A stretch of DNA of 51,725 nt from Campylobacteraceae bacterium (lineage in GTDB: Bacteria; Campylobacterota; Campylobacteria; Campylobacterales; Sulfurovaceae). The stretch is from positions 1 through 51,725 of the forward strand of contig JALVUD010000006.1 in assembly GCA_027035765.1 (NCBI GenBank), written 5' to 3'. Of this stretch, positions 1 to 51,725 are shown one piece after another. Made by a program: the position numbers and the translations under genes. The number at the start of each line of letters is the position of its first letter. Position 1 is the first letter of the stretch. Under the pieces are notes generated by a model. That model made no database searches, was not told the DNA's origin, and saw only the letters and a list, made by a program, of their open reading frames with translations.

Positions 1-2
1 GT

Positions 3-50
3 GATGTCTACGACGAAGCACCAAAGTATTTTTCGGATGCGATACAGTGA
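3..50 (+). CDS. possible 3' end of a CDS cut by the window edge
   Basis: The third frame is open from the left edge to a TGA at 48-50 and encodes a short acidic tail, DVYDEAPKYFSDAIQ, that looks like a normal protein C-terminus. Frame 1 is also open to 90 but gives a less protein-like tail. Too little is present to name the gene. Confidence 0.25.
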   Translation, partial: DVYDEAPKYFSDAIQ

Positions 51-119
51 AAGTGGCCGATTATTGGAGGTTTTCATTACTCTATTCTAGCATTCTGCTA
101 GTCTAGAGCCTTAGGAGCA

Positions 120-208
120 TTGAGTGCTGAGTGTTGAGCGTTCGACACTCCAACATACACATCGCGTCTTCCATCTTCCATTTTCAATCTTCAATCCTCA
201 ATCTTCCA
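120..208. repeat. heptamer repeat tracts in the 5' gap before the PAS kinase
   Basis: Two 7-bp-period tracts are visible. At 120-140 there are three units of the TTGAGTG type. At 167-208 there are six units of the TCTTCCA/TCTTCAA type. Between them GAGTGTTGA (129-137) can pair with TTCGACACTC (141-150) across a short loop. The rest of 51-242 holds no gene; GATAAT at 232-237 is the only -10-like string near the kinase start. Confidence 0.6.
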
Positions 209-242
209 CCATTCCTAAAGCTTTTTAAGAGATAATACCTTC

Positions 243-1493
243 ATGCTGCAACAGTACATCGAGGCGGTCGAGAGCTCCAACATCGTCTCACGAACCGATA
301 TCAACGGTATCATCACCTTCGCCAACGATGAGTTCTGCAAAATCTCCGGCTACAGCCGGGAAGAGCTCATCGGCAAAAACCACAACATCGTCCGCCACCC
401 CGATGTCCCGGCCGAGAACTTTCGTCGCCTCTGGGAGACGATCCTGGCCAAAAAAACCTACAAGGCCACCGTCAAAAACCGGGCCAAGGATGGCAGCACT
501 TTTTACGTCAACACCACTGTCGTCCCCATCCTCGATGAAGCCGGAGCAATCAAAGAGTTCGTCGCTATCCGCTACGACGTCACCCGGGAGGTGGAGCTGC
601 GCATGAAGCTGGAGCAGAAAGAGCGGGAGCTGGAACTCCTCAACCGCAGCCTCGAAGAGCGAGTCCGCAAGCAGACCCGACAGCTCCAGGAACTCAACCG
701 CAGCCTCGAAGAACGGGTCCGTCAGGAGATCGCCAAAAACGAAGAGAAGCAGCGAATGCTGCTCTGGCAGTCCCGTTTCGCCAGTCTGGGGCAGATGATG
801 GCCAATATCGCCCACCAGTGGCGCCAGCCGCTGACCGAACTCAATCTCTCCCTCTTCAGCCTCAAAGAGGCCTGTGTACAAAACGACCGGGAGGAGATCG
901 ACCTTCTCTATCGCCAAAGCCGGCGGATCATCCGGAGCATGTCCCAGACCCTCGACAGTTTTATGGATTTTTTCAACCCCAACCGGAGCAGCATCACCTT
1001 TCCGGTCGAAGAGAGCCTGGAGGATGCCCTGGCGCTGATCCGAAAAGCCCTGGAGAAAGCGGCAATCGAGGTGAGAATCGAGGGAGAGACCGATCTGCCG
1101 ATCTCAGGTATCCCCAACGAACTGACCCAGGTTTTTGTCAATCTCTTTCAAAACGCCCGGGACGCCTTCGAAAACGAAACAGAGGGTATACGATGGCTTC
1201 GGATCCATGTCAGCCGGGACGAGGAAAACGCTGTCATTGTCGTGGAAGACAGTGCCGGAGGTATCCCTGCCGAAGCACTGGAACGGATCTTCGAGCCCTA
1301 TTTCACCACCAAACACAGTTCCCAGGGAACCGGGCTGGGACTCTTTATGTCCCGGATGATCATCCAGAAAAGCTTCCGCGGGTCCCTGGAGGCGGTCAAC
1401 AGCCTGAAAGGAGCACTCTTCGTCATCAAGATCCCGCTCTCTGAAACGCAACCCTCCCCCTCTCTATCTCAGGATCAGGAAGGAGCGACATGA
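243..1493 (+). CDS. PAS-domain sensor histidine kinase (cytosolic)
   Basis: This 416-residue kinase has no membrane segment or signal peptide, so it probably senses an intracellular redox or energy signal. An Aer-like PAS domain spans about residues 12-118. A signalling coiled coil follows, containing an 18-residue duplication (LNRSLEERVR at 133-142 and 151-160). The HisKA helix carries the phospho-acceptor in AHQWRQPL (His191), a form common in Campylobacterota kinases. The ATPase domain has an N-box (NLFQNARDAF), a G1-like EDSAGGIP and a G2 box GTGLGLFMS. Its stop overlaps the start of the response regulator by 4 bases, so the two are a translationally coupled pair. The signal is not deducible from sequence. 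The start has only a weak ribosome binding site. Confidence 0.9.
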   Translation: MLQQYIEAVESSNIVSRTDINGIITFANDEFCKISGYSREELIGKNHNIVRHPDVPAENFRRLWETILAKKTYKATVKNRAKDGSTFYVNTTVVPILDEAGAIKEFVAIRYDVTREVELRMKLEQKERELELLNRSLEERVRKQTRQLQELNRSLEERVRQEIAKNEEKQRMLLWQSRFASLGQMMANIAHQWRQPLTELNLSLFSLKEACVQNDREEIDLLYRQSRRIIRSMSQTLDSFMDFFNPNRSSITFPVEESLEDALALIRKALEKAAIEVRIEGETDLPISGIPNELTQVFVNLFQNARDAFENETEGIRWLRIHVSRDEENAVIVVEDSAGGIPAEALERIFEPYFTTKHSSQGTGLGLFMSRMIIQKSFRGSLEAVNSLKGALFVIKIPLSETQPSPSLSQDQEGAT

Positions 1494-2170
1494 CCCGGCA
1501 GGAAGCACTAAAACGACTGAAAGTCCTCTATGTGGAAGATGAAAAGAGCCTTGCGGAGATGATGGAGCGTGCTATCAGTCGGCATTTTTCGGCTTTTCGC
1601 CTGGCAGCCGACGGAGAGGAGGGGTCGGAGATCTTCCAAAGCTTCCACCCGGACCTGGTGATTACCGATATCACCATGCCGAGGATGGACGGCCTGGAGA
1701 TGGGGCAGCGTATCCATGAGCTCTCTCCGGAGACCCCGCTGATTATCCTCAGTGCCTACAGCGACAAGGAGAAGCTCCTCAATGCCATCGATGTGGGGGT
1801 CAGCAAATATTTCATCAAACCCTTCGATCCGGAAGAACTGCTGGAATATCTCGGGACCCTGGCAACCCGTATTGCGACCCGGCAGATGATCGCGCTCCGG
1901 CCTGACTACCTTTACGACCGCTATCACCGTCGCCTCAGTCGAAAAGGGATGCCGATCTCCCTGACGGCGAGGGAACAACAGTTTCTCGAAATCCTCCTGG
2001 AAGAACCGGGGAATTTTCTGGAGAGCTCAGCGATCAAATCCCTCCTATGGCCCAATGAAAAACCAACTGACGATGCCGTGCGGGTCTTCATCAACCGCCT
2101 GCGTAACAAAACCGGCAGGGAGCTGATCCGCAACAGAGCAGGGGAAGGCTACTATATCGAACCGGTTTAG
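1490..2170 (+). CDS. OmpR-type response regulator
   Basis: A 226-residue two-domain regulator. The receiver domain has the acidic pair Glu16/Asp17, the phospho-acceptor Asp60 (VITDITMPRMDG) and the conserved Lys110. A winged-helix DNA-binding domain fills about residues 140-226 and ends in the usual GEGYYIE hairpin region. It overlaps the preceding kinase gene by 4 bases (ATGA), which makes that kinase its likely partner. It converges on pepD, with the two stop codons overlapping at 2167-2170. Target genes cannot be told from this window. Confidence 0.92.
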   Translation: MTRQEALKRLKVLYVEDEKSLAEMMERAISRHFSAFRLAADGEEGSEIFQSFHPDLVITDITMPRMDGLEMGQRIHELSPETPLIILSAYSDKEKLLNAIDVGVSKYFIKPFDPEELLEYLGTLATRIATRQMIALRPDYLYDRYHRRLSRKGMPISLTAREQQFLEILLEEPGNFLESSAIKSLLWPNEKPTDDAVRVFINRLRNKTGRELIRNRAGEGYYIEPV

Positions 2171-3444
2171 GCGGACTCGACGATCTGCCGGAGCACCCGA
2201 AAAGTCCTGGCTACTGAGTTCAGATCGACCCGCTCCCGGATCGAGTGGGGATTTTCGATCGTCGGACCGATGGAGGCCATCTGAATCTTCGGATACTTCT
2301 CGCTCAAAATCCCGCACTCCAGCCCGGCATGAATTGCCTGAAACTCACTCCGGCCGAAATGCTCCTCCATCGCTTCGGCCACACGTCGGGCAAAGGGATT
2401 GATCTCCGGTTTCCAGGCCGGGTAGGCCTCTTCCCGGTGCACTTCAAAATTGTAACGTTTCAACAAAGTCTCCATCCGCTTCGCCAAGGCCTCCAGTTCC
2501 TCATCACTCATGGCCCGCAGGCTGTAGTCGATCCGCAATCGTTCCGGTGAAAAGTCCACCATTGCCAAATTCAGACTCTCTTCAGGGATCTTCAACTCCG
2601 CGTTTCGGGAGACCACCCCGTGAGGTGCGGTGGCCAGAAGCCGCAGCAGCGTTTCACCCTCCTGCAGGGCCTCCCCTGCCTCCTCGACTGCTTCGACTTT
2701 GAAAGGCTCCGGCAGCACCGGACGTTCCTCGGCATAGATGATCGCTTCGGCATGGGTCGGGATAGAGTTGCGCCGTTCGCCGCCGCGGAAGGAGGCCAAA
2801 ACGATCCCCTCCAGATCCGCCAGAGCCTGTGCCAGCTCTTTGACGGCATTGGGAATCCCCTTGTCGATATCCACCCCCGAATGGCCTCCCGGCAGACCCG
2901 AAAGACTCACCCGCCAGGCGGGACGATCCTCCGGCACGGTTGCCGCCGCTTGCCGGGCGATCAGATCCACCCCACCGGCGCAGCCGATACAGACAATCCC
3001 CTCCTCTTCGAAATCGAGGTTGAGCAGATTCGGGCTGGCCAGATCGAAGGCCAGAGCTTTGGCTCCTACCAACCCCACCTCCTCGTCGGCAGTGAGGAGA
3101 AACTCCAGCTCCGCTCCCTCCTCCATCAAGACCATCATCATGGCAAGGGCGATGCCGTTGTCGGCTCCCAGACTGGAGTCACGGGCGCTCAGCCACCCCT
3201 CCTTTTGGACAAGCTCGATCTCCGGGGCCCGGCCCACACAGACCATGTCGTAGTGTCCCTGGAGGCAGAGCCGCGGTTTTCCCCGGCGGATCAGCAGGTT
3301 GCCTGCTGCATCCGTTTGCACCTCGTAGCCCTGTTCTTTGGCGAAAGACGCCAGATACTCCCGCAATTGCTCCGTCTGGCGACTGCAATGGGAAATGGAG
3401 CATATTCGTATGAAATGATTCAGAACTCTTTCGAGGTCTTGCAT
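2167..3444 (-). CDS. pepD: aminoacyl-histidine dipeptidase (peptidase family M20C)
   Basis: A 425-residue cytosolic zinc dipeptidase of the PepD type, which cleaves Xaa-His and other dipeptides. Metal-site motifs are in order: LQGHYDMV (His63), GADNGIA (Asp95), the catalytic TADEEVG (Glu121/Glu122) and LDFEEEG. Length is somewhat below that of E. coli PepD (485) but the domain order is intact. The ATG is preceded by AAGGAG at good spacing. The apaH gene lies upstream on the same strand with a gap of 31 bases, so co-transcription is possible. Confidence 0.88.
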   Translation of the reverse strand: MQDLERVLNHFIRICSISHCSRQTEQLREYLASFAKEQGYEVQTDAAGNLLIRRGKPRLCLQGHYDMVCVGRAPEIELVQKEGWLSARDSSLGADNGIALAMMMVLMEEGAELEFLLTADEEVGLVGAKALAFDLASPNLLNLDFEEEGIVCIGCAGGVDLIARQAAATVPEDRPAWRVSLSGLPGGHSGVDIDKGIPNAVKELAQALADLEGIVLASFRGGERRNSIPTHAEAIIYAEERPVLPEPFKVEAVEEAGEALQEGETLLRLLATAPHGVVSRNAELKIPEESLNLAMVDFSPERLRIDYSLRAMSDEELEALAKRMETLLKRYNFEVHREEAYPAWKPEINPFARRVAEAMEEHFGRSEFQAIHAGLECGILSEKYPKIQMASIGPTIENPHSIRERVDLNSVARTFRVLRQIVESA

Positions 3445-3475
3445 CGTTTTTCTCCTTGCGTATATTGTCCGGGAC

Positions 3476-4303
3476 TTACCCGGGTTCGATCCCTTCCGGA
3501 CAAGGCACCTGAACGATCTCGCACTCCCGGGTATCGAGGCGTCTGGCGGTAAGCCTCCCCCGCCAGAGACATCCGCTGTCGAGGCAGCAGACCTCCTCGT
3601 TTTCGAAATAGCCCAGCGTCGACCAGTGGCCGAAGATGATCTTCTCTTTCATCGGTTTGCGCACGGGACACTCAAACCAGGGGATCAGCCCTTTGGCCCG
3701 GACCGCTTCGGTGGGGGCGCCCTTCTGATCGAAATCGAGCCGTCCGTCGGGCCGACAGTAGCGCATCCGGATAAATCCCGCCAGCATATAACGCTCATGC
3801 TGCAGATCCCCGCCCAGTGGATCGAAGTGATCCTCGTTTTTGCTCATCATGGCCTGCAGCCACTCCGCTGCCCGCTCGCTCTGCAAACGGCGCATCAGAA
3901 TCCGGTTGTAGTGCAGACTGCTTCCCAGCCCGAACTCGGGAGGGATCCCTGCGTGAGCCATCACGAAGCCGAGCTTCAGATCCACCTGAACAAAAGGCTG
4001 TTTTCTCAGCCACTCCAGCCAGATCCCACCGCGAGGATCATCGAGGATAGGATCCAGGGTCGGATTGGACTTTTTGATCCTCCAGGCCGCCGCCAGCAGC
4101 GCGATGTCGTGATTGCCCAGCACCACCCGCAGGCTCTCGCGAATGGAGTAGAGATACTCCAGGACCTCTTTTGATTTTGGCCCCCGATTGACCAGATCTC
4201 CCGCCAGCCAGAGGGTATCTCGCTCGGGATCGAAGTCGATCCTTTTCAAAAGCCGCTGCAGGGAATCGAAGCAGCCCTGAATGTCACCGATGGCCCAAGT
4301 CAT
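3476..4303 (-). CDS. apaH: symmetrical bis(5'-nucleosyl)-tetraphosphatase
   Basis: ApaH hydrolyses Ap4A to two ADP, controlling this alarmone. The 275-residue protein has the metallophosphatase motifs GDIQG (6-10), GDLVNRG (35-41) and GNHD (63-66), and later MAHAGIPP. The open frame continues 46 codons further upstream, but that part is translated heptamer repeat and hairpin sequence. The ATG at 4303 has GGAG seven bases upstream and matches the family N-terminus, so I chose it. Both the Shine-Dalgarno and the start codon lie in a 14-bp stem (4301-4331). This makes translational control likely; see the separate entry. Confidence 0.9.
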   Translation of the reverse strand: MTWAIGDIQGCFDSLQRLLKRIDFDPERDTLWLAGDLVNRGPKSKEVLEYLYSIRESLRVVLGNHDIALLAAAWRIKKSNPTLDPILDDPRGGIWLEWLRKQPFVQVDLKLGFVMAHAGIPPEFGLGSSLHYNRILMRRLQSERAAEWLQAMMSKNEDHFDPLGGDLQHERYMLAGFIRMRYCRPDGRLDFDQKGAPTEAVRAKGLIPWFECPVRKPMKEKIIFGHWSTLGYFENEEVCCLDSGCLWRGRLTARRLDTRECEIVQVPCPEGIEPG

Positions 4304-4331
4304 CTTTGGACTCCTTTGGAGTTCAAAGATG
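4301..4331 (-). promoter_or_regulatory. hairpin covering the apaH Shine-Dalgarno and start codon
   Basis: On the plus strand CATCTTTGGACTCC (4301-4314) is the inverse complement of GGAGTTCAAAGATG (4318-4331), apart from one G-T pair, with a 3-base loop. In the minus-strand mRNA this is a 14-bp stem. The 3' arm holds GGAG and the AUG of apaH itself. Free energy was not computed, but such a stem should block initiation unless opened. Confidence 0.75.
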
Positions 4332-4590
4332 ACGTGAAGAGTGAGGAGTGAGGAGTGAGGAACCGAAAGCTTTGCTTTCGAATGATGAATGGTAAATGGT
4401 GAATGGTGAATGATTTTGGGGCGTTGCTCCGCAACGCGCATTTATAGAGGTGGGATTTCAGTCCCGCAATGCAGGGCTGAAGCTCTGTCTCCCAATGACC
4501 AATGACCAATGACCAATGACCAAACTCACTGCCGACTGCCGACTGACGACTGACGACTCCCGATACGTAACACTTACTACGTAACACTTA
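4304..4590 (-). repeat. heptamer/hairpin leader module before apaH
   Basis: Read in the apaH direction, the module holds these parts. A 14-bp direct repeat (4578-4590 and 4564-4576) overlaps the end of the glycosylase gene. Five ACTGCCG/ACTGACG heptamers follow at 4528-4562. Four CAATGAC heptamers (TTGGTCA on the sense strand) are at 4493-4520. Small hairpins around 4452-4486 come next. A hairpin GCGTTGC-TCC-GCAACGC is at 4421-4437. Four GGTGAAT-type heptamers (sense ATTCACC) are at 4384-4411. A hairpin CGAAAGC-TTT-GCTTTCG is at 4364-4380. Four GTGAGGA-type heptamers (sense TCCTCAC) are at 4334-4361. The start-codon hairpin ends the module. The order matches the rnr and holA leaders. Confidence 0.85.
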
Positions 4591-5065
4591 GCACCCTCCT
4601 GTACTCTTTCACCTTCTCCTCGAAACTCTTGGCCGCATAGGCCGGTGAAGGCGACGGCAGATAGTCCCGTTCGATCGTCAGATCGCCGAAGTGCCGCTCG
4701 AAGAGCTCCTGGGCTTTGCGTCCGGTGAAGAGGAGCTTTCGGATCGAAGGGTTCTGCTGCAGCAGTGTCGGAATGTCGTTGACTTCGATATTTTCCAGAG
4801 AGCTGTCCAGAGAGTTGCTGCGCCGGCAGCCGGCGACCATATCCCAGAGACCGAGTCTGGAGGCTTTGAGCAGCCAGATCTTCTGATCCCTGTTGTTGAC
4901 GGGGTAGCCCGTCACCTCGGAGAGAATCAGCCAGAACTGATTGCGGGGATGCGCGTAGTAGAAGGCCTTCTTGAAGGAGTCGACACTGGGAAAGCTCCCC
5001 AAAATCAGAATCTCCGTATCGGGAAAGACAATGGGATCGAAAGGGTGTGCTAATCGTTCTGCCAT
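4577..5065 (-). CDS. DNA-deoxyinosine (hypoxanthine) glycosylase, UDG superfamily
   Basis: A 162-residue member of the uracil-DNA glycosylase fold, closest by motif to family 6 hypoxanthine-DNA glycosylases, which remove deaminated adenine. Visible motifs are GSFPS (23-27), YYAHPRNQFW (36-45), and LPSPSPA (136-142) near the C-terminus. Two starts are possible. The ATG at 5092 has no clear ribosome site, while the one at 5065 has AAGGG at good spacing and was chosen. The stop codon (4577-4579) sits inside a repeat (TACGTAACACTTA twice), so the last residues are encoded by repeat DNA. A mismatch-specific uracil glycosylase is the alternative reading. Confidence 0.75.
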   Translation of the reverse strand: MAERLAHPFDPIVFPDTEILILGSFPSVDSFKKAFYYAHPRNQFWLILSEVTGYPVNNRDQKIWLLKASRLGLWDMVAGCRRSNSLDSSLENIEVNDIPTLLQQNPSIRKLLFTGRKAQELFERHFGDLTIERDYLPSPSPAYAAKSFEEKVKEYRRVLSVT

Positions 5066-5093
5066 TTGTAAACCCTTCAAATTATTGTCCATA

Positions 5094-5121
5094 TTCTACC
5101 CACTACCCACTACCCACTACC
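5094..5121. repeat. CACTACC heptamer tract (4 units)
   Basis: Three perfect CACTACC units (5101-5121) and one degenerate unit TTCTACC (5094-5100) give 28 bases. The tract occupies the gap between the DUF4149 gene and the glycosylase gene, both on the minus strand. On the sense strand it reads GGTAGTG. Confidence 0.75.
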
Positions 5122-5131
5122 TACTTTTATT

Positions 5132-5611
5132 TTATTTACAGGCTCTCTGCATATTGCGCACCATCAGCACCAGAATCGCCACGGCGAAGATCTTGAAATC
5201 GAGTTCACTCCCTTTGTGGGTGTTGATGAAGGCCTGGCTTTGGGTCATCTGCTCGCCCGCCATCTGCATCGTCACGATGTCGGGCAGATAGTACCAGTTG
5301 AACATCGCTCCGGCGAAGATCACGACGAAGGCGGCGGCGATGGCGACCTTGTCCCGCTCTCCCATCTTGTAGCGATACCCTTCATAGAGAAAAACCGCCA
5401 GAATCGTCACCGTCACGGCATAGCTCAGCAGCACGAAATTGCGGGTCATCATCAACCCCTCCTGGTAGTGGCTCAGCAGTTGACTGCCCAGATATTGGGC
5501 CGAGTGGAAGATCACCGGTGCCACCACCGCCCCGGTATAGATCACCGCCCCCAACATCATTCCCAGCCAGATCAGATAGGCCATCGTCGCCATTCGAAAG
5601 TATTTTTTCAT
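5132..5611 (-). CDS. DUF4149-type membrane protein
   Basis: A 159-residue protein with four likely transmembrane helices (about residues 8-30, 58-80, 88-110 and 142-158). The pattern MAYLIWLGMMLGAVIYTGAV near the N-terminus resembles DUF4149 proteins of Campylobacterota. The function is unknown. The start at 5611 has AAGGA at correct spacing; the longer frame to 5644 has no such site and would overlap prmC. It sits 10 bases after prmC and is probably in the same operon as prmC and the M48 protease. Confidence 0.75.
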   Translation of the reverse strand: MKKYFRMATMAYLIWLGMMLGAVIYTGAVVAPVIFHSAQYLGSQLLSHYQEGLMMTRNFVLLSYAVTVTILAVFLYEGYRYKMGERDKVAIAAAFVVIFAGAMFNWYYLPDIVTMQMAGEQMTQSQAFINTHKGSELDFKIFAVAILVLMVRNMQRACK

Positions 5612-5621
5612 TGTTTGTCCT

Positions 5622-6464
5622 TCATTTTTTAATAAATTTTCCATCTTCCATCAAAACAAATCCCCGGTCCAGTCCCGCCAGATCCCGATAGAAACGGTAG
5701 TTTTCGATTCCCTTTTCCCGAAAATACGCCTCCATCGGCTCACGCTGATCGTATCCCATTTCACAAACCGCCGGAACCTCAAGCTCACTGGCCAAATCGA
5801 CGATCTGACGCAGCAGCTCCGTGCCGTCCCCGGGGGCGAAAAGCGCCCTATGCGGTTCGTAGCGGGCCACATTGGGCTCCAGCTCACACCCCTGGGCCAC
5901 ATAGGGGGGATTGGAGACGATCATCTCCACCCGGGAGGGATCCACCCCCTCTAGCAGCGAAGTCTCTTGCAAAGTAATGCGATCCTCGACCCCGAAACGG
6001 CGCAGATTCTCCCTCGCCACAGCCAATGCCTCCGGGCTGATGTCGGTGGCGACGATTTCCAGCCGGGGAAAGAGCTTGGCAAGGGTCACCGAGATCGCTC
6101 CGCTGCCGACACCGATCTCGGCAATACGCCCGATCCCCCGCTCCCGGATCAGTACCGCCGCCTCCTCGACCAGAATCTCCGTCTCGGGACGGGGAATCAG
6201 GGCGCCGGGAGCGATGAAGAACTCTTCGCCATAAAAGCTCACCGTTCCGGTGATATATTCGATCGGTTCATGGGCGCAGCGGCGCTGAATCATCGCGAAA
6301 AACTCCTCCGCCTTCTCCAAGGGCTCCCGATCCCGCAGCAGCAGACGGCTGCGCTCGCAGCCCAGGTGATGCGCCAGCAGAATCTCCGCCTCCAGCCGCG
6401 GTCGATCCGCCACCGGCTGCAGCTGCCTGACCGCCTCCTGCAGAGCCTCGGCAACCGTCATCAT
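5622..6464 (-). CDS. prmC: peptide chain release factor N5-glutamine methyltransferase
   Basis: PrmC (HemK) methylates the glutamine of the GGQ motif in release factors RF1 and RF2. The 280-residue protein has the N-terminal helical domain, the PRPETE element (91-96), the SAM-binding EIGVGSG (116-122), and the catalytic NPPY (185-188). Two adjacent ATG codons (6464 and 6461) follow GAGG; I take the first. The longer open frame overlaps the upstream protease gene and lacks support. It lies 34 bases downstream of the M48 protease gene on the same strand. Confidence 0.92.
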   Translation of the reverse strand: MMTVAEALQEAVRQLQPVADRPRLEAEILLAHHLGCERSRLLLRDREPLEKAEEFFAMIQRRCAHEPIEYITGTVSFYGEEFFIAPGALIPRPETEILVEEAAVLIRERGIGRIAEIGVGSGAISVTLAKLFPRLEIVATDISPEALAVARENLRRFGVEDRITLQETSLLEGVDPSRVEMIVSNPPYVAQGCELEPNVARYEPHRALFAPGDGTELLRQIVDLASELEVPAVCEMGYDQREPMEAYFREKGIENYRFYRDLAGLDRGFVLMEDGKFIKK

Positions 6465-6498
6465 CCTGCTACCTCTCTTCCCGGCACTGATCGCAACG

Positions 6499-7776
6499 CT
6501 ATTGCTCCTCGTCCCGGTCCAGAAACTCGAAGATCCCCTCTTTGGGGAGCTCGGCATCCATATCGACCCGTTCGGGATCGAAGCCCAGAGCCTCCAGCCG
6601 CTCCAGTATGGGGGGATGGGTGTGGTAGAAGCGGGAGTAGATCGGATCGGATTTGGGGAAGGATTTGTTTTCGCTCACCAGCTTCAGCAGGGCGGAAATC
6701 AGATGCTGCCGCCCGCCGATCTCGGAACCGTAACGGTCCGCTTCGTATTCGTTGTGGCGGCTGAGCATGCTCATTAGCGGCGTATAGACGAAGCTGAGCA
6801 CCGGCAGGAGCAAAAAGATCGTCGCCAGGGTCACCCCGGCCGTGGGAACCACACCCATTTCGGCATAGAGCCTCTCAGGCAAATGACCGAAGAGATAGAA
6901 GGCGACGAAGAGAAAGCCTCCCATCATCGCCACGTTTTTCCAGATATCCCCATGTTTGTAGTGGCCCAGCTCATGGCCCAGCACCGCCAGAAGCTCCTTG
7001 TCGCTCAGTTTGTTCAGCAGGGTATCGAAGAGTACCACCCGCTTGGCTTTGCCCAAGCCGCCGAAATAGGCGTTGAGCCGGCTGTCACGCTTGCTGGCAT
7101 CCATGACAAAGATCCCGTTGCTGCGTAGGCCCGCGTCGGCCATGATCTTTTCGATCTCGTCTCTGAGCTCCCCCTCGGGTAGCGGAGTGAACTTGTTGAA
7201 GATCGGCGCGATAATCGTGGGGTAGATCACGTTGGCCAGGAGCGCTACGGCGAAAAGGAGCACAAAGCCCCAGAGCCACCAGCTCTCATAGCGGGAGACA
7301 ATCCAGGCCAAAGCGGCGAAAAGCACCCCGCCGAGCACCAGGAAAAGGAGGATCGATTTGAGGGTATCCACGATGAACATTCGGGGCGTCATCTTGTTGA
7401 AGCCGAAGGATTGATCGATCTTGAAGCGGCCGTAGATCTCGAAGGGGAGCATCACCAGCCAGTTGACGGCAAAAAATCCGAAGAGGAAAAGGACGGCGTT
7501 GAGGACGGTATCTTCGCTTCCCACCAGCCCCTGCAACCAACGGAAACCGCCCAAAACCCACCCCAGAAAGAGCAGATACTCTGTAAAGCTCTCGAGAATC
7601 GAGAGACGTTCTTTGGCGACGGCGTAGTTGCCCGCGACATAGTAGCGCCCCTGGGGCATCAGTACCGGTTTGCGCCGCTTTTCCACATTGATATAGCCGA
7701 TCTGCATGATCGAGAGATAGATTTTGGCGAGGATATAGAGGGAGTAGATCCCGATGACCCAGCTTAGAAGAGACAC
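6499..7776 (-). CDS. M48 family membrane metalloprotease (Ste24/CAAX protease-like)
   Basis: A 425-residue integral membrane zinc protease. Several hydrophobic helices precede and follow the catalytic HELGH (268-272), and the third ligand lies in NEYEADRYG near residue 350. The full length and the N-terminal helical bundle resemble Ste24-type peptidases rather than the shorter HtpX, which is encoded separately in this window. It probably acts on membrane or membrane-associated proteins; prenylated substrates are not expected in bacteria. The start is GTG at 7776, with AAGG upstream and a TATAAT-like -10 at 7807-7812. It leads the run with prmC and the DUF4149 gene. Confidence 0.88.
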   Translation of the reverse strand: MSLLSWVIGIYSLYILAKIYLSIMQIGYINVEKRRKPVLMPQGRYYVAGNYAVAKERLSILESFTEYLLFLGWVLGGFRWLQGLVGSEDTVLNAVLFLFGFFAVNWLVMLPFEIYGRFKIDQSFGFNKMTPRMFIVDTLKSILLFLVLGGVLFAALAWIVSRYESWWLWGFVLLFAVALLANVIYPTIIAPIFNKFTPLPEGELRDEIEKIMADAGLRSNGIFVMDASKRDSRLNAYFGGLGKAKRVVLFDTLLNKLSDKELLAVLGHELGHYKHGDIWKNVAMMGGFLFVAFYLFGHLPERLYAEMGVVPTAGVTLATIFLLLPVLSFVYTPLMSMLSRHNEYEADRYGSEIGGRQHLISALLKLVSENKSFPKSDPIYSRFYHTHPPILERLEALGFDPERVDMDAELPKEGIFEFLDRDEEQ

Positions 7777-7806
7777 GAGTTACCTTTTCTGAGTAAATTT
7801 GTCAGC

Positions 7807-7812
7807 ATTATA
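7807..7812 (-). promoter_or_regulatory. -10 element for the M48 protease operon
   Basis: A perfect TATAAT on the minus strand lies about 31 bases before the GTG start. No convincing -35 is seen, which is usual for Campylobacterota sigma-70 promoters. Confidence 0.45.
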
Positions 7813-7821
7813 GCACTCTAT

Positions 7822-7919
7822 GATGAATGGTGAATAATCCCGAACTGCGTTGCTATGCGATGCTCTTTTGAAAATCTCGCTAAAATTCCCTCACTAACCA
7901 ATACACCAATAGACTAACA
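7822..7919 (-). repeat. decayed copy of the heptamer/hairpin module
   Basis: Read on the minus strand, two TATTGGTG-like octamers (7896-7919) come first. An imperfect GCGTTGC/GCGATGC hairpin (7847-7863) follows, then two ATTCACC-type heptamers (7822-7835). This is the same order as in the apaH, rnr and holA leaders, and it points toward the M48 protease gene. The TCYTCAC tract and the Shine-Dalgarno hairpin are absent. Confidence 0.5.
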
Positions 7920-7931
7920 ACAAAGAAAAAC

Positions 7932-9890
7932 ATGGCCTACATCGATCTCTACGACATTCACAAAAACTACGACGTCAAACCGATCTTTGCCGGAATGGAC
8001 TTTCACCTGGAGGCTGGAGAGCGGGTGGCCATCGTCGGCCCCAACGGCTGCGGCAAATCGACGCTGCTCAAGATCGCCGCCGGACTCGAGGAACCCGACG
8101 AAGGCAAGCGGATCATCGACCGTTCCGTGGAGTTCGGCGTCCTGGCCCAACAACCCCGCTTTGAAGCGGGGCAAAACACCCGGGAAGCCATCGAGGCCCA
8201 ACTGACCGAACTCAAGGCCGCCCAGGAGCGCTACCAGGCCCTCAGCGAAGCGATCGCCGAACGCCCCGACGACAAAGCCCTGCTGCAGGAGCACGCCGAA
8301 ACGGCCGCCTACCTGGACCACCACAATGCCTGGAACCTGGACGCCAAGATCGAACGGGTGCTCCAGGAGTTTCAGCTCAAAGCCTACGAGGATCGGCTGG
8401 TGGCCACCCTCAGCGGCGGGGAGCAGCGCCGGGTCGCTCTGGCGGGGCTGATCCTGCGCCGGCCCGACGTGCTGATGCTGGACGAGCCCACCAACCACCT
8501 GGATGTCTATATGGTGGAGTTTCTCGAAGAGGTGCTGCTCAAAGAGAAGTTCACCCTGCTCTTCATCTCCCACGACCGCTACTTCATCGACCGGGTCGCC
8601 ACCCGCATCGTCGAAGTGGAGAATCACAGACTGATCAGCTACAAGGGGGGATATCAGAGCTACCTGGAGCAGAAAGAGCGGCGCCTGGCGGCCCTGCAGA
8701 AGGAGCATGAGAACCTGCTGCGCCTGCTCAAAAAAGAGGAGGAGTGGCTCAGCCGGGGGGTTCAGGCGCGACAGACCCGTAATCAGGGGCGCAAGGCGCG
8801 GGTCTTCGAACTGCGGGAGAAGGCCAAGGCCAACCCCTCCCTGATCCGCAAACTGAGAGTGGAGCTGGAGCGGGAGAAGCGCAGCTGGAAGGGGGAGAAG
8901 ACCCTGGCCAAGAAGAAGGTCCTCTTCGAGATCGAGAACCTGAGCTACTCCATCGGCGACCGGCAGCTGATCCGCGATTTCACGGCGAGGATCCTCCAGC
9001 GGGACAAGATCGCCATCGTCGGCCCCAACGGCAGCGGCAAATCGACGCTGCTCAAGCTCCTCCTGGGCCGTCTCCGGCCCGAAAGCGGCACCATCAAGCG
9101 GGGCGTCGATATCAGCATCGGCTACTTTGACCAGCACCGGGAGATGCTCAAGGACGACGCGACGCTCATCGAGACCTTCTGCCCCGATGGCGGCGACCGG
9201 GTCCAGGTGCAGGGGCGCAACATGCATGTCTTCGGCTATCTCAAGACCTTCCTCTTCCCCAAAGAGTATCTGGACAAAAAGGTCGGCCAGCTCAGCGGCG
9301 GGGAGAAGAACCGGGTCGCCCTGGCGCTGCTCTTTACCAAACACTACGACTGCCTGATCCTAGACGAACCCACCAACGACCTGGATATCCAGACCATCAA
9401 CGTCCTGGAGGAGAAGCTGCTGAGCTACCAGGGCTCGGTGCTCTTCGTCAGCCACGACCGCTACTTCGTGGACAAGATCGCCCAGAAGCTTCTGATCCTC
9501 CGGGGTGACGGCACGGTGGAGGAGTCCCACCGCAGCTACACCGAATACCTCGAAATCGAGAAAGAGATCGGCCAACTGGAGAAGATGGAAAAAGAGATCG
9601 AAGAGGCCCCCAAGGTCGAAGCGATCCGCAAAGAGCACAAACGCAGTCTCAAACTCAGCTACAAAGAGCAGCGGGATCTCGACCTTCTGCCGGAAAAGAT
9701 CGAAGCGCTGGAGAAAAAGCTGGACGAGCTCAACGCCTGCCTGGCCGATCCGGAGTGCTACAACCGACGGGGACTCAGCACCGTCAGCGAAGAGCTGGCC
9801 GCCGCGGAACTGGAGTATGAAGAGGCGAGCGACCGCTACCTGGAGTTACTGGAAAAGGTCGAAGAGATGGAAGGAAGCCAATCTTCGTAG
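7932..9890 (+). CDS. ABC-F family ATPase (Uup-like)
   Basis: A 652-residue soluble protein with two ABC ATPase domains and no membrane segments. Such proteins act on ribosomes or, for Uup, affect transposon excision and ribosome assembly. Walker A motifs are GPNGCGKST (36-44) and GPNGSGKST (about 363-371). Signatures are LSGGEQ (about 159) and LSGGEK (about 453), and both Walker B motifs read LDEPTN(H/D)LD. A charged linker separates the domains, and a C-terminal coiled coil of about 110 residues (from residue 540) fits the Uup subgroup, which binds DNA through this part. It is transcribed divergently from the M48 protease gene. Confidence 0.88.
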   Translation: MAYIDLYDIHKNYDVKPIFAGMDFHLEAGERVAIVGPNGCGKSTLLKIAAGLEEPDEGKRIIDRSVEFGVLAQQPRFEAGQNTREAIEAQLTELKAAQERYQALSEAIAERPDDKALLQEHAETAAYLDHHNAWNLDAKIERVLQEFQLKAYEDRLVATLSGGEQRRVALAGLILRRPDVLMLDEPTNHLDVYMVEFLEEVLLKEKFTLLFISHDRYFIDRVATRIVEVENHRLISYKGGYQSYLEQKERRLAALQKEHENLLRLLKKEEEWLSRGVQARQTRNQGRKARVFELREKAKANPSLIRKLRVELEREKRSWKGEKTLAKKKVLFEIENLSYSIGDRQLIRDFTARILQRDKIAIVGPNGSGKSTLLKLLLGRLRPESGTIKRGVDISIGYFDQHREMLKDDATLIETFCPDGGDRVQVQGRNMHVFGYLKTFLFPKEYLDKKVGQLSGGEKNRVALALLFTKHYDCLILDEPTNDLDIQTINVLEEKLLSYQGSVLFVSHDRYFVDKIAQKLLILRGDGTVEESHRSYTEYLEIEKEIGQLEKMEKEIEEAPKVEAIRKEHKRSLKLSYKEQRDLDLLPEKIEALEKKLDELNACLADPECYNRRGLSTVSEELAAAELEYEEASDRYLELLEKVEEMEGSQSS

Positions 9891-9891
9891 A

Positions 9892-9905
9892 AGCCTTCGG
9901 AGGCT
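9892..9905. terminator. small hairpin between convergent genes
   Basis: AGCCT-TCGG-AGGCT lies between the ABC-F stop and the convergent LysM gene stop. There is no T-run on either side, so termination is only a guess. Confidence 0.3.
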
Positions 9906-11247
9906 ACCAGTAGAGTATCACCCTCCGACGGCCCCAGCGCAACGCCTTCCGCCGATTAATCCCCATATAGATATCGATATGGTTTCTCAGACGAGGGTTC
10001 ATCTTGTCCCGGACTGTATAGATTCCCTGAAGGCCCGAAATCTTGACCCGGGTACCGTTGGTGATGCCGTATTTGCGGATCAGATCCGGACTGACGGCGA
10101 TGATCTTCATTCCGGGACGGATCCGATTGTTCCAAGCGGCAATGAAAGGGGTCCGGTCGGTCTGACCCCGGTGGGAAGTATAGGCGGTGGCAGTGACCCG
10201 GAGCTTATGTTTGAAACGGTAATCCCCTGTATATTTGAACCGAAAGCCCTTTTCCCGTTGCAGCACGGCATCGATCTTCTTCTGGGAGAGCGGAAGGATC
10301 AGCTTCTGCCCGATCCTGAGAGGCTGATAGCGGTTGAGGCCGTTGAGATGCCGCACATCCGCCGCCTTCACTCCGAAACGTTTTGCCAGCCTCAGCAGCG
10401 TATCTCCCTTTTTGACCCGATAGCTTCCGTAGCTCTCCCGCAGTAACCCCTCCCGGATCTCCTCGGGGGTACTCCTTTTGCCCGGATGGATCGTCAGCGT
10501 CTCCCCTATCCGAAGAAGATGTCCTTTTTCGAGATGATTCCAGCGCCGGATATCGTAGGGAGTGGTCCGATACCGGCGGGCCAGGCGAATCAGACTCTCT
10601 CCCGCTTCGACACGATGAATCACCCTCTCGGGACGAGTAGGCGCCTGTGGTGCTGCCGTCATGGAGGCTTCGGCTTTTGCCGGACCGGTTGTTACGTTTT
10701 TTTCCGGGATAATGACGGGCGAAGGGACAACAGTAAGGTTTTCTTCCTCTTGCTTCTCACGCGTTTTGACAGATGGGATCGTAACGTTCTCCTCCGATTC
10801 AAGTTTTTGAGCTTTGGAAGATGGTGTGCTCACCGAGACCGGAGTGTGTACTTCCTGAATCGGAGCCGACTTTGGTTTATTAGCACGTGCGGGAGGAATC
10901 TGACGGCGATGATGACGCAGGGGTCGCCGGAGCTGCATCCACTCTTCGTAGTCGATATAACGCTGGATCAGATGTTGGAGGGTCGGCCGGTGCCGGGTAA
11001 GATAGGGGCGGGTGTGGGGCAGGCCCCGGCTGAAACGGTTTCCATGGTGTCTTCGGGGAAGCAGACGGGCAGGATCGACAAAGATCAACTGCACCTGATA
11101 GGGGTCGCAGTGCCGAAGCAGATGGAGATTGGCCGGATTCCGGCAGCCGGATTCCGGCAGGATGTCCAGAGCCGACAACGGAACAGTGCCCGCCATCCCC
11201 ACGGTCAACAGAAAGTGTCGCAACACCTTCCCGCAAAAGAGTTTCAT
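9904..11247 (-). CDS. LysM and 3D domain cell-wall protein
   Basis: A 447-residue exported protein. An N-terminal hydrophobic stretch (about 10-28) is a likely signal peptide. A Pro/Lys/Glu-rich linker covers about 120-205, two LysM peptidoglycan-binding domains lie at 209-254 and 276-319, and a 3D domain (349-428) carries conserved Asp residues in GQTDRT, VRDKMNP and HIDIYMG. The 3D fold is shared with MltA-type lytic transglycosylases, so a peptidoglycan-cleaving role is plausible but not shown. I start it at the ATG (11247) that overlaps the thrC stop by 4 bases. The 65 upstream codons of the open frame lie inside thrC and look like shadow sequence. Confidence 0.8.
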   Translation of the reverse strand: MKLFCGKVLRHFLLTVGMAGTVPLSALDILPESGCRNPANLHLLRHCDPYQVQLIFVDPARLLPRRHHGNRFSRGLPHTRPYLTRHRPTLQHLIQRYIDYEEWMQLRRPLRHHRRQIPPARANKPKSAPIQEVHTPVSVSTPSSKAQKLESEENVTIPSVKTREKQEEENLTVVPSPVIIPEKNVTTGPAKAEASMTAAPQAPTRPERVIHRVEAGESLIRLARRYRTTPYDIRRWNHLEKGHLLRIGETLTIHPGKRSTPEEIREGLLRESYGSYRVKKGDTLLRLAKRFGVKAADVRHLNGLNRYQPLRIGQKLILPLSQKKIDAVLQREKGFRFKYTGDYRFKHKLRVTATAYTSHRGQTDRTPFIAAWNNRIRPGMKIIAVSPDLIRKYGITNGTRVKISGLQGIYTVRDKMNPRLRNHIDIYMGINRRKALRWGRRRVILYW

Positions 11248-12710
11248 AGGAAGGCGAGCATTTCCTTCATAATCTCCTCTTTCTCCACAACAGTCGTCTG
11301 GACGATCGGCTTGGAGAAAAGTTCGGAGATCACCGGCGGAATCTTCACGCCGAGCTGACGGCTGACCGCCTCCAGGGCTTCCCGGTCGGTTGAGGCCTCT
11401 AGGCCGATGGCCCGGGCGACAGTGCGGCTGAACTTGGTCCACTCCGCCGTGGAGTAGATCACGGTCGGCAGCGGCTCTTCACGCAGCTCTTTGTAGGCTT
11501 TGAGGCAGGTGGCGGTATGGGGATCCATCAGATAACCCCGCTCGGCATATTCGGCGATCACCTTTTCCCCCTCCTCGTCAGTGCTGAAGGTTGCATCGAA
11601 ATCCTCCTGCAGGCTTTTGAGCTCTTCAGGAGTCAGTCGGTAGACCCGCTCCCGGCTCAGCTCCTCCATCAGCTCCCGGGTCCGTTCGGGGCCGAACTTG
11701 TCGAAAAGCACCCGCTCCACATTGGAGCTGATGAGAATATCCATGGCAGGGGATTCGGTCTGGATCAGACAGCGTTCTCTCAGATCATAGACCCCGGTGC
11801 GGATCCAGTCGGTGAGGATATTGTTGGCGTTGGAGGCGATGAGGATCTTGCGAACGGGCAGGCCCGCCTTTTTGGCATAGTAGGCTCCCAGGGCGTTGCC
11901 GAAATTCCCGCTGGGAATCGTCAGATAGATCTCTTCCCCCAGGGCGATCACATCCCGGCGCACCAGTTCCAGATAGCTGTGGATATGATAGATGATCTGG
12001 AAGATGATCCGGCCGAAGTTGACGGAGTTGGCTGCCGAGAGTTTCAGATCCCGTTTGCGAAGCTCCTGGCGGAACTCCTCGGAAGCCAGTAGATTTTTGA
12101 GGGCGTGCTGGGTGTCGTCAAAATTTCCTTTGACCCCGATCACCTTGAGGTTGGGGGCATCTTCTGTGACCATCTGGAGCCGCTGCACGTCACTGGTCCC
12201 TCCGTAAGGATAGAGGCAGGCCACTTTGATGTTGTCGCGGTTTTTGAAGGTCTCCAGCGTCGCCGGGCCTGTATCGCCACTGGTGGCGGCCATGATGAGA
12301 TAGTGCTCGTTGCGGCGCTGCGCCAGGGTACTGAGAATCACGCCGAAAGGCTGCAGAGCCATATCCTTGAAGGCACGGGTCGGACCGTGATAGAGTTCAC
12401 TGACATAGCAGTCCTCTTCGATCCCCACGACCGGAACGGGGTTGTTGGGATCGTCAAAACGGTCGTAGCGCTCCAGCGCTTCATGGAGCAGTTCCTCGTC
12501 GATATCGATCTCGAAGGCTTTGAGCAGGGCGAAGGCGAGGGTCTTGTAGTCGCTCTGGAGGTATTCGGAGAGAAATCCGATGCTCATATCCGGCAGAGAT
12601 TCAGGGACGAAGAGGCCGCCGTAGCTGGCCCGCGGATTGAGGATCGCCTCGGAGAAGGAAACGGCGGCAGGACTCTTGCCGTCGTTTCCTCTGGTTTCGA
12701 TAAATTGCAT
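11244..12710 (-). CDS. thrC: threonine synthase
   Basis: A PLP enzyme converting O-phosphohomoserine to threonine. At 488 residues it is the long form of the family. The N-terminus YGGLFVPESLP and the PLP lysine in YHGPTRAFKDMALQPFG (Lys115) are typical, as are ATSGDTGPA and the glycine-rich IPSGNFGN phosphate cup. The start at 12710 (MQFIETRG) matches the family, and the 18 upstream codons are not needed. It sits 87 bases after argB and overlaps the LysM/3D gene. As I recall, thrC also follows lpxK in Campylobacter jejuni. Confidence 0.93.
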   Translation of the reverse strand: MQFIETRGNDGKSPAAVSFSEAILNPRASYGGLFVPESLPDMSIGFLSEYLQSDYKTLAFALLKAFEIDIDEELLHEALERYDRFDDPNNPVPVVGIEEDCYVSELYHGPTRAFKDMALQPFGVILSTLAQRRNEHYLIMAATSGDTGPATLETFKNRDNIKVACLYPYGGTSDVQRLQMVTEDAPNLKVIGVKGNFDDTQHALKNLLASEEFRQELRKRDLKLSAANSVNFGRIIFQIIYHIHSYLELVRRDVIALGEEIYLTIPSGNFGNALGAYYAKKAGLPVRKILIASNANNILTDWIRTGVYDLRERCLIQTESPAMDILISSNVERVLFDKFGPERTRELMEELSRERVYRLTPEELKSLQEDFDATFSTDEEGEKVIAEYAERGYLMDPHTATCLKAYKELREEPLPTVIYSTAEWTKFSRTVARAIGLEASTDREALEAVSRQLGVKIPPVISELFSKPIVQTTVVEKEEIMKEMLAFL

Positions 12711-12797
12711 GGAAAGACACCTGTTTTTAGGCGAATTATAGCGAAAAGCGCCTCCAGGCGCCACAAAAAGGGGAATCGGGCCTGGAATCGAAAAGAG

Positions 12798-13649
12798 TCA
12801 GAGCTCGATACAGGTGCCGATTCCGCTGCTGGTCAGGATCTCGAGCAGGAGAGAGTGTTCGATACGCCCGTCGATGATATGGGCTTTTTTGACCCCGCCG
12901 CGGAGCGCTTCGATACAGGCATCCACTTTGGGGATCATCCCGCCCCGGATCACCTCCTCCTCTTTGAGACGTCTTGCCTGATCGATGCTCAGCAGGCTGA
13001 TGAGCTTTCCCTCGGCATCCAGCACGCCCGGGGTATCGGTCAGGAAAAGGATTTTGCGGGCCCCCAGCGCCACGGCGATGCGGCTGGCGGCCAGATCGGC
13101 ATTGATGTTGAACCCGGGGTGCCCCAGAGTCTGGCTCCCGGCGATGGGGGCGATGACCGGAACGAAACCGTCCTCGAGGATGTTGTCCACGATCTCCGTA
13201 TTGATCTGTTCGATCACACCGGTATAGCCGAAGTTCTCACTGTCTTTGGGGATTGCCTCGAGGAAATTGGCATCCTTGCCGGAGATGCCGACGGCTCTGG
13301 CCCCCTGGGAGTTGAGCAGCGCTACGATCTCCTTGTTGATCTCGCCGCTGAGCACCATCTCCGCCACCCGCATCACCTCCCGGGTCGTCACCCGCTGCCC
13401 CTCGATGAATCGGGTATCGACCCCCAGATCGGCAAGCAGTTTGGTGATGTTCTTGCCGCCGCCGTGGACCACCACCGGCTTCATCCCCACCGTATGCAGC
13501 AAAACGATATCCTGAGCGAAACGGGCCTTGAGTTCATCACTCTCCTGGGCGGACCCTCCGTATTTGATCACGATGGTTTCGTTGCGGAATTTCCGGATAT
13601 AGGGCAGGGCTTCCAGCAGAGTCTGGACAATCTCCATTTTACGTTGCAT
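12798..13649 (-). CDS. argB: acetylglutamate kinase
   Basis: ArgB phosphorylates N-acetylglutamate in arginine synthesis. The 283-residue protein has the amino-acid kinase fold with VIKYGGSAQ near the N-terminus, VVHGGGKNI, a FIEGQRVTT loop, and the nucleotide-site LFLTDTPGVLD. The N-terminal extension (about 20 residues) is of the type seen in arginine-sensitive hexameric enzymes, so feedback control is possible. The ATG at 13649 has AAGGAG upstream and overlaps the lpxK end by 11 bases. Confidence 0.95.
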   Translation of the reverse strand: MQRKMEIVQTLLEALPYIRKFRNETIVIKYGGSAQESDELKARFAQDIVLLHTVGMKPVVVHGGGKNITKLLADLGVDTRFIEGQRVTTREVMRVAEMVLSGEINKEIVALLNSQGARAVGISGKDANFLEAIPKDSENFGYTGVIEQINTEIVDNILEDGFVPVIAPIAGSQTLGHPGFNINADLAASRIAVALGARKILFLTDTPGVLDAEGKLISLLSIDQARRLKEEEVIRGGMIPKVDACIEALRGGVKKAHIIDGRIEHSLLLEILTSSGIGTCIEL

Positions 13650-14574
13650 GGTACTCCTTCAGATAGCGGTCCGTCGCCGCGAAAACGGCGGAATCGATCT
13701 CTAATTGTAACTTCATCACCGAAAGCGGGAGCTGAAAAGCCTCCATTTTGACGGCATCCTTGCCGGTCACCAGGAGCGAATCGGCCCGGTAGCGATGCAG
13801 TAGTGCCTTGAGCTCCCCGGAATCGAACCAACCGTGATCAGGCAGAAGATACCGGGCGACGACCCCCTCCGGCAGCCAGGGGTCCAGGCGTTCGGGTCGG
13901 GCGATAGAGGTGGCCAGGACCATCCGCCTGCCCGGATGCTCCACCCGGACCATCCGATGATAGTCCCGTCCCTCTTTGAGCTGCAGATCGGCGTGATGGG
14001 CCGTAGAGGGAAATTCCCGAAAAGGTCCTGCAGGCAGCACGCGTCGGTTGGGGAGATGTTCGGGCTCCAATAGGATCTCGAACTTTTCGATTTCCACCCG
14101 GTTGAATCCGTCATCCAGCAGAATCAGTTCCGCTCCGGCCTCCCGGGCATAGCGGATCCCCTCCCGGCGGTCTTCACAAACGACCACCGAAGCATGAGGG
14201 AGAGAGCGGGCCATCTCCATCGCTTCATCTCCCGAAGCTTCCACCGGGGCATGGATCTCCCCCTCCCGGCTCACCTCCACCAACCCCCGGCTACGGCGTC
14301 CGTAGCCTCTCGAAACGATCCAGACTTTCTCATAACGGGAAGCCAGTGCGATGACAAATGGGGTCTTGCCGCTGCCGCCGACGACCAGGTTGCCGACACT
14401 GATGATCGGTACACCAAAGTTCTCCCGCTTTGCCAAACGTCGCCGCAGCCACATCCCGCTGCCGTAGAGCCAGCCCAGAGGGGCCAGTGCCGCCGAAAGG
14501 AGCCGATCACTCCCTGTCGGATGATAGAAAACCCGTTCTGCCAATACGTTGAGGCTTCGATCTGATCCGGACAA
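13639..14574 (-). CDS. lpxK: tetraacyldisaccharide 4'-kinase
   Basis: LpxK adds the 4'-phosphate to the lipid A disaccharide at the inner membrane. The 311-residue protein has an N-terminal hydrophobic helix, the P-loop in VVGGSGKTPF (64-73), and ILLDDGF typical of the family. The start is a TTG at 14574 preceded by AGGA; a second TTG ten codons later is an alternative. It lies 8 bases after the DegT-type gene and overlaps argB, so these genes are one operon. Confidence 0.9.
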   Translation of the reverse strand: MSGSDRSLNVLAERVFYHPTGSDRLLSAALAPLGWLYGSGMWLRRRLAKRENFGVPIISVGNLVVGGSGKTPFVIALASRYEKVWIVSRGYGRRSRGLVEVSREGEIHAPVEASGDEAMEMARSLPHASVVVCEDRREGIRYAREAGAELILLDDGFNRVEIEKFEILLEPEHLPNRRVLPAGPFREFPSTAHHADLQLKEGRDYHRMVRVEHPGRRMVLATSIARPERLDPWLPEGVVARYLLPDHGWFDSGELKALLHRYRADSLLVTGKDAVKMEAFQLPLSVMKLQLEIDSAVFAATDRYLKEYHAT

Positions 14575-14582
14575 GAGCGATC

Positions 14583-15710
14583 CTAAATGTGATCCGCGTC
14601 GATCTCCCGGACCGCTTCGCAGATCGTAAGGATCTCTTCATCACTGAGATCGGGACGGTTGGGCAGAGAGAGGGCCCGTTGATAGATTCCCATAGCCCAG
14701 GGGAAATCGAAAAGTTTGAGCTGATATTTCTCCTTATAGTAGCGGGTGGTATGGAGCGGAACATAGTGCAGGGCTACTTCGATTCCTTTTTCGGCCAGCT
14801 TTCGGGCAAAGGCATCCCGGTTTCGGTCGATCTCGATAATGTAACGGAAATAGCTGTGGTCGGGATGGCGCAGAGGAAGCCGAAGATGCTTGAGCCCCTC
14901 CAACTCCCGGTAGTAGATCTCGGCGATCTCCATACGACGGCGGTTGTCGGCGTCCAAACGCTCGAGGAGCAGCGTGGCATAGAGGGCACTGTAGTCATCC
15001 AGGCGGTATTGACATCCGATATCCACGATATCGTAGAGGTAGGGGGCGCTTTCACTGTCCCGGACGATGGCATGGTTGCGAAGCAGATCGGCCCGCTCGC
15101 GGCATGCCTCATCCCGGGTCAGGAGGATCCCCGCATCGAAACGGCCGGAGATCTTGTCCCCCAGACCGGCAATCGCCATCAGTGTCCTCAGATCCGATCC
15201 CAGAGGCTGTCCCCCGATCCCGGCTCCCGGGGCTTCGGTCAACTCTTCGATCACCTGGACATCGTAGCGCTCCGCCAGTTCGTAGATCCTTTCCATCTCC
15301 GCCGGCAATCCCGCCATATGGTTGACGATCACCGCCCGGAGCTTTTTGCTCCGGTTGGCTTCCAGAGCCGCTTCGAGACGCTCGGGGTTCAGGTTGTAGC
15401 TGAAGGGATCGCAATCGACGAAGATCGGCTCGGCATCGAAGTGCCGGACCACCTCGGGAATATCGGCATAGGCGTTGACCGAGCAGATCACTTTGTCCCC
15501 GCGCTTCAGGTCCAGCGCACACATGGCCAGGTGAAGTGCCGCGGTGGAGTTGACGGTAGCCAGGGCATGGGGGAGGGCATACTGCCGGGCAGCCGCCTCT
15601 TCCAATGCGGCGACACTGCCGTCCATCCCCTCTTCCGCGGCCCGGGCGATTCGTTCGGCAAGTTCAACGGGAGGACGCTCTGCCCCCTCAAAGGATATAT
15701 TCAACGACAT
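14583..15710 (-). CDS. DegT/DnrJ/EryC1/StrS family aminotransferase, divergent
   Basis: A 375-residue fold-type I PLP enzyme. Most relatives aminate nucleotide-linked keto-sugars for surface polysaccharides. The NSTAALHLA cofactor-phosphate region, the aligned PLP lysine (Lys186 in GLGDKISG) and the C-terminal HYVPLHTTRYY stretch are present. Two points are unusual. The residue that normally contacts the pyridine nitrogen (Asp in VIEDAAEA) reads as Glu here (VIEELTEA, 154-161), and the lysine region lacks the usual TTGEGG loop. Substrate is unknown. It heads the operon with lpxK, which suggests an envelope role. GAAGGA precedes the ATG. Confidence 0.75.
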   Translation of the reverse strand: MSLNISFEGAERPPVELAERIARAAEEGMDGSVAALEEAAARQYALPHALATVNSTAALHLAMCALDLKRGDKVICSVNAYADIPEVVRHFDAEPIFVDCDPFSYNLNPERLEAALEANRSKKLRAVIVNHMAGLPAEMERIYELAERYDVQVIEELTEAPGAGIGGQPLGSDLRTLMAIAGLGDKISGRFDAGILLTRDEACRERADLLRNHAIVRDSESAPYLYDIVDIGCQYRLDDYSALYATLLLERLDADNRRRMEIAEIYYRELEGLKHLRLPLRHPDHSYFRYIIEIDRNRDAFARKLAEKGIEVALHYVPLHTTRYYKEKYQLKLFDFPWAMGIYQRALSLPNRPDLSDEEILTICEAVREIDADHI

Positions 15711-15791
15711 AGGTGGATTCCTTCATTTCTCAGGTAAAAATACTCTGCGGTACTCTTTGTTTATTCTATCGCAAATCCCGTTTCCGCGCCG

Positions 15792-16613
15792 TTAATCTTC
15801 GCAGCTCTCCGCCCCCAGTTCCCGAAGCTCACTGCAGCTGAATCCGGCAGCCTGGCGGGCCGAGACATTCAGTACGGAACGGGTCGTTTTTCTCAATCCG
15901 TGGAGATCAAGAATCTGTCGAAAAGCGGCGGCAGGCTCCAGCCCCCGTTCGGCACAGCAGTAGCGGAACCAGTAATCCCCTTTGCGCACATGCTCGATCT
16001 CCTCACGGTAGATCAGCTCCAACGCCCCCAGCACCTCCTCCACCTCCGGACGCCGGGCAAAGGGACGGAGCTTTCTCATAATCTGGGGATTGACATCCAG
16101 GCCTGTCGCCTCGTAGTGACGCGGCACCACCGCCATACGCTCCAGGACATCCCCCGCGGTATGGGCCGCCGCATCGAAAAGCCCCCGATGGACGGGAAAC
16201 TCTCCATAACGGTACCCCAAACGCTCCAGTATTCTGCGAAGCATCCGAAAATGGCGCACCTCATCCTGCGCCACCTCCAGCCAGTCACGGCGAAAGGCCG
16301 TAGGCATTTCCGGAAAGCGGTAGACCGCATCCAGCGCCAGATCGATCGCACTGTATTCGATATGTACGATGGAGTGCAGGAGCCTTGCCAGCCCCTCTGC
16401 CGTATCGAAGCGCCGGCGTTTCGGAAGCTCACGGGGTGCTACGATCCGACAAAACTCCGCATAGGAGGGAGTGTCGAAGCACCGGGGAGCGAAACCCTCT
16501 TCCGGATGGTCCTCCCCTGTGTTACAATAGTGCATCAGCTCAGTGATCGCCGCCGTTTTGGCATCGATATCCGCTGTGTGAAGTGCCGAGTCGGCCAAGA
16601 GATAGAAATGCAT
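15792..16613 (-). CDS. DUF455 ferritin-like protein
   Basis: A 273-residue protein of the DUF455 family. It is mainly helical, with carboxylate/histidine pairs spaced as in ferritin-like di-iron proteins: HIEYSAIDLALDA, EVAQDEVRHFRML and REEIEHVRKGD. The biochemical role is unknown; some relatives are annotated as tRNA hydroxylase-like. I place the start at MHFYLL (16613) because the longer frame would run into the divergent hydrolase gene. No Shine-Dalgarno precedes this ATG, and a TATAAT lies 6 bases upstream, so the mRNA may be leaderless. Confidence 0.8.
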   Translation of the reverse strand: MHFYLLADSALHTADIDAKTAAITELMHYCNTGEDHPEEGFAPRCFDTPSYAEFCRIVAPRELPKRRRFDTAEGLARLLHSIVHIEYSAIDLALDAVYRFPEMPTAFRRDWLEVAQDEVRHFRMLRRILERLGYRYGEFPVHRGLFDAAAHTAGDVLERMAVVPRHYEATGLDVNPQIMRKLRPFARRPEVEEVLGALELIYREEIEHVRKGDYWFRYCCAERGLEPAAAFRQILDLHGLRKTTRSVLNVSARQAAGFSCSELRELGAESCED

Positions 16614-16619
16614 GGAGGC

Positions 16620-16627
16620 ATTATAAC
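16620..16627. promoter_or_regulatory. shared -10 element of a divergent promoter
   Basis: The string ATTATAAC reads TATAAT on the minus strand and TATAAC on the plus strand. It lies in the 16-base gap between the divergent DUF455 and metallo-hydrolase starts. A minus-strand transcript would begin at or near the A of the DUF455 ATG. Confidence 0.4.
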
Positions 16628-16629
16628 CG

Positions 16630-17235
16630 ATGGAGATCAAAATGCGTCCCATGGGTCCCTATCAGACCAACTGCTACTTGATGGAGACCGACGGGAAAAC
16701 CCTGATCATTGATCCTGGAGTGGGAGCCGCAGAGTGGGTGCTCCGCGAAGCCCGCAACCCTGTAGCCATCCTCAATACCCATGGCCATTTCGACCATGTC
16801 TGGAGCAATGCCGAACTCAAAGAACGGCTTGGAATTCCGATCTACATACCCGAAGCCGATGCCTTCATGCTGGCCCAGGATCCTTTGGGCCAGGGGATGC
16901 CCTCCAGCGCTGCCGATGTACAGGTCTCTCCCGATGCTTCCATAGAGATCGAAGGGATTCCTGTGACCTTTCACCATTTCCCGGGACATACCCCCGGCTG
17001 TTCCGTTATCGAGGTGGGGGATCTTTGGTTCAGCGGAGATTTTCTCTTCCGGGATTCTATCGGCCGCTGGGATTTTCCCTACTCCAGCGCCAAGGCCATG
17101 GCTCAGAGCCTTCGCAAAGCGATGAAGATCCAAAAGGACTACCGCCTCCTGCCCGGCCACGGACCGGAAACGACCCTGCGCCGGGAACAGCGCAATCTGC
17201 CCCTCTGGATCAAAGAGGTTGAACGATCAATCTAG
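16630..17235 (+). CDS. MBL-fold metallo-hydrolase (glyoxalase II-like)
   Basis: A 201-residue metallo-beta-lactamase fold enzyme of the short hydroxyacylglutathione-hydrolase-like group. Metal ligands are in THGHFDH (His51, His53, Asp55, His56), HFPGHTPG, FSGDFLF and the C-terminal LLPGHGP. It may hydrolyse thioesters; the true substrate is not known. The first ATG has no ribosome site, whereas the ATG at 16642 has GGAG six bases upstream. The first start keeps a conserved N-terminal beta strand, so both remain possible. It converges with the thioesterase gene, overlapping it by 9 bases. Confidence 0.85.
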   Translation: MEIKMRPMGPYQTNCYLMETDGKTLIIDPGVGAAEWVLREARNPVAILNTHGHFDHVWSNAELKERLGIPIYIPEADAFMLAQDPLGQGMPSSAADVQVSPDASIEIEGIPVTFHHFPGHTPGCSVIEVGDLWFSGDFLFRDSIGRWDFPYSSAKAMAQSLRKAMKIQKDYRLLPGHGPETTLRREQRNLPLWIKEVERSI

Positions 17236-17610
17236 GACGTGCCTCTCCAGAACGAAGGCGTCGAAGCTCCCTTCAAAAACCTGCCGTCCCTCCACGCTGC
17301 CGCTCACCGTTACCCGGCGCCGTTTTCCTTTTTCCTCCAGCACCCTCGCTTCGAAGGTGACCGCCTCTCCCTTGCGGACCGGGGCAAGGAAACGCACCTG
17401 CGCCGCCCCCAGGACCACATAGGGGTCATTGACCGCCGCCATGGCCGCATAATCCGCCGCCCCGAAAAGAAAACCGCCGTGGATCAGCCCCTGCGCATCG
17501 GCCTGCATTACCCGGGTAGTGTGCAGGAGCACCCGGGCATAGCCCTCTTCCAACGCCGTCACCCTTCCGCAAAGAGATTCGTCGATCTGCAGATGTGTCT
17601 TGAGCTGCAT
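17227..17610 (-). CDS. hotdog-fold thioesterase (PaaI-like)
   Basis: A 127-residue single-domain hotdog protein, of the size of PaaI/YbgC acyl-CoA thioesterases. The motif HGGFLFGAADYAAMAAVND matches the helix region of the family, and the strands that follow end in EGRQVFEGSFDAFVL. The acyl substrate is unknown. The start at 17610 has AAGGAAAG upstream; the longer frame runs through intergenic hairpins. The gene is convergent with the metallo-hydrolase gene. Confidence 0.75.
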   Translation of the reverse strand: MQLKTHLQIDESLCGRVTALEEGYARVLLHTTRVMQADAQGLIHGGFLFGAADYAAMAAVNDPYVVLGAAQVRFLAPVRKGEAVTFEARVLEEKGKRRRVTVSGSVEGRQVFEGSFDAFVLERHVLD

Positions 17611-17685
17611 AGTTCTTTCCTTGCTTTTTTTTGACATCATAGTCAAAATCAAGCTCTCCCAAAAACCAACCAGGCATCTGTCGTC

Positions 17686-17757
17686 ATCCTGAACCTGATT
17701 CAGGATCCACGGTTTGATGGGCATTCAAAGCCCAGGATTCCGGATCAAGCCCGGAAT
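17686..17757. repeat. cluster of three intergenic palindromes (REP-like)
   Basis: Three hairpins stand in a row between the thioesterase gene and the hsrA-like gene. ATCCTGAA pairs with TTCAGGAT (17686-17706), TGGGC with GCCCA (17718-17734), and ATTCCGG with CCGGAAT (17737-17757). Similar strings are dispersed in intergenic regions of many Proteobacteria. The rest of 17611-17809 holds no gene. Confidence 0.6.
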
Positions 17758-17809
17758 GACGGATGTTTTTCAGAGCCCTCAATTGCAAAAGAGGGAAAGG
17801 GGGAAAGAT

Positions 17810-18469
17810 TCAGTAGGAGAATTTGTAACCGCGGCGGCGTACCGTGTGGATCACCTGGAATCCCAAAATGCTACGCAGGCGTTTGCGGATCTGGTTGATG
17901 GCCACTTCGACGGTGTTGTCACTGACATATTCGGGCTCTTCCCAGAGGGCATTGATAATCTCGTCTTTGGAGAAGACCCGCTGTTTGCGCAGAGCCAGAT
18001 AGGCCAGGATGTCAAAGGTCTTGCCGTTGAGGGAGACCACCTTGTCGTCGTATTCGATCTTTTTGTTGACGATATCGATACAGAGTTTGTCGATATTGAC
18101 TTTGGTGCCGTAGAGATTGCGCATATTGGCCAGAACCCTCGCGGCGATCAGATCGGGCTCGTAGATATGGTTGAAGACTACATCGTCGACCCCCAGCGCG
18201 AAAAAGGCCCGTTGATGCTCCGGCTTTTCGGTCAGGAGGATGATCTTGGTCTCTTTTTTCTTCTTCTTGATCTCGTTGATGTAACGTTCCAGGGAAAACT
18301 GGACCCCCTCATCCACGATGATGATCAACTCATAGTGACGAAAATAGGTGAAGTTGCTCGCGTCGTAGAGATCCCGCGCGCTGTCCACAATGCAGATAAA
18401 ATATTTTCCGATCTCCGCCTCGACCTCTTTGGAAAACTCTTCGTCAAATCCGACTGTCAATATCCTCAT
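17810..18469 (-). CDS. hsrA: HsrA-like orphan response regulator
   Basis: A 219-residue OmpR-type regulator matching the essential HP1043/HsrA regulator of Helicobacter and relatives. The receiver domain is atypical. Where Asp should be phosphorylated, the strand reads YELIIIVDEG (Val52 at the usual site, then Asp53), the same departure as in HP1043, so it is probably active without phosphorylation. The winged helix is highly typical: LWEEPEYVSDNTVEVAINQI and TVRRRGYKFSY at the C-terminus. No kinase gene is adjacent. In Helicobacter this regulator controls respiration and stress genes. The 181-base region upstream holds a repeated GCTTATTTA that may be part of its control. Confidence 0.88.
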   Translation of the reverse strand: MRILTVGFDEEFSKEVEAEIGKYFICIVDSARDLYDASNFTYFRHYELIIIVDEGVQFSLERYINEIKKKKKETKIILLTEKPEHQRAFFALGVDDVVFNHIYEPDLIAARVLANMRNLYGTKVNIDKLCIDIVNKKIEYDDKVVSLNGKTFDILAYLALRKQRVFSKDEIINALWEEPEYVSDNTVEVAINQIRKRLRSILGFQVIHTVRRRGYKFSY

Positions 18470-18517
18470 ACCGTATCACATGCCCAATCAAAAATTGTAG
18501 AGGAAGCCCAAAAAATG

Positions 18518-18579
18518 GCTTATTTATCGACACACTCCCTCTTTTCATAGCGTATTTATACCGAAAGCATGCTTATTTA
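18518..18579. promoter_or_regulatory. direct repeats upstream of the hsrA-like gene
   Basis: GCTTATTTA occurs at 18518-18526 and again at 18571-18579, exactly 53 bp apart, about five helical turns. A 10-bp palindrome AAGCATGCTT overlaps the second copy (18565-18574). A role as an autoregulatory site is a guess. Confidence 0.3.
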
Positions 18580-18650
18580 AAAATAAAACTGACTTTCAGG
18601 ATTCTTTGGCTATTTTATTCTCCAGCACGCCCATCGCCAAAAAGGCACTA

Positions 18651-19553
18651 CTATCGGATACACCGGATATAGAGACGCAGAGGAGCCGGATAGCCTTCCA
18701 CTGTACGGGTGGGATCGTCAGGATCCAGAAAATCCTCCAGGCTCTGGGTGGCGATCCATTCGGTCTTGCGCTGTTCGGTCGTATCGGTGGGCCGAACAGC
18801 CAGCACCTCCACTTCGGAGAAACCGGCCCGGCGGCACCATCCCTTCAGCGCCTCTACTGTCGGTATGAAATAGACATTGGGAATCTTGCCGTAGCGCTCG
18901 GCAGGGCTGAGGCAATACTCCCCCTCCCCTTCGATCATAAAGGTATCCAGAAAAAGCTCTCCCCCTTTTTTCAGCCCGCTTTTGAGCGCCTTGAGCGTCG
19001 CGATCGGGTCGGTCCGGTGATAGAGAACCCCCAGACAGAAAAGCGTATCGAAAGGCTCTTCGTAAAAGGGGAGGTGCTCCACCCCCAGCAGCTCGTATCG
19101 GATTCCGCTTCGCAAAAATCGCTCCAGAAAACGGAACTGGGAGTAGTAGAGAGCCGACGGGTCGAATCCTACGAGTTTCGCCGGATTTTGCGACTGCATG
19201 CGAAAGAGGTAGTAGCCGTTGTTGCAGCCGATATCCCCGACGACTTTTCCCTCCAGGTCGAAGTGAGGTTCGAGGAGATTGTATTTGATCTGACTCTGCC
19301 ACTCAGTATCGATCAGGAGCTCTCCCAGGCGAAAAGGACCTTTGCGCCAGGGCATCAGCATACGGGCCGTCGCTTCGATCTGCGGCGCCGTCTCGGATTC
19401 ATAAGCCGGCTCCAGCTCCACCGAGACGACATCGCCCAGCTCGATCCGGCGTACTTCAGGTTCGGGCAGGGCCGCAATCGCCTGCTGCAACGGGGCGATG
19501 TTTTTCCAGCGCAGCCAGCCCTGCCGTTCCCGGCGCAGCGCCTCCAGATCCAT
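18651..19553 (-). CDS. cmoB: tRNA U34 carboxymethyltransferase
   Basis: CmoB transfers a carboxymethyl group from carboxy-SAM to 5-hydroxyuridine 34 of tRNA, forming cmo5U. The 300-residue protein has the N-terminal helical domain, FRLGELLIDTEWQSQIKY, the SAM-fold GDIGCNNGYY and LGVLYHRTDP, all typical of CmoB. No cmoA is present in this window. The ATG directly follows the stop of the cyclophilin gene, so the two are in one operon. Confidence 0.92.
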   Translation of the reverse strand: MDLEALRRERQGWLRWKNIAPLQQAIAALPEPEVRRIELGDVVSVELEPAYESETAPQIEATARMLMPWRKGPFRLGELLIDTEWQSQIKYNLLEPHFDLEGKVVGDIGCNNGYYLFRMQSQNPAKLVGFDPSALYYSQFRFLERFLRSGIRYELLGVEHLPFYEEPFDTLFCLGVLYHRTDPIATLKALKSGLKKGGELFLDTFMIEGEGEYCLSPAERYGKIPNVYFIPTVEALKGWCRRAGFSEVEVLAVRPTDTTEQRKTEWIATQSLEDFLDPDDPTRTVEGYPAPLRLYIRCIR

Positions 19554-20081
19554 CTATTTGACGACCGCTTTGAGGATCTTCTGCTCCTTGAGAGGCCGAT
19601 CCCCGGGCCCGGTGGGAGTCCGATCGATGGCATCGACGACCTTCTGCCCCCGGATCACTTCGCCGAAGATCGTATAGCCGCCGTTGAGCCAGGGGGCGGG
19701 AGCCACGGTGATGAAGAACTGGCTGCCGTTGGTGTTGGGACCGTGGTTGGCCATCGCCAGGAGATAGGGACGATCGAAGACCAGGTTGGGAGCGTACTCG
19801 TTTTTGAACTCCTTGCCCCAGATCGAGCTGCCGCCGCGTCCCGTTCCCGTAGGATCGCCTCCCTGGATCATGAAGCCCTTGATGACCCGATGGAAGATCG
19901 TGCCGTCATAGTAGCCTTTCTTCACCAGTTTGGTGAAGTTCTCCACCGCCAGGGGCGCCGCTTTGGCATAGAGCCGCAAGGTGATATCCCCCCGGTTGGT
20001 TTTGAGAATCACGACAGGATCCTTGGCCGAGGCCAGAAGAGTGGTAACGATAAGGAACGAAAGAAGCAAAAGACGTTTCAT
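19554..20081 (-). CDS. exported cyclophilin-type peptidyl-prolyl isomerase
   Basis: A 175-residue cyclophilin with an N-terminal signal peptide (MKRLLLLSFLIVTTLLASA), so it acts in the periplasm on protein folding. Active-site motifs are FHRVIKGFMIQGGDP, GGSSIWGKEF and NGSQFFITVAPAPWLNG. Its ATG overlaps the stop of the small upstream gene by 1 base (TGATG), and cmoB follows without a gap. Confidence 0.92.
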   Translation of the reverse strand: MKRLLLLSFLIVTTLLASAKDPVVILKTNRGDITLRLYAKAAPLAVENFTKLVKKGYYDGTIFHRVIKGFMIQGGDPTGTGRGGSSIWGKEFKNEYAPNLVFDRPYLLAMANHGPNTNGSQFFITVAPAPWLNGGYTIFGEVIRGQKVVDAIDRTPTGPGDRPLKEQKILKAVVK

Positions 20082-20365
20082 CAGTCGTTCCTGGGACAGA
20101 CGACATTGAGCTTGTGCAGCACCCGGTCGAAGAAATCCCCGGCGTCACGCTGCGCCTCTTCGTGAAACTCCAGATAGATCCCTTCTCTTTCGGGGTGCTC
20201 TTTGTCGGGGTTGTCGAAGATCTCCGGTTTCAGGCCGGTCTCTTTGATGGTCGCCTCCACCGCCTCGAAGACCTCTTTTTTCAGCTCCGGGTTGTCCCCG
20301 TAGGTGAGACTGAGTCCCTCGTAGCACTCTTCCATTCGTATATGGGCTTCGATACATTCCCTCAT
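20081..20365 (-). CDS. conserved-looking small protein of unknown function
   Basis: A 94-residue acidic soluble protein that I do not recognise. It has no signal peptide or membrane segment, and is predicted mainly helical. Cys4 and Cys14 near the N-terminus and Cys90 near the C-terminus could bind metal or form disulfides. The start has GGAAGGA upstream. Its stop overlaps the cyclophilin start, so it is the first gene of a small operon with that gene and cmoB. Confidence 0.65.
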   Translation of the reverse strand: MRECIEAHIRMEECYEGLSLTYGDNPELKKEVFEAVEATIKETGLKPEIFDNPDKEHPEREGIYLEFHEEAQRDAGDFFDRVLHKLNVVCPRND

Positions 20366-20440
20366 ACTCTGATCCTTCCAATGGTATTGTGCTGTAATTC
20401 TAACGCAAGCCTACATTAACCTCTGCTGAATCGGGAAGGC

Positions 20441-21964
20441 TCAGCGGGCGTAATCAATGGCCCGGGTCTCCCGGATCACGTTGACTTTGATCTCCCCGGG
20501 GTATTGGACCCGTTCCTCCACCTCCCTGGCGATCTCATGGGCCAGCTTCGCCGCCCGGTTATCATCAATCCGTCCCGCATCCACAAAGACCCGCAGTTCC
20601 CGCCCCGCATTGATGGCGTAGGCCTGAGTCACCCCCTCCTGTTCCCTGGCAATCTCCTCGATCTCTCTTACCCGGCGGGTAAAGCTTTCCAGGACTTCCC
20701 GTCGGGCACCCGGCCGGGCGGAGCTGAGAGCATCCGCGGCACAGACCGCCGCACTCTCCACTCCGTCGGGTTCCGCATGACCGTGATGGGCGTAGATGGC
20801 GTTGATAACCGTGGGGTGTTCCTTGCATTTACGGCAGAGTTCCGCTCCCAGTTCCACATGACTGCCGCCGAAATCCTGGGTCAGTGCCTTGCCGATATCA
20901 TGCAACAGCCCCGCCCGCATGGCCAACTTCTCATCACCGCCCATCTCGGCTGCCATCACCCGGGCCAGTCTGGCCACCTCCAGAGAGTGAGCCAGCGCGT
21001 TCTGCCCGTAACTGGCCCGATATTTGAGTTTGCCGATATGACGCACCAGCTCTTCGTGCATCGGGAAAAGCCCCAGATCGATGAGGACATTCTCCCCCTC
21101 TTCGTAGATCTTGCGTTCAAACTCCTCCTGAACCTTGGCGTGGACCTCTTCGATCCGTCCGGGATGAATCCGCCCGTCGGCCACCAGCAGCTCGATCACC
21201 CGCGTAGCGATCGCCCGGCGGTAGAGGTTGAAACTGCTCACCACAATCACCCCGGGAGTTTCGTCGATAATGATATCGACCCCCAGCTCCTGCTCCAGCG
21301 CTTTGATATTGCGCCCCTCTTTGCCGATGATCCTACCCTTGTGGTCATCAGTCGGCAGGGTGACGGTATTGATGAGCCGTTCTCCGGCAAACTCCCCGGC
21401 ATAGCGGGTTGCCGCCTGGGCCAGGATATAGTTGGCCCGGCTCTGGGCCTCCTCCTCAGCCAGCTTCACCCTTTTTCGGACCACGGCGGCCAGCTCGGCA
21501 CTGCTCTGCTCCTCTACCCGCTTGAGCAGCAGTTCTCTGGCCTCATCACGGGTCATGGAGGCGAGGCTCTCCATGCGGCGGATATCCTCCTCCAGCTGCT
21601 TGCGGCGTCGGACTTCCAACCGCTCCAGCTGCTGGCGGATTTCATCGATCCGATTCTCCTTTTGGCGCAGACGGTCCTGTTCCTCCTCCAGCTCCCGCTC
21701 CCGAAGGATCAGGTTCCGGTTGCGCTGTTCCACCTCCGCCAGACGCTCGTTGAAGGCTTTTTCCTGCTCCAGTTCTCTGGTGCGACGCTGCACCTCCGCA
21801 TCTTTGAGCAGCTGTTCCGCCTCCTGCTCGATGGCACGGGCTTTGGCTTCCGCCTCGATCTTCAGGTAGTCGAAACGCCGGACGCTGATCAATTTACCCA
21901 GCAAAAATCCTATTCCGCCACCGACCAGCAAGGCCAGCAACGCAATCAACAGTGTATTTTCCAT
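20441..21964 (-). CDS. rny: ribonuclease Y
   Basis: RNase Y is a membrane-anchored endoribonuclease that starts mRNA decay. The 507-residue protein has an N-terminal membrane helix (about 2-22), a long coiled coil to about residue 190, a KH domain with GRIIGKEGRNIKALE, and an HD domain with the catalytic HDIGKA. The start at 21964 has AAGGAAA upstream; ten further codons are open but unsupported. The folate cyclo-ligase gene lies upstream on the same strand. Confidence 0.94.
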   Translation of the reverse strand: MENTLLIALLALLVGGGIGFLLGKLISVRRFDYLKIEAEAKARAIEQEAEQLLKDAEVQRRTRELEQEKAFNERLAEVEQRNRNLILRERELEEEQDRLRQKENRIDEIRQQLERLEVRRRKQLEEDIRRMESLASMTRDEARELLLKRVEEQSSAELAAVVRKRVKLAEEEAQSRANYILAQAATRYAGEFAGERLINTVTLPTDDHKGRIIGKEGRNIKALEQELGVDIIIDETPGVIVVSSFNLYRRAIATRVIELLVADGRIHPGRIEEVHAKVQEEFERKIYEEGENVLIDLGLFPMHEELVRHIGKLKYRASYGQNALAHSLEVARLARVMAAEMGGDEKLAMRAGLLHDIGKALTQDFGGSHVELGAELCRKCKEHPTVINAIYAHHGHAEPDGVESAAVCAADALSSARPGARREVLESFTRRVREIEEIAREQEGVTQAYAINAGRELRVFVDAGRIDDNRAAKLAHEIAREVEERVQYPGEIKVNVIRETRAIDYAR

Positions 21965-22046
21965 TGTAATATTTCCTTGCGGACAGCAAGACACAAAACG
22001 CTCGTATGCACAGGAGCGGTGAACGGAACGGGTCGGCCCGACGGGG

Positions 22047-22622
22047 CTAGTCCCCGGGGAACAGCCGGATCATCGGCCCGGCAACAACCCCGTCCGCCCG
22101 GACATCATGGGCTTCGGTCAGCACGACCGGAGAGTAGCACAGGCGCCGTTGCACAAAAAGGATCGTCTTTATATTTCTCTTCTCTTTTTCAAAAAAACGA
22201 TCGTAAAATCCTTGACCGAATCCGATACGCCGCAGCGTCGGATCGGTTCCCACTATCGGCACAATAGCCACATCGATCTTTCTGGGTCTATACTGTCTTG
22301 AGTTTTTAGGTTCGTAAATGCCAAAACGTTTTTTTTGTAGCGGCAGTCTATATTTTACCGGACGGAAACTTTTACCCTCCATAAACGGTACATAGACCGC
22401 AACACCCCGACTTCGCAACTCATGAATGAGCGGACGCAGATCCACTTCCAGAGGCAGGGGCAGGTAGAGCAGGACACGTTTCAGGGATCGGATATCAAGC
22501 TGGCGTTTCAGTCGCCGCAACAGCCGACGATCCTCCATCCGGGCACGCCCTTTGGGAATCCCGCGCAGTTTTTTCAATGCTTCGCGCCGAAAAGCCTCTT
22601 TGCGTCGCTGTCGGGGACTCAT
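22047..22622 (-). CDS. 5-formyltetrahydrofolate cyclo-ligase
   Basis: A 191-residue enzyme that turns 5-formyl-THF into 5,10-methenyl-THF with ATP. The C-terminal signature GFGQGFYDRF and the preceding IVPIVGTDPTLRRIG are typical. The N-terminus is rich in Arg/Lys. The gene is 82 bases upstream of rny in the same direction and is divergent from the TlpA-like lipoprotein gene. Confidence 0.9.
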   Translation of the reverse strand: MSPRQRRKEAFRREALKKLRGIPKGRARMEDRRLLRRLKRQLDIRSLKRVLLYLPLPLEVDLRPLIHELRSRGVAVYVPFMEGKSFRPVKYRLPLQKKRFGIYEPKNSRQYRPRKIDVAIVPIVGTDPTLRRIGFGQGFYDRFFEKEKRNIKTILFVQRRLCYSPVVLTEAHDVRADGVVAGPMIRLFPGD

Positions 22623-22653
22623 CCTCTCCTGCCTCCTCTAATCCCTCTTAGGA

Positions 22654-22744
22654 TATAATCCCGAAATTCGAAAAATCGCCCAATTTACCGATGGCGTCCC
22701 TTCTTTTCCGGGAAAAGACTGCCTCAAATAGCAGGGATTATAAC
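22654..22744 (+). promoter_or_regulatory. -10 elements in the gap before the TlpA-like lipoprotein gene
   Basis: TATAAT at 22654-22659 and TATAAC at 22739-22744 both point toward the lipoprotein start at 22758. The nearer one would give a leader of only a few bases beyond the GAGGAG ribosome site. Confidence 0.35.
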
Positions 22745-22757
22745 ATAGAGGAGTACG

Positions 22758-23384
22758 ATGCGGACGGCGGCCTATCTGAACATCATCCTGGGCTTCTTCC
22801 TCCTCCTGACCGGCTGCGGGAAAAAGGAAAACAATCAGCCCCCCCTGAGCGAAAGCAATAACTCTCAAATACACCATCCCCGATCCTCAGTACCGGTCTC
22901 CAATGTTCAGCAACCACGCTCTTTCCGCATCCGGGATATCGACGGCCGGGAAACCCTCCTGAAATTTCAGGGAAGCACCGGACAATTTCGTCGGATTCGT
23001 CAACCCATTGTCATTCTGACACTCTTTGGCGACTGGTGCCCCCCCTGCCGAGGGATGCTCCCCTACCTGAGCCATCTTCAAGAATCCAACCGTGACAATC
23101 TTTTCGTCATCGGGGTTCTTCTACGGAGCAAACTGGACCGGGAAGGGGTACGCCGATTCATGAAACGCTACGCCACCAGCTTCTTCATCTCGATTCATCC
23201 GGACAACGAAGCTCTGGCCGGCTATCTGACCCGGCAGCTCGAACTGGGGGAGAACTACCCCCTGCCGTTGACACTGATCTTCAAAAACGGTAAATATGTG
23301 ATGAATATTCAAGGGGCAGCCCCCTATGAAATGCTGCAAACCCTCGTCGACCAACTGAAAAAGCCTCAAGAGAAAAAGGAGTAG
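22758..23384 (+). CDS. TlpA-like thioredoxin lipoprotein
   Basis: A 208-residue lipoprotein with a lipobox LLTGC (lipid-modified Cys20), a short linker, and a TlpA/ResA-type thioredoxin domain with the redox pair in FGDWCPPCRGM (Cys94, Cys97). It probably reduces or oxidises disulfides in the periplasm, for instance during cytochrome c assembly; the partner is unknown. GAGGAG precedes the ATG. The ftsY start follows after 5 bases, so they share a transcript. Confidence 0.85.
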   Translation: MRTAAYLNIILGFFLLLTGCGKKENNQPPLSESNNSQIHHPRSSVPVSNVQQPRSFRIRDIDGRETLLKFQGSTGQFRRIRQPIVILTLFGDWCPPCRGMLPYLSHLQESNRDNLFVIGVLLRSKLDREGVRRFMKRYATSFFISIHPDNEALAGYLTRQLELGENYPLPLTLIFKNGKYVMNIQGAAPYEMLQTLVDQLKKPQEKKE

Positions 23385-23389
23385 AGCCT

Positions 23390-24265
23390 ATGCTGGGATT
23401 TCTGAAAAAAGCCTTCGGCAAAACCAACGAAGCGATCCGGGAGGTGGTGCCCGAAAAACGGAGCAAAATCTCCAAAGAGGAGTTCGAAGAGGTTCTTCTG
23501 GAAGCTGACGTTGCCTATGAGTTGATCGAACGTCTGCTGGAGAGCCTCCCGGAAACCATCAGCCGCGTCCAGGCCTTCAACTCCCTCATCAGCGTCTTTC
23601 AGTACCAGGCCCGCTGGATCAATCCCGACGACTACTCTCCTTTCGTCGAGATGATCATCGGCGTCAACGGAGCAGGCAAGACTACCACCATCGCCAAACT
23701 GGCCCGTCGTTATCAGCAGGAGGGCAAAAGCGTCATTCTCGGTGCCGGAGACACCTTCAGGGCCGCAGCGATCGAACAGTTGAGCCGCTGGGCCGGGAAG
23801 CTGCAGATTCCCGTCGTCGCCACCCGGCAGGGGCACGATCCCTCCGCGGTGGTCTATGATACAATCCGTTCCGCCCTGGCCAAAGGGATCGACCGGGTCA
23901 TCATCGACACCGCCGGACGGCTCCATACCCAGACCAATCTCGCCGAAGAGCTCAAAAAGATGGTCCGGGTAGCCGACAAAGCTCTGCCGGGTGCTCCCCA
24001 TCGCAAAATGCTCATCCTCGACGGCACCCAGGGAAGCTCCACCGTCAATCAGGCCAAAGCCTTCGACGCGATGATCGGGATCGACGGCATCATCATCACC
24101 AAGCTTGACGGCACGGCAAAGGGAGGGTCGGTCCTCACTATCGCCGATGAACTGAAGATGCCCATCTACTATATCGGCACCGGAGAGACTCCCGAAGACC
24201 TGATCCCTTTCAAAGCCAACGAATATGTCAACATGATCCTCGACGAAATCTTTGCACCAGCCTGA
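23390..24265 (+). CDS. ftsY: signal recognition particle receptor
   Basis: FtsY is the GTPase receptor that docks SRP-ribosome complexes at the membrane. At 291 residues it is the short form, with no acidic A domain, only the N and G domains. The P-loop is GVNGAGKTTT (91-100), followed by ILGAGDTFRAAAIEQL, DTAGR and TKLDGTAKGG. The ribosome site AAGGAG lies in the last codons of the lipoprotein gene. Confidence 0.95.
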   Translation: MLGFLKKAFGKTNEAIREVVPEKRSKISKEEFEEVLLEADVAYELIERLLESLPETISRVQAFNSLISVFQYQARWINPDDYSPFVEMIIGVNGAGKTTTIAKLARRYQQEGKSVILGAGDTFRAAAIEQLSRWAGKLQIPVVATRQGHDPSAVVYDTIRSALAKGIDRVIIDTAGRLHTQTNLAEELKKMVRVADKALPGAPHRKMLILDGTQGSSTVNQAKAFDAMIGIDGIIITKLDGTAKGGSVLTIADELKMPIYYIGTGETPEDLIPFKANEYVNMILDEIFAPA

Positions 24266-24285
24266 ATCTGCCCCGACAGCCGAAT

Positions 24286-26592
24286 TTAGGTGTGGTGTTC
24301 CAGCAGGTAGCGCTCCACCGCACTTTTGAGTTTGTCCAGCTCCTCCTGGTAGTTTGCCACATCTTCCGAAGTCAGGTTCATCCCCTGCTCCCCGACCCGT
24401 CTGAAGAGCGGATCCACCACAGAATAGAGTGACTCGGCCCCGATCGTTGCTGCCAGTCCCCGGACATCGAGCAGCAGATTCCTTGCCTGATCGAGACTGC
24501 TCTCCCGTTGATACTTTCGCAGCAGAGTTCCACTCAGACTGTAAACCGCCAGAAACTCCTTGAGCAGTTCCGCATAGAGCTCCCTTTGATCGTTGGCATA
24601 AGCCAGTCCCTGTTTTTCATTCAGCACAGGGTAGCCATGGCTGCCGTGTTTTTCACTCTTTCCTGACCCTCGTGCTTTCTCTCCTGCCAAATAGTGTTCG
24701 AGCAGATCATAAAGCTGGGAGAGTTTGAAAGGTTTGGGAAGAAAGGCATCGAAACCGATCTCTTCGTACTTTTTGCTCTTTTCCTCCAGAGTGGAGGCGG
24801 TAAAGGCTACGAGGGGAAGCCTGTCGTAGCGACGATCCTCCCGGAGGATACGAGCCGCTTCCTCACCATCCATGACCGGCATACTGTTGTCCAGCAGTAC
24901 CAAATCATACGCGTTGCCCTCCCGCTGCAACCGGTCAAGGGCTTCTTTCCCGTCTGAGACAATCGTCAGTTGCAATCCGGATCTCGAAAGCAGATCCCGA
25001 AACATCTGCTGATTGATTCTGTTGTCCTCTGCCAACAGCAGCGAACCATTAAAATCGGCAAAACTCTCCCGTGTGATTCCCTTACGCTCCTTCGGTATGA
25101 AAAGGGGATAGGGCTGACGCTCGTAAATAGGTTCTTGCGGAGAAGTTTCTTTCCGAACAGTGTCGGATCCCGCCTTACCGGATGACTCTGCAGGAACTGA
25201 TGCGGGAGAGGTGGATTTCAGCGGCGAGCCCCCGACGATCTCCCCTTTGGCACCCGGGGTGCCGGGATGCACTCTCCCCGATGATTTCACCGACTCTTCC
25301 CCGAAGATCCGAAGAATCAGGTTGTAAATATCCCGCTGGGAGAAGGGACGATAGAGCCGACTGTCGATCTCCGAATCCTGCTCCATATGAACCGCCTGCT
25401 GTCGATCCAGCAGCAAGACTGTCTTCACCGAATGACTCCGGCGGACACTCTGGAGTACTTCCCGGACCAACGGCTGATACATCTCTTTTTCTATGATTGC
25501 AAGGTCGTAGCGACTGAAATTGGGAATCGCATCCTCGCAGTGCCTGTAGTCAAACAGTGTCACAGGATATTCATAAAGCTCGAACCCCTTTTTCAGCGCT
25601 TCGGCCTCCTCCGAGAATGCATCGAATATCAGGACCTTTCGGGGAGTACGATAGGGGTCCGGAAGTTCCGCATAGATTCCCAGATTGCTCTGATCCAGAT
25701 AGACGGGGACCCGGAGCACCACTTCATAGTTCTCCCCCGCCTTTCTAGCTTCGATCTTCCCACCCATCAGTTCCATCAGCTCCTTGGCCACATAGACTTT
25801 GAGCCCGACAAACTCCCGCTGTTCATCGTCATAATAGGGTTCCATACTCTGAAAAGCCGGATGGGTATTGGCTTGGTTACGATCCCGAATGGTGATCTCC
25901 ACCTCGAAGCGTTTGTTTTCTCCCTCCCGGGCCGAAGCCTCCATCGACATTGCCACCGGTTCCTCCACCTCCTCCAGGGCATTCTCCAGGAGATTGACCA
26001 GCACCTGCCCCAAACGAAGCGAATCCCCCTGAAGGATCCTCGGGATCTCCTCACTGATCCTCACTTCGAATTCATGTCCCCTCTCACCGTACTTTTTGGT
26101 CAGGACTTCGACCACATTATCCATCAGATGATAGAAGTCGAAATCCCCCGGGACGATCTCCACCCGCTTGGATTTGAGCTTGAGGAAGAAGATCAGATCC
26201 TGGGTCGTATGCAGAAGCTGACTCTCGCTCTCTTTGATCTTTCGGATCTCTTTTTCCGAAATGATCTGTCGCGCCTTTTCGATGACCTCTTCGGTACTGC
26301 GGGATGTATCCTGAAGCGTTTCGTAGATATTCTCGCCGAGATCCTCAAGAAACTTGCTCTGGCTCTCTTCCAGCTTTTTCTCTTTTTCCAGAATCTGATC
26401 GTAGACTTTTTTGAGACGTTTGATCTGCTCGGAAGAGACAAAAAGAATCACCACGCCGACGATGGCCAGGGAGATCAAACCCACCCACTCCCAAAAAAGG
26501 TCCTGGGAAGCGGCTGTTTCCGGGAGAGCCGCCTCCAGACCGCCGGTCGCCAGTACCGATAAAAATAACCACACTAAGATCCTGTATGCCAT
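24286..26592 (-). CDS. degenerate hybrid histidine kinase with one intact receiver
   Basis: A 768-residue membrane protein. A signal-like helix (3-22) and a transmembrane helix (about 35-53) precede a coiled coil. The DHp helix aligns to the kinase H-box as FLEDLGENI (81-89), with Glu87 in place of the phospho-His. The ATPase-like region (150-297) keeps an N-box (NLLENA) but lacks a DxGxG motif. A first receiver (318-430) has Glu368 in place of the phospho-Asp and Arg415 in place of Lys. A second receiver (515-636) is intact: Glu522/Asp523, Asp568, Thr598, Lys620. The C-terminal Hpt-like bundle (655-768) has LLLDVRGLAATIGA, without His. It is therefore unlikely to autophosphorylate; Asp568 may take phosphate from another kinase. 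It converges with ftsY. Confidence 0.82.
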   Translation of the reverse strand: MAYRILVWLFLSVLATGGLEAALPETAASQDLFWEWVGLISLAIVGVVILFVSSEQIKRLKKVYDQILEKEKKLEESQSKFLEDLGENIYETLQDTSRSTEEVIEKARQIISEKEIRKIKESESQLLHTTQDLIFFLKLKSKRVEIVPGDFDFYHLMDNVVEVLTKKYGERGHEFEVRISEEIPRILQGDSLRLGQVLVNLLENALEEVEEPVAMSMEASAREGENKRFEVEITIRDRNQANTHPAFQSMEPYYDDEQREFVGLKVYVAKELMELMGGKIEARKAGENYEVVLRVPVYLDQSNLGIYAELPDPYRTPRKVLIFDAFSEEAEALKKGFELYEYPVTLFDYRHCEDAIPNFSRYDLAIIEKEMYQPLVREVLQSVRRSHSVKTVLLLDRQQAVHMEQDSEIDSRLYRPFSQRDIYNLILRIFGEESVKSSGRVHPGTPGAKGEIVGGSPLKSTSPASVPAESSGKAGSDTVRKETSPQEPIYERQPYPLFIPKERKGITRESFADFNGSLLLAEDNRINQQMFRDLLSRSGLQLTIVSDGKEALDRLQREGNAYDLVLLDNSMPVMDGEEAARILREDRRYDRLPLVAFTASTLEEKSKKYEEIGFDAFLPKPFKLSQLYDLLEHYLAGEKARGSGKSEKHGSHGYPVLNEKQGLAYANDQRELYAELLKEFLAVYSLSGTLLRKYQRESSLDQARNLLLDVRGLAATIGAESLYSVVDPLFRRVGEQGMNLTSEDVANYQEELDKLKSAVERYLLEHHT

Positions 26593-26766
26593 TCGCCTGT
26601 CCTGTTTTCGATCCGAAGCGCCACCGCCCGTCCTTGATGGCGGATGGATCCGAGTAGGCAACCCGGCTGTCTTTTCCAAGACCCGTGGCTTTCCGTCCTA
26701 TCCTCTCAGATAGTTTGGCTTTGTCTGTTTGTGCTTTAAGTATACATAAAAAAGGGACGGTTGGGC

Positions 26767-26772
26767 TATAAT
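26767..26772 (+). promoter_or_regulatory. -10 element for radA
   Basis: A perfect TATAAT lies 83 bases before the radA start. The 263-base divergent region 26593-26855 holds no other gene. Confidence 0.45.
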
Positions 26773-26855
26773 CCACCCGACAGAGTGTCATACAAAACCG
26801 CAACGTTTCCATTTCACACTAAAATATCCAAAAAATTCATGGAACGAGAGAGAAA

Positions 26856-28214
26856 ATGGCGAAAAAGAAAACGCTTTTCGAGTGTCAGGCCTGCGGCTTC
26901 CAAAGCCCCCGTTGGATGGGGAAATGCCCCAGTTGCGGTGAGTGGGAGAGTCTCGTCGAGCTGAGTGCCGAGCAGATCCGTTTCCTCAAAGAGACCGGCA
27001 GCAGCTCTTCAATAAATACAGGCCCTTCCAACGCCCAACCCATCACTGAAATCGACGAAGAAGAGTTCATCCGCTTTCCTTCGGGAAGCCGGGAACTGGA
27101 CCTGGTCCTTGGCGGGGGGATCGTTCCCGGCTCCCTGACCCTCATCGGCGGCTCTCCCGGGATCGGCAAGTCGACTCTCCTGCTCAAAATCGCCGGCAAT
27201 CTCGCCCACACCGGACGGCAGGTCCTCTATGTCAGCGGGGAGGAGTCCGCCGGGCAGATCAAACTGCGGGCCAATCGCCTCGACGCCAACGATGAGCGGC
27301 TCTACCTCCTAAGCGAGATCAACCTCGAGAGCGTCTTGAAAGAGCTGGATCGTCGGGAGTACGATTTTCTTGTCGTCGACTCCATCCAGACCCTTTACTC
27401 CGATGAGACACCTTCGGCTCCGGGATCGGTTACTCAGGTGCGTACCATTACCTTTGAGTTGATGCGTCTGGCCAAAAGTCGGCAGATTCCGGTCTTCATC
27501 ATCGGTCACATCACCAAAGAGGGCTCCATCGCCGGGCCCAGAGTTCTGGAACATATGGTCGATACGGTCCTCTACTTCGAGGGGGATACCAACTCGGAAC
27601 TGCGCCTGCTTCGCGGCTTCAAGAACCGCTTCGGTTCCACCAACGAAGTGGGGATCTTCGAGATGCGGCAGGACGGCCTGGTGGATGCAGCCGGATTCGC
27701 CGGAAAATTCTTCGATAAGGAGAGGCTCCAGTCCGGTTCAGCCCTGACCGTCATCATGGAGGGAAGCCGTCCCATCGTCATCGAGATCCAGGCTCTGGTG
27801 GCCGAAGCCTACGGCCACCCCAGGCGCAGCTCCACCGGCTACGACAACAATCGGCTCCAGATGCTTCTGGCCCTGCTGGAGAAAAAACTCGACCTACCAC
27901 TGGGAACCTACGATGTCTTCATCAACGTCAGCGGAGGGATCAAGATCAACGAACCCGCCGCCGATCTGGCGGTGATCGCGGCGATCCTCAGCAGCTACCG
28001 GAACCGGGAACTCAGCGCTGAAACCCTCTTTCTGGGGGAAGTGAGCCTCACCGGAGAGATCCGGGAGATCCCTGCACTCCAGCAGCGTCTCAGAGAGATG
28101 GAAACCCAGGGCTTCCGCAAAGCGGTCCTCCCGGCCAAACCCCTGGAAAAAAGCGGGATCAAATGTTACATCGCCGAAGAGGTGGGCAAAATCGTGGAGT
28201 GGATTTTCGTCTGA
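26856..28214 (+). CDS. radA: DNA repair protein RadA
   Basis: RadA is a RecA-like branch-migration ATPase used in recombination and repair. The 452-residue protein has the N-terminal C4 zinc finger (Cys10, Cys13, Cys24, Cys27), Walker A GGSPGIGKST (about 98-107), the RadA-specific KNRFG motif (about 254), and a C-terminal Lon-like domain (INVSGGIKINEPAADLAV). An alternative ATG exists further upstream, but this one matches the family start (MAKKKTLFEC). Confidence 0.95.
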   Translation: MAKKKTLFECQACGFQSPRWMGKCPSCGEWESLVELSAEQIRFLKETGSSSSINTGPSNAQPITEIDEEEFIRFPSGSRELDLVLGGGIVPGSLTLIGGSPGIGKSTLLLKIAGNLAHTGRQVLYVSGEESAGQIKLRANRLDANDERLYLLSEINLESVLKELDRREYDFLVVDSIQTLYSDETPSAPGSVTQVRTITFELMRLAKSRQIPVFIIGHITKEGSIAGPRVLEHMVDTVLYFEGDTNSELRLLRGFKNRFGSTNEVGIFEMRQDGLVDAAGFAGKFFDKERLQSGSALTVIMEGSRPIVIEIQALVAEAYGHPRRSSTGYDNNRLQMLLALLEKKLDLPLGTYDVFINVSGGIKINEPAADLAVIAAILSSYRNRELSAETLFLGEVSLTGEIREIPALQQRLREMETQGFRKAVLPAKPLEKSGIKCYIAEEVGKIVEWIFV

Positions 28215-28288
28215 GAGATCGTCCCGGATTTCCCGGAAAAAGCACAATGGATCCATCCAACCGTTTACTTTCTTGCACATGGCCGTGT

Positions 28289-28337
28289 TATAATCTTTTC
28301 CGTTTTCGGCACTCTTTCCGAGTTTTTCCGAAAAACT
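28289..28337 (+). promoter_or_regulatory. -10 element and leader hairpin before the second TlpA-like gene
   Basis: TATAAT at 28289-28294 is followed by AGTTTTT-CCG-AAAAACT (28321-28337), a 7-bp hairpin just before the ribosome site AAAGG. The hairpin may be a weak terminator or a leader structure. Confidence 0.4.
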
Positions 28338-28358
28338 GTCACTATAAAGGTTCATCAG

Positions 28359-28973
28359 ATGAAAAAATTCGCTGTTTTGCTTTTGGCTCTTTTCCTTTCT
28401 GCAGGTCTTCTACAGGCCAAAGACCCTGCTCCGGGCCTGACCCTTATGACGCTGGCGGGAAAGAAACTCCAGGTTCATGGCACGACCAACGGCCTGGATA
28501 TCGACAAGTACAAAGGAAAAATTGTTTTCCTGGAGTTCTGGGGGACCCACTGCCCTCCCTGCCTTATGTCCATCCCCCACTATATTGAGTTGACCAAAAA
28601 ATACGGCGACCGGCTGGCGATCCTCGCGGTGGAGGTCCAGGATACGCCGGCTCCCGTTTTGAAAAAATTTGTCCAAACCCACGGCATCAACTACGATGTG
28701 GTCGACTATCGCACAGGACAGCCTCTGGTGGCCTACATCAGCCAACGGACCGGCTGGAAGGGAAGCATTCCCTTTCTGACGATTTTCGACGATCGGGGCA
28801 ACTATGTGACCTCCCAGGTGGGCCTGCTGCCCCAGGAAGCCCTGGAGGGGGTGATCAAGACGCTTGAAAAGATGGCCGCCAAACGCAAGAGCGCTCCTGC
28901 CGCCTCTGTAAGTGGAAAAAAGACAGCGGTTTCTACCGAATCCTCCAGCTCGGAGAGCAACCGCTCCAAATAG
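28359..28973 (+). CDS. periplasmic TlpA-like thioredoxin
   Basis: A 204-residue exported protein. A signal peptide (about 1-21) is followed by a TlpA-type domain with FWGTHCPPCLMS (Cys65, Cys68). The C-terminal 35 residues are Ser/Lys-rich low-complexity sequence. It probably works in periplasmic thiol-disulfide exchange; its partner is unknown. It differs from the lipoprotein at 22758 in having no lipobox. It is convergent with dprA, whose stop is one base away. Confidence 0.83.
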   Translation: MKKFAVLLLALFLSAGLLQAKDPAPGLTLMTLAGKKLQVHGTTNGLDIDKYKGKIVFLEFWGTHCPPCLMSIPHYIELTKKYGDRLAILAVEVQDTPAPVLKKFVQTHGINYDVVDYRTGQPLVAYISQRTGWKGSIPFLTIFDDRGNYVTSQVGLLPQEALEGVIKTLEKMAAKRKSAPAASVSGKKTAVSTESSSSESNRSK

Positions 28974-28974
28974 T

Positions 28975-29754
28975 TCAGAGGATCCGGACCTTTCCGTCCC
29001 GGATCTCGATCTCCCCCATCAATTCCGCCTCATAGATTCGTGTTCCGAATCGGGCAACCGCCTCTTCCACCGTAGGGTTTCTCTGACAGAAATAGAAAAA
29101 CTCGTCAGCGGGAAGCTCCCGGCCGGGAACCCTCCCGAACCTGTCGGCAAAGGCCTCCAGAGAATAGATCGGTTTGGCCAGTCCCTCCTGCAACAGCCGC
29201 TGGGTCCCTGCACTCTCCCCCAAACGGTGGGGCAGTACGTAGATCTCTTTGCCCATCTCAATCGCAATCTCTGCGCTTCGCATCGATCCGCTTCCTTCGT
29301 CGGCTTCAGCAATGACCAGTACCTCGCCCAGGGCCACGACCAACTCGTTGCGAACCACAAAACTCCATGATGTCGCCCGAAAACCGGGCTCGAAACGGCT
29401 GAGCAGCAGGCCTTCCTTCTCGATCGCCTCGATCAACGGAGCGTTGACTGCCGGATAGCGCCGATCGACCCCGGTCCCCAGGACGGCAATCGTTCGGGAG
29501 GCTCCCGCCCCTTCATGGGCGATCGCATCGACCCCCATCGCCGCTCCGCTGACAATAACCACCCCTCTGCGAGCCAGTTCGTTCGCGAGTTGATGCGTCA
29601 TTGTCCTGGTATAGGCGGAGGGGCGACGCGTCCCGACGATAGAAACCTTGGGGCGATCCAGCAGTGCGGGATTTCCGCGATACCAGATCTTTTCGGGGGC
29701 TTTTTTCAGTCCGGCGAACTCCGCCGGAAGTTCCGGGAGTATCCTATCGGCCAT
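28975..29754 (-). CDS. dprA: DNA processing protein DprA
   Basis: DprA loads RecA on incoming single-stranded DNA during natural transformation. The 259-residue protein has the Rossmann core: VSIVGTRRPSAYT, VSGAAMGVDAIAHEGA, TIAVLGTGVDRRYP and EADEGSGSMRSAEIA. A short winged-helix-like C-terminus resembles the Helicobacter form, and no N-terminal SAM domain is present. The start at 29754 has GGAG at good spacing and overlaps the deacetylase gene by 11 bases; the frame is open further upstream inside that gene. Confidence 0.9.
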   Translation of the reverse strand: MADRILPELPAEFAGLKKAPEKIWYRGNPALLDRPKVSIVGTRRPSAYTRTMTHQLANELARRGVVIVSGAAMGVDAIAHEGAGASRTIAVLGTGVDRRYPAVNAPLIEAIEKEGLLLSRFEPGFRATSWSFVVRNELVVALGEVLVIAEADEGSGSMRSAEIAIEMGKEIYVLPHRLGESAGTQRLLQEGLAKPIYSLEAFADRFGRVPGRELPADEFFYFCQRNPTVEEAVARFGTRIYEAELMGEIEIRDGKVRIL

Positions 29755-30787
29755 AACGACTCCGATAAAACTCATCGAAATAGACCGTCTCCACCCCTTC
29801 CAGTATTTTTCCGGCGTGTCGCAACGCCTCGAGCGTCGCCCGGTGGGGGTGACCGATCGCAATAGCGTATCCACGTTTTTTGGCGATCCGAACGGCCAGT
29901 TTCAGCTGGTGCAGAATCGCCGCACGGTTTTGGATATTGTCGAGGAATACATCCCGGCTGAGATAGGGGGCATGGTAGTCGGTTGCAACACGTCTGACAA
30001 CTGAATGTCCGGTTGTCCGGCTGTCGAGAAAGACAAAGCCCTCCTTTTTCAGATCTCCGAAGAGATGATACATCGCTCCGTAATTTGAGGTGAAGACACT
30101 GCCGGTGTGGTTATTGACATAATGGGCACCGGGAAAGAGTTTCCGAATCTCCTCCACCCGTTTCCTGACACGTTCGGGGCCGTCATCCACAAAAAGGGTT
30201 TTGGTGAATCGGTTCATTTTGGCACTGCCTGACTCCAGCGGAAGGTGAATCATAAAGTGTTTCAGCGTTCCGGCCAGCGCCGGCGTATTCCGGTTCATCT
30301 TTGACGGAGGGAAAATCGAGGGGGTGATATGGTAGGGCAATGCACGGATCGCCGCCAGCTGACGAGGCTGGGAGACATCATCGATGATCAGAATCAGCTG
30401 GGGCCTGCCGTGACGTGTCGTTGGAAGCATTGCCCGGGAAGCGTTGTTCTCCTTCGATGCTTTCGCCCGCTCCTTCGTTTTGGCGATCAGATCTTCCAGA
30501 CCGAACCCCACCTTCTCCTCTTTGGGATACTCCTCCCCGACACCCGGACCTTCGGATATTGTTTTATGGTCTTTGACGCTGACGGACGACGAAGCTTTCC
30601 GTTTCACCCCGGCAGAGAGATTGGACTGCTCCCCCTTCTCTCCGATCAGGAAAGAGAAGCCCAAAAGCGTGCTCAAGGCCAGCAGACCGAGGATTGAGAG
30701 AGCGGTTCTTCGCATGGCTCGACGTTTCTGATCCTGCCGTTTTGCCGTCGCCCGCCGTTTCGCCGAGCCTTTCTTTCTTGATGCCAC
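29744..30787 (-). CDS. divergent polysaccharide deacetylase family protein (YibQ-like)
   Basis: A 347-residue protein. A basic N-terminus and one membrane helix (about 27-47) are followed by a low-complexity linker and a divergent polysaccharide deacetylase domain starting at PQLILIIDDVSQPRQ (about 130). HLPLE, HYVNNHTGS and AIGHPHRATL are typical of this family. The start is GTG with AAAGGAA upstream. A carbohydrate substrate is presumed, not known. dprA follows with overlap. Confidence 0.82.
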   Translation of the reverse strand: MASRKKGSAKRRATAKRQDQKRRAMRRTALSILGLLALSTLLGFSFLIGEKGEQSNLSAGVKRKASSSVSVKDHKTISEGPGVGEEYPKEEKVGFGLEDLIAKTKERAKASKENNASRAMLPTTRHGRPQLILIIDDVSQPRQLAAIRALPYHITPSIFPPSKMNRNTPALAGTLKHFMIHLPLESGSAKMNRFTKTLFVDDGPERVRKRVEEIRKLFPGAHYVNNHTGSVFTSNYGAMYHLFGDLKKEGFVFLDSRTTGHSVVRRVATDYHAPYLSRDVFLDNIQNRAAILHQLKLAVRIAKKRGYAIAIGHPHRATLEALRHAGKILEGVETVYFDEFYRSRYGR

Positions 30788-30883
30788 CTGGTTCCTTTAG
30801 CCGCTAAGTTCAATGAAGATTATTTTATCGAAAAAGGATTGTACAGGAGTAAGAAAATGGCAGAGAGAAATCAGGGAGAGAAA

Positions 30884-30904
30884 GGGCAGAGAGAGTCTCT
30901 GCCC
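30884..30904 (-). terminator. terminator-like hairpin after ilvC
   Basis: Arms GGGCAGAGA and TCTCTGCCC form a perfect 9-bp stem with a 3-base loop, 22 bases past the ilvC stop. The minus strand continues with a T/C-rich stretch (TTTCTCTCCC). Confidence 0.55.
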
Positions 30905-30926
30905 GGAAATCAGAGAGAAGGTCGAA

Positions 30927-31952
<1,026 letters not shown>

Positions 31953-31979
31953 CTATCCTTGAATCGTGAATGTGGGGGG

Positions 31980-31985
31980 ATTATA
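31980..31985 (-). promoter_or_regulatory. -10 element for ilvC
   Basis: A perfect TATAAT on the minus strand lies about 30 bases before the ilvC ATG. Confidence 0.5.
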
Positions 31986-31990
31986 GCGAA

Positions 31991-32018
31991 TTTTGGATTT
32001 CGGATTTCGGATTGCGGA
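31991..32018. repeat. TTTCGGA heptamer tract (4 units)
   Basis: Four units (TTTTGGA, TTTCGGA, TTTCGGA, TTGCGGA) fill 28 bases between the ilvC promoter and the htpX promoter. This is the same unit length and copy number as in the leader modules. Confidence 0.75.
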
Positions 32019-32084
32019 TGAAAAGCCCTTGAATCGATACGTTGACAGGTGACAAAAGTTCCATTGTGTAAACGGGAAATATAC

Positions 32085-32090
32085 TATAAT
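32085..32090 (+). promoter_or_regulatory. -10 element for htpX
   Basis: A perfect TATAAT lies 46 bases before the htpX start, followed by an A/T-rich leader and the strong ribosome site AAGGAAGGAGA. Confidence 0.5.
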
Positions 32091-32136
32091 GGGATAAAAA
32101 AATATTCGTTTTTTTCAAAAAGGAAGGAGATTTTTT

Positions 32137-32985
32137 ATGGAAAAATTCAAGACCTATTTTCTGATGGTGGGGCTGACCCTGCTCTTTATCTGGTTCGGCG
32201 GTCTCATCGGCGGACAGAGCGGCATGGTGATCGCTTTTCTGATCGCTGCCGGGATGAACTTCTATGCCTACTATTACAGCGACAAGCATGTGCTGGCCCA
32301 CTATCATGCCCAACCGGTCGACGAAAGCAGCCATCCCAGACTCTATCGCATTGTCCATGACCTGACCCGCAAAGCGGGACTGCCCATGCCCAAGCTCTAC
32401 ATCGTCCCCGATCCGGTCCCCAACGCCTTTGCCACAGGTCGCAACTACGAGCATGCCGCCGTGGCGGTCACCCAGGGACTGCTGGATCTGCTGGACGACG
32501 AGGAACTCGCCGGAGTCATCGCCCATGAACTGAGCCACGTCAAACACTACGACATCCTCATCGGCACCGTCGCCGCCACCATCGCCGGGGCGATCAGTAT
32601 GCTGGCCAACTTCGGACTCTTTTTCGGCGGAGATGACCGGGAGCGCAATCCCATCGTCACCCTCGCCCTGATGATCATCATGCCCCTGGCAGCCACCGTG
32701 ATCCAGATGAGCATCAGCCGCAGCCGGGAGTTTGAAGCCGACAAAGGGGCCGCCCTGATAACCGGCCACCCCGAATGGCTCCAGCGGGCCCTGAGCAAAC
32801 TCGACAACTACGCCCGCCGCGGCGCCGTGGTCCACGACGCCGATCCCGCCACCGCCCACATGTTCATCGTCAACCCCTTCAGCGGCCTCGGCGGCCAGGT
32901 CGCCAACCTCTTCCGCACCCACCCCACGACGGAGGAGCGGATCGAACGGCTGGAAGAGATTAAATATCAGTTGCGGAGCAACTGA
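32137..32985 (+). CDS. htpX: HtpX-type membrane protease
   Basis: HtpX is a heat-shock zinc protease of the inner membrane for quality control of membrane proteins. The 282-residue protein has two N-terminal membrane helices (about 9-43), the catalytic HELSH (130-134), two more helices (about 145-190), and the third zinc ligand in [10 protein letters not shown]. The last codons (QLRSN) are encoded by a GTTGC/GCAAC palindrome (32969-32983) that resembles the first hairpin of the leader modules. It leads a co-oriented series htpX-rnr-holA. Confidence 0.92.
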
Positions 32986-33163
32986 TATGGTCATTAGTTA
33001 TTGGTCATTGGTTATTGGGAGCGTTGCACAGCAACGCAAACCAAAACCATTCACCATTCACCATTCACCATTCACCATTTCGTGGGATAGCAATCCCACG
33101 CTACAAAAATTCCTCACTCTTCACTCTTCACTCTTCACTTTTGCTTCCCCAAGGGGAAGCAAA
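32969..33163 (+). repeat. heptamer/hairpin leader module before rnr
   Basis: The parts in order are as follows. A palindrome AGTTGC-GGA-GCAACT (32969-32983) ends htpX. Four GGTCATT-type heptamers lie at 32989-33016. A hairpin GCGTTGC-ACA-GCAACGC is at 33021-33037. Four CATTCAC heptamers lie at 33048-33075. A hairpin with CGTGGGAT and ATCCCACG arms is at 33081-33100. Four TCCTCAC/TCTTCAC heptamers lie at 33111-33138. The Shine-Dalgarno hairpin is at 33140-33163. The module fills the whole htpX-rnr gap. Confidence 0.88.
33140..33163 (+). promoter_or_regulatory. hairpin enclosing the rnr ribosome binding site
   Basis: TTTGCTTCCCC (33140-33150) pairs with GGGGAAGCAAA (33153-33163) over a 2-base gap, an 11-bp stem. 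The 3' arm contains the purine-rich ribosome site, and its last base is the A of the rnr ATG. Confidence 0.75.
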
Positions 33164-35163
33164 TGAGTCCCTTCGGTATCCAACTCACCCGGGGCTTTCT
33201 TCCCTCCGACCTGGAACCTGAGGATTTTCCCAAATACGAAGCCCTGGAGCGTCTCGGAGCCCTGGAAGAGGATGAGCGGGGGCTGTTGCGGCTGCGTTCT
33301 CTCTACCGGGTGGGGCGGCTCTGGATCGCCGAGGGTGGCAAGGGGTATGTGGAGGCCGAGAATCGGGAAGAGAAGGATCTGCTCATCGAGCCCAAGGATC
33401 TGGACGATGCCAAAAACGGCGACGAGGTGGTGGTCAAGCGGATCATCGCCCGTCGGGGACGTGCCGCCGCCAAAGTGGTCCTGCTCACCCGGCCGGCGGC
33501 CCTGCACCTCATCGGCTACACCCATCGGGAGGAGAACGGGGAGTTCGCCGTTTTGCACATCAAGACCGCCCAACCCATCGAGGCCAAAATGCCCGGAATG
33601 GATCTCAAAGCCTTCAAGCTGGGTACGTTACTTCTCATCGATGCCCTCAGCTCCAAGGTGATCGAGGTACTGGGACATCTGGGGGATCCGAAAGTCGATG
33701 AGCGGATCAGCCTACTGCTCTACGAGCGCCGGGACGACAAGTTCCCGCCCGACTGCGTGGAACAGGCCCTGGCCATCCCCGACCGGGTCCTCCCCGAGGA
33801 GACCCGGGGGCGGGTCGATCTGCGGCATCTGCCCTTTTGCACCATCGATCCCGTCACTGCCAAAGATTTCGACGACGCCGTCTATCTGGACCTGGAGAGC
33901 CACACCCTCTACGTCGCCATCGCCGACGTGAGCCACTACGTCCCCTACTTCAGCCCCATCGACAAGGAGGCGAAGCTGCGGGGCTTCACCACCTACCTGC
34001 CCCACAAGGCCTTTCCCATGCTCCCGAGGGAGCTGAGTGAGAACATCTGCTCCCTCAAACCCCACGTGGACCGCCTCGCTTTTGTCAGCAAGATCACCCT
34101 CGATCCCAAAACTCTCCAACCCGTTGATGAAGAGTTCTTCGAGGGCGTCATCCACTCCAAACGGCGCTGGAACTACGACGAGATCGATGCGATCCTGGAG
34201 GGGCGACGCACCCATTTCAGCGAGACGGAGCAGAAGATCCTCGACTGGCTCCTGCCGCTGCAGAAGATCACCGTCCGTCTGCGCAGACAGCGGCTCAAAA
34301 AGGGCTTCGATTTCCGCACCGACGAGGTGAAACTGGCCATCGACCCCGAACACGAACTCAAAGAGACCACCATCGAGACCGGCACCCCGGCGCATAGCCT
34401 TATCGAGGAGTGTATGCTCCTGGCCAACAAAGCCGCCGCCAGGCGATTCGAGGGAGACGGTGATGCTATCTTCCGGATCCATGAGGCCCCGGAGATGTCC
34501 AAGATCGAGGAGCTGCTGGAGGAGCTGGCCACCGTCGGGATCTTCGTGGAGCTTCCCGAGGAGGCGGAGATCCCCGCCATCATCCGCTCTATCCAGAAAG
34601 AGGCCGCCGCACAGGGGCTGGAGGCGGAGGTGGACGCCCTGATCATCCAATCCCTGCGCCGGGCCGCCTACTCCCCTTTCAACGTGGGCCATTTCGGACT
34701 GGGATTCAAGAAATACAGCCACTTCACCTCCCCCATCCGACGCTATGCCGACCTGATCCTCCACCGCCTCATCAAAGCCGACCTCCAGTCCGACAGAGAG
34801 AAAAAAGAGTATCTCCTGCGCAATATCGAACCCCTCTGCGTCCGGGTCAGCGAGCTGGAGCGCAACGCCACCAAGGCGGAGTGGGATTTCCGGGACCGTA
34901 AATTCGCCCGCTGGGCCGCCCGACATCTGGGAGAGACCTTCCCGGCGGAGATCGTCGAGATCGACCTGGAAGACAGCAGCAAAGGGGCCAAAGCGATCCT
35001 GGAGTGCGAAATGCAAGGCATCGTCGTCAACCTGCGGGCCTACGACGCGCTTCTTTTCGATAGGATAGAGGTCAAGATCACCGAAGCCAATATCGCGCAG
35101 GCGGTGATTATGGCGGAACAGACGAAGAAACTGGAGAAAGGGGAACTAGTAACTAGAAACTAG
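33163..35163 (+). CDS. rnr: ribonuclease R family exoribonuclease
   Basis: RNase R degrades structured RNA 3' to 5'. The 666-residue protein is shorter than E. coli RNase R (813), as usual in Campylobacterota. A cold-shock-like N-terminal region leads to the RNB catalytic domain with TIDPVTAKDFDDAVYL (Asp residues near 235-238) and ending at GLGFKKYSHFTSPIRRYADL. A divergent S1-like domain follows. The C-terminal residues ELVTRN are encoded by AACTAGT repeat DNA, and the stop lies in the same tract. Translation probably depends on opening the hairpin over its ribosome site. Confidence 0.92.
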   Translation: MSPFGIQLTRGFLPSDLEPEDFPKYEALERLGALEEDERGLLRLRSLYRVGRLWIAEGGKGYVEAENREEKDLLIEPKDLDDAKNGDEVVVKRIIARRGRAAAKVVLLTRPAALHLIGYTHREENGEFAVLHIKTAQPIEAKMPGMDLKAFKLGTLLLIDALSSKVIEVLGHLGDPKVDERISLLLYERRDDKFPPDCVEQALAIPDRVLPEETRGRVDLRHLPFCTIDPVTAKDFDDAVYLDLESHTLYVAIADVSHYVPYFSPIDKEAKLRGFTTYLPHKAFPMLPRELSENICSLKPHVDRLAFVSKITLDPKTLQPVDEEFFEGVIHSKRRWNYDEIDAILEGRRTHFSETEQKILDWLLPLQKITVRLRRQRLKKGFDFRTDEVKLAIDPEHELKETTIETGTPAHSLIEECMLLANKAAARRFEGDGDAIFRIHEAPEMSKIEELLEELATVGIFVELPEEAEIPAIIRSIQKEAAAQGLEAEVDALIIQSLRRAAYSPFNVGHFGLGFKKYSHFTSPIRRYADLILHRLIKADLQSDREKKEYLLRNIEPLCVRVSELERNATKAEWDFRDRKFARWAARHLGETFPAEIVEIDLEDSSKGAKAILECEMQGIVVNLRAYDALLFDRIEVKITEANIAQAVIMAEQTKKLEKGELVTRN

Positions 35164-35384
35164 TAACTAGTAACCGAAAGAAGTATGGAAGGGATGTATG
35201 TGTATTGGTATATTGGTGTATTGGTTATTGCGGAATGCCTCCAGTGCTTTTATTCGTCGTATAAAAGGAAGCGTTGCACAGCAACGCATACCAAAATTAC
35301 TAGTTACTCATTACTAGTTACTAGTTTTTCCATTCCTCACTCCTCACTCCTCACTCCTCACTTTTCCTCCAAAGGAGGAAACTA
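35144..35384 (+). repeat. heptamer/hairpin leader module before holA
   Basis: The parts in order are as follows. Four AACTAGT heptamers (35144-35171) contain the rnr stop. Three octamers GTGTATTG/GTATATTG plus GTTATTG lie at 35200-35230. A hairpin GCGTTGC-ACA-GCAACGC (35271-35287) is identical to the one before rnr. Four TTACTAG-type heptamers lie at 35297-35324. Four TCCTCAC heptamers lie at 35334-35361. The Shine-Dalgarno hairpin is at 35363-35381. The middle hairpin present in the other two modules is missing. Confidence 0.87.
35363..35381 (+). promoter_or_regulatory. hairpin enclosing the holA Shine-Dalgarno
   Basis: TTTCCTCC (35363-35370) pairs perfectly with GGAGGAAA (35374-35381) over an AAA loop. 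The 3' arm is a near-consensus Shine-Dalgarno, 4 bases before the holA ATG at 35385. Confidence 0.78.
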
Positions 35385-36362
35385 ATGTACCAACGCGAAT
35401 TCGATCAGCTTCTGCAAAAGGGGCTTCCCAAAGCGGTGCTGCTCTACGGGGACAACGCCTATCTCATCGAACAGACCCTCGAGCGGTACAAAAAAGAGCT
35501 CGACGCCACCGAATCGATGGTGAGCCTGTATCATGATGAGTATGATTTTGAGCGGGCCCGCAACCATCTCTCCCAATCTTCCCTCTTCGGCGGCTACAAC
35601 CTGCTGCTGATCCGCCGGGAGAAAAAACTGCCCAAAAAAGAGCTCGATACCCTTATCGAACTCACCCGCAAAAACGATGAGAGCTATCTGCTTTTTGCCT
35701 TTGACGGGGACGCGAAGGAGGCCAAGGCGATGCAGGGAAGCTTCTCGGAGAAAAAGGGGGGCGTGTGGGTCCGCTTTTTCGAGCCCAATCCCCGAGAGGG
35801 AGTGGAGATTTTGCGGCAACGGGCGGCGGCTCTGGGGATGCAGATCGATGACTATGCCCTGAATCATCTGCTGAGCCTTCTGGAGAACAACCTGGCCCTG
35901 GCGGCCAAAGAGCTGGAGAAGCTTTCCATCCTCCGGGAACCCGTCACCACCAAAACAATAGACCGTCTGGTCTACTCCAGCGCGCCTTTGGCCGTCGAGC
36001 GACTCCTGATCGATCTCTTCAATAAAAAACCGATCACCGAGACCATCAGCCGTCTGCTGGAGCTGGGGGCCAACGAATTTGAGATCCTGCGTGCCACCCA
36101 GTTTTTCGTCAATCAGATCTTTCTTTTCCACGCCTATATCCGTCTCCACGGCATCGCCGATTCCAAGGCGATCCTGGGCTACAAACTTCCAAGGCAGGTG
36201 GAACAGCAAAAAGCCGCCCTCGCCGCCCGCATCAAACCGGCCGCCTGGATCCGGATCTATGATCATCTGTTGGAGTCGGAACTGCGGCTGAAGATGACAA
36301 AATCGGAGTATAAAGAGACGGAGCTTTACGGAATCTTGATCAAACTGCAGAGTTACCTTTAA
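35385..36362 (+). CDS. holA: DNA polymerase III delta subunit
   Basis: The delta subunit of the clamp loader opens the beta sliding clamp. The 325-residue protein begins with MYQREFDQLLQKGLPKAVLLYGDNAYLIEQ, and shows the AAA+-like but ATPase-dead organisation of delta with a helical C-terminal domain. No Walker A is present, as expected. It converges with serS. Translation initiation is probably governed by the hairpin over its ribosome site. Confidence 0.85.
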   Translation: MYQREFDQLLQKGLPKAVLLYGDNAYLIEQTLERYKKELDATESMVSLYHDEYDFERARNHLSQSSLFGGYNLLLIRREKKLPKKELDTLIELTRKNDESYLLFAFDGDAKEAKAMQGSFSEKKGGVWVRFFEPNPREGVEILRQRAAALGMQIDDYALNHLLSLLENNLALAAKELEKLSILREPVTTKTIDRLVYSSAPLAVERLLIDLFNKKPITETISRLLELGANEFEILRATQFFVNQIFLFHAYIRLHGIADSKAILGYKLPRQVEQQKAALAARIKPAAWIRIYDHLLESELRLKMTKSEYKETELYGILIKLQSYL

Positions 36363-36377
36363 CGGCGCCGAAATCGC

Positions 36378-37622
36378 CTATATATATCGCTTCAACGCTT
36401 CCGGTATTTCAATACTGCCGTCGGCCTGCTGGTAGTTTTCCATAATTGCCACGAGGGTCCGCCCTACAGCCAGAGCCGAACCGTTGAGCGTATGAACCAG
36501 ACGATTCTTTTTGCCCTCTTTGAAACGGATCTTGGCCCGACGGGCCTGAAAATCCCTTGTATTGGAGACGGAGCTGATCTCCCGATATTTCCCCTGTCCC
36601 GGCAGCCAGACCTCCAGATCCACGGTCCGGGCGGCGGAGAAGCCCAGATCCCCGGTGCAGAGCTCCACCAGACGGTGGGGAAGTCCCAGCTCGGTCAGCA
36701 GATCCGAAGCCTGCTGCACCATCTTCTCGAAGACCTCGTCGCTGTTGTCGGGATGGGCGATGGCCACCATCTCCACCTTGGCGAACTGATGCTGACGGAT
36801 CATCCCCCGGGTGTCCCGTCCGGCGCTACCCGCCTCTTTGCGAAAACAGGGAGAGTAAGCGGTCATCAGAACCGGCAGTTCCTCGGCGCTGAGAATCTCG
36901 TCGTGGTAGATATTGGTCAGGGGAACCTCTGCCGTGGGGATCAACCAGAGATCCTCGTCGCACACTTTGAAGAGATCCTCTTCGAATTTCGGCAGCTGCC
37001 CCGTCCCTTCCAGCATTTTTGAGTTGACCATAAAGGGAACAGCGTACTCTTCGAAGCCCTTGGCGATGTTACGATCGAGGAAATAGTTGATCAGGGCTGT
37101 CTGCAGGCGCGCCCCCTGCCCTTTGAGAAGCGCAAAGCGGCTCTTGGCCAGTTTGACCCCCCGCTCAAAGTCGATCCAGCCGTTCTCTTCGGCCAGTTCC
37201 CAGTGTTCTTTGGGACGAAAATCGAATTTTCTGGGCTCCAGCACCCGGCGAATCTCCACATTGTCCTCTTCGTCCAGCCCCTCAGGAACACTCTCATCGG
37301 GGAAATTGGGAATCCCCATGGCCAGGGCGACCAGTGCCTCCTCGGCCTTGCGTGCCTCCTCCTGATAGTCGTTGACCTCGATCTTGAGGCGGCCGACCTG
37401 CTCCTGCAGCTCCCCGATATCTTTGCCTTCGCGCTTGTACTCTCCAAAGAGTCTGGAGAGGCGGTTCTGTTCGGCCCGGGCATTTTCGTAGCGTTGGTTG
37501 GCGGCTTTGAGGGTTTCGAAGCGCTCCCGGAGTTCCTCCAGAGTCTTCTCCGCCACGCCCTTTTTACTGAGGCGGGCGGCGGCTTCGTCAAAATGGTTCT
37601 GCAGATATTTCAGATCGATCAT
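36378..37622 (-). CDS. serS: seryl-tRNA synthetase
   Basis: A class II synthetase of 414 residues. The N-terminal antiparallel coiled coil (about 30-105) binds the tRNA-Ser variable arm. Motif 2 is [21 protein letters not shown] split by a short loop, and motif 3 is [20 protein letters not shown]. Length and domain order are normal. Only a weak ribosome site precedes the ATG at 37622. It lies downstream of proC on the same strand, with a 41-base gap. Confidence 0.96.
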
Positions 37623-37663
37623 CGTTCGCGGCCTTGATAAGCTGAGATATGGTCGGGATTATA

Positions 37664-38410
37664 TCATTTTCCCAGTTCCAGGCTTCTGCGGTAACAGGCC
37701 TCCATCGCCTTGATAAAGCTGTCGCGCACCCCCCCTTCTTCCAGAGCGGCATAGCCGGCAGCCGTGGTCCCTCCCGGAGACATCACCTTGTCTTTGAGCA
37801 GGGCGGGATGCTCCTCCTCGAGCAGTGCCCCCATCCCGTCCATCAATGCCGCCACATATTCGTAGCTCACCCCCCGGGGCAGCCCGAGATTGACCGCTCC
37901 GTCGGCCAGAGCCTCTGCCACCAATGCCATCCAGGCTGGAGCCGACCCCCCGATGCCGGTCGCGATATCCAGCTCCTTTTCGCTGGAGAGCCAGATCGCT
38001 TTGCCGATCGAGGAGAGGATCTTCAGGGCTTGCGCTTTGAAGCTTTCGTCTCCCGTAACCGACGTGACCGATTTCCGTTTGAGGGCGGCGATATTGGGCA
38101 TAGCCCGGATGTAGGCTTTGGCGGCGATATGCTCCCGCAACTTTGCCAGCGGCGTGCCGGCGAGAATGGAGATGAGCGCCACCGCTTCCCCTTCCGTTTC
38201 TAAAGAGCTCAGAGACTGGGGTTTGATCGCCAATAGGACCACATAGCCGTCCAGAGAGGGTATATGATCGAGAAGGGTGATCTCCGGATAACGACCTGCC
38301 AGTTCCTCCCGACGTGAGCTTCGTGACTCCACGACCGTCACGTCGTATTCCGCGAGACCCTCCAACATCGCACCCCCCATATTACCGGCACCGATCAACA
38401 GAATTTTCAT
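37664..38410 (-). CDS. proC: pyrroline-5-carboxylate reductase
   Basis: ProC makes proline from pyrroline-5-carboxylate. The 248-residue protein has the Rossmann motif LLIGAGNMGGAMLEGL, VLLAIKPQ, RAMPNIAA and the C-terminal signature MSPGGTTAAGYAALEEGGVR. It is a little shorter than E. coli ProC (269). AGGGAG precedes the ATG, and TATAAT lies at 38439-38444 on the same strand. Confidence 0.93.
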   Translation of the reverse strand: MKILLIGAGNMGGAMLEGLAEYDVTVVESRSSRREELAGRYPEITLLDHIPSLDGYVVLLAIKPQSLSSLETEGEAVALISILAGTPLAKLREHIAAKAYIRAMPNIAALKRKSVTSVTGDESFKAQALKILSSIGKAIWLSSEKELDIATGIGGSAPAWMALVAEALADGAVNLGLPRGVSYEYVAALMDGMGALLEEEHPALLKDKVMSPGGTTAAGYAALEEGGVRDSFIKAMEACYRRSLELGK

Positions 38411-38438
38411 TGATTTCTCCCTAGAGATATTTTAGAAG

Positions 38439-38444
38439 ATTATA
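38439..38444 (-). promoter_or_regulatory. -10 element for proC
   Basis: A perfect TATAAT on the minus strand lies about 30 bases before the proC ATG, just after the terminator-like hairpin of the oor operon. Confidence 0.5.
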
Positions 38445-38516
38445 GCGTGAGATAAACAGAAGGAGGTTTAGAAGGTCTATCGGTATGCACAGTCGGAAAT
38501 GACTGTCTCAGAGAGA

Positions 38517-38539
38517 TGATCGGATCAATGATCCGATCA
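38517..38539 (-). terminator. terminator-like hairpin after oorC
   Basis: TGATCGGATC and GATCCGATCA form a 10-bp stem with a 3-base loop, 3 bases past the oorC stop. No T-run follows, so it may instead protect the mRNA 3' end. A smaller palindrome, CAGTC-GGAAAT-GACTG, lies at 38490-38505. Confidence 0.5.
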
Positions 38540-38542
38540 GTC

Positions 38543-39112
38543 TTATTTCAGAGGGCCTTTTTCCAGCGCCTCCAGGGCATACTTTCTTCCCAGTTCATAA
38601 GCTTTTTTGTTGGCTTCGTGAACCTTGGGAGGAACTTTGCTCAACATGGTCTCGATCAGCAGATCATCATCCAGGGCCCGGGTGAAGGTATTGGCTGCCG
38701 CCAAAGCGACGACCGACTGGGTGATGACGTTACCGACCTCTTCCTTGGCGATGGTGATGACGGGGATCTCGTAGATCCGCCATCGCTTTTTGTCCTCTTC
38801 ACTGGGAGTCACCAGGTTGGGATCGATGATGATATCCCCGCCGTCCTTGACCCCTTTCTTGAACTGATCGTAGCTCACCTGGGCAACGGAGAGCATCAGA
38901 TCCACTTCGCCGTCGTTGGCATAGGGGTAGAGCACCGGCTCGTCGGAGAGCTGGATATCCACGACGGTCGGACCGCCCCGGACCTGGGAGGTGTAGGTCG
39001 CGGTCTTGACCCCGTAGCCGCCCTGTTTGATCTTTGCCGCGGCGAAGATCTCTCCGGCCAGGAGCACCCCCTGTCCGCCGACCCCGGTAAAACGCATAAT
39101 GATTCGTGACAT
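38543..39112 (-). CDS. oorC: 2-oxoglutarate:acceptor oxidoreductase gamma subunit
   Basis: A 189-residue gamma subunit of the ferredoxin/flavodoxin-linked 2-oxoglutarate oxidoreductase. The N-terminus RIIMRFTGVGGQGVLLAGEI and TYTSQVRGGPTVVDIQLSDEP are typical of the gamma domain. It is the last gene of oorDABC, 9 bases after oorB. In autotrophic Campylobacterota this enzyme carboxylates succinyl-CoA in the reductive TCA cycle. Confidence 0.93.
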   Translation of the reverse strand: MSRIIMRFTGVGGQGVLLAGEIFAAAKIKQGGYGVKTATYTSQVRGGPTVVDIQLSDEPVLYPYANDGEVDLMLSVAQVSYDQFKKGVKDGGDIIIDPNLVTPSEEDKKRWRIYEIPVITIAKEEVGNVITQSVVALAAANTFTRALDDDLLIETMLSKVPPKVHEANKKAYELGRKYALEALEKGPLK

Positions 39113-39121
39113 GGCTGCTCC

Positions 39122-39955
39122 TTACAGTTCGACTTTGGTATTGTTCTGCCAGGCCTCTTTGACCTTCTCGTACATGGCCGTATACTCCAGGGCCTCTTCA
39201 TCCTGCTTCAGGATGCCGGTGGGGAAGAGACCTTTACGCTCCTCTTCGCTCATGGCATCGTACTTTTTCTTGGAGACAGTGATCTGATCGATCCAGTCCA
39301 GGTTCTCCATGGCGTTGGCCATTTTGTTTTTGCGCCCCAGGTTGATGTGGCAGTTGGAGAAGACATCGATGAAGGAGAACCCTTTGTGTTTGAAGGCCTC
39401 GACAAAGACCTTCTCCAGTTTCCTCGGCTCACTCACCTTCTCTCGGGCGATGAAGGAGGCGCCGGCCCCCTCGGCCAGTTTGCAGGCATCGAAGGTAGGA
39501 TCGATGTTCCCGCGCTTCATGGTCACCGTCCACATTCCCTGAGGCGTGGTGGGAGAGGTCTGGGAGTTGGTCAGACCGTAGATGAAGTTGTTGATCAGGA
39601 TCAGATTGATGTCGATGTTCCGGCGGCAGCCGTGGATCGTATGGTTACCTCCGATGGCCAGTCCGTCGCCGTCTCCGGCGATACAGAAGACATGCTTGTC
39701 GGGGTTGGCCATTTTGATTCCGGTGGCGTAGGCCACGGTCCGGCCGTGGGTGGTGTGGACAGTGTTGCAGTCGATGTAGGAGCTGAAGCGTCCTGAGCAG
39801 CCGATTCCGGAGACGACGCACATGTCATCTTTTTTGATCCCCAGCTTATCGATCGCCCGGATAAAGGCCTTGAGGATCACCCCGTCACCGCACCCCCAGC
39901 ACCAGAGTGTGGGCATCTTGTCCGTTCGCAGATATTCGTCGTAATTAAATGCCAT
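39122..39955 (-). CDS. oorB: 2-oxoglutarate:acceptor oxidoreductase beta subunit
   Basis: A 277-residue beta subunit that binds thiamine diphosphate and probably an Fe-S cluster. Visible motifs are LWCWGCGDG near residue 20, GIGCSGRFSSY, and the ThDP motif GDGDGLAIGGNH with NFIYGLTNSQTSPTTPQG. Cys residues at the N-terminus and in FSNCHINLG fit cluster ligands. It lies between oorA and oorC with gaps of 9 bases on each side. Confidence 0.94.
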   Translation of the reverse strand: MAFNYDEYLRTDKMPTLWCWGCGDGVILKAFIRAIDKLGIKKDDMCVVSGIGCSGRFSSYIDCNTVHTTHGRTVAYATGIKMANPDKHVFCIAGDGDGLAIGGNHTIHGCRRNIDINLILINNFIYGLTNSQTSPTTPQGMWTVTMKRGNIDPTFDACKLAEGAGASFIAREKVSEPRKLEKVFVEAFKHKGFSFIDVFSNCHINLGRKNKMANAMENLDWIDQITVSKKKYDAMSEEERKGLFPTGILKQDEEALEYTAMYEKVKEAWQNNTKVEL

Positions 39956-39964
39956 AGTGCCTCC

Positions 39965-41113
39965 TTAGAGCAGTTCTTCTTTGATTTTCGCGACCATGTC
40001 CGCCGGAGAGATGGGACGTCCGTTGGCTTTGAAGTGGGTGACGAACTCGTCACGGTGCATACCGGTCGCCCGTTCGAAGGCCTCGACATACTGCCCCATG
40101 TTGAGCTCCGCCATATAGACTTTGTTGCCGAAACGCTCCTGAAGCTCTTTCATTTTAGCATCGGGAGAGGGGAAAAGCGTGATGGGACGGAACATCCCGA
40201 TCTTGACGCCCTCTTCACGAAGACGGTTGACCGCTTCTCTCGCCGCCAGCGAGGTGGAACCGTAGGCAACCACCAGATACTCAGCATCATCGAGGAGATA
40301 CTCTTCGTAGCTCTCGATCTCATCGACATGGGCATCGACCTTGTTGAAGAGCCGCTTGATCAGCCGGTCACAAACCTCGGCATCCTCGGTGGGGAAACCG
40401 GTGGGGCCGTGATGGAGTCCCGTATAGTGATAGCGGTAGCCTTTGAACATCGGGTTGAGGATCGCCGGCTCGTCATCGGGGACATCATAGGGGCGATAGT
40501 CGGCGGGATCACCGACAAACTGGCGTCGCAGTTTGATGCCCTCTTCGACTTCCTGAAGAGAGGGGAGCTCCGCTTTGGCATGCATATGGCCCAGGGTCTC
40601 ATCCAAAAGAACAAAGACCGGCTGCATAAAACGATCGGCCAGATTGAAGGCACGAACGGTTTCGGTGTAGCATTCTGCCAGACTGCCGGGGCAGAGAACG
40701 ATGGTTTTCACATCGCCGTGAGTCGGGTTTTTCGCCTGGAGTACGTCCCCCTGCTGAACCCGAGTAGGCAGACCGGTGGAAGGACCTCCCCGCATGACGT
40801 TGACAATGACCAGCGGGACTTCGGCGATCTGAGCCAGACCAATGTTCTCGGCTTTGAGGCTGATCCCGGGTCCGGAGGTAGCGGTCATAGCGCGCACACC
40901 GCTCATAGAAGCACCGATTGCCGAACAGATTCCGGCGATCTCGTCCTCCATCTGCATACAGGCTCCGCCTACCTTGGGAAGCAGGTCGGAGATAGTGTGC
41001 ATAATCTCACTGGAGGGGGTAATGGGGTATCCCCCGAAAAATTTGCATCCGGCATCGACGGCAGCCCGTGCTGCCAGATCGTTCCCGCTTGAAATCACTT
41101 CTCGTTTACTCAT
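39965..41113 (-). CDS. oorA: 2-oxoglutarate:acceptor oxidoreductase alpha subunit
   Basis: A 382-residue alpha subunit. GCKFFGGYPITPSSEIMH, MEDEIAGICSAIGASMSG and TATSGPGISLKAENIGLA are hallmark segments of the pyrimidine-binding domain, followed by domain II from about residue 240. It follows oorD after 12 bases. The partner electron carrier is not encoded here. Confidence 0.95.
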   Translation of the reverse strand: MSKREVISSGNDLAARAAVDAGCKFFGGYPITPSSEIMHTISDLLPKVGGACMQMEDEIAGICSAIGASMSGVRAMTATSGPGISLKAENIGLAQIAEVPLVIVNVMRGGPSTGLPTRVQQGDVLQAKNPTHGDVKTIVLCPGSLAECYTETVRAFNLADRFMQPVFVLLDETLGHMHAKAELPSLQEVEEGIKLRRQFVGDPADYRPYDVPDDEPAILNPMFKGYRYHYTGLHHGPTGFPTEDAEVCDRLIKRLFNKVDAHVDEIESYEEYLLDDAEYLVVAYGSTSLAAREAVNRLREEGVKIGMFRPITLFPSPDAKMKELQERFGNKVYMAELNMGQYVEAFERATGMHRDEFVTHFKANGRPISPADMVAKIKEELL

Positions 41114-41125
41114 CGATTCTCCTTT

Positions 41126-41443
41126 TTAGGCACCCAGCACCATATAGTTGTTTTCGGCGATCTTCTTCGCGCGCTCTTTGGCCTGATCGGTCAGTTTGGC
41201 GAATTTGTACTCTTTTTTGTCCGCGACATAGATGGCGAAGTCGGGACAGCTCAGTTCGCACTCATTGCAGCCGATGCAGGATTCGGGCGCTATGATGGTA
41301 ATCATCGCTCCCAGAACCGAGTGCGGATCGGGACGCATAGCCAGGACACCGGCCGGACAGACCGAGACACAGATATCGCAGGCTTTGCAGTTGTTCTCAT
41401 TGGTCCAGACCGGGGTGTTTTCAGGTGCTTTCATCAAAGACAT
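41126..41443 (-). CDS. oorD: 2-oxoglutarate:acceptor oxidoreductase delta subunit (ferredoxin-like)
   Basis: A 105-residue 2[4Fe-4S] ferredoxin subunit. The two cluster motifs are CKACDICVSVCPAG and CIGCNECELSCPD. It passes electrons between the beta subunit and the external carrier. It is the first gene of the operon, as in Campylobacter and Helicobacter oorDABC. AGGGGAAG precedes the ATG. The 134-base region 41444-41577 upstream holds only promoter-like A/T-rich sequence. Confidence 0.93.
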   Translation of the reverse strand: MSLMKAPENTPVWTNENNCKACDICVSVCPAGVLAMRPDPHSVLGAMITIIAPESCIGCNECELSCPDFAIYVADKKEYKFAKLTDQAKERAKKIAENNYMVLGA

Positions 41444-41577
41444 TGTCTTCCCCTTTTTAAAGTTTTACAGTGATGCAAATACTCACTATGGAGGTAGAAT
41501 AGCCTAGTTTGGGTAATGGGGATATTAATGGAGATTATTTCAAAGTAAAGGGAAAAAGGCTGTTACCTAACGAAGCA

Positions 41578-42405
41578 TCAATCCCGTCGGACTTTGGGAA
41601 GGTTTTCCCGAAGGATCGATACAAAGTCGGTCTTTGTCCAGCTTCCCGGATAGCTGTGCAGAAGTTTCCCTTCCGGTGAAAGGAAAAAGAAGCTGGGAGT
41701 AATATGCTGATAGGCTTTTACCAGTTTTGGAGGAAGTTTGCTCCTGCGAATATTGACTTCTGCAAAGATGAAATTTTTTCGGAGCATTCTTTGGATCTCA
41801 GGGTCGCTCAGAACCTCTCGATCCATCTTTTTGCAATAGTGGCAGGTGGGGGAGCTGGCTTCGACGATGAGGGTCTTCCCGCTCTGTTTCGCCTCCGCCA
41901 GAAGAGTCTGCAGATCCAATGTTCCCTCGAAATGACGTTTGAGCGGTTTTGGCTTCCCGTGATGATCTTCGGAGTAGTGCATGAAATACTGCGCCAAATT
42001 CGCCAAAGCTTCGTCGTCGAGCTTCACTCGGGGATGTGTTGTTTCAAAGTAGCGATTTATCGCCGGGCTCAATAATGTCTGCCTCTCGTCCGGATGCTCC
42101 AGATAGTCCCGAAGGTACTCTTCGATTTCGATCTGACGCATTTCAGGATCTTCGGGATCACCAATCTTTTTGGGGCCCCGCATAATGCCGTAAACCAGCA
42201 TATTGACGGTGGGAGCTTTGAGGTTCAGCAGTCGGTTTTTCGCTTTGAAAAAGTTCTCTTTAAGTCGCTGTTCGGGGATGTAGCCTCTATGGCAGGAGGA
42301 ACATTCGGCAGCAAAAATCTTTTTGCCCTCTTCGTAATTGCCGAAAAGTGAAACGGTGAGAAGGAGGAGAAGAATGGGGAAGACGAACAGGTTTTTTCGA
42401 TTCAT
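41578..42405 (-). CDS. periplasmic cytochrome c-thioredoxin fusion (SoxW-like)
   Basis: A 275-residue exported protein. The signal peptide spans about 1-22. A cytochrome c-like domain has the heme site CSSCH (35-39), and a Met-rich region around 69-75 could hold the distal ligand. A C-terminal thioredoxin domain has SPTCHYCKKMD (Cys188, Cys191). It is the last gene of the sox block, 86 bases after soxB. The fusion suggests an electron path between a c-type heme and a disulfide, perhaps to keep the SoxY cysteine or SoxA/SoxB in a working redox state. SoxW is a separate thioredoxin in other bacteria. The start at 42405 is preceded by a weak ribosome site; the longer frame lies in hairpins. Confidence 0.82.
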   Translation of the reverse strand: MNRKNLFVFPILLLLLTVSLFGNYEEGKKIFAAECSSCHRGYIPEQRLKENFFKAKNRLLNLKAPTVNMLVYGIMRGPKKIGDPEDPEMRQIEIEEYLRDYLEHPDERQTLLSPAINRYFETTHPRVKLDDEALANLAQYFMHYSEDHHGKPKPLKRHFEGTLDLQTLLAEAKQSGKTLIVEASSPTCHYCKKMDREVLSDPEIQRMLRKNFIFAEVNIRRSKLPPKLVKAYQHITPSFFFLSPEGKLLHSYPGSWTKTDFVSILRENLPKVRRD

Positions 42406-42419
42406 TTTCGGATCTTTCC

Positions 42420-42492
42420 GTGTTTCGTTTTCAATCCTGCCCGACTCAAAACGAAACACCGATGCAGATCCTTCGGCTAAGCCGAAGGATCT
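42420..42492 (-). other. two strong hairpins between soxB and the cytochrome-thioredoxin gene
   Basis: AGATCCTTCGGC (42466-42477) pairs with GCCGAAGGATCT (42481-42492) over TAA, a perfect 12-bp stem touching the soxB stop codon. GTGTTTCGTTTT (42420-42431) pairs with AAAACGAAACAC (42448-42459), again 12 bp, just before the next ribosome site. Neither is followed by a T-run, so RNA processing or stability control is more likely than simple termination. Confidence 0.75.
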
Positions 42493-44273
42493 CATACGCA
42501 GTTACACTTGTAAGTGATACCGGGATTGCCCTTGACATTCACCAGCTCGGGGGTATCCACCTTGAGCTTCTTGATGTGTTTGTGGGCCTTGAGGTAGGTC
42601 TCCACGGTCTCCCAGATCGGTTCACCGGGTGCTTTGGAGTTAACGGTGGCCCATCCGGCAACCTTGTACTTCTTGTTGGGTTCCAGGGGTTTACCGTTGG
42701 TCAGCGTGATGTTGCTGCAGCGATTACCCGCCTTGGCCAGGGGATCGAAGCGGTAGGCGAGTCCTCCGGTCCGCACCATATCGCCTCCCTGCTGATAGAA
42801 GGGATCGGGGTTGAAGAGGTTGTCCGCCACATCCTCCAGGATCGCCTTGACGGTTTTGCCGTCCATCTCCCGCATATAGGTCTCAGGATAGGTCATCGCC
42901 GTCTCTGTCGCCAGATCGTCGAAGGTGATCTCCTGTCCGGGGATCACACTGGTTCCCCAGCGGAAACCGGGGGAGAAGGAGATATCGGCCCCTTTGACCT
43001 CCCGCAGAGCGTCACAGATGATCTGGTCCCAACTGCCGTTGAAGTTCCCGCGACGGAAAAGAGTGACGTCGGTGGTGGCAATGACCCGGTTCAGGTCTTT
43101 GAGATAGGGTTTGCGCACCTCATCGATGTACTTTTTCATTGTGGGATCTTCGGGGATCAGATCAGAGAAGATCGGCAGCAGCGTGAATTTGAAGTCCTTG
43201 ATCTTGCCGTTCTGGATATCCAGGTCAAGAACGTTGAGGAACTTGGCGTTGGAACCGGCGTTGCAGACGTAGGTCACACCGCCTTTGTTCTTGACCGGGT
43301 AGGCTTCGGGAACACCGTCGTGGGTATGACCGCCCATGATAAAGTCGATGCCGTTGACCACCTGGGCCATCTTTTTGTCCACGTCATATCCGTTGTGGGA
43401 GAGGACGATGACCGCATCGGGCTTCTCTTTTTTGCGGACCAGGTCCACGAACTCCTGCATGCTGTCGGCATCGATACCGAAAGTCAGGTCGGGGATGAAG
43501 CGCTTGGGGTTGGCAATGGTGGTATAGGGGAAGGCCTGTCCGATGATCGCTACCCGCGCGTTCCCCAGCTTCTTGACAGTATAGGGCTTGAAGGCGAGTC
43601 CGCTATCCTCGTCATAGGGCGTGTACTTCTCCTCCATGATGGAGTCCTCTTTGACCTTGACGTTCTGGGCGATGAACTCGGCTTTGAGCTCCTTGATGTT
43701 CTCGAGAATCTCCTTTTCGGTATAGGTAAACTCCCAGTGACCGACCATCACATCGACCCCGAGCAGGTTCTGGGCGCCTACCATATCCTTGCCGCGGGTC
43801 TGGAGCGCCGTCCAGCTCCCCTGCCAGGTGTCTCCGCCGTCGAGCAGCAGGGTCTTCTCTTTGCCGAAGCTTTCCCGGAGGAAGTCCACGACAGTTTTGA
43901 GGTGGGCGTAGCCGCCGACGCGACCCATCTTTTTGGCATGCTCGTTGAAACGGAGGCAGGTCATGGCGTATTCGAGACGTTTGTCGCCTTCGATACCGTA
44001 ATACTTCATAAAGTGCTCCCCGACAATATGGGGAGGCTTGCCGAAGTTCTCACCGACGCCCAGGTTGACACTGGGTTCCCGGAAATAGACGGGAACCAGC
44101 TGGGCATGAGGATCAGTCATATGAAGGATGCGGGTGTTACCGAAGGGCTTGAGCTTGTAGTAGTCTTTCAGATCACCTTTGGGAACGATCCGCATATGGG
44201 ATTTGGCAAAAAGCGGTGCCGACCCCAGTACCGCCATCATATAGACGAATTCACGTCGGTTCATTGGATTCAT
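42492..44273 (-). CDS. soxB: sulfate thiol hydrolase SoxB
   Basis: SoxB releases sulfate from the sulfonated cysteine of SoxY in the periplasm, using two manganese ions. The 593-residue protein has a Tat-like N-terminus (NRREFVYMMAVLGS) and the 5'-nucleotidase-family motifs MTDPHAQL (Asp54, His56), DGGDTWQGS, VGHWEF, LSHNGYDVDKK and GGHTHDG. The nucleotidase C-terminal domain follows. The extreme C-terminus is KCNCV with two Cys. AAGGAAA precedes the ATG. It follows the 148-residue gene after 134 bases that contain hairpins. Confidence 0.95.
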   Translation of the reverse strand: MNPMNRREFVYMMAVLGSAPLFAKSHMRIVPKGDLKDYYKLKPFGNTRILHMTDPHAQLVPVYFREPSVNLGVGENFGKPPHIVGEHFMKYYGIEGDKRLEYAMTCLRFNEHAKKMGRVGGYAHLKTVVDFLRESFGKEKTLLLDGGDTWQGSWTALQTRGKDMVGAQNLLGVDVMVGHWEFTYTEKEILENIKELKAEFIAQNVKVKEDSIMEEKYTPYDEDSGLAFKPYTVKKLGNARVAIIGQAFPYTTIANPKRFIPDLTFGIDADSMQEFVDLVRKKEKPDAVIVLSHNGYDVDKKMAQVVNGIDFIMGGHTHDGVPEAYPVKNKGGVTYVCNAGSNAKFLNVLDLDIQNGKIKDFKFTLLPIFSDLIPEDPTMKKYIDEVRKPYLKDLNRVIATTDVTLFRRGNFNGSWDQIICDALREVKGADISFSPGFRWGTSVIPGQEITFDDLATETAMTYPETYMREMDGKTVKAILEDVADNLFNPDPFYQQGGDMVRTGGLAYRFDPLAKAGNRCSNITLTNGKPLEPNKKYKVAGWATVNSKAPGEPIWETVETYLKAHKHIKKLKVDTPELVNVKGNPGITYKCNCV

Positions 44274-44308
44274 TGTTTTCCTTTGTTCGTTATTTCACAG
44301 TCAATAGC

Positions 44309-44399
44309 GTGGGGAATACCCACCGTACCATCTATGGATTTCGGATGGGCATAGCCCACCCTACATGGATGGGACCTGATACGTACACCTAATTGTACG
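44309..44399 (-). other. hairpins in the soxB leader (REP-like)
   Basis: Three inverted repeats occur. CGTACA/TGTACG is at 44382-44399, next to the stop of the preceding gene. GGATGGGC with GCCCACCC is at 44343-44361; in the minus-strand RNA the single mismatch becomes a G-U pair. GTGGG/CCCAC is at 44309-44323. The string GGTGGGC-TAT-GCCCA is of the dispersed intergenic-palindrome kind. They split the sox operon between soxA and soxB. Confidence 0.6.
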
Positions 44400-44407
44400 C
44401 AAAAAGC

Positions 44408-44854
44408 TTAAAACTTATACCCGTCTCCGGGGATGGCCAGATGATAATCCTTCTGTGCCTCTTTGACCTGCTGCAGAGAGCGGACAGCGAAGGTACAGGC
44501 TCTCCAAGCCGCATAGTCGGTCTTAAAGGTCTTCTTCTTCTCTTTGCCTTTTTTCTTGTAATGCAGGGTCACTTCGGGCTTTTTGGTTTTGATCGCCTCT
44601 TTGAGCCCTTTGATATAGACGCTGTTGCGGATACCAAGCCGCTTGAACTCAACCCCGAGCTTGACCGCTTCGGGGTTATACTTCTCAGCGACGGCCAGGA
44701 CTTTCTCCAGTCCGTTGGCTTTGACATCGCAAACCTTCTTTACATCGAGTTTCGCCGCCTGCTCAACCATCGGGGTAACCTCTTCGGCCGCTGCAGCGAT
44801 CGAGAGGGCAGCGCCCAGTCCCAGGATCGTGACGAGTCTGTTGATTGTTTTCAT
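44408..44854 (-). CDS. periplasmic protein of unknown function in the sox operon (SoxK-like position)
   Basis: A 148-residue protein with a signal peptide (about 1-22) and a Lys-rich mature part. Only two Cys remain (Cys42 in KKVCDVK, and one in WRACTFAV), which could form a disulfide. There is no heme motif. The C-terminal end reads YHLAIPGDGYKF. It starts 10 bases after soxA and precedes soxB. In some sulfur bacteria a small SoxAX-binding protein (SoxK/SAXB) is encoded directly after soxA, so this is a candidate for that role. I cannot confirm homology from memory, and the length is greater than typical SoxK. Confidence 0.7.
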   Translation of the reverse strand: MKTINRLVTILGLGAALSIAAAAEEVTPMVEQAAKLDVKKVCDVKANGLEKVLAVAEKYNPEAVKLGVEFKRLGIRNSVYIKGLKEAIKTKKPEVTLHYKKKGKEKKKTFKTDYAAWRACTFAVRSLQQVKEAQKDYHLAIPGDGYKF

Positions 44855-44864
44855 CCTGCCCTCC

Positions 44865-45764
44865 TTATTTGCGGATATCCGGCCCGTCGACGGGCAAACC
44901 GTTGGACATATAGGCCATAAAGTAGAGCATATCGCTCATCCACTGGCCTCCGGGCTTGTGGGGATTTTCCCCCTGGTTTTTCTCACACCCTTTGATCCGG
45001 CGTTCCAGTGTTCCCAGTCCCTGCCATTTGAGGCGGTAGACAGGGAAATGAGTCGTATGTCCCAACAGAGGAGAAAGAAATTCACGGCGTACCCGGTTTC
45101 CTGATCCCTGAACATGACAAGTAGCACAAGAGAGTTTTAGATATCCTCGCTGTGAATAGTAGTTTTTCTTTCCACGCTCATAGGCTGCCGCTGCAGCTTT
45201 GGAAGGAATGGTAATATGAACCTTTTTACCTGCCTCTTTGCTCATATGGGCGAAATAGGCTTCCAGGTCGGCCATTTTTCCTTTGGTCAGTTTCCAGGGT
45301 TTCTGTCCGTTGGCTTTCAGGCAATCATCGATGGCAACGCTCAGGGTAACAACCTTCCCTTTCTTGTCATCAAATTTGGGGTACTCCCCGGCGATAGCGG
45401 GATCGGGGAAGCACTGCTTGATTCCTTTGGTCTTGTTATAGAGTTCCTCCCCGGCATCGATATTATCCTCATAAGGAGGCATTTCATTGATATCGTTGTA
45501 CTGGGCACGACCGATCTTATCATAGGCATAAGAACCCAGACGAAACTCCTCAAACTTGACTCCCTTTCTCAGATTCTTGAAATCCTCGGGAGTGGCATAA
45601 GGGAAAAACTGCTTATTTTTTGCAGGATCAGAAAATTTCTTTTCCATGTATTTCACCAACGCCTGTCGATCTTTTTCTGCCTGTGTATTGAAGGATCCGG
45701 CATATGCCACCGACGCACCTATCAATACCGCCACCGACGTTTTCACAATCTTTCCAATCATCAC
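44865..45764 (-). CDS. soxA: L-cysteine S-thiosulfotransferase catalytic subunit SoxA (monoheme)
   Basis: SoxA with SoxX joins thiosulfate oxidatively to the SoxY cysteine. The 299-residue protein has a signal peptide (about 1-22) and a single heme motif, CATCH (213-217). The heme-ligand cysteine is Cys260 in RRIKGCEKNQG. The N-terminal domain has no CxxCH; Cys118 and Cys148 probably form a disulfide where diheme SoxA carries its first heme. Two ATG codons start the frame; TAGGAG-type sequence precedes them. Confidence 0.94.
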   Translation of the reverse strand: MMIGKIVKTSVAVLIGASVAYAGSFNTQAEKDRQALVKYMEKKFSDPAKNKQFFPYATPEDFKNLRKGVKFEEFRLGSYAYDKIGRAQYNDINEMPPYEDNIDAGEELYNKTKGIKQCFPDPAIAGEYPKFDDKKGKVVTLSVAIDDCLKANGQKPWKLTKGKMADLEAYFAHMSKEAGKKVHITIPSKAAAAAYERGKKNYYSQRGYLKLSCATCHVQGSGNRVRREFLSPLLGHTTHFPVYRLKWQGLGTLERRIKGCEKNQGENPHKPGGQWMSDMLYFMAYMSNGLPVDGPDIRK

Positions 45765-45798
45765 TTCTCCTTTTTAGGACGATAGACCCGTGGGTCGA

Positions 45799-46092
45799 TT
45801 ACTTGATCTTCGCTTTTCCTGTCTTGGTATTACCCTTGAGGTCTACCCAGGTGATCTCAACCTCTTCTCCTTTTTTCCCGCCTTTGAAATAGAACTTCAT
45901 GTAGGGGTTCTTGGAGAGGAATTGGCTGGTAGAGACTTCGAAGACAGTCGCACCTTCATTCTTGGCAGTGACGTAGACGATGAAGTTGGCCTCTTTGCCT
46001 TTTTTCTTCGCTTGACGGTAGCTGAGCATGGGATGCTTCATCATGACCTTGACTTCGGTTTTGTCGCCTTTGAGTTTCGCTTTGATTCTCAT
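45799..46092 (-). CDS. soxZ: sulfur carrier complex subunit SoxZ
   Basis: SoxZ is the partner of SoxY and has no catalytic residue of its own. The 97-residue protein is an immunoglobulin-like beta sandwich without a signal peptide, so it is exported with SoxY. Typical segments are VKVMMKHPML near residue 15, STSQFLSKNPYMKFYFKG, and WVDLKGNTKTGKAKIK at the end. A/T-rich sequence (46093-46163) separates it from soxY. Confidence 0.94.
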   Translation of the reverse strand: MRIKAKLKGDKTEVKVMMKHPMLSYRQAKKKGKEANFIVYVTAKNEGATVFEVSTSQFLSKNPYMKFYFKGGKKGEEVEITWVDLKGNTKTGKAKIK

Positions 46093-46163
46093 TATTTTTT
46101 TCCTTTCTCGCTTAATATTTTTTAACTTATCTACTCATAAATCAATTCCAAAAACCGGAAGCA

Positions 46164-46646
46164 TCAGCCGCCGCAACCACCGACAGTAACTTTGACTTTC
46201 TTCTCTGCCTTGTAGAGCTTACCGTCGATTTCCGCCACGACAACCACATGACCGGTCTGTTGCATCTTGATCCGGACAGAGTAGTCGGGAATACCACGCT
46301 CAGGTACATCGAAGATTGCCACCAGTGCTTCAGGGTCGGCACTCTGCAACAGGGCGATCTTTTTTGCACCTTCCGCTTTGAAACTGACGGGAACGACTGC
46401 ACCGTTTTCCGCAATTTCAGGCGCTTTGAGCATGATTTTTCCCTCTTCGACTTTATCGCTACCGAAGACCGCTTTGATGGCGGCATTGACACCTGTCAGA
46501 TCTTCGCCTTTAGATTTTTCGTCATTTTTGATTTTCCAAACTTTGGGGAGAGCCTTACGATAGTTCTCCGCCATCAGCATCGAGGGGGCAGTCGCCGCCA
46601 CTGCGAAGATTCCAGCTCCGAGTCCGAGAAATTTTCTTCTTTGCAT
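46164..46646 (-). CDS. soxY: sulfur carrier protein SoxY
   Basis: SoxY carries the sulfur intermediates covalently on a cysteine near the end of a swinging arm. The 160-residue protein has a Tat signal (QRRKFLGLGAG) and ends in VTVGGCGG, the carrier motif, with Cys158. The Tat signal supports folded co-export with SoxZ. It sits between soxX and soxZ; GAAAGGAA precedes the ATG. Confidence 0.96.
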   Translation of the reverse strand: MQRRKFLGLGAGIFAVAATAPSMLMAENYRKALPKVWKIKNDEKSKGEDLTGVNAAIKAVFGSDKVEEGKIMLKAPEIAENGAVVPVSFKAEGAKKIALLQSADPEALVAIFDVPERGIPDYSVRIKMQQTGHVVVVAEIDGKLYKAEKKVKVTVGGCGG

Positions 46647-46670
46647 GTTGTACTTCCTTTCTTGTTGAGT

Positions 46671-47024
46671 TTATTTGACTGTTTTGAGATAGGCGACCAC
46701 CGCTTTGATCTGATGGTCATCCAGCACGCCGTTGAGTCCGAAAGGCGGCATGGCCGAAATCGGGTTCGTCGTATAGGGGTTGTAAATTTTATCATACAGA
46801 GCCTGCTCCGGCCATGCGGAGAGTCCCTGAAGCTTGGGGCCCAGGTTACCGGGGTTGTTAATCTTTTTTCCGTTGACGGCATGACAGGCGAGGCAGTTGC
46901 CGATCTTCTTGGTATTGAAGATCTTCTCTCCCTCTTTCACCAGATCGGCGTTGCCGGCCACCGCATTGACGCTCATCAGGCCGACAGTTGCCGTCGCGGC
47001 CAGAAACAGTTTCATCTTCTGCAT
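46671..47024 (-). CDS. soxX: cytochrome c SoxX
   Basis: SoxX is the monoheme electron-accepting partner of SoxA. The 117-residue protein has a signal peptide (about 1-23), the heme motif CLACH (44-48), and a distal Met in ISAMPPFG. AAGGAG precedes the ATG, 10 bases after soxD. Its small size matches the SoxX of Campylobacterota. Confidence 0.92.
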   Translation of the reverse strand: MQKMKLFLAATATVGLMSVNAVAGNADLVKEGEKIFNTKKIGNCLACHAVNGKKINNPGNLGPKLQGLSAWPEQALYDKIYNPYTTNPISAMPPFGLNGVLDDHQIKAVVAYLKTVK

Positions 47025-47034
47025 GATGTACTCC

Positions 47035-48177
47035 TTATTTGCTTTTGTTGACCATGTAGTCCACGATCGCTTTGACCTGATCGTCTTTCAGGCTCATATT
47101 GCCCCCCTTGGGAGGCATGCCGTTGAATCCTTTGATCGCATGCTCATAAAGAGTCTCTTTGCCCTGTTTGATGCGGTCGGCCCACTCATCCTTGTGACCG
47201 ACAACGGGGGCACCGGCCGCTCCACTCGCGTGGCAACCGGCACAGCTGGCTTTGTAGGCAGCCGCGGCTGCGGCATCGCCTGCACCGCCTTTGGGAGCCG
47301 GCAACGGTGCTTCGATCGCGGCAAATCCTTCGCCGTTCATGATCGGCTTGCCGCAGTTGTAGCGGGGAACCTTGACCGTTGGAGTGATCGATTCCGTTGC
47401 GTCGATTTTGATGTGCATCACCGTCCACTTTTTCATATCGCGGCAATCTTTCATACAGCGCGTGTTGTGGGTATCCGGCTTGCGCAGGTTGTTATAGATG
47501 AAGCCCTTTTCATTGGGCAGATGGACCTTTTTGAGGAAGTCGGCATTGATGACCGTATCATCCTCAATATCCTTGCCGTCCACCTGAATCTCATTGAGCT
47601 GCAGCAGATAACCGATAATCCCATAAACCTCATCATTGGTGAGCTTCTTGGGTGTCGGAAGCGGCATGGCCATTTTGATGTACCAGAAGAACGGCGTGAT
47701 ATAGGGAGCGTAGCTTCCCAGGGTCTTCTCAGGTCCATCTTCCCCGCCAGTTTTGGCCTGGTTTTTCAGGGTCCCTTTTCCGCCGACAAGAACCGGGTTC
47801 TTTCCGACCCCTTCACCAAAGTCTCCGTGACACATGGCACAGTTATTGGCGAAGACCTCGGCCCCTTTTTCCACAGTCATCTGTCCGGGAGGCAGACCTT
47901 TGCCGTCGGGACGAACATCGACGTTCCAACCGGCGATCTGCTTGGGTGTGGCGTTCACACCGTATTTCAGTTCGCCTTTTTTGATCTTGACGTTGGTACG
48001 CTCACGCATGACCGCACCGTCGATGTTGATTTTCTTCCCGTCTTTTTTGACGATTCCGTGATAGGGATAGTGGTTGGGATCAGCCGGTGCTCCCTTGTCA
48101 TACGCCAAAGCCATCGAGGCACTCAATGCCAGTGCACCCGTCATGACAACGATATTACGCGCGACGAATCTGGACAT
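47035..48177 (-). CDS. soxD: sulfane dehydrogenase diheme cytochrome SoxD
   Basis: SoxD is the cytochrome subunit of SoxCD, which oxidises the sulfane sulfur on SoxY by six electrons. The 380-residue protein has a signal peptide (about 1-25), heme motifs CAMCH (113-117) and CAGCH (312-316), and a Cys-containing middle region (CMKDC at 241-245, Cys275). An Ala/Gly-rich hinge (about 292-308) joins the second cytochrome domain. The ATG follows a strong GGGAGGTGA and lies inside the soxC 3' end, overlapping by 23 bases. Confidence 0.93.
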   Translation of the reverse strand: MSRFVARNIVVMTGALALSASMALAYDKGAPADPNHYPYHGIVKKDGKKINIDGAVMRERTNVKIKKGELKYGVNATPKQIAGWNVDVRPDGKGLPPGQMTVEKGAEVFANNCAMCHGDFGEGVGKNPVLVGGKGTLKNQAKTGGEDGPEKTLGSYAPYITPFFWYIKMAMPLPTPKKLTNDEVYGIIGYLLQLNEIQVDGKDIEDDTVINADFLKKVHLPNEKGFIYNNLRKPDTHNTRCMKDCRDMKKWTVMHIKIDATESITPTVKVPRYNCGKPIMNGEGFAAIEAPLPAPKGGAGDAAAAAAYKASCAGCHASGAAGAPVVGHKDEWADRIKQGKETLYEHAIKGFNGMPPKGGNMSLKDDQVKAIVDYMVNKSK

Positions 48178-49528
48178 TGTTCACCTCCCCGTTTGCTTTG
48201 ACTTCCCAGTATTGGATCGCATTTCTATGATAGATGAATTCGGTACCCCGCGCATCCATCAGCTGCTGCTGTTCAGGCTGGGTATAACCGGTTTCATCCG
48301 TAGAACGGCTGCCGACGATCAGCGGTTTGCCGTCCCAGTCGAAATAGTATTCGAAGCGGGTGATCATCTTGGGCAATACTTCGCTGGTGATAGTCGCCTC
48401 GTGCCAGGTCTTGCCCCCGTCGAGGGTAACGTCAACATGACTGATCTTGCCTTTACCGCTCCAGGCGATGCCGGCGAGCTTCATCCGGCCAGGCTTCTGA
48501 CCTTCCCATCCCCGCTCGGGACAGGGTGAGGTGATGACCGAATCGGACTCAAAGACCCAGTTGAACATCAATGCTTTTCCGCTGGGAAGCAGTTCCGTGT
48601 ACTTAGTGCTCTCTTCACGGACCCACCAGGATTTGTCGTCGAATTTGAGCCGACGTAGCCATTTGGTTTGGATGACGCCCTCCCAGCCGGGAAGAAGCAG
48701 CCGAACCGGGTAGCCGTTTTCGGGACGCAGTGCCTCGCCGTTCATCGCATAGACCAGCATGGCATCGTCGAGTACCTTTTCGATAGGTACGGAACGTCCG
48801 ACACTGGCAGGATCGGATCCTTCCGAGAACATCCATTTGGCTTCCGGTTTCAATCCGATATCAGCCAAGATGGTCTTGAGCTCAACACCGGTGTACTCGG
48901 AGGCCGAGAGCATTCCGTGGGTGACCTGCAGGGAGTTCAGACCCGGTCCCCGTGCTTCCATCGCACTGTTGGCGGGGCAGGAGAAGAAATGCTTCCGCGT
49001 CACACTGGGGTAGCGCTTGAGATCCTCGAGAGTGAGAATAACGGGGCGCTCCACAAGGCCGTGGATCATCAAACGCCACTCTTTGGGGTTGATGTCTACG
49101 ACACCGCCGTGACAACGAACAAAATGCAATCCGTTGGGGACGATGGTCCCCTCCAGATCCTGCCAGGGGGTGAAGCTGACAGAAGCCTTCTGATCGGCGG
49201 TCAGCCAGGGGACGATCCGCCGAACCACATTCGATTCATATTTGGAGGGCAGGCCATAGGGATAAGCATTGACATCCCGTCCCCAGGCCTTTCCCCATTT
49301 TGCGATGTGGGGAGGCAGGTTGTCGGGATCAACCTTGCACTCTTCCGCACTCAGTTTTGTCATGCTTCCGGCCCCCAGAGCCGCAGCGGCACCGACTGAA
49401 AACGCGACACCGCGTTTCAGAAAGTCCCTGCGTTCCTCTTTGGGTACGCTCTCCAGCTGCTTCGCGACCTCCTGGATCATCTCCGCAGTGGTGGGAGAGT
49501 GGACCGTTTGGTCCTTCTCTTTCATCAT
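48155..49528 (-). CDS. soxC: sulfane dehydrogenase molybdenum subunit SoxC
   Basis: SoxC is a molybdopterin enzyme of the sulfite oxidase family. The 457-residue protein has a Tat signal (RRDFLKRGVAFSVG, 33-46) after an unusually long N-terminal region. The molybdenum-ligand cysteine is Cys184 in HFFSCPANSAM, followed by the family dimerisation domain. Two adjacent ATG codons (49528 and 49525) follow AAAGGAG; six upstream codons are open but not needed. It is the first gene of the sox operon. The palindrome at 49563-49576 and two -10-like strings lie just upstream. Confidence 0.93.
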   Translation of the reverse strand: MMKEKDQTVHSPTTAEMIQEVAKQLESVPKEERRDFLKRGVAFSVGAAAALGAGSMTKLSAEECKVDPDNLPPHIAKWGKAWGRDVNAYPYGLPSKYESNVVRRIVPWLTADQKASVSFTPWQDLEGTIVPNGLHFVRCHGGVVDINPKEWRLMIHGLVERPVILTLEDLKRYPSVTRKHFFSCPANSAMEARGPGLNSLQVTHGMLSASEYTGVELKTILADIGLKPEAKWMFSEGSDPASVGRSVPIEKVLDDAMLVYAMNGEALRPENGYPVRLLLPGWEGVIQTKWLRRLKFDDKSWWVREESTKYTELLPSGKALMFNWVFESDSVITSPCPERGWEGQKPGRMKLAGIAWSGKGKISHVDVTLDGGKTWHEATITSEVLPKMITRFEYYFDWDGKPLIVGSRSTDETGYTQPEQQQLMDARGTEFIYHRNAIQYWEVKANGEVNNVQIRRA

Positions 49529-49562
49529 GAAGCAATCTCCTTTCACATAGATTCAAATTTAC

Positions 49563-49576
49563 TTGACCTCGGTCAA
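49563..49576. promoter_or_regulatory. palindromic operator candidate before soxC
   Basis: TTGACC-TC-GGTCAA is a perfect 14-base palindrome. It also reads TTGAC-N4-GTCAA, the pattern of Crp/Fnr-family sites. On the minus strand it lies about 4-5 bases downstream of TATACT (49581-49586), so it would cover the transcription start and act as a repressor site, at least for that promoter. Confidence 0.5.
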
Positions 49577-49580
49577 TTGA

Positions 49581-49596
49581 AGTATAGCGTAGTATA
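49581..49596 (-). promoter_or_regulatory. tandem -10 elements for the sox operon
   Basis: TATACT occurs twice on the minus strand, at 49581-49586 and 49591-49596, within a strongly A/T-rich stretch (49577-49780). No clear -35 is visible. Confidence 0.4.
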
Positions 49597-49780
49597 AATT
49601 AATTTAATATAGTAAAAGGCACTTTTTCAAATAAATAAGGTTCATGTTACCTTTTGAAACAGAAAAATAAGGATTGATAATTATAATTATAAATGGTAAG
49701 AAGGATCAGAAGAATTGATTAATCGCAGTATATCCAATTAATATTACTTATCAATTACCAGTTGATGATAGTGAGAAAGA

Positions 49781-49798
49781 ACCCGGAAGGTACCGGGT
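49781..49798 (-). terminator. terminator after sucD
   Basis: ACCCGG-AAGGTA-CCGGGT forms a 6-bp G/C stem, about 14 bases past the sucD stop. On the minus strand it is followed by TCTTTCTC. It separates sucCD from the sox operon. Confidence 0.55.
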
Positions 49799-49812
49799 GG
49801 AGAGGTTTGGAG

Positions 49813-50685
49813 TTATTTACTGAGAACCTCTTTGACCGCCTTCCCGATATCGGCAGGAGAGACGACCACCTTGACGCCGGCAGCTTCCAGCGCAGCCATC
49901 TTCTCCGCCGCCGTACCGCTGCCGCCGCTGATGATGGCACCGGCATGGCCCATCCGCTTGCCCTTGGGAGCGGTCTGGCCGGCGATAAAAGCCACGACAG
50001 GTTTGGAGATATTTTCTTTGATGTAGGCGGCAGCCTGGATCTCCAGGTCACCACCGATCTCACCGATCATCACGATCGCTTCCGTTTCAGGATCAGCTTC
50101 GAACATCGGCAGCAGCTGCTTGTAGCTCAACCCGATGATGGGGTCCCCGCCGATACCGACCGCTGTGGTGATGCCGTAGCCCTCCTGGACCACCTGATGC
50201 GAGGCCTCATAGGTGAGAGTTCCGGATTTGGAGATGAGCCCCACGTTGCCCTTTTTGAAAATGCTACCGGGCATGATACCGATCTTGCACTCCTCGGCGG
50301 TGATGATACCGGGACAGTTGGGGCCGATGGTTTTCATTCCTTTTTTGGTGGCATACATTTTGGCGAACATCATATCACGGACTGGCGCCCCCTCAGTGAT
50401 GATGACGGCCAGGTCGATGCCGGCCTCAGCTGCCTCCATGACAGCATCCGCTACAAAAGCAGGGGGAACAAAGATCATACTGACCGTCGCTCCGGTAGCC
50501 GCCACCGCCTCTTGGACCGTGTTGAAAACGGGGCGACCCAGATGCTCCTGGCCCCCTTTGCCGGGGGTGACTCCGCCGACAATCTGCGTACCGTAGTCGA
50601 TACACTGAGAGGCATGGAAGGTTCCCTCTTTTCCGGTGAATCCCTGAACGATGACCTTGGTATCTTTGTTGACGAGAATAGACAT
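49813..50685 (-). CDS. sucD: succinyl-CoA synthetase alpha subunit
   Basis: SucD with SucC interconverts succinyl-CoA and succinate with ATP or GTP formation. The 290-residue protein has [19 protein letters not shown] (CoA-binding Rossmann part), [18 protein letters not shown], and the active-site histidine region [18 protein letters not shown]. Its ATG overlaps the sucC stop by 1 base (TAATG). In a reductive TCA cycle it would run toward succinyl-CoA, feeding the OOR enzyme. Confidence 0.96.
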
Positions 50686-51725
50686 TAGAGCTCTCCTTTC
50701 GCAGCCGCGACCGCTTTGCGGGCACCGTCGGCCAGGTTCTCCGCGGCGATGATATTTTCGATATTGGCGTTTTTGAGGATCTCGGCCGCTTCGGCAGCGT
50801 TGGTTCCGTCGAGACGCACGACGACCGGAACGTTGACATCGGTGATCTTGGTCGCCTCCAGAATACCGTTGGCCACCCGGTCACAGCGGACGATTCCGCC
50901 GAAGATGTTGACGAAGATCGCCTTGACATTGGGATCTTTGAGAATGATCTCGAACCCTTTGGCGACCGTCTCGGGATTGGCTCCGCCCCCCACGTCGAGG
51001 AAGTTGGCCGGTTCGCCCCCTTCGTGCTTGATGATATCCATCGTCGCCATGGCCAGACCGGCACCGTTGACCATACAGCCGACATTGCCGTCGAGTTTGA
51101 TGTAGCTCAGCCCGTGGGCCTTGGCCTCCAGCTCAGTGGGCTCCTCCTCCTCCAGATCCCGCATCTCGGAGATATCGGGATGGCGATAGAGGGCATTGTC
51201 GTCAAAGCCCATCTTGGCATCAAGAGCCAGGAATTTGCCGTCGCCGGTTTTAATCAGCGGGTTGATCTCCACCATTTCGGCATCGTTGTCCATATAGGCG
51301 TTGTAGAGTGCGCTGGCGAATTTGATGAAGGTGCCGACCTCCTCTTTGGGCAGCCCCAAACCGAAAGCAAGCTTGCGGCCGTGGAAGCCCTGAAAGCCCA
51401 CCGTGGGATCGATGTTGACCTTGACAATCTTCTCGGGCGTTTCGGCGGCGACCTTTTCGATCTCCATTCCCCCTTCGGTGGAGGCCATCATCACCGGCAT
51501 CTCCGCCGCACGGTCCAGGAGCATTCCCAGGTAGTACTCTTTGGCGATATCGGCCCCCTCTTCGATATAGACCTTATGGACCACTTTTCCCTCAGGGCCG
51601 GTCTGATGCGTCACCAGGGTCATGCCGAGGATCTCATCCGCCCAATGGCGCACCTCGTCCAGACTCTTGGCCAGCTTGACCCCGCCGCCAAGCCCCCGGC
51701 CCCCGGCATGGATCTGGGCCTTGAC
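50685..51725 (-). CDS. sucC: succinyl-CoA synthetase beta subunit (5' end beyond window)
   Basis: The ATP-grasp beta subunit, cut by the right edge. The frame is open to the last base and reads [20 protein letters not shown] at the edge, a conserved part near residue 50 of the family, so roughly the first 45 residues are missing. Downstream motifs are [43 protein letters not shown] and [15 protein letters not shown]. The internal GTG at 51653 is not the start. Confidence 0.95.

Follow-up and report, generated by a model that had tools for sequence, protein, structure and literature searches.

What can a hybrid histidine kinase still do once both of its phospho-histidines have been replaced? 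This question is raised by a gene in the window, by which we mean the whole stretch of DNA analyzed here (51,725 nucleotides). The initial annotation, made from the letters alone, had listed a glutamate (Glu87) at the phospho-histidine position of the dimerization domain (DHp), degraded ATP-lid motifs, a first receiver with Glu368 and Arg415, an HPt-like domain without histidine and a second receiver retaining Asp568 and Lys620. Our re-examination agreed with this list of residues, and the features are collected in Table 1. We favored the ATG at 26592 as the start because the alternative TTG at 26679 falls within a riboswitch aptamer (26653-26728). The gene is flanked by two forward-strand genes that we take, from reading of the sequence, to be ftsY (23390-24265) and radA (26856-28214), with no other gene between. 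Beyond these, two thioredoxin/TlpA-like genes, named by eye and weakly similar to each other, lie before ftsY (22758-23384) and after radA (28359-28973).

Table 1. Positions of the pseudo-hybrid kinase gene, its domains, its leader aptamer and the other aptamer matches in the same genome (G000)
Feature	Position	Strand	Remarks
Pseudo-hybrid histidine kinase gene	24286..26592	-	768 aa, ATG at 26592, stop included; 67-row family
N-terminal anchor, residues 1-55	26428..26592	-	By inspection: start resembling a signal peptide, very short periplasmic part, one transmembrane helix
Pseudo-DHp two-helix region, residues 60-141	26170..26415	-	Phospho-His position taken by Glu87 (26332-26334)
Degenerate CA (ATPase-like) domain, residues 146-300	25693..26157	-	HATPase_c, 37.5 bits; G1 broken, lid shortened
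Pseudo-receiver 1, residues 318-437	25282..25641	-	Glu368 (25489-25491), Arg415 (25348-25350); fold in model and alignment columns
Intact receiver 2, residues 515-635	24688..25050	-	Asp568 (24889-24891), Lys620 (24733-24735); Response_reg, 68.9 bits
Pseudo-HPt helical bundle, residues 659-766	24295..24618	-	His site taken by Leu708 (24469-24471); Asp709 (24466-24468) follows; fold from model
c-di-GMP-I-GGC riboswitch aptamer (RF03167)	26653..26728	-	69.2 bits against a gathering score of 59; in the leader, 60 nt ahead of the ATG
RF03167 match	G000 C7:18691-18775 (L134)		73.7 bits; ahead of PilJ-PilJ-252 aa-intact hybrid kinase
RF03167 match	G000 C46:6470-6544 (L239)		Ahead of outer-membrane efflux protein, OmpA protein and large adhesin-like protein
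RF03167 match	G000 C45:58433-58523 (L240)		57.6 bits, below the curated score

The structure model of the full protein (mean pLDDT 75, pTM 0.37, at which the placing of domains is unreliable) gave the order N-terminal anchor, two-helix DHp, CA domain, receiver, linker, second receiver and helical bundle, with helices at residues 2-22 and 28-107 in the N-terminal part and a disordered linker at 434-494 (pLDDT <50). Response_reg and HATPase_c were the Pfam domains above the cut-off, and no match to HisKA or Hpt was obtained in this protein in searches up to E 10. A Foldseek search with the model returned ShkA first (6qrj, E 1.2e-22), followed by RetS and GacS, with DivL lower.

Active kinases carry N-box, G1 and G2/lid motifs of known consensus, and HPt domains an HxLKG-type motif. 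Glu87 occupies the same column as the DHp histidine of an intact 1063-aa hybrid kinase of the same genome (hhalign, probability 100). The ATP site retains N204, the asparagine of the N box, and D237, the residue that opens G1, but G1 reads DRNQA instead of DxGxG, so that its glycines are gone, and the lid/G2 region reads EFVGLKV instead of GGTGLGL, with glycines lost and the lid shortened. Receiver 1 is degenerate (E368, R415), whereas receiver 2 is canonical throughout (E522, D523, D568, T598, K620). At the other end of the protein, the helical bundle is present in the model, with Leu708 at the HPt histidine position and Asp709 adjoining it. Set beside an active hybrid kinase, the protein therefore lacks the DHp histidine and a complete set of N, G1 and G2/lid motifs and keeps the receiver residues; its last domain, a bundle without the phospho-histidine, does not qualify as an HPt domain. 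As a kinase fold without phospho-histidine that is under selection (see below), it answers to the description of a pseudo-histidine kinase and, judged from its sequence, belongs to no active kinase family. Such losses are rare: according to the accessible part of one survey, phospho-sites are missing in 0.9% of HisKA domains, 0.9% of Hpt domains and 2.0% of receivers (PMC12632262).

We assembled a family of 67 distinct Campylobacterota members, consisting of the window's protein, 22 proteins from a search of 60 relatives (the 20 stretches inspected being chosen among its best places) and 44 new ones from a scan of named genomes. The latter scan gave 59 loci, 52 of which belonged to the family (33 titled Sulfurovum, the others bearing further Campylobacterota names), and eight of these duplicated earlier rows. 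We excluded L055:3191-5548 because it is a canonical hybrid kinase with its histidine. Nine sequences formed the outgroup, namely five loci of the named-genome scan and four intact kinases from L120-L123; L129 and L132 were left out. Gaps in the alignment, four at the DHp site and five or six in the C-terminal half, correspond to truncated proteins or proteins without helix 1.

The DHp site held 60 Glu, 2 Gln, 1 Asn and 4 gaps, with histidine in none of the 63 rows with letters, a count that is biased for the rows of the named-genome scan since one of the two search peptides contained ENI. In the window's row and the 22 rows found by whole-protein similarity, the same site held 20 Glu, 2 Gln and 1 gap; all nine outgroup kinases had histidine in this column of the alignment. 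Among the family rows with letters at the respective sites, the HPt histidine was present in 0 of 61 and Asp709 in 61 of 61, and receiver 2 kept its Asp in 62 of 62 and its Lys in 61 of 61, the acidic pair being invariant too. The phospho-site of receiver 1 varied widely in 66 rows (D 29, N 12, H 9, E 8, other letters 8). The alignment indicates constraint on the DHp glutamate, the HPt aspartate and receiver 2, but not on the receiver 1 site; by the same comparison, the conserved acidic residue is Glu87, not Glu368. The suggestion that Glu368 might be a phosphomimic was therefore dropped, as this position varies across the family and is alanine in an orthologue of 51% identity. Asp709 was also considered as a substitute for the HPt histidine and rejected, because an aspartate already stands beside an intact histidine in a wider homologue (L174, LAHDIKG); from its sequence context, it is more likely an old motif residue than a replacement.

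Comparison with the 87%-identical orthologue of G001 gave a dN/dS of 0.08 (438 codons, the G001 copy being cut by the contig end). Identity to the 51%-identical orthologue of G010, for which synonymous sites were saturated in most domains, was 75% in DHp, 64% in HPt, 60% in receiver 2, 50% in CA and 33% in receiver 1, so that DHp is the best kept domain and receiver 1 the least conserved folded domain. No internal stops were present in the available stretches of the three holders of the gene at this site (G000, G001 and G010; partial for G001). Among the matches listed from the open-licence PMC literature, we found no description of this pseudo-hybrid kinase family.

The site between ftsY and radA is occupied by the pseudo-kinase gene in these three genomes, with only the radA side visible for G001. 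In 7 of the 12 genomes of the genus with a radA match (13 searched), ftsY adjoins radA and the gene is missing (L252-L254, L256-L258, L260); neither ftsY nor the pseudo-kinase gene was seen in the stretches around radA of G002 and G007. Presence at the ftsY site is nevertheless probably old, with repeated loss, because homologues of other genera also sit beside or near ftsY (G016, G026, G035). The window and G010 proteins form a pair on a long branch (2.3 in one tree, 1.7 in another), so that their place in the family and strict orthology to the copies of other genera are uncertain. Such patchy presence is what one would expect of a decaying gene, and the initial annotation had named orthologues with intact motifs as the sign of decay. 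However, the substitutions are common to the whole family, no orthologue with intact motifs occurs among its 67 members, and the low dN/dS and the lack of stops in the available stretches point the same way, which makes decay highly improbable. As far as sequences tell, the loss of sites is an old, maintained design; the gene is dispensable, yet selected where retained.

Wider homologues bear on the order of the losses. A search of 298 genomes of the order with a pseudo-HPt profile (E 1e-6) matched at least 90 genomes; among the matches listed, those of at least 70 bits belonged to f1, the host family, and to f16, with the f16 proteins mostly 338-413 aa long. All 30 loci returned by this search, several of which were already among the family rows, lacked the histidine and had the aspartate. 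In 20 further loci chosen by hand, the histidine was present in L174 and L182, and the aspartate was missing in L180, L182, L186 and L188. The L174 protein has the DHp glutamate, a fairly intact ATP site and the HPt histidine, and passes the Pfam Hpt cut-off; L176 has kept the DHp histidine, with a broken ATP site and the HPt histidine gone. Four g11 paralogues (L187, L188, L196 and L202) have Asn for the receiver 2 Asp and, by their sequences, seem to have no usual phosphorylation site left. In a quick tree rooted with intact kinases, a single change accounts for loss of the DHp histidine in the rows sampled and leaves L176 outside, although the fork separating L176, itself a long branch, had weak support. 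Because L174 lies inside the clade that lost the DHp histidine, this tree implies that the HPt histidine was lost more than once. Short proteins composed of a transmembrane segment, a receiver and a pseudo-HPt domain without the HPt histidine were also observed (L135:6806-7984, L136:6708-7892, L138:9929-11032, L022:1489-2670). One of them, L135, is a 392-aa protein encoded on C19 of the window's genome; L135, L136 and L138 are similarly placed, and two of these adjoin a same-strand ABC-type ATPase gene (the neighbor named by eye).

The leader of the window's gene contains the window's only Rfam match at the gathering threshold, an aptamer of family RF03167 (E 2.2e-14 over the whole window), the name of which suggests c-di-GMP as the ligand. 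The G001 orthologue has the same aptamer (71.4 bits) at the same 60-nt spacing, and was the only one of 15 relatives' loci searched to have it, as the aptamer was not found at the G010 orthologue or at 13 others; nor was it found at 31 loci of the named-genome scan. Judged by their coordinates, four of the loci searched (L006, L010, L076 and L107) include little or no leader sequence. We therefore rejected the riboswitch as a family trait, since only the window and G001 have it among 47 loci, and a comparison by eye of the places of riboswitches and of family members revealed no further riboswitch beside a family member. As regards an expression platform, the predicted leader folds of the window gene and its G001 orthologue differ, and neither clearly surpasses shuffled sequences (z -1.21 and -1.16). 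The window's genome has three RF03167 matches above the curated score and one below (Table 1). The arrangement on C7 recurs in G009 and G011; the adhesin-like assignment on C46 was made by reading, Pfam showing weak domains only. With 14 GGDEF matches in this genome, cyclic dinucleotide signaling is likely to be present.

If the protein has no kinase chemistry of its own, its intact receiver would need a phosphate donor. The initial annotation had proposed, as the first of two options, a membrane scaffold with a single receiver fed by another kinase, and this proposal is retained here: the absence of own kinase chemistry and the one intact receiver agree with it. Its idea about Glu368 falls away, and it had not noted the riboswitch, the family-wide DHp glutamate or the operons of relatives that include an intact hybrid kinase. 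Our first guess for the donor in the window's genome would be the 1055-aa intact hybrid kinase encoded on C7, because of the shared aptamer and because relatives have overlapping kinase genes. In four related genomes (L120, L121, L122 and L123), which form one clade, the gene of a shortened family member is followed by a hybrid kinase gene whose start it overlaps by 1-8 nt. The product of the latter contains HisKA, HATPase_c and two Response_reg stretches, is 43-46% identical to the core of the C7 kinase and has no membrane segment, by eye, in its first 60 residues. A fifth case is L048, where the kinase overlapped by another family member is intact and carries solute-binding domains. Of the 66 loci (wider homologues included) that had sufficient sequence downstream, 5 had such an operon (21 more were too short); the other 61 had no kinase directly downstream, and the window's gene is followed by ftsY on the opposite strand. 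The family members at L120-L123 are not exact models of the window protein, because their DHp helix 1 is missing or unalignable (a gap in the family alignment, R or S in the tree alignment). Elsewhere in the window's genome, its only Hpt match above the cut-off is in an open frame on C45 (L133:9771-11351, reverse strand), which directly precedes the genes of the intact 1063-aa hybrid kinase and of a CheY-like protein.

A periplasmic domain seems common to the long family members and four small neighboring proteins, which align weakly in this part (11-29% identity). The model of this domain from L047 has the beta-alpha-beta-beta-alpha-beta arrangement of an RlpA-like SPOR fold and matched RlpA SPOR (6i09) with Z 10.3 and an rmsd of 1.9 over 72 residues, at a sequence identity of 10%; the first unrelated structure followed two units below, at Z 8.2. 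CwlC (1x60), the other SPOR structure listed, reached Z 8.3, tied with unrelated folds (8.2, 7.8). The SPOR-like match by Foldseek reached E 2.6e-3 only, and there was no Pfam match to SPOR in 14 family members. These SPOR-like domains are either fused to pseudo-kinases or found in separate small membrane proteins (L047:4769-5100, L048:7912-8436, L052:9332-9928, L054:2763-3464, L057:5726-6274). We found no combination of SPOR, histidine kinase and receiver domains in the open-licence PMC literature. In the window protein, which lacks a SPOR-like domain, the periplasmic part amounts to a few residues; the domain therefore informs the origin of the family and not the input of the window protein.

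Several known systems resemble parts of this protein. In Caulobacter DivL, as stated in the available portions of two reports, the DHp histidine is replaced in nearly all homologues, kinase activity is absent, and the protein works through the intact hybrid kinase CckA (PMC4211667; PMC5361649). The window protein shares the replaced histidine and a Foldseek match to DivL (4q20). However, DivL has Tyr at the site and, according to the accessible text, keeps its N, G1, F and G2 boxes (PMC4211667), whereas the window protein has Glu there and its lid is broken; it also has two receivers and a dead HPt, and its gene is preceded by a riboswitch. For the Caulobacter hybrid kinase CCNA_03265 (CC3162), in which the aligned histidine is missing and the receiver Asp is present, the text at hand offers feeding of the receiver by an HPt protein or a hybrid-kinase heterodimer, or the use of a nearby histidine, and its description there mentions neither a dead HPt nor a riboswitch (PMC11481889). 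Feeding of the receiver from outside is what we propose for the window protein; by analogy, it would be a dead hybrid kinase that resembles DivL and the suggested working of CCNA_03265. The likeness to Caulobacter ShkA, the best Foldseek match, rests on fold order (DHp-CA-pseudoREC1-REC2); ShkA is, according to the available part of its description, an active kinase with c-di-GMP bound to its pseudo-receiver (PMC7010744). In Pseudomonas, as far as the consulted source extends, RetS is a kinase-fold protein that blocks another kinase, GacS (PMC4866733). Both were structural matches of our model (6dk8 and 7n0e, Foldseek). RetS differs from the window protein in keeping its DHp histidine. Pseudo-HPt proteins of the AHP6 type share, in the descriptions at hand, the HPt fold without histidine; they are separate plant proteins, not part of a hybrid kinase, and have an inhibitory role.

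The losses, their conservation, the purifying selection, the aptamer and the partner operons of relatives were established by sequence analysis. We read these observations as a membrane pseudo-hybrid kinase in which the one live receiver would be a terminal switch, phosphorylated by an intact partner kinase; we give this reading an even chance. The DHp, ATPase-like, receiver 1 and HPt domains would be kept as folds unable to carry phosphate by the usual chemistry, so that normal phosphorylation would be confined to receiver 2; the DHp and HPt folds, though dead, may offer surfaces for dimerization and docking. An intact hybrid kinase, most likely that of C7, would pass phosphate to receiver 2, which would be a terminal switch because no phospho-histidine is left in the protein to take the phosphate onward. 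The c-di-GMP-type riboswitch in the leader would set the amount of protein, if the aptamer switches, in whichever direction. In a wider form, which we advance only tentatively as it seems rather unlikely in full, the Campylobacterota would have a class of membrane pseudo-hybrid kinases descended from SPOR-domain kinases, with the kinase and HPt parts turned into docking modules, the dead HPt domain reading the live receiver in place and the c-di-GMP riboswitch setting the number of receivers available to the partner kinase.

The same intact receiver in a protein without a phospho-histidine to forward phosphate could also serve as a sink, with its size set by the riboswitch, that draws phosphate from an intact kinase or from an Hpt protein and thereby weakens signaling through that pathway. 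The aptamer shared with the C7 kinase operon would then couple supply and sink, and the short transmembrane-receiver-pseudoHPt paralogues keep just this unit; however, a pure sink could do without DHp and pseudo-HPt, the two domains that the window protein and its G010 orthologue share most closely, and we regard this explanation as possible but doubtful. That DHp is the best conserved of all would suit an allosteric partner like RetS or DivL, in which the dead transmitter alters an intact kinase or response regulator and phosphorylation of receiver 2 is secondary. DivL provides a precedent, at least in the accessible part of its description (PMC4211667), Foldseek gave RetS, GacS and DivL, phmmer gave RetS, and translational overlap with intact kinases occurs in relatives. 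For a purely allosteric role, the catalytic residues of receiver 2 would be unnecessary, yet they are kept in every readable row, and the very clade with overlapping kinase genes has no alignable DHp helix 1; such a role thus appears unlikely, though worth keeping in mind. Signaling by conformation alone, with phosphate not involved, would accord with the loss of both phospho-histidines and one phospho-aspartate and with those g11 paralogues that also lack the receiver 2 Asp, but Asp568, Lys620 and the acidic pair are invariant in the main family, and we consider it improbable.

What sets the family apart is that at least 67 distinct proteins lack both histidines wherever these sites can be read, while one receiver is perfect; DivL, the best-known bacterial example in the literature consulted, lost the DHp histidine only. 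The predicted aptamer would link RNA-level control of the cyclic-dinucleotide type to a pseudo-hybrid kinase. The part-way homologues, with the HPt histidine kept in L174 and the DHp histidine in L176, make the order of loss directly testable, as is the question of which use remains for a transmitter and an HPt domain that are both dead.

Follow-up and report, generated by a model that had tools for sequence, protein, structure and literature searches.

Ordered strings of heptamer repeats and hairpins make up gene gaps in a Sulfurovaceae bacterium

We found that many of the gaps between genes of this Sulfurovaceae bacterium, and of most of its close relatives, are made of a small kit of heptamer repeats and hairpins, which follow one another in a nearly invariable order and often close with a hairpin over the start signal of the next gene. 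The ordered arrangement appears to be undescribed, while each part taken alone is similar to repeats already known from bacteria. As judged from the sequences, the strings are best read as composites of STRR-like heptamers and REP-like palindromes. Such composite intergenic repeats would be turned over at the DNA level, become mRNA leaders and probably tune translation initiation, a proposal to which we give a little less than an even chance. A preliminary description had placed modular heptamer-hairpin leaders before the genes rnr, holA and apaH of the window, i.e. of the whole stretch of 51,725 nucleotides that was analysed. These leaders are real and occur genome-wide, and all their parts lie within a few bases of the positions given there.

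The gap before rnr has all its parts on the plus strand. It begins with a hairpin at the stop codon of htpX (ATATCAGTTG-CGGAG-CAACTGATAT, 32964..32988), seen in the sequence and folding with an 11-bp stem, whose 3' arm includes the TGA and which carries a compensated change in another genome, G005 (ATATCAATTG-CGGAG-CAATTGATAT). It is followed by a stop-side, G-rich heptamer tract (TTGGTCA/ATTGGTT, 32988..33018, TRF period 7/14), a GCGTTGC-ACA-GCAACGC hairpin of the 57-copy module (33021..33037, pattern search) and the linker AAACCAAAA (33038..33046, NNACCRAAA), which is also found in copies with other stems. Next come the start-side, C-rich CATTCAC tract (ACCATTC, 4.9 copies, 33046..33079, TRF) and a hairpin recognised from its sequence, CGTGGGAT-AGCA-ATCCCACG (33081..33100); the tandem gaps of two genomes together contain 15 near-copies of it. 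A start-proximal TCTTCAC heptamer tract (33110..33139, TRF 33114-33139) leads to the rnr start hairpin TTTGCTTCCC-CAAG-GGGAAGCAAA (33140..33163), which is evident in sequence and fold, covaries among orthologs and covers the ribosome-binding site together with the A of the ATG. The gene itself (33163..35163, plus strand) encodes an exoribonuclease of the RNase R/VacB family, its NCBIfam TIGR02063 score of 444.5 bits being below the model cut-off of 597.85 bits.

The same type of plan had been reported before apaH, and we recovered it there on the minus strand. From the stop side it consists of an AGTCGGC/AGTCGTC tract (4528..4563, TRF), a TTGGTCA tract (4492..4523, TRF and fold), an inverted, BIME-like pair of REP-like palindromes (GGAG...CTCC, 4447..4492, sequence and fold), a GCGTTGC-GGA-GCAACGC hairpin (4421..4437, pattern search), an ATTCACC tract (4380..4412, TRF), the variable hairpin CGAAAGC-AAA-GCTTTCG (4364..4380, sequence and fold) and a start-proximal TCCTCAC/TCTTCAC tract (4334..4361, TRF). 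The start hairpin CATCTTTGAACTCC-AAA-GGAGTCCAAAGATG (4301..4331), supported by sequence, fold and ortholog covariation, holds the Shine-Dalgarno sequence and the start codon in its 3' arm. The predicted fold has the TTGGTCA and ATTCACC tracts paired with each other in 4-bp helices at 3-nt spacing.

Before holA, on the plus strand, the order is the same and the second hairpin is absent, as had been described, but the first tract is an AACTAGT heptamer array over the rnr stop codon (35144..35174, TRF), and the TTGGTCA-like tract that was thought to come first (TATTGGTG/TATTGGT, 35200..35230, TRF period 8/16) lies on the stop side after it. The AACTAGT array encodes the last residues of rnr and, according to the fold, may pair with positions 35296-35326. 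Further parts are a GCGTTGC-ACA-GCAACGC hairpin (35271..35287, pattern search), the linker ATACCAAAA directly 3' of it (35288-35296), a TTACTAG tract (35296..35326, TRF), a start-proximal TCCTCAC tract (35334..35362, TRF) and the holA start hairpin TTTCCTCC-AAA-GGAGGAAA (35363..35381; sequence, fold and ortholog covariation), with the Shine-Dalgarno sequence in its 3' arm. This arm, GGAGTTCGCTG, matches the ribosome-binding sequence GGAGTTAGCCTA of an element-free Sulfurovum. In element-free relatives rnr and holA overlap.

Searching the genome and its relatives, we found the kit genome-wide and in congeners. Parsing was done by pattern and module, the leader modules being too variable for one covariance model of the whole leader. 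The statistics are based on 797 kb of the source genome, on contigs that were picked for holding copies and afterwards taken as long blocks, and on 400 kb of a second species. The source genome has 129 non-coding arrays of period 7, while every other period between 4 and 13 gives 0-7, and nearly all tandem repeats in its gaps are of period 7, which also dominates the gaps of the second species (51 non-coding arrays). The units belong to at least 30 heptamer families. For the GCGTTGC hairpin pattern, 57 genome copies contrast with 0 for the reversed control. In same-strand gaps, 194 of 197 module pairs (98.5%) fit one order, against at most 73% when the order is shuffled, and the order learned in the source genome correctly predicts 25/25 module pairs in the second species. 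The pattern is thus far beyond chance.

Orientation follows a bias. The modules had been described as always lying in the sense of the downstream gene, which is true of the rnr, holA and apaH gaps; genome-wide, five side-specific heptamers occur 43 times in sense and 7 times in antisense, and the hairpin-linker core 12 and 5 times, respectively. A strict rule that every copy is the leader of its downstream gene is broken by the antisense cores and the convergent gaps. Moreover, the arrays are skewed inward in every gap type, including the convergent one, with left arrays G-rich (52:4) and right arrays C-rich (40:4). Pairing between left and right arrays was rejected as the cause of this skew, since their complementarity within one gap is no higher than between permuted or different gaps. 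The single gaps before holA and apaH are nonetheless predicted to fold by left-right array pairing.

The element is present in eight of 12 congeners and in one sister genus, is patchy within the genus and is nearly absent elsewhere. Much of the plan before rnr, holA and apaH is retained in these eight congeners, with modules swapped. Even for an rnr ortholog with 96% DNA identity, the leader can be aligned only in pieces, at 75-77%. Recurrence of this plan in eight further genomes excludes an assembly artefact.

The last hairpin of the string is gene-specific and tied to the arrays. In the source genome 15 of 34 array-bearing starts have a start hairpin, compared with 19 of 691 other starts, and in the second species 8 of 21 compared with 10 of 346 (Fisher p about 1e-18 for both genomes pooled); more than half of the array-bearing starts have no clear hairpin. 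In three orthologous leaders the arms covary, own arms being 90-96% paired and crossed arms 51-57%. The start-side arrays contain 6% G and are predicted to be single-stranded. At array-bearing starts, predicted openness is higher from -55 to -25 (0.63 vs 0.44) and lower from -20 to +3 (0.39 vs 0.47). At stop edges, where the count is 10/66 against 75/1026, hairpins are much rarer than at starts, so a general junction scar is not a full explanation of them. Intrinsic terminators were rejected by eye, there being no T-run after the hairpins on the mRNA strand.

We suggest that each copy is a string of modules which begins with G-rich arrays at the upstream stop codon, continues with palindromic hairpins (GCGTTGC, REP-like) and C-rich, nearly G-free arrays, and ends in a hairpin built out of sequence of the next gene itself, namely its ribosome-binding site or start codon. 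Modules would be spread and replaced between gaps and species by DNA-level events, in which 7-nt units slip, arrays that gaps have in common exchange sequence and inverted arms are created anew, and the order would be maintained by common descent and by exchange at matching modules. Since most copies lie between same-strand genes, transcription would probably make each of them both a 3' tail, for the gene before it, and a 5' leader, for the gene after it. In the mRNA, the G-free tract would stay single-stranded and the last hairpin would limit access to the start site. The element would thereby most likely lower or condition downstream translation, the open tract serving as a ribosome standby site. 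The rarity of hairpins at stop codons is not predicted by a pure junction mechanism and counts against this explanation, as do the array-bearing starts with no clear hairpin, the left and right arrays that are no more complementary within a gap than between gaps, and the search for module-moving machinery, which found none. It seems rather unlikely to us that the strings form a combinatorial system of leaders throughout the genus, with swappable modules arranged as an ordered code, a private start hairpin rebuilt for each gene gaining a string, and the expression of many operon genes retuned by module exchange rather than by point mutation.

The preliminary description had left the choice between an RNA-level control device and a mobile element, and it is borne out in part, both readings having support. 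For the RNA level speak the gene-specific, covarying last hairpin, the array-tied starts and the nearly G-free tracts that are predicted to be open; for an interspersed DNA element, the tens of copies, the patchy distribution, the rapid module exchange, the skew in convergent gaps and the lack of a G-U excess. A dedicated RNA-level device, with the start hairpin as an RNA thermometer or regulated mRNA gate, tracts binding a protein (ribosomal protein S1, a cold-shock or a Csr-like protein) and order and hairpins kept by selection on the mRNA, is somewhat unlikely. It would account for the tie of start hairpins to starts and arrays, the covariation in the three orthologous leaders, the 43:7 strand bias and the fold z-scores of the three gaps (-7.7, -4.0 and -3.6). 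In 23 of 33 start hairpins the ribosome-binding sequence is contained in the 3' arm or the loop, alongside lower predicted accessibility, and the layout fits the standby design of tisB, an open tract before a sequestered ribosome site (PMC7708055). However, the site lies in the 3' arm itself in only 17 of the 33, the remaining cases having it in the loop or even in the 5' arm, and convergent gaps share the inward skew despite lacking a start codon. Among non-Watson-Crick pairs, G-U does not outnumber A-C either in the start hairpins (4 vs 11 in 43 hairpins, small numbers) or in the GCGTTGC stems (4 vs 9), which gives no support to selection on the mRNA strand. Moreover, rnr, holA and apaH have no evident common function.

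Arms that pair perfectly and contain few G-U pairs, and a module order independent of array-array pairing, would also be expected of a neutral mutational by-product, in which slippage preferring 7 nt makes the arrays, template switching at quasi-palindromes creates and perfects the hairpins, and the gaps tolerate both under no selection. Among long repeats of bacteria heptamers are the most frequent, and the footprint of the polymerase has been put forward to explain them (Mrazek 2007, cited in PMC4679880). Slippage leaves unexplained the unit sequences common to different gaps, the fixed module order and the ceiling of about four units (72 of 129 arrays have four, three have six or more), and why hairpins are so strongly associated with starts and not with stops is likewise unaccounted for; we consider this account improbable. 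A MITE-like non-autonomous element, with TGAGGAR/YTCCTCA arrays as terminal inverted repeats and moved in one piece by a transposase from another locus, would suit the mirror-image outermost arrays of many gaps (C16:12501, C23:12906), the inward skew in all gap types and the patchy distribution, but it is highly improbable given freely varying gap lengths and module sets, gene-specific start hairpins that are not carried along, end arrays no more complementary within a gap than between gaps, no target-site duplication by eye and no matching transposase.

Intergenic repeats in bacteria are commonly handled as scattered single families, whereas here several families obey one gene-relative order, which holds between species despite fast sequence turnover and ends in a gene-specific start hairpin. 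If the strings act on translation, they would let ordinary repeats rewrite 5' leaders genome-wide and replace tight gene overlaps. Heptamer repeats have been known for decades, and we know of no function assigned to them; the present system offers a direct test of their origin and role.

Several hairpin modules resemble the REP/BIME palindromes of RAYT transposases in that they read GTAG or GGAG followed by a palindrome, either alone or in inverted pairs. This layout is seen in the GGAGGC hairpins and in the CGTGGGAT hairpin, which on the minus strand reads GTAG plus palindrome. Unlike REPs, the GCGTTGC hairpin has no GTAG/GGAG neighbour and the start hairpins are gene-specific. The genome has one Y1/RAYT-like gene (Y1_Tnp), which was rejected as mover of the hairpins, since it is flanked by GGTCAGGTGATGC repeats and not by these palindromes; no transposase or other module-moving machinery was found. 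Standby sites as in tisB, where likewise a hairpin hiding the ribosome site follows an open tract, are known gene by gene (PMC7708055; PMC3936740), whereas here a genome-wide repeat kit is concerned, with a putative role read from sequence.

No Rfam family covers the element above threshold, and at the gathering threshold the window gave only an unrelated c-di-GMP riboswitch. The full model of whalefall-1 (RF01762), described as a standalone RNA (PMC2864571), matches the opposite strand, antisense to the rnr TCTTCAC tract and start hairpin, with 20.3 bits, and in G008 likewise the strand antisense to a tract plus start hairpin, with 23.2 bits; all matches, up to 25.5 bits in relatives, are below the 37-bit gathering score.

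Literature searches agreed with the earlier statement that the ordered arrangement has no description in Campylobacterota; heptamers as a class have been described before, in cyanobacteria and Beggiatoaceae. The TAACTGA repeats of marine Beggiatoaceae are also intergenic heptamers upstream of start codons, patchily distributed and with a suggested role in translation (MacGregor 2015, PMC4679880). They form one unit family of 2-6 copies with no associated hairpin predicted and rare canonical ribosome-binding sites, unlike the many unit families, fixed order and hairpins over the ribosome site described here. The STRR heptamers of heterocystous cyanobacteria are likewise intergenic 7-nt direct repeats at many loci, noted as hairpin-forming (PMC2670836), and for the one unit compared, TTGGTCA, the sequence is identical; compared by description, the literature gave no cyanobacterial report of ordered heptamer families with hairpin modules and a start-codon hairpin. 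Among 72,556 plasmids the sole match to the rnr leader is pC052_B of Nostoc sp. C052, where two genes on one strand are separated by TTGGTCA repeats that directly follow a stop codon.

The window is contig 6 of a genome of 2.03 Mb in 47 contigs (G000), and its rnr gene (33163-35163) is 97% identical to rnr of Nitratifractor sp. S013_45 and 60-65% identical to that of most Sulfurovum relatives returned. NCBIfam supports the assignments of rnr, of holA at 35385-36362 and of apaH on the minus strand, starting at 4303, although rnr scores below the RNase R model's cut-off and sits within the VacB/RNase II family. A preliminary description had placed ordered heptamer tracts and hairpins in the gaps before these three genes, and sequence reading together with Tandem Repeats Finder confirmed every part at its position. 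The upstream edge holds more than had been described, as both the htpX and the rnr stop codons lie inside modules: the former in a hairpin with a perfect stem (32964-32988), the latter in an AACTAGT array (35144-35174). The hairpin shows a compensated change in the relative G005, and several other congeners carry a different hairpin, of the type GGCGCTC-GGT-GAGCGCC, over the same stop. The part of the array at 35144-35163 codes for the C-terminal residues LVTRN of RNase R and provides the stop codon; in relatives, the end of the protein falls in a different array or in no array at all.

Overall, the modules form a real, ordered feature that is genus-wide. GCGTTGCNNNGCAACGC was found at 57 places in the genome and its reversed control at none. 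In long blocks covering 797 kb of G000, where genes were called by a simple purpose-written codon-usage caller, 129 arrays of period 7 were non-coding and 14 coding, and each other period from 4 to 13 gave 0-7 non-coding arrays; the same procedure gave 51 and 5 in 400 kb of G011, a second species of the genus with a closed genome. The units form 34 families, and an array typically has 3-5 units. Very long arrays, of about 18 copies of ATTTTGG (G000 contig C14:17894-18022) and about 15 of TCACTCT (C40:7788-7896), were seen where the usual number is four. A module of about 120 nt (TCAGAAGGTGGGATCGCGCTTCGCG...CTCTCACC) lies 5' of the GCGTTGC hairpin in several gaps and also in the rnr leader of G005 (G000 C16:5334, C39:69600 and C19:12258; locus L139).

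The core of hairpin and ACCRAAA linker occurs in G000, in 8 of 12 congeners and in three genomes of a sister genus, and is almost missing from the rest of the relatives searched. Of 298 genomes of the phylum, 4 contain a TTGGTCA array pattern, with 79 matches in G039, which belongs to another family; at the two loci inspected there (L182 and L189) the array directly follows a stop codon, and at one of them a C-rich array precedes the next start. Among plasmid records, only one from Nostoc resembles the rnr leader, again with TTGGTCA repeats directly after a stop codon.

When all 366 same-strand gaps of G000 and G011 were parsed along transcription for 14 pattern-defined modules, a single order accounted for 194 of 197 module pairs, compared with at best 73% after shuffling within gaps, although the patterns were picked after G000 had been read and the mutually complementary TGAGGAR and YTCCTCA make the rule partly a repeat of the G/C skew described below. 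The order learned from G000 alone correctly predicted 25 of 25 pairs in G011. From the upstream stop it runs AAGTCGC, TGAGGAR, CGTTTGT, AGTCGGC, CATTGGT, GTGCTAA, AATGGTG and paired REP-like palindromes, followed towards the downstream start by the GCGTTGC hairpin, CACCATT, CTTCCAT, TTACTAG, the CGTGGGAT hairpin and YTCCTCA. The side-specific families AGTCGGC, CGTTTGT, CATTGGT, CACCATT and CTTCCAT were sense in 43 cases and antisense in 7.

Arrays are G-rich to the left of the gap middle (52 vs 4) and C-rich to its right. Read on the coding strand, the DNA following a stop is rich in G and the DNA preceding a start is rich in C. Since this skew is present in tandem, divergent and convergent gaps alike, it characterizes gene edges and not leaders alone. 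The preliminary description gave the sense direction as invariable, which needs correcting: the hairpin-linker core runs stop-to-start in 12 cases and start-to-stop in 5. Three convergent gaps (C2:815, C8:4056 and C8:132386; L016, L025 and L031) carry a different set of modules, with AACTCCT arrays adjoining a TTGACAA-ttttt-TGTCAAG-like palindrome.

Start hairpins were counted where a stem with 6 or more perfect pairs extended into the 18 nt preceding the start codon. In G000 they occurred in 15 of 34 genes that have an array within 45 nt and in 19 of 691 genes that have none, and in G011 in 8 of 21 and 10 of 346, respectively (Fisher p ~1e-18, pooled). At stop edges the association was much weaker (10/66 vs 75/1026). 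Stem sequences differ from gene to gene, and the commonest loop has 3 nt (23 of 33). In these 33 hairpins the ribosome-binding sequence lies in the 3' arm (17), the loop (6) or the 5' arm (9), and the start codon itself is paired in 17. The arms covary: among rnr, holA and apaH orthologs from up to ten genomes, own pairs are 90-96% Watson-Crick, compared with 51-57% when arms are crossed between orthologs. At these genes, the congeners that are more distant or lack the element (G002, G003, G007 and G012) showed no convincing start hairpin.

In the orthologous gaps of congeners the layout is kept and the pieces differ. Between G001 and the window, the rnr coding DNA is 95.8% identical, but the leaders align in two pieces only (75-77%). 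A single block of 90 nt is retained in the G006 leader, at 94%, and its tracts at the start and upstream differ, as does its start hairpin. Several element-free relatives are tightly packed here: htpX lies directly against rnr in G012, where rnr and holA overlap, and the rnr of Sulfurovum extends into holA. In element-bearing genomes an ancestral-looking GGAGTT ribosome sequence of holA forms the 3' arm and its complement the 5' arm, which suggests that the hairpin was built around a ribosome site already there.

The likeliest of the readings is a mixed one, in which repeats that turn over at the DNA level have become mRNA leaders with a probable effect on translation initiation. The RNA-level control device proposed earlier, as one choice beside a structured mobile element, is favored by the tie of start hairpins to arrays, their covariation and their preference for starts over stops. 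Moreover, G content is 6% in start-adjoining and 31% in stop-adjoining tracts, predicted openness is 0.63 with arrays vs 0.44 without at -55 to -25 and 0.39 vs 0.47 at -20 to +3, and entire gaps fold far better than shuffled versions. In the predicted fold of the apaH gap, the TTGGTCA tract pairs with the ATTCACC tract through four 4-bp helices with 3 nt between them; left-right array pairing showed no gap specificity. However, stems under mRNA selection should tolerate G-U above A-C, and we found 4 G-U vs 11 A-C in 43 start hairpins and 4 vs 9 in GCGTTGC hairpins; these numbers are small and come from related copies, but the expected excess shows no sign, which counts against a strict RNA reading. 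The nearly perfect Watson-Crick arms fit recent creation at the DNA level better. A dedicated RNA device is a less likely alternative, as is a neutral by-product of mutation. A RAYT-like gene as the mover of the hairpins was rejected, as the only Y1 transposase of the genome (L135, C20:28345-28674) has other flanks, namely inverted GGGGTCAGGTGATGC repeats.

Taken singly, the parts belong to known kinds. Heptamers like these are known as STRRs in cyanobacteria and as TAACTGA repeats in Beggiatoaceae, the latter with a suggested but unproven role in translation (PMC4679880), and several hairpins share the REP layout. The literature searched gave no description of such modules assembled in order with a private start hairpin, and no Rfam family matched the leader modules above threshold. 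Below it, the whalefall-1 model (RF01762) matched the antisense of the rnr tract and start hairpin with 20.3 bits (E 0.0034 on 201 bases; gathering score 37), and in G008 (L195, 1501-1546) the antisense of a TCCTCAC tract and start hairpin immediately 5' of an ATG. According to its description, whalefall-1 is a standalone RNA found in a whale-fall metagenome, its host being unknown (PMC2864571); as a lead only, the family may represent such a leader read on the wrong strand. Elsewhere in the window, a c-di-GMP-I-GGC riboswitch aptamer (26653-26728, minus strand) scores above the Rfam gathering score.
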